DNA from: Verrucomicrobiia bacterium
Lineage (GTDB): Bacteria > Verrucomicrobiota > Verrucomicrobiia > Verrucomicrobiales > Akkermansiaceae
Direction of reading: 5' to 3'
DNA: 34,184 nt
Assembly (NCBI GenBank): GCA_947460915.1
Contig: CANHKJ010000002.1
Location: 1 to 34,184 of the forward strand
Shown one piece after another: positions 1 to 34,184 of this stretch. The notes under the pieces are model-generated. The model was not told where the DNA came from. It saw only the letters and a list, made by a program, of their open reading frames with translations, and did no database searches. The stretch's first letter is position 1. Every line of letters starts with the position of its first letter. The translations under genes were made by a program, and so were the position numbers.

Positions 1-965
1 ACATAGTAAGCTTCGGTTGCTGCGAGAGTTACGGATGGATCGATGGTGACGGTAGCTCCGGCGATGGTCACTTGCGCGGTGGTGACGTCGATGGTGTCCA
101 CCACGCTATTATCGCTCGATTTTTTGATGACGATGTTCCCTGTGCCTTTCTGAACTGTTTCGCTGAAAGTGGCCGACAAATTGGCTGTGGTGAGAACACT
201 AGTGGCTTCATCCGCGGGAATGGTAGAGCTGAGGGTTGGAGCTGTTGTGTCAGAGCCGGCTGTAGCAGTTACCGAAACGTTATCGATAGCAAGACCAGAA
301 GAATTGCCTGTTTCTGTGCCGCGCCATGTGGCCCAACGAACTTGTACAACGGGTTGATTGTCAGCAGCAGCAGGCAGTGTGGCTGACACAGTAGTTTTGA
401 CACCTGCGGTTCCACCTGATTGCAAGAAGGGATTGCTTCCTGACGTCGCAGTGATGGTTGTCCAGGTGCCGCTCGTGCCCACTCGATACTGCGCGACAAC
501 ACCAATCGTGCGCGCCTGAGGAGAAATCATTTCTACGTCGTAACCTAGAGTGATGCTGGATTGGCCCGTGGCATCAATGGCGAGAGCTAACTGATTCACT
601 CCATTGGTCGCATTGCTGCTTGTTTGAATATAAAATCGGCCATTGCTAGCGGTGGCATAACCGTATGCCCCGCCACCAGTCTGCACTGTGGTCTGAGCTA
701 AGACTGTTGCGTTGGCGGTAGCGGCAGAGGATTCTGCCGTTGATTTTGTCGACAGGGTTGCTCCGCTTAGCCCGCCCCATGCAGCAAAACCAGCAGGCAA
801 GGATGAAAAGGATGTGGTTCCAAAGTTTTGTGTGATAGGCGGCACTTGCGCTGTTGGATTGGTTTGTGCGCTGACGATGGTGGAGATGCCTAACAGTAAG
901 GGCAAGATCAGTGCTTTCGATGTTCGTTGCACTCTCTGCAGCTGTTTTATCTGTAAATGTTTCAT
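1..965 (-). CDS. Secreted protein with C-terminal SbsA/Big_5-like Ig domain, truncated at the left window edge
   Basis: Reverse-strand frame is open from 965 (or ATG at 992) to position 1 with no stop: MKHLQIKQLQRVQRTSKALILPLLLGISTIVSAQTNPTAQVPP...TAPTLSSTIPADEATSVLTTANLSATFSETVQKGTGNIVIKKSSDNSVVDTIDVTTAQVTIAGATVTIDPSVTLAATEAYYV. Signal peptide plus Ig-like motif. Missing from the ORF track because it has no stop in the window. Confidence 0.85.
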   Translation of the reverse strand, partial: MKHLQIKQLQRVQRTSKALILPLLLGISTIVSAQTNPTAQVPPITQNFGTTSFSSLPAGFAAWGGLSGATLSTKSTAESSAATANATVLAQTTVQTGGGAYGYATASNGRFYIQTSSNATNGVNQLALAIDATGQSSITLGYDVEMISPQARTIGVVAQYRVGTSGTWTTITATSGSNPFLQSGGTAGVKTTVSATLPAAADNQPVVQVRWATWRGTETGNSSGLAIDNVSVTATAGSDTTAPTLSSTIPADEATSVLTTANLSATFSETVQKGTGNIVIKKSSDNSVVDTIDVTTAQVTIAGATVTIDPSVTLAATEAYY

Positions 966-1115
966 GACTGGATTAGTTGTGAGGTTCGACATGGGATTGG
1001 TAGGTGACAATGGAAACGTGAACTAAATAGCATCTTTTGCACCGTTTCCCATGAAAAAAAGCGGGGCGATGTTGTCACTTAAAAAAAAGTTACACATTTT
1101 TATTGATTTGCGAAA

Positions 1116-1135
1116 TTTTCAGAATAAAATGAAAA
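1116..1135. promoter_or_regulatory. Inverted repeat TTTTCA-N8-TGAAAA overlapping the preferred regulator start codon
   Basis: ttttcagaataaaatgaaaa; same half-site style and spacing as 1701-1718. Confidence 0.35.
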
Positions 1136-1680
1136 ACGTGAGCGATGAAATAAGAAAAATTGATGTGGAAAAGGTAGCGTTGAAGGCTACCCGTGAAGAA
1201 TTTGTGTCGCAGTGGGGGGCTCTCGGCTCGCAGTGGGGGATCAATCGTACAATGGCTCAAATTCATGCATTGCTGATGACCTCGCATGAGGCTCTGACCA
1301 CGGACGACGTGATGGAGGAGCTGGCGATTAGCCGCGGCAATGCGCACACGAATTTGAAAGAACTCATTGCTTGGGGCTTGGTGCGCACGGTGGTAATTCG
1401 TGGCGAACGCAAGGAATTCTTTGAAGCGGAGAAGGATGTATGGGAGATCGCACGGACCGTGGCGCGCGAGCGCAAGCGTCGGGAGATCGAGCCGGCCTTG
1501 GGGGTTTTGCGTGAATGTATGGAAAAAAGTCGTGGCTGGGAGAGCCCAGAAGCGCGGGAGTTTTACAAGCAAATGCGGCAGTTGGAGGAGTTCGTGAGCT
1601 TTGCATCAAAGGTCGCAGATCAGGTATCGGGCATGAAACATGGCTTCGCGGTTCAGCTCGCTGCCAAATTGCTAGGTTGA
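1129..1680 (+). CDS. GbsR/MarR family transcriptional regulator
   Basis: ...ATREEFVSQWGALGSQWGINRTMAQIHALLMTSHEALTTDDVMEELAISRGNAHTNLKELIAWGLVRTVVIRGERKEFFEAEKDVWEIA: winged-helix GbsR type. ORF extends upstream to 1051; MKNVSDE at 1129 is the preferred start. Confidence 0.85.
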   Translation: MKNVSDEIRKIDVEKVALKATREEFVSQWGALGSQWGINRTMAQIHALLMTSHEALTTDDVMEELAISRGNAHTNLKELIAWGLVRTVVIRGERKEFFEAEKDVWEIARTVARERKRREIEPALGVLRECMEKSRGWESPEAREFYKQMRQLEEFVSFASKVADQVSGMKHGFAVQLAAKLLG

Positions 1681-1700
1681 TAGTTTTTTTTGCTTAAATA

Positions 1701-1718
1701 TTTCAGTTTTTTCTGAAA
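1701..1718. promoter_or_regulatory. Inverted repeat TTTCAG-N6-CTGAAA, candidate regulator operator
   Basis: tttcagttttttctgaaa in the gap between the regulator gene and the downstream operon. Confidence 0.4.
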
Positions 1719-1755
1719 ATAGGATAATGACAGGAAATTAAAAAATACAAACAGT

Positions 1756-2166
1756 ATGAATCAAGAAACAAACAATACAGTCATTGCTTATGGAGTATAC
1801 TTAGCCATAGCAATTCCGCTCACGGTGTGGGTGGCACGCACGTTGCATAAAAACGGCAGAATTTTTCTGGTCGATTGCTTCCATGGCAATGAGAATTTGG
1901 CGGACAGTGTCAATCACCTGCTAGTCGTGGGATTTTATCTCATGAACATTGGCTTCGTCTCGCTCTACATGAAGTTGGATCTTGCGGTAGAGAATACCAA
2001 AGGGATTTTTGAGGCGGTGAGCGGTAAAATTGGAGTGGTGATGTTGATCCTTGGGGTGATGCACTTCTTCAATCTTTATGTGCTCACTCGCATGAGAAAG
2101 CGTGCAGCGTGGGACGCGATGGGACCACCAGTAGCGCCCAATGGTAATCTCGCTCACAAAGTCTAA
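1756..2166 (+). CDS. Small integral membrane protein of unknown function
   Basis: Hydrophobic segments TVIAYGVYLAIAIPLTVWVA, HLLVVGFYLMNIGFVSLYM, GVVMLILGVMHFFNLYVL; same strand as and close to flanking genes. Confidence 0.75.
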   Translation: MNQETNNTVIAYGVYLAIAIPLTVWVARTLHKNGRIFLVDCFHGNENLADSVNHLLVVGFYLMNIGFVSLYMKLDLAVENTKGIFEAVSGKIGVVMLILGVMHFFNLYVLTRMRKRAAWDAMGPPVAPNGNLAHKV

Positions 2167-2197
2167 CACTTTCCGTAAAGACTCTAACAATACGGCA

Positions 2198-2716
2198 ATG
2201 AAAACGCTAACCATTTTTTATGATCCTCGCTGTGGAATGTGTTCTACATTCCGTCAATGGCTGATACGACAAGTGAAAACGGTCTATGTCGAGTTTGTGG
2301 ACTACGCGGGAGATGAAGCGCGCAGGCGTTTTCCTGGAATTGAAGACTTGCGTGCGGATCAGGATATTGTGGTCCTTGCGGATGACGGTCGCTGGTGGCA
2401 AGGAGCTTCTGCTTGGCTTGTATGCTTGTGGACTACGGTTGAGTATCGTGGCTGGTCGTATCGATTTGCTGGAGAAAATTTGAAGCCTTTGGTCAAACGT
2501 TTCGTGCATGCTCTTTCCACGCGCAGGCATGCGATCTCGAATCTGTTAGGATTAAAATGTGAGGCTCAATTGTTGCAGGAGCTTCAATCGATGGGGGAAG
2601 GAGAGTGTGCGACGGGAAGGTGCAGCATTTCTCCCACAAGCCCGCCTGCTTTGCCACAAAATGTGCTGGCAAGGCAGGTCGCAAAACGCGCTATGGCGCA
2701 GCAAAATCAACTTTAA
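2198..2716 (+). CDS. DUF393 / DCC-family thioredoxin-like protein
   Basis: N-terminus MKTLTIFYDPRCGMCSTFRQWLIRQ has the D-x-x-CxxC signature of the DCC family; start ATG at 2198. Confidence 0.8.
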   Translation: MKTLTIFYDPRCGMCSTFRQWLIRQVKTVYVEFVDYAGDEARRRFPGIEDLRADQDIVVLADDGRWWQGASAWLVCLWTTVEYRGWSYRFAGENLKPLVKRFVHALSTRRHAISNLLGLKCEAQLLQELQSMGEGECATGRCSISPTSPPALPQNVLARQVAKRAMAQQNQL

Positions 2717-2730
2717 CTGAGAATAATAGA

Positions 2731-3726
2731 ATGAAACCGATTGCAGTGATTTTTGGAGCCAATGGATTTCTGGGGCGTTATTTATGCCGCCACTGGGCAC
2801 GGAAGGGGTATGAAATTGTGGCTGTGGCGCGCAGGCGCGATGGCTGGAGTGGCGATGGGATGTTTTTGCCATGGGATGGAAAAAATTCAGGACCATGGGA
2901 ATTGGCACTGGAGGGTGCCAGTGTTGTGGTTAATTTGGCGGGTCGCTCGGTGAATTGTCGCTACGATGAAAAAAATCGTGCGGAGATTTTGGAATCGCGT
3001 GTCGATAGCACAAGAGCGATCGGCAAAGCGATTCGGCAATGTGCCAAGCCGCCTGCGCTGTGGATCAATGCGAGCACGGCGACGATTTACCGCGACGCGA
3101 GTGATGCTCCTCAAGACGAGTGGAAAGGGGAGCCGGGCAGCGGATTTTCGGTAAATGTGGCGCAAAAGTGGGAGGAGGCATTTTTCCGTGATCCGAGTCC
3201 AGCGGTAGTGCGCAAGGTAGCCGTGCGAACTGGCATTGTGATGGCCTGGGAGGAGCGCTCGGCCTTTGCTATGATGAGAAAAATGGCCTGTGTAGGGCTG
3301 GGCGGAGCGCTATCGGGGGGGCGTCAGCGAGTGAGTTGGATTCACATGGATGATTGGTTGACAGCGCTTGATTTCCTCGCAGGGAATCCTTTGTTGGACG
3401 GCGTGTTCAATGTGACGGCTCCTGAGTGCCCAGAGCAGCGCGATTTTCAGCAAGTATTGCGTGAGCAAGTTGCGATGCCGATTGGTTTGCCGGCGACGGA
3501 GTGGATGGTCAAACTGGGTGCTTGGGCGCTGGGAACGGAGGCAGAGCTGGTCTTGAAAAGTCGCTGGGCAGAACCGGCGCGCTTGCTCGATGAGGGTTTT
3601 CGTTTTCGATGGACGCGTTGGGAGCCTGCGGCGAATGATCTTCTGCAACGCCGAGGCATGGATGGATTTTTCCGTCAACGTATGGCGCGCCCTGTGGGGA
3701 TTCGCGCTTGGGCGCAGGCGACGTGA
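2731..3726 (+). CDS. TIGR01777-family NAD-dependent epimerase/dehydratase (SDR)
   Basis: MKPIAVIFGANGFLGRYLCRHWARKGYEIVAVARR... VVNLAGRSVNCRYDEKNRAEILESRVDSTRAIGKAI...WINASTATIYRDA; Rossmann GxxGxxG and typical TIGR01777 motifs. Confidence 0.88.
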   Translation: MKPIAVIFGANGFLGRYLCRHWARKGYEIVAVARRRDGWSGDGMFLPWDGKNSGPWELALEGASVVVNLAGRSVNCRYDEKNRAEILESRVDSTRAIGKAIRQCAKPPALWINASTATIYRDASDAPQDEWKGEPGSGFSVNVAQKWEEAFFRDPSPAVVRKVAVRTGIVMAWEERSAFAMMRKMACVGLGGALSGGRQRVSWIHMDDWLTALDFLAGNPLLDGVFNVTAPECPEQRDFQQVLREQVAMPIGLPATEWMVKLGAWALGTEAELVLKSRWAEPARLLDEGFRFRWTRWEPAANDLLQRRGMDGFFRQRMARPVGIRAWAQAT

Positions 3727-3729
3727 TTT

Positions 3730-4425
3730 TCAGTAAATGACGGCTTTCAGCGAGTCGATGAGAGCGACTTTCAGCTTGTCCCAACGCACGGGTTTGTTCT
3801 CGAGAAAAAGCTGATTGCTGACTTGGAGTTCGATGGCGAGATACTGTTCGGAACTCCAATCGCTACGGAGGGTATCGAGAAGTTTTTTCGACTGATCGGG
3901 ATAAAATTTGACGTTGGGGACGATGCGCAATTCGGGCATTACTTCCTGAAGCGTTTTCATCCAATCGAGAGCAACGGTGGACTCTCCGACTTTGCCCTCG
4001 GAGAAAAGCAGGCTCACATCGGTATGCGGATGGGCGAGTGGATCAAAGGTGTGAACGCTGATGTGAAGCACGCGCGGGGAGCGTTCGAGTTCGTTGCTGA
4101 TGCGTTGGCGCAGAGTGTTCAGGTGGGGAAGGAGTTGTCGCTCGACGAGTTTTTCTCGTTGTGTTTCGCTGAGTTTTTGCGAGAGCTCACTCCAGCAAGT
4201 GGGGTCATTTTGCTGGGCGTAGCAGTCGATGATGAGGCGGGTAATTTCGCAGTGTACGAGGGGTGTGCGGAATTTCATCGCCATGCCCTGAGCGAGATTG
4301 AGAGAGCCGAGATCCCAACCAGCGGCGGAGGTAATGGTGTCCATGTCCTTGGCGAGTGCTTCTTTGAAGGCTTCGGGTACAGCGCAGGTGGCGTGTTCGC
4401 AGGAAAAAATCAAGGGAAGAGGCAT
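3730..4425 (-). CDS. N-formylglutamate amidohydrolase family protein
   Basis: MPLPLIFSCEHATCAVPEAFKEAL...GWDLGSLNLAQGMA...RLIIDCYAQ...HISVHTFDP: FGase family motifs. Start MPLPLIF at 4425; ORF extends to 4548. Confidence 0.8.
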   Translation of the reverse strand: MPLPLIFSCEHATCAVPEAFKEALAKDMDTITSAAGWDLGSLNLAQGMAMKFRTPLVHCEITRLIIDCYAQQNDPTCWSELSQKLSETQREKLVERQLLPHLNTLRQRISNELERSPRVLHISVHTFDPLAHPHTDVSLLFSEGKVGESTVALDWMKTLQEVMPELRIVPNVKFYPDQSKKLLDTLRSDWSSEQYLAIELQVSNQLFLENKPVRWDKLKVALIDSLKAVIY

Positions 4426-4528
4426 GGTGGAAATTGGGTGCGCGGTCAATGTAGAGTGAGGGGATTTTTTTTTCGAGAAAAATCCACGTGTTTTGCGCGC
4501 CGGATCTTGTATTTGAAAGGATAAGAGC

Positions 4529-4558
4529 TTGGCATACAAGTTATCCACAAATTATTCA
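4529..4558 (+). promoter_or_regulatory. Putative sigma70-like dnaB promoter overlapping the DnaA boxes
   Basis: TTGGCA (4529-4534), 18-nt spacer, TATTCA (4553-4558). Pattern match only. Confidence 0.3.
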
Positions 4559-4560
4559 CA
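4541..4560 (+). promoter_or_regulatory. Two tandem DnaA-box matches: TTATCCACA (4541-4549) and TTATTCACA (4552-4560)
   Basis: Both match the 9-mer consensus TTATNCACA; start-to-start spacing 11 nt; 51 nt upstream of the dnaB ATG. Confidence 0.7.
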
Positions 4561-4610
4561 CGAGGGAATCATTGACGAGAGCGGGGGAGATTGCGCATAT
4601 TGTCCGCCGC

Positions 4611-6050
4611 ATGATCGCCACCGAAGAGAAAAAAAGTTACGAAAAAAACGCGCCTTCCTTGCAGCAAGGAAATGAGGGTAAGGTTGATGATGTGATGCGC
4701 GCCATGCCTCATGCATTGGGCCCAGAGAAGTCGATCCTGAGCTCGATGCTGCAAAATCCGCAAGAATACATCAGCACAGCGATCGAGGAAAAACTCACGA
4801 AAGAGCATTTTTACCTTCCCGCGCACAGCATGATTTTTGATGTGTTGATGGAATGCTTTGAAAAAGGACAAGATGTGGAATTGGTGTCGTTGGTGCAAAA
4901 GCTGATCGATAAAAGCATGCTCGAGAACATTGGTGGTCCGGCTGCATTGACAGAGTTGTATTCCTATGCACCAAATGCCGGACATTTCCTCACGCACTTG
5001 GGTTATGTGAAGGATAAGTTCATTCTTCGCTCAGTGATTAACTCGTGCAATGATGCCATCACGCAAGCCTATGATAATCCCGAGGATGTGCCGCAGTTGC
5101 TCGATGGCGTGGAGACTGCTGTGCTAGCAATCCGTGAAAATGCAGAGGTCAACCGCGCTGTTACCATTAAGTCATCGGTCAAGGAGGTGATGGAGTATTT
5201 CGCGGCCCTCTGTGCCGGTGAAAAAGAAGCGCAAGGATTCCCGACGGGCTATGAGGTGCTGGATCGGATGAGCAGCGGATTGAAGCCTGGGGAGATGTTT
5301 GTCATCGCAGCGCGTCCGTCCATGGGCAAAACCTCGTTCATGATGAACATTGTGGAGCACATCTGCATTGATCAGCAAAAGCCCGCGATGGTGTTTTCCT
5401 GTGAGATGAGCTCGTTTCAAATCGTCCAACGTCTCGTTTTCTCTCGAGCGCGCTTCAAACTGTCCGATCTTCACAAAGGCCTGACGCCGCAGAAAAAAGA
5501 CCTCCTTAGCATCAAGAGGGCTGCCGAGGAAATCGGGAATGCAAAACTTTTCATCGATGACACCCCCGGCATCACCATCAATGACCTTCGCGCGAAGGCT
5601 CGACGAAAAAAACGCGATGAAGACATTCAGCTCATCGCCATCGATTACCTCCAGTTGATGCGATCGCTCAGCAAACAGGCTGCAAACTCACGTGAGCGGG
5701 AAATTGCCGAAATTTCCGCTGGTCTGAAGGGCTTGGCCAAAGAACTCGGGATTCCTATTATCGTACTTGCGCAGCTCAACCGGGGGCCTGAGAGTCGATC
5801 AGGAGGAACGCCAAAAATGTCCGACCTGCGGGAATCGGGCTCAATCGAGCAAGATGCCGACTTGATTGGGTTGCTTTACCGGAGTGCCTATTATGCCGAA
5901 AATGAAGAAGAACGAAAAGAGGAAGAAGGTCGTGCAGAACTCTTGCTCGCGAAAAACCGGAACGGCGAGACAGGGCCGGTGCCACTGACCTTCATTGCAC
6001 CATTGATGCGCTTCGAGACAGGTGCTCCCGCTCAAGAGCCGAGTGCTTGA
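4611..6050 (+). CDS. dnaB: Replicative DNA helicase DnaB
   Basis: [56 protein letters not shown] (Walker A), [51 protein letters not shown]. Start MIATEEKK at 4611; ORF open to 4488. Confidence 0.96.
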
Positions 6051-6329
6051 TTTGGGCCTTTGCCGATCTCCCTGTGAACTCCTTTTTCGCATTTTTTTGC
6101 ATATTTCCTCCTTGATTCATAAAAAAATTCAAGCATGCAGTCGAAAAAAACATCGCAAAATCAACGAAAAACGAAATTTTCGCAAAAAATTCGAAATTGG
6201 TGCTTGCGCTGTTCACAAAAATAGCGAGAATCCGCGCCCCACATCGCGCCCCGCGAATGGCATCTCTGCCAAACGCCGCGCTTTAACAACACTTTTGCTA
6301 TCGGGTGCAGCTCCGGAAAATAGGCTCCT

Positions 6330-6393
6330 GCGAAGAATTTCGCGGCCTGCTGGAATGTCCCTTGATGGCAGACATCTAACCAATAATAGCAGG
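6330..6393 (+). promoter_or_regulatory. Structured leader upstream of rpsL
   Basis: GCGAA(6330-6334)-gaat-TTCGC(6339-6343); nested CCTGCT(6346-6351)/AGCAGG(6388-6393) enclosing ATGTC(6355-6359)/GACAT(6371-6375). The outer right arm overlaps the AGGA just before the start codon. Confidence 0.4.
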
Positions 6394-6399
6394 AATCTC

Positions 6400-6816
6400 A
6401 TGCCGACCATCAACCAACTAGTTCGCAAAGGGCGTAAAACACCCGTGGACAAGTCCAAATCTCCAGCCCTCGCCAACTGCCCGGCACGCCGCGGTGTTTG
6501 CTTGCAGGTTATGACTCGTACGCCCAAGAAGCCTAACTCAGCGCTTCGTAAAGTGGCGAAAGTTCGTCTCACGAACGGTTTCGAAGTCATTGCCTACATC
6601 GGTGGTGAAGGACATAACCTCCAAGAGCACTCCATCGTCCTCGTGCGTGGTGGTCGTGTAAAAGACCTTCCCGGTGTTCGTTACCACATTGTTCGTGGTG
6701 CTCTCGATACCCTCGGCGTCGATAAGCGTCGTCAAAGCCGTTCTAAATACGGTGCGAAACGTCCGAAGCCCGGCCAAGCGGCAGCACCTGCCAAAGGCAA
6801 AGGCGGTAAAAAATAA
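6400..6816 (+). CDS. rpsL: 30S ribosomal protein S12
   Basis: [24 protein letters not shown]...[60 protein letters not shown]; start ATG at 6400. Confidence 0.98.
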
Positions 6817-6850
6817 TCCTCTCTGATTACACACTCAACTTTTTCTAATT

Positions 6851-7324
6851 ATGTCACGTCGTAAGCGAGTATTCCACAAGCCAGAAAAACGCGATCCCCG
6901 CTATGATAGCGCTCTCGTTGGCAATCTTATTTCCAAAGTCATGGTTGACGGCAAACGCGCTCTTGCTGAGCGTATTGTCTATGCCGCGATCGATCGCGCT
7001 AGCGAAGGCACCGAGACAATTGATCCTCTTGAGGTCGTGACTCGTGCCATCGAGAACGCCAAACCACGCGTGGAAGTGAAATCCCGCCGCGTTGGTGGTG
7101 CCACCTACCAGGTGCCTCTCGAAGTTCCAGTTGCTCGTTCCGAGGCTCTGGCCATGCGCTGGATCATCAACTACGCTCGCAACCGCAAAGGCACTCCAAT
7201 GCATGTTGCTCTCGCCAACGAACTGAAAGACGCTGCCAACAACCAAGGCAATGCTGTTCGTAAGCGTGACGATGTTCACAAGATGGCTCAGGCAAACCGC
7301 GCCTTCGCTCACTTCCGCTTCTAA
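6851..7324 (+). CDS. rpsG: 30S ribosomal protein S7
   Basis: MSRRKRVFHKPEKRDPRYDSALVGNLISKVMVDGKRALAERIVYAAIDRA... typical S7. Confidence 0.98.
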   Translation: MSRRKRVFHKPEKRDPRYDSALVGNLISKVMVDGKRALAERIVYAAIDRASEGTETIDPLEVVTRAIENAKPRVEVKSRRVGGATYQVPLEVPVARSEALAMRWIINYARNRKGTPMHVALANELKDAANNQGNAVRKRDDVHKMAQANRAFAHFRF

Positions 7325-7371
7325 TTGTTTCAATTGATCCTTTTCCTCACTGACTGAAATTTATCAAATCC

Positions 7372-9531
7372 ATGTCCGCCAATCTCAATAGCCCTGATCG
7401 CCAATATCCGCTGCAACGCACGCGGAATATCGGCATCTGTGCGCACATTGATGCTGGCAAGACAACTCTTACGGAGCGGATTCTTTTCTACACAGGGATG
7501 ATTCATAAAATTGGTGAAGTGCACGATGGTGCTGCCACCACTGATTGGATGGAACAGGAAAGAGAACGTGGTATCACCATTACTTCTGCCGCCGTCACCA
7601 CCGAGTGGTGGCAGCGCAAGGAAGAGGGTGTGACTAAGCTCTACACCGAGGAAAAAATGCGCGTCAACATCATCGATACCCCAGGGCACGTTGACTTCAC
7701 CGCTGAGGTGGAGCGTTCCCTGCGCGTTCTCGATGGTGCCATCGTCGTTTTCTGCGGAGTTGCTGGAGTTCAACCGCAAACCGAAACCGTATGGCGTCAA
7801 GCAACGAAATACAACGTGCCGCGTCTTGTTTTCGTCAATAAAATGGATCGCACTGGTGCCAATTTCCAAAGCGTTTTCGAAGAAGTTAAGGAAAAACTTG
7901 GAGCTAATGCTGTTCGCATCCTCATCCCCATCGGTGCCGAAGATACGCTCAAAGGGCAAATCGACGTGGTCAACCAAAAAGCCGTTTACTACAATGACGA
8001 CGATAAGTTTGGTTCCACATACACCGTAAAAGAACTCGACGCAGAGCAAAAAGTTCTCGCCGAGGCAGCTTACGCGGAGCTCCTCGACGCTGTTGCCAGT
8101 GTAGACGAAGAAGTTGGAGAGAAGTTCCTCATGGAGGAGCCAATTTCCAAAGAAGATCTCAAAAAAGGCATTCGCCGCGCTACCATCGCTAACCTACTCG
8201 TTCCTGTTGCTGGTGGTTCCGCTTTCAAAAATAAAGGTGTGCAGTATCTCCTTGATGCAGTAGCCGACTATCTCCCCAATCCTCTCGACATCCCTGCTGC
8301 CATTGGCATGGACCCGGACAACGAAGAACGCAAAATCGAGGTCCATACTGACGACAATCAAAAATTCGTCTCTCTCGCATTCAAACTATGGGCTGACAAA
8401 TTCGTTGGCAAACTCGTTTTCTTCCGTGTCTATTCCGGCTCTATCAAAAAAGGTGACACCGTTTACAATCCTCGCACTAGACGTTCCGAACGCGTAGGCC
8501 GCTTGATCCGTATCCAATCGAATCAGCATACCGACGTCGATTGCTGTTACTCAGGTGACATCGCAGCTATGGTAGGGATCAAAAATGTCACCACTGGTGA
8601 TACCCTCGCTGCAGAAAACCACGACGTAGTTCTTGAGCCTCCCACATTCCCCGAGCCCGTGATCTCCATGGCCGTGGAACCAAAAACGAAAGCCGACCAA
8701 GAAAAACTTGCTCTCGCACTAGCCCGCCTCTCCGAGGAAGATCCTACCTTCATGGTCAAGACCGATGAAGAAACAGGGCAAACTATCATTTCCGGCATGG
8801 GTGAACTTCACCTAGAAATCATTGTCGATCGCCTCAAGCGTGAATTCAAGGTGGAAGCCAACACTGGTGCTCCACAAATCGCCTACCGCGAAACTATTAC
8901 CGCACCAGCCGCTGCCGAAGGCAAACTGGTCAAGCAATCGGGTGGTCGTGGCCAATACGGTCACGTTCGTCTCACCGTTGCTCCCAATGAAAAAGGTAAG
9001 GGCCTGACCATTGAAAATAAAATCGTCGGCGGCGAGATTCCAAAAGAATACGTGAACGCTGTTTACAAAGGTGTCAACGAGTCCATGTCCAATGGCGTCA
9101 TCGCTGGCTTCCCTGTCATCGATGTTCACGTTGACATTCTTGGTGGTTCCTACCACGACGTTGACTCCAACGAAAACGCCTTCACTATGGCGGCGATTTT
9201 CGGTATGAAAGAAGCTTTCAAAAAAGCCAAACCGATCCTACTTGAGCCGATCATGGCGGTAGAGGTTTCCACTCCTGAAGATTACCAAGGTGATGTGATG
9301 GGTGACCTCAATCGTCGTCGCGGTCAAATCACCAGCATCGACACCAAAGGCAAACTCGCCGTCGTTCGCTGCGCTGTTCCTCTCAAGGAAATGTTTGGCT
9401 ACTCCACAGCAGTGCGCACACTTTCTTCAGGACGCGCCTCCTACTCAATGACCCCATCTCATTTCGAGCAGGTTCCCAACAACATTGTCGAGGAAATCGT
9501 CAGTGAACGTGGCGGAACATCTCGTTTTTAA
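7372..9531 (+). CDS. fusA: Translation elongation factor G
   Basis: [96 protein letters not shown]. Confidence 0.98.
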
Positions 9532-9570
9532 TCCACATCGCAACCAACTACCACACACCTTCTCCTTGTT

Positions 9571-9879
9571 ATGGAAAATCAGAAAATACGCATCCGACTC
9601 CGCGCTTTCGATCATCGCGCCGTGGATAAATCCGCCGCCGAAATCGTCGAAACCGCAAAACGCACTGGCGCTAAAGTCTCCGGACCGATCCCGCTTCCTA
9701 CGCGCATCGAAAAATTCAGTGTGAACCGCTCCGTTCACGTGAACAAAAAATCCGCAGAACAATTCGAGATCCGCACTCATAAGCGTTTGCTTGATATCGT
9801 TGATCCTACAGCACGCACGGTTGATGAGTTGAAAAAACTCAACCTTCCTGCCGGTGTTGATATTTCCATCCGCATCTAA
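9571..9879 (+). CDS. rpsJ: 30S ribosomal protein S10
   Basis: [76 protein letters not shown]. Confidence 0.98.
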
Positions 9880-9911
9880 TCACTCATTTACTCTCTAACT
9901 ATTTTACGACT

Positions 9912-10550
9912 ATGCCATTAGGACTTCTCGGCAAGAAAATCGGAATGACTCGTCTGTTTGACGAGGCAACGCAAGCAATGATCCCCGTGACCGTGGTTGA
10001 TGTGAAAGGTAACACTTTCCTCCAACACAAAACCGTTGAAAAAGACGGCTACAAAGCGGTGCAGGTCGGCTATGATGACCAGAAAAAAGTGCAACGTGTC
10101 AACAAAGCTGACATGGGACACTTCAACAAAGCTGGCTCTACTCCAAAACGCAAAATTCAAGAATTTCGTCTCTGCGGCAGTGACTCCCTTCCAGAAGCAC
10201 ATCCAGGTGCCGAGCTGTTCGCAGCTGGTCAATGGGTAGATGTGATCGGCACTTCGAAAGGTCACGGCTTCAGCGGTGTTGTCAAACGCTACAAATTCGG
10301 CGGTTTGCGCATGACTCACGGTTCGATGATGCACCGCAGAACGGGCGCCATCGGTTGCCGCTCCACTCCCGGTCGCGTTTGGAAAAACCAAAAAATGCCT
10401 GGTCAAGACGGTAACAAACAACGTACCGTGCAAAATTTGAAAGTTGTAGCAGTTCGCGCAGAAGACGGAGTTCTTCTCATCTCGGGAGGCATCCCAGGCG
10501 CAAAAGGCAGCTACGTCACCGTCCGCCCCGCCAAGAAAAAAACAGCTTAA
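9912..10550 (+). CDS. rplC: 50S ribosomal protein L3
   Basis: MPLGLLGKKIGMTRLFDEATQAMIPVTVVDVKGNTFLQ...GTSKGHGFSGVVKRYKF...THGSMMHRRTGAIGCRSTPGRVWKNQKMPGQDG. Confidence 0.97.
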   Translation: MPLGLLGKKIGMTRLFDEATQAMIPVTVVDVKGNTFLQHKTVEKDGYKAVQVGYDDQKKVQRVNKADMGHFNKAGSTPKRKIQEFRLCGSDSLPEAHPGAELFAAGQWVDVIGTSKGHGFSGVVKRYKFGGLRMTHGSMMHRRTGAIGCRSTPGRVWKNQKMPGQDGNKQRTVQNLKVVAVRAEDGVLLISGGIPGAKGSYVTVRPAKKKTA

Positions 10551-10587
10551 TTTAGCCTGAATCGAACTCTGAACCACATTTCACGTC

Positions 10588-11196
10588 ATGTCTTCCCAAA
10601 CACTTACCGTAGAAGCCGCCGAGGCAGCACACATGTTGCTCGCGCCTGCCGATAAAGGCACTCAGGCTGTCCACGACCTCATCACTGCGTATCGCGCCAA
10701 CCGTCGTACCGGTTCCGCTCATACCAAGACCCGTGGTGAAGTCTCTGGCAACAACAAGAAAATTTACAAGCAAAAAGGAACCGGTGGCGCACGTCACGGT
10801 GACAAGCGCGCTCCCATCTTTGTTGGTGGTGGTGTGGTGTTCGGTCCCCGCGCTTGCGATTATACCAAGAAAGTTTCCAAAACCACTCGTAAGCTGGCCC
10901 TGCGCCGCGTGCTCGGTGACAATATCCGCGCTGGATCGATCAAGACTCTTGAGAGCTTCGCAATCGCTGATGGCAAAACACAATCCTTCGTAACTGCTGT
11001 TGCTGCTATTTCCACCGCTCGTCGTATCCTTATCATCGCTGATTCTTTCGATGAGAAGACATACCTCGCCGCTCGCAACGTCCAAAACGTTTTGCTCATG
11101 ACCGCAAACGAAGTCAACGTCGAGCACATCATGCTTCACAACGATATCTTCGTTGTTGGTGCTGCACTCACAACCCTCGCCAAACGCACAGCTTAA
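10588..11196 (+). CDS. rplD: 50S ribosomal protein L4
   Basis: RTGSAHTKTRGEVSGNNKKIYKQKGTGGARHGDKRAPIFVGGGVVFGPRACDYTKKVSKTTRKLALRRVL. Confidence 0.97.
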   Translation: MSSQTLTVEAAEAAHMLLAPADKGTQAVHDLITAYRANRRTGSAHTKTRGEVSGNNKKIYKQKGTGGARHGDKRAPIFVGGGVVFGPRACDYTKKVSKTTRKLALRRVLGDNIRAGSIKTLESFAIADGKTQSFVTAVAAISTARRILIIADSFDEKTYLAARNVQNVLLMTANEVNVEHIMLHNDIFVVGAALTTLAKRTA

Positions 11197-11203
11197 TTTT
11201 GTT

Positions 11204-11488
11204 ATGAAAGATCTTTTCCACGTTATCAAAAATGTCCGCATGAGCGAGAAGGCGACTTACCTGAACGAGCTCAACAACGAGATCGTTCTCGATGTCGCAA
11301 CTGGTGCGAACAAAATCGAAATCAAACAGGCAGTGGAGACACTTCTTGGCAAGAAAGTGGCAGACGTCCGCACCCTTATTGTTAAGGGTAAGGCAAAACG
11401 CCGCCGCCGTGCTGACGAAGGTCGCACCAACCATATCAAAAAAGCGATCGTGCGCCTCGCAGAAGGCGAGAAACTCGACCTCGTGTAA
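11204..11488 (+). CDS. rplW: 50S ribosomal protein L23
   Basis: MKDLFHVIKNVRMSEKATYLNELNNEIVLDVATGANKIEIKQAVETLLGKKVADVRTLIVKGKAKRRRR; start ATG at 11204 (ORF call begins earlier). Confidence 0.95.
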   Translation: MKDLFHVIKNVRMSEKATYLNELNNEIVLDVATGANKIEIKQAVETLLGKKVADVRTLIVKGKAKRRRRADEGRTNHIKKAIVRLAEGEKLDLV

Positions 11489-11543
11489 TACAACCACATT
11501 TACCGCAGCAACTGCCGATTAATCACTCACCATTCTTTGAGTC

Positions 11544-12380
11544 ATGGCCTTAAAAGTTTTCAAACCACACACACCGTCCGGGCGTTACAAGCAGCATCCC
11601 ACATTTGATGAGATCACCAAGCATACGCCAGAAAAATCATTGCTCTCGCCGATCAAGCGTAGCGGTGGCCGTAACAACACGGGTCGCATCACGATGCGTC
11701 ACGTGGGTGGCGGTGCCAAACGTCACTATCGCCTCGTTGACTTTAAACGCAACAAAGTTGACATGCCCGCAACCGTAGTTGGTATCGAATACGATCCAAA
11801 CCGCACTTGCCGCATCGCTTTGATCCAATACACCGATGGCACCAAGAGCTACATTCTAGCTCCTGTCGGTCTCGAAGTCGGCGCATCTGTGATTTCCACA
11901 TTGAAAGCCGATCCAAAACCCGGCAACGCAATGCCGCTGAAAAGCGTTCCTTTGGGAACCGTAATTCACAACATTGAATTGCTTCCTGGTTCCGGTGGTA
12001 AAGTAGCTCGCGCTGCAGGCCAACAAGCCATTCTTTCTAACCGCGAAGCCGGCTTCGGTCTGGTGAAAATGCCTTCCGGCGAAATTCGTCGCTTTAACGA
12101 AAACTGCCTCTGCACCATCGGTCAGGTCGGTAACCGTGAGCACATGAATGAAGTTTCCGGTAAAGCTGGTCGCACGCGTTGGATGGGCGTTCGTCCTACC
12201 GTTCGTGGTATGACCATGAACCCAGTTGACCACCCGAACGGTGGTGGTGAAGGCCGCTCCAAATCCGGTGGTGGTCGTAAGCACCTTCTCAGCCCATGGG
12301 GTCATGCCAAAGGTCAGAAGACCCGTAACAAGAAGAAGGCTAGTTCCGTCTTTATCGTGGCTCCTCGTCCTAAGAAATAA
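11544..12380 (+). CDS. rplB: 50S ribosomal protein L2
   Basis: [20 protein letters not shown]...[32 protein letters not shown]...[47 protein letters not shown]. Confidence 0.98.
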
Positions 12381-12411
12381 TCCTTTGTTCATTCTCTAAC
12401 TACTTCATATC

Positions 12412-12681
12412 ATGCCTCGTTCATTGAAAAAAGGTCCTTTCGTTGACCAAAAGCTCCTCGCCAAAATTGATGCTGTCGCCGCTACTGGCGAATACAAAGC
12501 CATCAAGACATGGAGCCGTAAGTCCATGATCACTCCCGATTTCGTCGGTCACAACTTCGCTGTTCACAACGGTAAGACTTTCGTCCCCGTTTATGTCACG
12601 GAGAACATGGTCGGACACAAACTCGGTGAGTTTTCTCCTACCCGTATCTTCAAAGCACACGGCGGTATCGGCAAGAAATAA
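12412..12681 (+). CDS. rpsS: 30S ribosomal protein S19
   Basis: [85 protein letters not shown]. Confidence 0.98.
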
Positions 12682-12699
12682 TATCCTACCTCTCTCTGT

Positions 12700-13446
12700 A
12701 TGTCCTTCGCACTGTCAACACGCATGCTTTTCCGCTCAGCCTTCGGGCTTGGAGTGGGCTGCCTGATGGCTGCTGCGCAGGACTTCAGCGAAGGTGCTGC
12801 AATTTCTGAAGCTGACACGCTGCGAGCCGAGATTGCCAAACTGCGTAAGCAGAACGAAAATCTCTCCAGCGCCGTTATTGACGCCAAACGTGGCGAACAA
12901 GAAGCCGCTGAGCAATTGGCGGAAGTGAAAAAGCGTCTCGAAGCACTCGGCAAAAATCTTCTCGATGGAGGAGATGACCGCTTGGTGCAGGCCGCCGCAG
13001 AGGATCAACTCCTCCGTGAGCGCCTTTCAGTAACCGAAAAGGCAGCAAGCATGCTGTCAGCTAATGCGCAAGATTTCGTGCGCCAGGCTGTGGTTTCTGA
13101 TCCTGATTCTCGACTTCGTTTAGAAACTTCCATCAGAGAGCTTGACGCAGCACTCGGTATGCGCCATAAACCGCGCCCCGACATCAAAACCGGTTCACTC
13201 AAACGCGCGCAAGTCGTTAGTATTGACTCGGAAAGCGGCCTCCTGGTCGTCAATGTCGGCGAAGCACAAGACTGTCGTATTGGTATGACTTACGTCATCC
13301 ACCGCGGCGACCGCCCCTTTGGTAAAGCCATCATTGCTGACGTTCGTAAGAATGTTGCCGGTGCCTTTGTCGAACAACTTGATCCACCTAACGAAATTGT
13401 CCGCCTCGGCGACACCATCATTCTCGAAACACAACCACAACGATAA
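12700..13446 (+). CDS. Exported coiled-coil protein with C-terminal beta-rich domain, unknown function, inserted in the S10 operon
   Basis: Signal-peptide-like MSFALSTRMLFRSAFGLGVGCLMAAAQ, heptad-like coiled coil (ADTLRAEIAKLRKQNENLSSAVIDAKRGEQEAAEQLAEVKKRLEAL), C-terminus AQVVSIDSESGLLVVNVGEAQDCRIGMTYVIHRGDRPFGKAIIADVRKNVAGAFVEQLDPPNEIVRLGDTIIL. Spacers of 18 and 30 nt to rpsS and rplV. Confidence 0.88.
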   Translation: MSFALSTRMLFRSAFGLGVGCLMAAAQDFSEGAAISEADTLRAEIAKLRKQNENLSSAVIDAKRGEQEAAEQLAEVKKRLEALGKNLLDGGDDRLVQAAAEDQLLRERLSVTEKAASMLSANAQDFVRQAVVSDPDSRLRLETSIRELDAALGMRHKPRPDIKTGSLKRAQVVSIDSESGLLVVNVGEAQDCRIGMTYVIHRGDRPFGKAIIADVRKNVAGAFVEQLDPPNEIVRLGDTIILETQPQR

Positions 13447-13476
13447 GCCACTCGGCAACAACAGATCCCTACGACC

Positions 13477-13851
13477 ATGGAAGTCAAAAGCACATCAAAA
13501 TACGTTCGTCTCTCGCCTAAAAAAGCGCGTGACGTCGCTCGCGAAATTCAGGGCCTGCCTGCAAGCAGCGCCATGGATATCCTCAACTTTACCCCGAGAA
13601 AAGCGGCTCAGTTGATCGGAAAAACACTCAAAACAGCTATGGCTGATGCTGAGCACAACTTCCAATTGGATGCAGGTGCTCTCACCGTAAAAGAAGCTGT
13701 GATCGGTATCGGTCCCGCACTCAAGCGCTTCAAGCCGCGTGCGAAAGGTTCCGCTGGTGCCATCCGCCGTCCTACTAGCCACATTTTCATTACTCTTACG
13801 GATGCAGAAGCACCTGCCAAAAAGGCAAAATCTGCTAAAGTCAGCAAATAA
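13477..13851 (+). CDS. rplV: 50S ribosomal protein L22
   Basis: KSTSKYVRLSPKKARDVAREIQGLPASSAMDILNFTPRKAAQLIGKTLKTAMADAEHNFQLD...KRFKPRAKGSAGAIRRPTSHIFITL. Confidence 0.97.
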   Translation: MEVKSTSKYVRLSPKKARDVAREIQGLPASSAMDILNFTPRKAAQLIGKTLKTAMADAEHNFQLDAGALTVKEAVIGIGPALKRFKPRAKGSAGAIRRPTSHIFITLTDAEAPAKKAKSAKVSK

Positions 13852-13882
13852 GCTCACCATTCACTTCTAAACTAATTCTACT

Positions 13883-14617
<735 letters not shown>

Positions 14618-14678
14618 TTGTTTCCCAATCACTCAATCATTCACATAACGCTAACATTTACTCTAGGAGGACACTACT

Positions 14679-15098
14679 ATGCCTTTGATGCCCAAACGAA
14701 CCAAGTTCCGCAAGTCATTCCGCGGCTCACGCGCCGGAAATGCTACTTCGGGAACCACCGTTGCCTTCGGCGACTTCGGTCTCCAAACCCTTGACCGCGG
14801 CTGGATGACGAATCGTCAGATTGAAGCCTGCCGTATCGCCATCAACCGTTTCCTGAAACGGAAAGGCAAGGTTTTCATTCGGATTTTCCCACACAAATCG
14901 ATCACCGCACGTCCACCCGAAACCCGGATGGGTAAAGGTAAAGGCTCCGTGGAAGCATGGGTCGCTGTGCTTCGTCCGGGCAACATGTTGTTCGAGATCG
15001 CCGGTGTTCCTGAATCCCAAGCCCGCGAGGCCATGCGCCTTGCTTCCTACAAACTCGGCATCCGCACGCGCTTTGTCGTCCGCAATCCACACGCATAA
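14679..15098 (+). CDS. rplP: 50S ribosomal protein L16
   Basis: [107 protein letters not shown] at 14665-14670. Confidence 0.97.
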
Positions 15099-15118
15099 TT
15101 CCTTATCCAATCACTCAT

Positions 15119-15322
15119 ATGGCTACTACCAAAGCGAAAGATCTCCGCGAACTGTCTGTTGACGAAATCAATCGTCGCATTCGCGACTTGAAACTTGAGG
15201 GCATCAACCTGAAACTGCAAAAAGCCACGGGCGCTCTGGAAAATCCAGCTCGCATCCGTGCCATCCGCCGCGAAAACGCTCGCCTGGTCACCATCCTTGC
15301 GCAGCGCTCTACCAAGGCATAA
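15119..15322 (+). CDS. rpmC: 50S ribosomal protein L29
   Basis: MATTKAKDLRELSVDEINRRIRDLKLEGINLKLQKATGALENPARIRAIRRENARLVTILAQRS. Confidence 0.95.
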   Translation: MATTKAKDLRELSVDEINRRIRDLKLEGINLKLQKATGALENPARIRAIRRENARLVTILAQRSTKA

Positions 15323-15353
15323 TTCCTAACGTTAAACACCAACTTTTCTCTCT

Positions 15354-15623
15354 ATGAGCGATTCCGCCACCACTCCTGCCACATCCAACCGCAAAACACG
15401 CGTTGGTCTCGTAGTCTCCGACAAGATGGACAAAACCATCGTTGTGGAATACGTTGCCCGCGTTCCGCATCCACGTTTCAATAAGATCATCAAGCAAACG
15501 AAGAAATTCTACGTGCACGATGAAAAGGGTGAAGCGAAGATCGGCGACAAAGTTCGCATCGTGGAATCTCGTCCAACTTCAAAATTAAAGCGTTGGGCGC
15601 TTGACTCCATCCTCACTCACTAA
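15354..15623 (+). CDS. rpsQ: 30S ribosomal protein S17
   Basis: RKTRVGLVVSDKMDKTIVVEYVARVPHPRFNKIIKQTKKFYVHDEKGEAKIGDKVRIVESRPTSKLKRWAL. Confidence 0.97.
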   Translation: MSDSATTPATSNRKTRVGLVVSDKMDKTIVVEYVARVPHPRFNKIIKQTKKFYVHDEKGEAKIGDKVRIVESRPTSKLKRWALDSILTH

Positions 15624-15667
15624 TATTACTCCGCCCGCAAGTTAACCACACAACACTTTATTGAATC

Positions 15668-16033
15668 ATGCTCCAGATGGAATCTTCCGTAGTCGTCGCC
15701 GACAACACCGGCGCGAAAAGCGCCAAAATGATTGGCGTTATTGGTAAACGCACTCGCTTTGCTCACGTCGGTGACGTGATCACCTGCCACATTCGCGACT
15801 CGATCCCTACCGCCTCAGTGAAAAAAGGATCAGTTGTCAAGGCCGTGGTAGTGCGCACCAGCGCTCCTATCCGTCGCGCCGATGGCTCCACTCTTCGCTT
15901 TGACACCAATGCGGTTGTGATCATCGACAAGGACAACAACCCACGTGGCACTCGCATCTTCGGCCCCGTAGCTCGTGAGCTCCGCGAGAAATCCTTCATG
16001 AAGATCGTATCTTTGGCTCCCGAAGTCGTCTAA
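15668..16033 (+). CDS. rplN: 50S ribosomal protein L14
   Basis: [121 protein letters not shown]. Confidence 0.98.
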
Positions 16034-16051
16034 CTCCATCCTATTTTTTCC

Positions 16052-16291
16052 ATGAGCAAAATCAAAACACACGTCAAAAAAGGCGACCAAGTCGAGATCA
16101 CCACAGGCAGCGTTGCTATCAAAGGCAAACGTGGCACCGTTCTCGCCGTGAATGCAAAAAAAGGCACCGTGATCGTGGGTGATACCCGCCAGGTGACCAA
16201 AGCAACCCGCAAATCGGAAGCAAATCCCGATGGTGGCTTGCTCTTGCAAGACGCCCCCGTCCATATTTCCAATGTAAAGAAACTGGGCTAA
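16052..16291 (+). CDS. rplX: 50S ribosomal protein L24
   Basis: [79 protein letters not shown]. Confidence 0.95.
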
Positions 16292-16333
16292 GAATTTTGG
16301 CGTTCCTCACAGAATGCCATGAACTCTGCGCCC

Positions 16334-16364
16334 GCGCTTAAGCGCAAGCATTAAAAAATGCGCT
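16334..16364 (+). promoter_or_regulatory. Inverted-repeat region in the rplX-rplE gap
   Basis: Perfect palindrome GCGCTTAAGCGC (16334-16345); alternative stems AGCGCA(16341-16346)/TGCGCT(16359-16364) and GCATT(16348-16352)/AATGC(16357-16361). Gap is 93 nt. Confidence 0.4.
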
Positions 16365-16384
16365 GACCCGCTAAAACAAGCACT

Positions 16385-16975
16385 ATGAGCACACCTAGAC
16401 TACTACAACATTACCGCGAGAAAGCCGTTCCGGCTCTCAAGGAAAAATTGGGTTACACCAATCCAAACGCCGTACCACGCCTTGAAAAAATCGTGGTGAC
16501 ATCCTGCATGGGCAAAGCCGCTGACCGCAAACTTGCTGTCGAGGACGCCGCTAACGAGATCGCTAAAATCACTGGCCAAAAGCCATCGATCACTTTCTCT
16601 CGCAAGGCTGTTGCAAACTTCAAACTCCGCGCTGATGAGCCACTCGGTGCTCGCGTCACCCTTCGTGGTGCTCGTATGTGGGAGTTCCTTGATCGTTTCA
16701 TCAACATCACTGCCCCGAACATCCGTGATTTCCGCGGTATCCCTTACAAATCCTTTGATGGCCGTGGTAACTACGCCATGGGTGTGCCTGATCAGTCGAT
16801 CTTCCCCGAAATCGAAATCGACCAAATCAAACGCAACATCGGATTCGACCTCATCTTCGTTACCTCCGCTCCAACGGACAACGAAGGACGTGAATTGCTG
16901 CGCGCCCTGGGCATGCCATTCCGTGAGAATAAGAGAGAACAGGATAACGAAACACCAGAAGCCCAACAAGCCTAA
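16385..16975 (+). CDS. rplE: 50S ribosomal protein L5
   Basis: PRLLQHYREKAVPALKEKLGYTNPNAVPRLEKIVVTSCMGKA...ITGQKPSITFSRKAVANFKLRADEPLGARVTLRGARMWEFLDRFI...RDFRGIPYKSFDGRGNYAMGVPDQSIFPEI. Confidence 0.98.
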   Translation: MSTPRLLQHYREKAVPALKEKLGYTNPNAVPRLEKIVVTSCMGKAADRKLAVEDAANEIAKITGQKPSITFSRKAVANFKLRADEPLGARVTLRGARMWEFLDRFINITAPNIRDFRGIPYKSFDGRGNYAMGVPDQSIFPEIEIDQIKRNIGFDLIFVTSAPTDNEGRELLRALGMPFRENKREQDNETPEAQQA

Positions 16976-16995
16976 CACTTAACTAGAACCTTATT

Positions 16996-17394
16996 ATGGC
17001 CGTTCTCACTGATCCAATTTCCGACTTCCTTACCCGCTTCAGCAATGCTAGCCGCGCTGGTAACGAAGTATTCACCGCGCCTTACTCGCGCATCAAGGCA
17101 GACATCGCCAAAATCCTTCAAGAAGAAGGCTATGTCTGGAGCTACGAAGTCGTCACCACCGACGGTTTCCCTACCCTGAAAGTCAAAGGCAAGTTTGTCG
17201 ATGGCCGTCCAGTCCTCACCGGTCTGAAGCGCGTCTCCAAGCCTGGTCGCCGCAACTATGTTGGCTCCGATGAAATTCCACGTGTTATGTCAGGCCTCGG
17301 CATCTCTATTCTTTCGACTTCGAAAGGTGTGATGACTGGTGCTCGTGCAAAACGGGAAAAACTCGGCGGAGAACTTCTTGCCATCGTTTGGTAA
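16996..17394 (+). CDS. rpsH: 30S ribosomal protein S8
   Basis: MAVLTDPISDFLTRFSNASRAGNEVFTAPYSRIKADIAKILQEEGYV...GLKRVSKPGRRNYVGSDEIPRVMSGLGISILSTSKGVMTGARAKREKLGGELLAIVW. Confidence 0.98.
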   Translation: MAVLTDPISDFLTRFSNASRAGNEVFTAPYSRIKADIAKILQEEGYVWSYEVVTTDGFPTLKVKGKFVDGRPVLTGLKRVSKPGRRNYVGSDEIPRVMSGLGISILSTSKGVMTGARAKREKLGGELLAIVW

Positions 17395-17421
17395 TCCACT
17401 AACCCCTAAATCTATACTATT

Positions 17422-17964
17422 ATGTCACGCGTAGGAGTTAAACCAATCAGCTTGCCAGAAAAAGTCACCGTTAAGAATGACGGTGGTGTAATCACCGTCG
17501 AAGGTCCAAAAGGCAAGCTTGCCTTCACCCTTCCAACAGGCATCGAACTTAGCAATCAGGACAACAAACTGACCGTTACCCGCACATCCGAAACATCACG
17601 CCAGCTGCGCGCCCTTCACGGCACCGCTCGCGCCATCGTCAGCAACATGATCGACGGTGTTTCCAAAGGCTTCGTCAAAGATCTTGAGATCCAAGGCGTG
17701 GGCTTCCGTGCTGCGGTCAAAGGCAAAGACCTTGACCTTTCACTCGGTCGTTCGCATCCTTTGCTTCACCCCATCCCTGATGGCCTCACAGTCACCGTTA
17801 CCGATAACACCAAGATCAAGGTGGAAGGTATCGACAAACAAATGGTCGGACAATTCGCTGCCGAGGTTCGTGGATTCTATCCACCTGAACCTTACAAAGG
17901 CAAAGGAGTCCGTTATGTGGGCGAACACGTTCGTCGTAAGGAAGGTAAATCCGTCGGTAAATAA
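17422..17964 (+). CDS. rplF: 50S ribosomal protein L6
   Basis: MSRVGVKPISLPEKVTVKNDGGVITVEGPKGKLAFTLPTGIEL...GFVKDLEIQGVGFRAAVKGKDLDLSLGRSHPLLHPIPDGL...PPEPYKGKGVRYVGEHVRRKEGKSVGK. Confidence 0.98.
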   Translation: MSRVGVKPISLPEKVTVKNDGGVITVEGPKGKLAFTLPTGIELSNQDNKLTVTRTSETSRQLRALHGTARAIVSNMIDGVSKGFVKDLEIQGVGFRAAVKGKDLDLSLGRSHPLLHPIPDGLTVTVTDNTKIKVEGIDKQMVGQFAAEVRGFYPPEPYKGKGVRYVGEHVRRKEGKSVGK

Positions 17965-18005
17965 TCTGCCGCTCAACCTAACGAACCAACTAATACAAGA
18001 ATTTC

Positions 18006-18362
18006 ATGAGTACGATCAATCGCAAAGAAATCCGGCAGCGCGTTCACAAGCGCATCCGTCGCAAGGTCAACGGCACACCATGCCGCCCACGCCTCGCCGT
18101 GCATTTCTCCAATCAACATGTGTATGTCCAAATCGTGGACGACGTAGCACGCCGCACCCTCGTTTCCGCCTCGACTCTCGACAAAGCTGTCGGCAATCCA
18201 CAGGCAAACGTCGAATGCGCTCGCAGCATCGGAGCCCTCATCGCAGAGCGCGCCAAAGCAGCGAACATCAGCAACGTTGTCTTTGACCGTGGTGGTCACA
18301 TTTATCATGGCAAAGTGAAAGCTCTCGCCGAAGCCGCCCGGGAAGCCGGTCTCCAATTCTAA
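18006..18362 (+). CDS. rplR: 50S ribosomal protein L18
   Basis: RKEIRQRVHKRIRRKVNGTPCRPRLAVHFSNQHVYVQIVDDVARRTLVSASTLDKAV...NVVFDRGGHIYHGKVKALAEAAREAGLQF. Confidence 0.97.
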   Translation: MSTINRKEIRQRVHKRIRRKVNGTPCRPRLAVHFSNQHVYVQIVDDVARRTLVSASTLDKAVGNPQANVECARSIGALIAERAKAANISNVVFDRGGHIYHGKVKALAEAAREAGLQF

Positions 18363-18376
18363 TATAAACATTTATC

Positions 18377-19054
18377 ATGGTTACAGATTCTGACATTCCC
18401 GTTACTCCCGCTCCTGAGGCACCAGCTGCCAAAGACACGGCACTCGGCCCCGTTGCTAACTCTGGCGGCTTCGACAATCGTCGTGGCGGTCCTGGTGGCC
18501 AAGGTGGCTTCAACCGCGGTGGCCAAGGTGGCAACAACCGTGGCCCACGTCGCGACGATCGCCGCCAAGAGGTGGACGATGGTATCTCTGAAAAGGTGGT
18601 ATTCATCAACCGATGCGCCAAAGTGGTCAAAGGTGGTCGCCGTTTCAGCTTCTCCGCACTCGTTGTGTGTGGTGATAAAGAAGGCAAAGTCGGTCTTGGC
18701 TTCGGTAAAGCGAAGGAAGTTTCCGATGCGATCAAAAAAGGTGGTCAAGCTGCTCGCAAGAACATGACAACCGTTTGCATCGTCAATGGCACCGTGCCAC
18801 ACGAAACCTATGCCGAGTTCGGCGGTGGTAAAGTGTTGCTCAAGCCAGCATCTCCCGGAACGGGAATTATCGCTGGTGGTGGTGTGCGCGCCGTATGTGA
18901 AGCTGCTGGTGTCAAAGACATCTTGGCAAAATCCATGGGCTCATCCAACCATGCTAACGTGGTTAAAGCAACCATTAAGGCACTTTCTGGTCTCCGTACT
19001 CGTGAGACGATCCTCAGCTCACGTGGCAAAAAAGTCCGTGAGAAGTCCATCTAA
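18377..19054 (+). CDS. rpsE: 30S ribosomal protein S5 with RGG-rich N-terminal extension
   Basis: Core [60 protein letters not shown]... is S5; preceded by about 70 aa including [31 protein letters not shown]. Confidence 0.97.
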
Positions 19055-19076
19055 ATCTTTTATCATCCACTAGGAA

Positions 19077-19523
19077 ATGAAACTTCATACATTATCTCCC
19101 AATCCCGGTTCCAAGCATCGCGTAAAGCGTCTTGGTTGCGGTGAAAGCTCCGGTCACGGCAAAACCTCCGGCAAAGGCAACAAAGGACAAAAAGCTCGCT
19201 CCGGCGGCACTGTTCGTGTTGGCTTCGAAGGTGGTCAGATGCCTCTGCATCGTCGTCTGCCCAAGCGCGGCTTCAACAATTACGACTACAAGACCAAGGT
19301 GTTTGGTGTAAACGTTTCCACTCTCGACGAAAACTTCGAGAATGGCACCGTGATCACGGAAGAGCTTCTTCGCTCCGTAGGCATTGTCAATGGTCGTTAT
19401 GATCAAGTGAAAATCCTCGGTATGGGGGATCTCACCAAGAGTCTTACGATCCAGATTGGCCACGTTAGCGCTACGGCTCGTGAGAAGATTGAAAAAGCTG
19501 GCGGTACAATTCAGTCCGCCTGA
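19077..19523 (+). CDS. rplO: 50S ribosomal protein L15
   Basis: MKLHTLSPNPGSKHRVKRLGCGESSGHGKTSGKGNKGQKARSGGTVRVGFEGGQMPLHRRLPKRGFNN. Confidence 0.97.
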   Translation: MKLHTLSPNPGSKHRVKRLGCGESSGHGKTSGKGNKGQKARSGGTVRVGFEGGQMPLHRRLPKRGFNNYDYKTKVFGVNVSTLDENFENGTVITEELLRSVGIVNGRYDQVKILGMGDLTKSLTIQIGHVSATAREKIEKAGGTIQSA

Positions 19524-19560
19524 TTGATCCTCCTCGCGTTCGGAAAGAAATCTCCATTTC

Positions 19561-19611
19561 TGCGGGGAAGTGCTTGCGCACTTCCTCGCAGTGTTTATAG
19601 TGCTGCGGCAC
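19561..19611 (+). promoter_or_regulatory. Strong stem-loop plus second small hairpin in the rplO-secY gap
   Basis: TGCGGGGAAGTGC(19561-19573)-TTGC-GCACTTCCTCGCA(19578-19590), 13-bp stem with one G.U; then GTGC-TGCG-GCAC (19600-19611). No strong T-tract follows. Confidence 0.6.
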
Positions 19612-19632
19612 ATCCATTTTCTCAACAACTCT

Positions 19633-21135
19633 ATGATATCTGCATTTCTTAACACTTGGCGCGTTGCCGAACTGCGCGACAGAATTCTTTTTACCTTGGC
19701 GATGATCATCATCGTTCGTCTTGGTGTCCATATCACCATACCTGGAGTTGATTCAGGCTTGATTGATGAGTGGACGAAAAGTGTCGCTAAAGGCGACGGT
19801 GGTACCAGCAACCCGCTTACCGCCATGTTGACAATTTTCTCTGGTGGTGGCCTGCAACAAGCTGGCATCTTTGCCTTGGGTATCATGCCATACATTTCGG
19901 CATCGATTATGATTCAATTGATGACAGCTGTAGTTCCGAAGCTGTCTAAGCTCTCGCGGGAAGAGGGTGGTCGCCAAAAAATTACACAATGGACGCGCTA
20001 TCTCGCTCTATTCATTGCTTTGGTGCAGGGCTATTTCCTGACCCGGACCTTGACGAGCCCTGAGCAACTTGAGCAGTTGATGCCGGGCATAGGTAAAGTT
20101 TTAAATGGTGGCTCCTTGGTTCCCGCATTCAGTGTGGCTTGGCAAGCGATGGCCTTGATGGTCATTGTTGCGGGCACGATGTTACTGATGTGGATCGGTG
20201 ATCAAATGACCGAGCGCGGTATTGGTAACGGTACCTCGATCATCATCATGGTGAACATCATTTCTGCACTTCCGGGTGCATTAGTAATGGCCTGGAAAAT
20301 GTTCACTACCGGTGCCGAGGCGAATCCGTTCATCGCATTGAAACTGGTGTTTATGATTGCCTTCTTAGTCTTTGTGATTGCTGCTGTGATCTCGATTACG
20401 CAAGCGCAGAGACGAATTACTGTGCAATACGCCAAGCGCGTTGTCGGCAAGAAGCAGTTCGGCGGTCAAACGCAATATCTTCCTTTGAAGGTCAACTACT
20501 CAGGTGTGATGCCGATCATTTTCGTGTCGGCGGTGATCACATTGCCTGGTATCATTTTGCAGATGATTGGAAGCACGGCTTCTTGGTCACAAAAACTTCA
20601 GTATGCAGTGGGTCAAGGCTGGCTTTACTACACGCTCGGAGCATTGGGGATTTTCTTCTTCTCTTACTTTTGGGTTGCAACCATGTTCAATCCTTCGCAA
20701 ATTGCCGAAGACCTTAAGCGCAATGGTGGATACATTCCTGGCGTTCGTCCTGGTAAACCAACCGGTGAGTTCCTCGACTTCACGATGACCCGTCTGACTT
20801 TTGCTGGTGCGATTTTCTTAACCATCGTTTTCGTTCTGCCTTCCGGTCTTGGTTGGATGATGGGCATCGACAAGGCATCACCCATTTTGCAATTCTTCGG
20901 TGGGACAAGCTTGTTGATTCTTGTTGGCGTGGTGCTCGATGTGATGCGCCAAGTGGAAACACATTTGCTGCAACGTCACTATGACGGCTTCTTGCGTAAA
21001 GGTAAGCTCAAAGGTCGTTATGACCGTTTGCAACAAGGTGGCAATGCCGCATCGAGTAGTTTGCTGATATTCCTTTGGGTCGTAATTGCGATCTTGGCGA
21101 TCGGCGGTGCAGCGATCTGGATTGCTCAAAGTTAA
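19633..21135 (+). CDS. secY: Preprotein translocase subunit SecY
   Basis: MISAFLNTWRVAELRDRILFTLAMIIIVRLGVHITIPGVD...GIMPYISASIMIQLMTAVVPKLSKLSREEGGRQKITQWTRYLAL...QFGGQTQYLPLKVNYSGVMPIIF; start ATG at 19633. Confidence 0.97.
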   Translation: MISAFLNTWRVAELRDRILFTLAMIIIVRLGVHITIPGVDSGLIDEWTKSVAKGDGGTSNPLTAMLTIFSGGGLQQAGIFALGIMPYISASIMIQLMTAVVPKLSKLSREEGGRQKITQWTRYLALFIALVQGYFLTRTLTSPEQLEQLMPGIGKVLNGGSLVPAFSVAWQAMALMVIVAGTMLLMWIGDQMTERGIGNGTSIIIMVNIISALPGALVMAWKMFTTGAEANPFIALKLVFMIAFLVFVIAAVISITQAQRRITVQYAKRVVGKKQFGGQTQYLPLKVNYSGVMPIIFVSAVITLPGIILQMIGSTASWSQKLQYAVGQGWLYYTLGALGIFFFSYFWVATMFNPSQIAEDLKRNGGYIPGVRPGKPTGEFLDFTMTRLTFAGAIFLTIVFVLPSGLGWMMGIDKASPILQFFGGTSLLILVGVVLDVMRQVETHLLQRHYDGFLRKGKLKGRYDRLQQGGNAASSSLLIFLWVVIAILAIGGAAIWIAQS

Positions 21136-21161
21136 TTTTTGACACTCTGATGTTTTTTACC

Positions 21162-21197
21162 AGCAAGCTGCGCCTAAGCGTGCAGCTTGCTTTTTTC
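21162..21197 (+). terminator. Rho-independent terminator after secY
   Basis: AGCAAGCTGC-gcctaagcgt-GCAGCTTGCT followed by TTTTT: perfect 10-bp stem and T-run. Confidence 0.9.
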
Positions 21198-21225
21198 TTC
21201 CAAGTAACTGATTAAAATTTTTTCC

Positions 21226-22020
21226 ATGGCAAAACGCACGAAGATTAAACTGAAACATGGCCGTGAGCTGGAGCTTATGCGGGCGGCATGTCACACGGCA
21301 TCACAAATTCTTCAAGAGGTGGCTGCTTTTATCGCCCCCGGTAAAACGACCAAAGAGGTGGATCAATTTGCTGGTGAGCTGATGAAGGCGCGCGGCTGTC
21401 GCAGTGCATTTCTGGGCTATCGTGGTTTTCCGGCGTTTACTTGCATATCCTTGAATGAGGAAGTCGTTCATGGCATTGGCAATCAGCGGGTGATTCAGCC
21501 CGGTGACATCGTCAGCCTCGATGTAGGTATCGTGCAAAATGGCTGGATCGGTGATAACGCTCTGACTGTGCCGGTAGGGGAGATCTCGTTAGAAACGAAG
21601 CGTCTTTTAGCTGCGACCGAGCAATCGCTCTATGAGGCGATTTCTTTTGCCCGTGCGGGTTTGCGTCTTGCTGATCTTTGTGGCGCTGTCGAGGCGCATG
21701 TAAAACCCTTGGGTTTTTCCGTTGTAAGAGAATTTGTAGGGCATGGTGTCGGGCGAGACCTTCACGAGGAACCACAAGTGCCAAACTATCGCCCTCAAGG
21801 GAAAACTCCGATTCTCGAGCCAGGAATGACCTTAGCGATTGAGCCCATGGTCAATGCTGGTGTGCCCTATGTCAAAATCTTAGCGGATGGATGGACTGTG
21901 GTCACAGAAGATCGCAAGCCATCGGCCCATTTCGAGCACACGGTGTTAATTACCGATGGAGAGCCAGAAATTCTCACTGATCGCCCGCGCACGGCATTAC
22001 CCGAGCAGCTGGGGATTTGA
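21226..22020 (+). CDS. map: Type I methionine aminopeptidase
   Basis: KHGRELELMRAACHTASQILQEVAAFIAPGKTTKEVDQFA...FPAFTCISLNEEVVHGIGNQRVIQPGDIVSLDVGIVQNGWIGDNALTVPVG...FVGHGVGRDLHEEPQVPNY...EPGMTLAIEPMVNAG...FEHTVLIT. Confidence 0.97.
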   Translation: MAKRTKIKLKHGRELELMRAACHTASQILQEVAAFIAPGKTTKEVDQFAGELMKARGCRSAFLGYRGFPAFTCISLNEEVVHGIGNQRVIQPGDIVSLDVGIVQNGWIGDNALTVPVGEISLETKRLLAATEQSLYEAISFARAGLRLADLCGAVEAHVKPLGFSVVREFVGHGVGRDLHEEPQVPNYRPQGKTPILEPGMTLAIEPMVNAGVPYVKILADGWTVVTEDRKPSAHFEHTVLITDGEPEILTDRPRTALPEQLGI

Positions 22021-22134
22021 GTTTCATGAAGTGATTCGCGTTCTTCATCGAAGAGTTTCATTGGGAAAGTATGATTCATGCTCCTGCAAAAGCTCGGCGT
22101 CGATTGCAGAATTCTGATTACGCGAGCAATGCCT

Positions 22135-22173
22135 CATAGGTCACACTATGGCATGACCAATTCATGACCTATG
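22135..22173. repeat. Perfect inverted repeat CATAGGTCA-N21-TGACCTATG upstream of the cytochrome/monooxygenase gene
   Basis: Left arm 22135-22143, right arm 22165-22173; extra TGACC half-site at 22154-22158; 41 nt before the ATG at 22215. Confidence 0.7.
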
Positions 22174-22214
22174 TCTGATTGATCTCGCTATCCACAGCAA
22201 TTATAGTAGTCCGC

Positions 22215-23714
22215 ATGAAGCACTTTTCTGCCAAGATATTTCTATTATTGCAGCCTATCGTTTTGTCTGCTGCACCAGAATTTCATCGCGATATTGCTCC
22301 GATCATCCACGAAAACTGCTCGTCGTGCCATCGGCCTGGGCAAGCTGCTCCCTTTTCATTGATCGATTATAACCAAGTTAAAAAACGAGCAAAACAGATT
22401 GTTGAGGTGACGGGAGAAAGAATCATGCCGCCCTGGCATGCCGATCATGGTGTGGTCGAATACGCGAACGACCGATCACTCTCTAGTAATCAGATTGATC
22501 TTCTCCGGAAATGGTTTGAGGCAGGAACCCCAGAAGGTGACCTCACCCACAAAGTTCCAGCACCAGTTTTCCCTGATGGTTGGGAGCTAGGTTCTCCAGA
22601 TCTTGAGGTCGCCATGTCGGAGCCTTTTGTCGTCCCGGCGCAGGGTAAGGATATCTATCGTAACTTTGTCATCCCGTTAGATCTGCAGGAAGATCAATGG
22701 ATTAATGCGATCGAATACAAGCCCGGAGCACCACAGGTCGTGCATCACGTTCTTTATTTTCTAGATACTTCAGGTACGGCTCGAAAAAAGGATCTTGAAG
22801 ACGCTGCGCCCGGCTTCAGCGGATTTGGATCTGTGGTCAATCAATTTCGTTACCTCGGTGGTTGGGATCTGGGGACACAGGCTTCTGTGCTTCCATACGG
22901 TTTAGCATTAAAGGCTCCTAAGGGAGCTGATTTGATTATTCAAGTTCATTATAGCCCCAAAGGTCGCGAGTATCAGGATCTATCGAAACTGGCAATCCAC
23001 TTTGCGGATAAGCCAACCTCTCGTCCTTGGACGATACTACCTGTTCCGCCAATGTTCGGGATCCTCGATGGCATCGATATACCTGCCGGTGAAAAAGAAT
23101 ACGTTAAGAAAAATACGTTCATCGTACCAGTTGATCTAGAGGCATTCCGAGTTAATGCACATGCACACTACCTCGGTAAGCGTATGGAAATGACTGCGAC
23201 CTTTCCCGATGGTCGCAAGGAGTGGCTACTCAAAATGAGCGATTGGAACTTTGCTTGGCAGGAAGATTACCAGTTTAAAAAGCCTGTTCATCTACCTGCC
23301 GGGACTAAGATCGATGTATTGATTTCATGGGATAATTCTGCCACTAATCCCCACCAGACCAATCATCCACCAAAGCCCGTTCGTTGGGGTCCTCAATCAA
23401 ATGACGAAATGGGAACGATTACGTTGTCCGTGATGCTCGATACCCAGGAACAGAAAGATGCACTCCACCAATCCGTCAAGGTTTTCATGGCCGCGCAAGC
23501 AGTTCGCCGCGCGTTCAACGGAGATATTACTACATTGCAGCATGCTCGCGCTGGAGGAATTCAGATTCCAGACAGCACCGCACAAAAACTGCTAGTGCTC
23601 GCAAAAGGGTTGGACTTCGATCAAGATGGAAAGCTAAGTGAAATCGAAGTGAATGCTGGCGCTGCTACTCTCGCACCCCACATGAACGGAGTAGGAGCAA
23701 TCGGAATTGATTAA
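22215..23714 (+). CDS. Secreted cytochrome c / copper type II (PHM-like) monooxygenase-like protein with C-terminal EF-hand
   Basis: Signal peptide; CSSCH haem motif (TGC at 22317); candidate copper ligands VVHHVLYFL, VHYSP, NAHAHYLGKRM, DEMGTITLSVM; EF-hand-like DFDQDGKLSEIE. Confidence 0.8.
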   Translation: MKHFSAKIFLLLQPIVLSAAPEFHRDIAPIIHENCSSCHRPGQAAPFSLIDYNQVKKRAKQIVEVTGERIMPPWHADHGVVEYANDRSLSSNQIDLLRKWFEAGTPEGDLTHKVPAPVFPDGWELGSPDLEVAMSEPFVVPAQGKDIYRNFVIPLDLQEDQWINAIEYKPGAPQVVHHVLYFLDTSGTARKKDLEDAAPGFSGFGSVVNQFRYLGGWDLGTQASVLPYGLALKAPKGADLIIQVHYSPKGREYQDLSKLAIHFADKPTSRPWTILPVPPMFGILDGIDIPAGEKEYVKKNTFIVPVDLEAFRVNAHAHYLGKRMEMTATFPDGRKEWLLKMSDWNFAWQEDYQFKKPVHLPAGTKIDVLISWDNSATNPHQTNHPPKPVRWGPQSNDEMGTITLSVMLDTQEQKDALHQSVKVFMAAQAVRRAFNGDITTLQHARAGGIQIPDSTAQKLLVLAKGLDFDQDGKLSEIEVNAGAATLAPHMNGVGAIGID

Positions 23715-23726
23715 TAATAGATTTCT

Positions 23727-24329
23727 ATGAATTCATCTTTTCAAGGTGCTGTTTTGTTCATGTATGCTGTGATGATGTTCCTTATCACATCGTGCGAAAG
23801 AAAGACAGTGCATCACGATGCGGAGAAATCGATTTCAATTCTTTTACCTGATGCAAATGGTAAGGAGTATCAGATTTTGGGGAGAGCCAGTGAAGTCAAA
23901 GCTACCGTGGTGGTCTTTCTTATGACGGATTGCCCTATCGCCAATGCAATGCTCCCCGATCTCAATGATATGGTTGCCCGCTATGGAGCCCAAGGAATTA
24001 GCTTTTACGGGATCTTTGCTGATGAGCAACCGGACAAGATATTGGATCACATCAAGCACTATCAAATTACTTTTCCATGCTTGTTGGATGACGAATGTCT
24101 TGTTGCGAAACTGTGTGGTGCAACACGGGTTCCCGAAGCGGCGATTTTCGATTCCGATGGAATGCCAATTTATTGCGGTAGACTTGATGATCGAGCCGTA
24201 AAGATCGGAAGGATGAAACCCTATCCCGCTGAGAGAAACCTTGCAGCCGCGCTGGATGCATTGCTAAAAAATCGTAAGCTACCATCTGCAAAGCAAGTCA
24301 CTGCAGGCTGCTACCTACCCCTCGACTGA
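23727..24329 (+). CDS. Redoxin / thioredoxin-fold (AhpC-TSA-like) lipoprotein
   Basis: Lipobox-like LITSCER; VVVFLMTDCPIANAMLPDLNDMVARYGAQGISFYGIFADEQ...RVPEAAIFDSDGMPIYCGRLDD; 12 nt after the upstream gene. Confidence 0.8.
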   Translation: MNSSFQGAVLFMYAVMMFLITSCERKTVHHDAEKSISILLPDANGKEYQILGRASEVKATVVVFLMTDCPIANAMLPDLNDMVARYGAQGISFYGIFADEQPDKILDHIKHYQITFPCLLDDECLVAKLCGATRVPEAAIFDSDGMPIYCGRLDDRAVKIGRMKPYPAERNLAAALDALLKNRKLPSAKQVTAGCYLPLD

Positions 24330-24361
24330 TTTCATCATCAACCTCAACCAGTTCATTATCC

Positions 24362-27037
24362 ATGAAAACCCAATCAATCATCCTCTGCCTCCTAACGATC
24401 GTTTCTGCATCAGCTGTACCCGCTACCAGTAACCTAACCCTAGTCAATCAAGCAGGGTTCAATCAGATCGCCGTTACGGTAGATCCAGGAAGTGGACTTT
24501 CGGATACTGAGGTCACAACCCTCACTGGCTCGGTGGATGCTCTTTTTAACATCGATCCCCAGAGTGGCAGTGTATCTGAGTTGACATTCACCAATGGACG
24601 AGCGAACGGCACCAATATGACTTTTTCGCGATCGATCTTTTTCCTTGGAGGTTACAATATCACCGTTAGTAATCTTTCTAGTTCTCTTTACACGGTGCTA
24701 CCTCCAGGTGTTGTAAATCCGATCAATGGACAATTCGAAGGTAACCAACATGCTTTTTTGATCGATCAAGGAAATATTAATGGTTCGACTAACGGTTTGA
24801 TTGGCAACAACACCATTAATGAGTCTTTTTCTTCGGCAAACCCTGCAAGTGGTAATGGAAGCGGTTCAGGGACTGTGACGCTCACGAATCTGGGCGATTC
24901 GGGAAATTTTCGGATTTATGATTCGGTGGTAACTTTGCCTGTGACCATTGCGGACACCTTTCTGGCTGGCTCTACCAATGTGAATCTCACTGGCAGCGGC
25001 ACGTTGAAATTCGCTGGGAGGACACAAGTTCCCATCAATCAGACTGTAGCCGACACTTTGTGGACTGGTGCAGTGAATCAGGATTGGAAAAACCCTTTTA
25101 ACTGGAGCAATGGAGTTCCGCAAGAAAGTGCGCCGCAATGGTCAGCTTTCATTAACACGGCTTCGGGGAATTTCCCTTCGATTACGATACCCGGAAACTA
25201 TCAAGGAGATTGGGATATCGTCGTCGGTGGTGGCACTAACGGGCGTTTGGACCAATCCGCAGGAACAGTTTCCACTGGCAATGGCAATTGGTTTTTCCTA
25301 GGTTGGCAGGGAGCCCAAGGCACCTACAACCAGAGCGGTAGCGGTAGTCTCAGAGTAGGCGGCTTGACTGACCCGAATGGGAATATGCTCATCGGTTTGG
25401 ATAACGGAACCGTTGCTACTTGGAATGTCAATACGACTGGAACGGCACAGGCTGGGGGCATCTTTGCGGGGTGTAATGGCGCGGCGACGGGAGTCATTAA
25501 CATGACAGCGGGTGCGGTAAATGTAGCTGGTGAGATGCAAGTCGGAGGAAGTTTCTTCGGTAATGGTGGCGTCGGTCAACTCAACATGAATGGCGGTTCG
25601 ATTACGGCAAACATTGTATCTTTCGCAAGGGGAGGGAATAACCTCGCAGCCATTTCTGGAAGCGGAGTCATTACAGGTGGTTCATTAAGTTCACGTCAGT
25701 GGTTCACCCTCGGTTTTGCAGGAAATTCCTCCAATAATGCCTCGGTCACTAATAATGGGGGTACGATTCAGATCAATACTGCCGGCGGCGGCTTGCTAGA
25801 AATGGGAGTCTTTGATGCGACATCTAACATTTTCACACTTAATTCCGGCAGTGTAAATCTCCAGAACAACGCTAGCATTGGTTTTGGTCAGGGCGGAAAC
25901 CACACTGGCACCTCCACTTTTACACAAAATGGTGGCTCGGTTACTTTCTTTAGTGATGCAGGCGTCACAATCGGCGGCAGCGGTAGTTTGAATCTGGGTA
26001 ATGGCGCGAGTACCGGCACATATGCATACAATCTCAACGGAGGAACCCTGACAATTCCAACCGTGTCAAGGGTATCTGCTGGTGCAAACGGCTCTTTTTA
26101 TTTTAATGGAGGAGTCCTCATCGCGGCAACAAGTTCTACTACTTTTATGCAAGGCTTATCAGCTGCGTGGATCCAGAATGGTGGCGCAAAAATTAACACG
26201 AATGGCAATGATATAACGATCGCACAACCCTTGCTCGACGCAGGCACAGGAGGTCTTTCCAAATTAGGGGCAGGCACTCTTACTCTAGCTGGCGCCAATA
26301 CCTATGACGGAAATACAACTGTGAGTACCGGGGGTGAACTCATTCTCGCAGACAATGCTAGTTTGCGTTTTGTCCCTAGCTCGGCTGGCATAAACAATCG
26401 CCTTACTGGCAGCGGTTCGGTCAAACTCGACGGTGACTTCTTGATCGATCTTTCACTTGCGAGTATGACGCCTGGACATGCTTGGACCCTAGTTGATGTG
26501 GCAAGTCTTACGGAAACTTATGGCAATACTTTCACAGTACTTGGTTGGAACGAAACTTCTCCTGGTGTATGGCTTGCTCCAGGTGCGCCCTATCGGTTTA
26601 CCGAATCTAACGGAATTCTCGATGTGGTGAGTAGTGATCTTGATGGCGATGGCATGAATGATTCATTCGAGCAGATCATCATCAACGCTAATATGAACGA
26701 TAGCATCAATACCATAAATGACGTGCTCCATGGAGCTGACTTTGATCGCGACGGCACAGATAACCTCACAGAATTTCGTTTGGGACTTCAGCCAACCAAC
26801 TCGAATAGTCGATTTTTTGTTGCTTCTAACGACAGAAATCTTGCTGATGGATTCACTCTTGGATGGCAAGGCAAGGCTGGGTTAACTTTCAAGGTCGAGC
26901 GCTCTGCGACAGTCGCGATCGGTTCTTGGTCGGTGATTCACACGGTGACTCCTGCTACAGATGGTCCCATATCTTTCACCGACTTAGCACCCGTGCCCTC
27001 AAGTAAGGCGTTCTACCGAGTGATCTTAGCGCCATGA
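24362..27037 (+). CDS. Secreted surface protein with autotransporter-associated (PATR-like) beta repeats and Ca-binding-type C-terminus
   Basis: Signal peptide MKTQSIILCLLTIVSASAVPA; GGLSKLGAGTLTLAGANTYDGNTTVSTGGELILADNASL; N/G/T/S-rich; C-terminal DLDGDGMNDSFEQ, DFDRDGTDNLTEFRLGLQPTNS ... AFYRVILAP. Confidence 0.8.
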   Translation: MKTQSIILCLLTIVSASAVPATSNLTLVNQAGFNQIAVTVDPGSGLSDTEVTTLTGSVDALFNIDPQSGSVSELTFTNGRANGTNMTFSRSIFFLGGYNITVSNLSSSLYTVLPPGVVNPINGQFEGNQHAFLIDQGNINGSTNGLIGNNTINESFSSANPASGNGSGSGTVTLTNLGDSGNFRIYDSVVTLPVTIADTFLAGSTNVNLTGSGTLKFAGRTQVPINQTVADTLWTGAVNQDWKNPFNWSNGVPQESAPQWSAFINTASGNFPSITIPGNYQGDWDIVVGGGTNGRLDQSAGTVSTGNGNWFFLGWQGAQGTYNQSGSGSLRVGGLTDPNGNMLIGLDNGTVATWNVNTTGTAQAGGIFAGCNGAATGVINMTAGAVNVAGEMQVGGSFFGNGGVGQLNMNGGSITANIVSFARGGNNLAAISGSGVITGGSLSSRQWFTLGFAGNSSNNASVTNNGGTIQINTAGGGLLEMGVFDATSNIFTLNSGSVNLQNNASIGFGQGGNHTGTSTFTQNGGSVTFFSDAGVTIGGSGSLNLGNGASTGTYAYNLNGGTLTIPTVSRVSAGANGSFYFNGGVLIAATSSTTFMQGLSAAWIQNGGAKINTNGNDITIAQPLLDAGTGGLSKLGAGTLTLAGANTYDGNTTVSTGGELILADNASLRFVPSSAGINNRLTGSGSVKLDGDFLIDLSLASMTPGHAWTLVDVASLTETYGNTFTVLGWNETSPGVWLAPGAPYRFTESNGILDVVSSDLDGDGMNDSFEQIIINANMNDSINTINDVLHGADFDRDGTDNLTEFRLGLQPTNSNSRFFVASNDRNLADGFTLGWQGKAGLTFKVERSATVAIGSWSVIHTVTPATDGPISFTDLAPVPSSKAFYRVILAP

Positions 27038-27239
27038 TTTAAGATGCACATTATGGACGTTTATGTGTTTATCGAGACAGCGAAAAGCGTTTGGTAAACC
27101 ATCGTCTAACAGGCGGCGCTTACCTCGGATAAATCAAAAAGTTGCCTCTCCATAAGTCTCGAAATCTATCTATATTGCTCAAGAAAAGTTGTTTGAAAAA
27201 AATGATTCACAGGCTTATGTTCACAGCTGCACTTCGATC

Positions 27240-30200
27240 ATGATGAAATTCGGCAACCAAAAATTTGCAAATTTTGTGCTCTGGCTCTTCGCGAGTTCAG
27301 TGCTGCATGCCGACCTCATTCATCGCTGGTCTTTCGATCTTCCCTCTGGCACCATAGCCCCGAATACGAATCTAACAGACAGCATTACTGCCGCCACTGC
27401 CACTCTCCGTGGTATTGGTGCAACCTCAAACGGTACATCGATTGTATTGCCCGGCACCACCTCTGGAAATCAAGCACCCTCTAACATTTCCGCCTACATC
27501 GATCTCCCTAACGGTCTGATTTCATCGAAAACAAATCTTACCGTGGAAATATGGGCTACGCCACTGAGTCATCAAACTTTCCAGCGCCTCCTTGATTTCG
27601 GCCGTATCACCCAAGCTGGCGATGGTCTTGGTGCACCCGGCGAAATCACGGGTATTGCCAGCACCGCGCCTGGTGCCACCAGTTCCTCCGCCGGGCTGAC
27701 GCTCACCCTGGCTCGCGATGGCGCAGGCAATCTCAGCCAACAACGGTTCGAAACCCGAATCAACGGCGTCGGGGCGGGGGACGCGACCGGTCAATACGGC
27801 ATCTCTGATACGAACATCGCCACCACCGCCGGCACGGAATATCACTACGTCCTCACCTTCCAAAGCGGCATCGGGGCCTTTGCTTCCACTGGCGGACGGG
27901 CCTCATGGTATCGCAACGGTGCTCTCATTGCCTCGCTCGACACCAGCTTTCGCCTCAACCAGATTGAGGACGTAAACAACTGGCTCGGCCGCTCGCATTG
28001 GAGTGGCGACCGCAACACTCACGCTGCCTATAACGAAGTCCGCGTGTATGACCACGCGATGACCCCGGCGGAAATCACCGCCAGCTTCAGTTCCGGTGCG
28101 AATCCTTCGTTTCCGCTATCAGACATCGCACACCGTTGGTCCTTCGGAAATAATGTGGGCAACGCCAACACCGGCACCACCGTTCTGGACCTTGTTGGTA
28201 ATGCAAACGCCACGATCCGTGGAAACGGAGCCACCTTCAGTGGCACTGCCCTCAGCCTTCCTGGCACTACCGATGGCAATCAAACACCATCTAACATCTC
28301 CGCCTACGTGGATCTCCCCAACGGCATCATCTCCTCGAAAACCAGTATCACCTTCGAACTCTGGGCGACGCCAGTCAATGCGCGGAACTGGCAGCGCATC
28401 GTTGACATTGGCCGCACGAATCTCGCAGGAAATGCCGCAGCGCAAGGAGTTGGAGCCGCTCCCGGTGAAATTCTCCATACCGCCACCGTCGCCCCCGGAG
28501 GGACGGGTTCCAGCGACAACCTCATGCTCGCCATTAATCGTGGAACTGCTGCCAATCAGCAGCGACTTGTTGGCCGCCTCAACGATGCCGCTGAGCTAGC
28601 CACCGATTCCAACCTCACCCTCACCACCGGCACTCGCCACCACTTTGCCATCACCTACACCGATGGCGCGGGTTCCTCCGGTAGCAGTGGCGGTCAGCTC
28701 GCTTGGTATCTCAACGGCACCCTAGCTGCCACCCGCGACCTGCCCTTCAAGCTCTCCGCCATCGAGGACGTCAACAACTGGCTCGGCCGCTCGCAATACA
28801 GCGGCGACTCCAACGGCAACGTCATCTACGACGAGGTTCGCATCCACCGCCGCGCGCTCAGCCCGAACGAAATCCTCAACAGCATCAGCATCGGTCCCAA
28901 CCCAAACTTCCCGCCGCCCACCACCGTCACCGATGCCGCTACACTCCATCGCCAGCAGAAGGTCCGCATCGCTGTGCTGGCAAACGATAGCGGCACCCTC
29001 GATCCAACTACGGTGATCATAGTACAAGCGTCCCAGTTCGGCACCACCACCATCAGCCCGAACGGCAGCATCCTTTACACCCACACCAGCGGCAGCCCGA
29101 CGACCGATAGTTTTACTTACCGCGTCAATGGCGCGGGCGGGCAGTCGCAGCCTGCCATCGTCACGCTGACCTTCTCCGATCAACTTCGCATCCCTAACAA
29201 CTCCTTTCAAGTCCCCGCCAATCCTCCACCAGTGTCGATTGCGGCGGTGAATGCTTTCACCGGACTTTCCTTCGATCAACCCGTCTGCATTGCCTCACCT
29301 CCCGGCGACACCCAGCGTGTCTTCATTTGTCAAAAAGGCGGGCTCTTGCGCGTGATTCCGAATGTCACTGCTGCCACTCCCACCGCTACCACCGTACTGA
29401 CTTTGAGCGCAGCCACTGGAGGACTCTTCAACGGTCGCAATCCTGCCGAAGCCATCAACACCGGCAGCGAGTGCGGACTGCTCGGCATGGCCTTTCACCC
29501 GAATTACGCCAGCAACGGCCACGTCTTCCTTTTCTATTCCGTCAACATTGGCGGCGCCCTGCATCAACGCGTTTCTCGCATCACATTCAACAATCCGAAC
29601 TCCGCCAATCCTACCGCTAACCTCGCTTCCGAGCGCATCCTCATCCAGCAAGCCGATGAAGCTGGCAATCACAACGGCGGTGACCTCCATTTCGGGCCTG
29701 ATGGATTTTTGTACATCTCCCTCGGCGATGAAGGAGGGCAAAACGACCAATACGCCAACAGCCAGCGCATCAATAAAGATTTCTTCGCAGGAATGCTGCG
29801 CATCGACGTCGATCTCGAAGGCACAGAAATCGCGGGAAATCCTGCAGCCACCGACGATGCAAACATCCCGCCCAACAGCCACCCCGCGATCGTTCTTCAT
29901 AGCGGCCTGCCCGCCTATGAAATCCCGACCGACAACCCATGGATCGGCGCCACTTCCTTCAACGGACTCGCCGTGACCGCCTCTTCGGTTAGAACCGAAT
30001 TTTGGGCCGCCGGCCTGCGCAATCCTTGGCGCTTTTCCTTTGATCCCGTCACTGGAGAACTTTGGTGCGGCGACGTCGGCGGCGGCGCGCGCGAAGAAAT
30101 TAACGTCCTCACCCGCGGAGGCAACTACGGCTGGGTATGGCGCGAGGGCATGATCGCCGGGCCCGTCGGTGGAGCGCCCGGCGGCTTCACCCACATCAAT

Positions 30201-31820
30201 CCGCTCTTCGATTACCAACGTGGCACAGGCACCTTCCAAGGCACCAGCGTCACGGGAGGACTCGTCTATCGCGGAACCCGCATGGCCTCACTCACCGGTG
30301 CCTATATTTTTGCCGATTATAACTCCGGAAACGTCTGGTCGCTCGTCCGTAACGGCAGCAACCCGCCCACCGTCAACCGCATCCTCGGCGAGGGCGGCAT
30401 CGTCGGCTTTGGCTGCGATCCATCGAATGGCGATGTCCTGATGGCCGACATCAACGACAACATCATCCGTCGCATTACCACCGTCACCGATACCAGCACC
30501 TACCCCGCTACTCTAACAGCTACTGGGATTTTCTCTGATCTAACGGATTTGTCGCCCGCGCCAGGCCTGCTGCCCTATCAAATCAACCTGCCCTTCTGGA
30601 GCGATCACGCCATCAAGCGCCGCTGGTTCACCCTTCCCGATGCCTCCTCGAAAATGACCTGGTCGCGCGACGGCGAGTGGTCATTCCCTACAGGACAGAT
30701 CTGGGTGAAACACTTTGACATTGAGACCACCCGCGGCAATCCCTCCACCCGCAAGCGTTTGGAAACCCGCCTGCTCGTCAAAAACGCCAGCGGTGCTTAT
30801 GGCGTCAGCTACCGCTGGAACGAGGCCGGCACGGAAGCCAATCTCGTCGGTGAACCGGGTGAAGATTTCGACCTATCCATTACCGTCGGTGGTTCTCCGC
30901 AAACCCAGCGTTGGCGCATTCCCAGTCGCTCCGAGTGCATGACCTGTCACACTCCGCAGGCCGGCTTCGCGCTTTCCTCCAACACCCGCCAATACAACAT
31001 GGACAGCATCATTCCCGGCTTTTCTGGCAACCAGATTGAGGTCTTAAAAAATGGCGGTTACTTTTCTAACAATCCGGATTCTTTCAACTTGCTCCCGCGC
31101 CATTTGAGACCCGATGAAACGGCGTATCCTGCCGAGGCCCGCGTTCGTTCTTACCTCGATGTAAACTGTGCCTACTGCCACCAAAGCGGAGGAAATGCTA
31201 CTCCTTCGATGTGGGACGGTCGTCACGAGCTCACCCTCGACCAAACCGGACTCATCCTTGGCAATGCCAGTAATAACGGTGGCAATCCGCTCAACAAACT
31301 CGTCGTGCCCGGTTCCACTGTCCATTCCATCCTCCTCAATCGCACCGCTGCATCTAACGGATTCACCCGCATGCCACCGCTGGGCAGCAACGTGGTCGAT
31401 CCCGCGGGAGTCGCTCTACTCACCGAGTGGATCCAGAACGAACTCCTCACTCGCCAAACGTATGATCAATGGCGCGCCGCTGAGTTTCTATCTGGAACCA
31501 GTCCACAAGGTGCAGCGACCGCAGACCCAGACGGTGATGGCTCTAACAATCATTTTGAATTCCTCGCTGGTACTAATCCCTTGTCAGGGAATTCATTTCC
31601 CCATACATCTGTTAGCCTCAATGGTTCGCAAGTTTCCTTTAGCCTCGATCTTCCGCCGAACCGCTCTGCGATCATCGAGCACTCGGAAGATCTTCAGCAA
31701 TGGACACCATGGAATGTCCCCGGCAACCAAGGCCTGCCGACCCAAGGTGGTCCGAGGACCTTCACCGGTCCCAAACCCGGAGCAGACGCCTTCTTTCGCG
31801 CCCGGGTGAATCAGAACTAA
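27240..31820 (+). CDS. Multidomain secreted protein: two LamG-like domains, Ig-like linker, PQQ-dependent sugar dehydrogenase-like beta-propeller, diheme cytochrome-like domain, C-terminal Asp-rich module
   Basis: LamG-like HRWSF...SAYIDLPNG...[10 protein letters not shown] repeated twice; GLLRVIPNV...[25 protein letters not shown]...[24 protein letters not shown] (GSDH-like); [24 protein letters not shown]...CMTCH (30936)...CAYCH (31167)...TRMPPLG (HNE_0200/TIGR03806-like); start ATG 27240 or 27243. Confidence 0.85.
   Translation: [1526 protein letters not shown]
27481..28910 (+). repeat. Tandem intragenic duplication of a LamG-like domain (period about 800 nt)
   Basis: ctaacatttccgcctacatcgatctccc (27481) vs ctaacatctccgcctacgtggatctcccc (28291), offset 810; attgaggacgtaaacaactggctcggccgctcgca (27963) vs atcgaggacgtcaacaactggctcggccgctcgca (28761), offset 798. 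Confidence 0.85.
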
Positions 31821-31945
31821 CTTTTTTATGCCCTGCTTGACTCACCAGATCCAAATGCCGTCTCGGTCCATTTTTTCTTCTTCATCAAATTCAAATTGTG
31901 CAGCCATGAAAAAGCGATGCAGGACTGATCAAGTTGCCTAAAAAC

Positions 31946-33193
31946 ATGAAACAGAATGCTGTCATGTCAGATCTCATTCATGCAAATCCACCGCGCATTC
32001 GCAAAGTGTCTGTTTATTGCTTCAATGGCATTCTCATTTCACTCATCGCCTGGGTGGGAGTCGTAGTCTCGAATACGTTCATGGACTCTGGCAGGAGCAA
32101 CGATGTTCCCATTTTGCTATTGGGGCTCATGCTTTCCGTGGCATGGATGTTATGGGGCGTTATTCCTGCGCTTCATCATATGATTTTAGAACCAGTGCTG
32201 TGCGATCCAGCGCCGAGAAAAATTTCGATTTTCCGGAAGGGAATGCCGTTTATTGCAGTTGAGTTTGTTTTGGTCACCAGCGTCATTCTTTTTGCTTTGC
32301 CCTGCAATCCGAATGGAATTCTCAAAGCGTTGCTTCTACCGTTGATTGCTCATTCCGTTTTGTTAGTGAGGGGACCATGGTTTACCTTACCCGTGGTTGG
32401 ATCATTCGCCCTCCATTTTGCACTACTGTCTCCGCCAGGTATGGATTTTTTTCTCGAAGCGGGTTTTACCATTGTCTCTGTGCAAATGGTTGTTGCGACG
32501 GAACGAAGCCATGCCGAAGCACGCAAAATCGCCATGCGTCTCGAACTCGCCAACTCGGAGTTAGCGGCGTATGCTTTGCAAGCTGAAGAGTTGGCAGTTA
32601 CTCGTGAGAGAAGCAGAATGGCACGGGAAATTCACGATTTGATTGGCCATTACCTCACGGTCATCCGGGTTCAGCTTGAGGCGGCATTACGCATTCAGGA
32701 AAGCCAACCGGCAAAGGCTTTGGACGCAGTCCGCAACGCCCGTGAGTGTGCTGGGGAAGGTCTCCGCGAGATTCGCAATTCAGTAGAAAGCCTACGCTCG
32801 GGTCCGCTAGAAAATCGTTCCCTCTGCGAAGCTCTTTTAGTCCTGGTGACGGAAAGTGAACGTGCGGGTCAACTTGTCAACCTCGTCGTGAAAGGGAGTG
32901 AAAGGCCTCTTGGTCGAGCTACGGCCCTCACGATTTACCGCGCCTCTCAGGAAGCGCTTACGAATGCGAGAAAGCATGCCCCTGAGGCGAGGGTTACACT
33001 CGAACTCCAGTTCGATCGACGCGGGGAAGTGGTCTTACGAGCTTCTGATGATGGCCCAGGGAATCTTGCCTGCTCTAGTTCTGGTTTCGGGTTGACTGGT
33101 CTTCAGGAACGTGCTGCTTTGGTGGGCGGCTCATTGGTGCTTGATCGGACAGCTGGTTCTGGATTTTCCTTTGTCCTCACAATTCCTTCATGA
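31946..33193 (+). CDS. NarL/DesK-type sensor histidine kinase
   Basis: Hydrophobic N-terminus; HisKA_3 motif SRMAREIHDLIGHYLTVIRVQLEAAL; ATPase motifs TIYRASQEALTNARKHA, ASDDGPG, GFGLTGLQERAALVGG. Confidence 0.92.
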   Translation: MKQNAVMSDLIHANPPRIRKVSVYCFNGILISLIAWVGVVVSNTFMDSGRSNDVPILLLGLMLSVAWMLWGVIPALHHMILEPVLCDPAPRKISIFRKGMPFIAVEFVLVTSVILFALPCNPNGILKALLLPLIAHSVLLVRGPWFTLPVVGSFALHFALLSPPGMDFFLEAGFTIVSVQMVVATERSHAEARKIAMRLELANSELAAYALQAEELAVTRERSRMAREIHDLIGHYLTVIRVQLEAALRIQESQPAKALDAVRNARECAGEGLREIRNSVESLRSGPLENRSLCEALLVLVTESERAGQLVNLVVKGSERPLGRATALTIYRASQEALTNARKHAPEARVTLELQFDRRGEVVLRASDDGPGNLACSSSGFGLTGLQERAALVGGSLVLDRTAGSGFSFVLTIPS

Positions 33194-33843
33194 AACCGAT
33201 CCGCATTATGCTCTGTGATGACCAGGCTCTTTTTAGGGATGGCCTGAGGATGTTGCTTTCTTTGCAAGTGGACTTGGAGATAGTTGGCGAAGCGGAAAAT
33301 GGAGCCGCAGCAGTGGAGTTGGCGCACAGCCTCAACCCGGACGTTGTGATCATGGATCTGCGGATGCCGGGCATGAATGGGATCGAGGCCACACGCCGCT
33401 TGCGGAGCGTAAGTCCCAATTCCAAAGTCATCGTCCTGACGACCTTTCGCGAGGATGAAGAAATATTTGAGGCTTTGCGAGCTGGCGCTTGTGGCTATAT
33501 TCTCAAGGATATCCCCACTGAGCAGTTAGCCGAGGCGATTCGTAATGCACATAAAGGCGGAACCTACCTAGAGCCGGGAGTGGCCTCACGCGTCGTTGAA
33601 GAATTCTCTCGCCTTTCTGGGATGCCCAGCCAACGCCCTGTGCATGACATTTACCAGTTCTCTGTCCGCGAGCTTGACGTATTACGGCAAGTGACGCGTG
33701 GGCGCACCAATAAAGAGATTGCCAGCGCGCTCAATATCACCGAGGGAACAGTGAAAAATCACCTGACTTCCATTTTCTCTCGGCTCAGCGTTCAAGACCG
33801 AACGCAAGCAGCTCTCAAAGCTCGTGAGATTGGCATCACTTGA
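33190..33843 (+). CDS. NarL/LuxR-family response regulator
   Basis: IRIMLCDDQALFRDGLRMLLSL...DVVIMDLRMPGMNGIEATRRL...LTTFREDEEIFEALRAGACGYILKD; LuxR HTH VRELDVLRQVTRGRTNKEIASALNITEGTVKNHLTSIFSRL; ATGA overlap with the kinase stop. Confidence 0.96.
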   Translation: MKPIRIMLCDDQALFRDGLRMLLSLQVDLEIVGEAENGAAAVELAHSLNPDVVIMDLRMPGMNGIEATRRLRSVSPNSKVIVLTTFREDEEIFEALRAGACGYILKDIPTEQLAEAIRNAHKGGTYLEPGVASRVVEEFSRLSGMPSQRPVHDIYQFSVRELDVLRQVTRGRTNKEIASALNITEGTVKNHLTSIFSRLSVQDRTQAALKAREIGIT

Positions 33844-34075
33844 ATTCGGGTTGTAAAGTCATGAACTGGAGATCAAATTATGATTGCGTGTTCAATGATG
33901 CCATGCTTCTTTTGATGATTGCCATAGTATCTCTGAATCTAACGAAAGTGATGGCGGATTTTATTCAGCTGCTGCGCACTCGCTCCCCAACCCGCGCATC
34001 GTTTTCGATCCCAGAGGGACGGAGAACTATTTGCACGGAGTAGGGCGCAAAGGACGATCGTGCCGAGTTGGAGTT

Positions 34076-34099
34076 GCGCCAACTGTTTGGTGCTTTTTT
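34076..34099 (+). terminator. Rho-independent terminator downstream of the two-component pair
   Basis: GCGCCAA-ctgt-TTGGTGC followed by TTTTTT: 7-bp stem with one wobble. Confidence 0.7.
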
Positions 34100-34101
34100 C
34101 G

Positions 34102-34184
34102 TTATTTGAGAGAGTGGAGGTATGAGATGACGTCGGCGAATTGCTCCATGGTGAGGGCGTCTAGGAGGTGAGGGCCCATGAGCG
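34102..34184 (-). CDS. C-terminal fragment of a cytochrome c-like/haem-binding protein, truncated at the right edge
   Basis: Minus-strand frame reads ...LMGPHLLDALTMEQFADVISYLHSLK-stop; resembles the terminal helix of c-type cytochrome domains in PVC proteins. Only about 27 codons visible. Confidence 0.5.
   Translation of the reverse strand, partial: LMGPHLLDALTMEQFADVISYLHSLK

Follow-up and report, generated by a model that had tools for sequence, protein, structure and literature searches.

The window, a 34,184-nucleotide stretch of the genome of a verrucomicrobial bacterium of the Akkermansiaceae, carries the gene for the replicative DNA helicase, dnaB, whose product is 98% identical to its closest named record (Akkermansiaceae bacterium UBA956, L108). 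A divergent N-formylglutamate amidohydrolase-like gene lies on the other side of a gap, and this gap holds a tandem pair of nine-base words of the DnaA box type (Table 1). Both words are exact matches, on the plus strand and 11 nt apart from start to start, just as the preliminary description of this DNA had reported. No other exact TTATNCACA match exists in the whole 34 kb window, in agreement with the remark in that description that no larger box cluster lies nearby.

Table 1. Features of the dnaB upstream region in the window, and box clusters beside ribD in relatives
Feature	Location	Strand	Remarks
DnaA box 1, TTATCCACA	4541..4549	+	exact match; the closest relative, G006, has TTATTCTCT (2 mismatches) in this position
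DnaA box 2, TTATTCACA	4552..4560	+	exact match; starts 19 bp before ATTGAC
-35 element, TTGACG	4572..4577	+	promoter scan; conserved as ATTGACg from 4571 in relatives with or without boxes
-10 element, CATATT	4596..4601	+	promoter scan; N18 after the -35; ends 9 nt before ATG 4611
dnaB, replicative DNA helicase, 479 aa, ATG start	4611..6050	+	Pfam DnaB and DnaB_C; ATG aligned in the genus
N-formylglutamate amidohydrolase-like gene, divergent	3730..4425	-	Pfam FGase; ATG at 4425 picked by inspection
Box cluster upstream of ribD	G018:C2:263603-263849 (L242)		at skew sign change
Box cluster upstream of ribD	G022:C44:14243-14378 (L215)		at skew sign change
Box cluster upstream of ribD	G099:C2:76992-77081 (L213)		at skew sign change
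Box cluster upstream of ribD	G020:C6:4202-4436 (L251)		contig end too close to judge skew

Finding two matches is weak evidence by itself, since 0.66 are expected in the window and 13 of 100 shuffled windows contain two or more. The tandem layout of the two boxes is not a chance arrangement, because TTATNCACA-N1..4-TTATNCACA occurs only once in the 3.03 Mb genome, where the reversed control gives no match, and because the same layout is found at 40 sites in 195 genomes of the family, against one site for a control pattern. Statements about the window's genome as a whole, here and below, come from pattern scans.

The dnaB frame of the window's genome is open upstream as far as 4488, and it had been recognized at the outset that translation starting upstream of 4541 would turn the boxes into coding sequence. 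We rejected this reading. Three species of the genus, G002, G003, and G004, have in-frame stops upstream of the aligned dnaB start, at 18, 24, and 33 nt, respectively, and the alignment of DnaB N-termini across the genus begins at the shared ATG, so the box region is non-coding.

A consensus scan of the region called a single plus-strand promoter, TTGACG-N18-CATATT. Aligned upstream regions have the same organization: ATTGACg is conserved, and a -10-like hexamer beyond it ends some 9 nt short of the start codon; the aligned -10 hexamers within the genus are CATATT, TATAGT, CATGGT, CATCCT, CATAGT, CACACT, and CAATCT. The preliminary description had instead proposed TTGGCA-N18-TATTCA, overlapped by the boxes, as the dnaB promoter. 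That pair of hexamers is absent from the plus-strand calls and is not conserved in relatives within the genus, and the proposed overlap falls with it: because the supported promoter (4572-4601) is downstream of the boxes, they abut the -35 element and do not overlap it. Box 2 and box 1 end 11 bp and 22 bp upstream of TTGACG, and the end of box 2 is 10 bp from the conserved ATTGAC that holds the -35, placing two exact boxes just upstream of this element. Transcription of dnaB is predicted to start at about 4608-4611, beside the ATG, and the mRNA would be leaderless or nearly leaderless. In Akkermansia muciniphila, leaderless transcripts account for about 10% of the mapped starts (PMC4782308).

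Across the family, boxes recur at this promoter. An exact sense-strand TTRTNCACA box is present in 42 of 82 distinct dnaB upstream regions, which include near relatives and are therefore not independent, while Markov-resampled regions give a chance expectation of 0.69 +/- 0.75 regions. In a set of 94 loci, which includes some genomes fetched twice (the 82 regions are the set with copies removed), the density of exact TTATNCACA in the 350 bp preceding dnaB is approximately 60 times that of the remainder of the same loci, and 39 of the 41 exact matches upstream of dnaB are in the sense orientation. Mapped onto a DnaB tree, presence or absence of the box requires at least 21 changes by parsimony, 11 of them forced by starred branches, and is somewhat clustered (21 changes compared with a shuffled mean of 27). 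The preliminary description had named conservation in relatives as a check on its proposal, and this held at the level of the family, where about half of the regions have boxes at dnaB, but is incomplete within the window's own genus.

The boxes keep a fixed spacing to the -35. In the 51 of 82 regions that could be anchored on ATTGAC, box starts fall into groups 19, 30, and 40/41 bp before this word, in steps of one helical turn. The position of box 2, at 19 bp, is the commonest box position across relatives, and box 1 occupies the register position at 30 bp. A smaller group of regions has a box at 45/46 bp, possibly measured from another TTGAC-like word than the usual anchor. When 195 genomes were scanned for TTRTTCACA-N9..11-TTGAC, 30 places were found: 16 of the 18 places with N10 or N11 are at dnaB, one of these with an intervening ORF, and none of the 12 with N9, which serve as an internal background control, is. 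This spacing motif was chosen after the dnaB alignments had been viewed, so the dnaB matches in the genomes used for discovery do not count as independent; additional dnaB matches came from genomes sampled only in the spacing scan, such as G063, G100, G102, and G109. Taken together, boxes and register are conserved at the same gene, though lost in some branches.

Two arrangements depart from the common one. In G015, a box-N11-TTGAC promoter (L259) is retained approximately 500 bp ahead of dnaB; another ORF occupies the interval, as though this promoter had come to drive a two-gene unit. In G157 (L284), several box-like words, one of them an exact TTGTTCACA, are spread over 120-214 bp upstream of dnaB; the nearest four are approximately 10-11 bp apart, and the array is farther from the promoter than in other species.

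Within the window's genus, the boxes have a patchy distribution. G002 retains box 2 as TTATTCACA, G006 has box 2 as CTATTCACA in addition to its 2-mismatch first box, and G007 has TTGTTCACA at box 2. Boxes upstream of dnaB are absent from G001, G003, G005, G009, and L113, which form one supported five-species branch of the DnaB tree, and from G004, one further species of the genus; these box-less members keep the core dnaB promoter. Boxes are also absent from 14 of 15 sampled genomes of a genus that is probably Akkermansia, and the sampled other families of the order showed no exact box upstream of dnaB. Given these absences, DnaA regulation of dnaB appears to be dispensable in evolution. Scans of ten genomes (G000-G009) found no second TTATNCACA pair, whether divergent or direct with a separation of at most 32 bp. 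Nor is a box cluster present at ribD in the window's genus, whose oriC was not found by these scans. It is conceivable, though unlikely, that in this genus the dnaB promoter is the main recognizable DnaA target, a dedicated phased array that evolved independently of the origin and was lost on one branch. If so, the loss on that branch would be a natural experiment uncoupling DnaA from dnaB expression.

We also assessed the DnaA protein of the host. It is encoded on contig C90 (L107:8208-9728), has DnaA structures, domain IV (1j1v) included, among its structural matches, and carries both the Pfam domain Bac_DnaA_C and the domain IV signature GGRDHGTVIHACKK, which is common to the family and aligns with GGRDHTTVIHA in the DnaA of structure 8btg; its DNA-binding domain is intact at the sequence level. 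All aligned DnaA proteins of the order read RDHGTVIHA where 8btg has RDHTTVIHA, and the order has TTGTTCACA boxes in places. Our guess is that DHG for DHT might relax the requirement at the third box base to A or G. Autoregulation at this genome's own dnaA was considered and dropped, as contig C90 contains no exact TTATNCACA.

The boxes could serve purposes other than regulation of dnaB. Several relatives (G010, G020, G022, and G023) have three to five boxes upstream of dnaB, and dnaA is 15-20 kb from dnaB in G003 and G020, which would be in line with a main or accessory replication origin at dnaB. We rejected an origin here on the basis of GC skew and the box cluster beside ribD, and consider it exceedingly improbable; the preliminary description had already argued against an origin. 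The skew is continuous, with no sign change at dnaB, in G001 (273 kb), G020, and G018 (tiled samples of a 1.1 Mb contig), and the window holds two boxes, not a cluster. The box cluster beside ribD, on the other hand, coincides with the skew minimum in G018, G022, and G099, where the skew switches sign, and the ribD-adjacent clusters are probably the oriC of those relatives' genera. These clusters contain TTATTCACA, TTATCCACA, and TTGTTCACA, words also found at dnaB, and their clustering at the skew minimum, in a probable oriC, points to the motif as the DnaA box of the family. The same co-occurrence bears on a reading in which the sites belong to a non-DnaA transcription factor with a look-alike motif. 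Many relatives have TTGTTCACA in place of TTATNCACA at dnaB, and such versions could be taken for, for example, a LexA half-site; inspection by eye found no inverted partner half-site beside the boxes, and with all three words sharing the probable oriC clusters, we regard a look-alike as most unlikely. Titration is a further use for boxes of the high-affinity type, and it is established that such boxes beyond oriC can titrate DnaA, so that the pair might act as a datA-like reservoir with no effect on dnaB transcription. Against a reservoir stand a fixed register to the -35, a bias to the sense strand, mostly one or two boxes per site, and a box-N10/11-TTGAC unit nearly restricted to dnaB, and we consider it very unlikely.

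We favor the reading that DnaA binds the box pair to regulate the dnaB promoter, which we hold to be very probable from the sequence comparisons. Control of dnaB by DnaA, the central proposal of the preliminary description, is in this way supported by boxes that recur family-wide, on the sense strand, at a fixed spacing to a conserved -35. DnaA would occupy one to three 9-mer boxes that share the orientation of dnaB and follow each other at intervals of approximately one helical turn. Relative to the predicted start (about 4609), the box centers are at approximately -53 and -64, outside the core promoter, and such an upstream position is the usual site of an activator contacting RNA polymerase. 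Because the boxes lie where activators usually act, activation is the likelier sign if DnaA does control dnaB, and repression or dual control, the less likely sign, keeps an appreciable share of the probability. From upstream of the -35, DnaA would most likely touch RNA polymerase and activate the nearly leaderless dnaB transcript, and helicase supply could thereby follow the level of DnaA or the initiation cycle, although this timing is inferred. The comparison with dnaA autoregulation that had been drawn fares less well if it is taken to mean repression, as the box positions outside the core promoter better fit an activator. In E. coli and others, dnaA autoregulation likewise involves a TTATCCACA-type box in the promoter, and the outcome there is repression. 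Were dnaB repressed in the same manner, there would be less helicase at high DnaA-ATP. DnaA is often a repressor and can exert both signs at one promoter, as at E. coli nrdAB (PMC8203912); here, however, the boxes keep a fixed phase upstream of the -35 and overlap neither the -35 and -10 elements nor the start site, and the reported link between DnaA and dnaB is positive in Caulobacter and M. tuberculosis, which leaves repression of this kind rather unlikely.

DnaA recruits the helicase to the origin; if dnaB transcription is under its control as well, initiation would be coupled to the supply of helicase. The window's dnaB is a well-supported candidate for a new case of such control, with a known precedent in Caulobacter and an indicated one in M. 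tuberculosis. In Caulobacter crescentus, dnaB is a member of the DnaA-dependent gene set and, as in the window, is preceded by predicted DnaA boxes (Hottes et al. 2005, reviewed in PMC8203912); Caulobacter differs in belonging to another phylum, and no fixed phasing to the -35 like that of the window was found in the review text consulted. DnaA of M. tuberculosis binds upstream of dnaB in IDAP-seq experiments, and the I282T mutant of DnaA binds there more weakly and under-expresses dnaB (PMC7738170); binding upstream of dnaB is measured in that species and predicted in the window. E. coli nrdAB, where DnaA can activate from high-affinity boxes (PMC8203912), shares the placement of DnaA boxes in a replication-related promoter, but differs in its target gene and in its dual activation and repression. 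If the proposed control is true, a third, distant phylum with a conserved array under a spacing constraint would support recurrent wiring of DnaA to dnaB. It would also constitute a first testable replication-control circuit in Verrucomicrobiota, natural loss lines included; a limited literature search found no study of a replication-control circuit in this phylum.

Box pairs also occur at other genes. They are found near the start of a dnaE-type gene for the polymerase III alpha subunit at L060, where this identity was tested, and at L056, L058, and L059, where it rests on ORF similarity. Others adjoin prfA in some genera (L055 and L061). The dnaE-type and prfA pairs are possibly further DnaA targets or origins.
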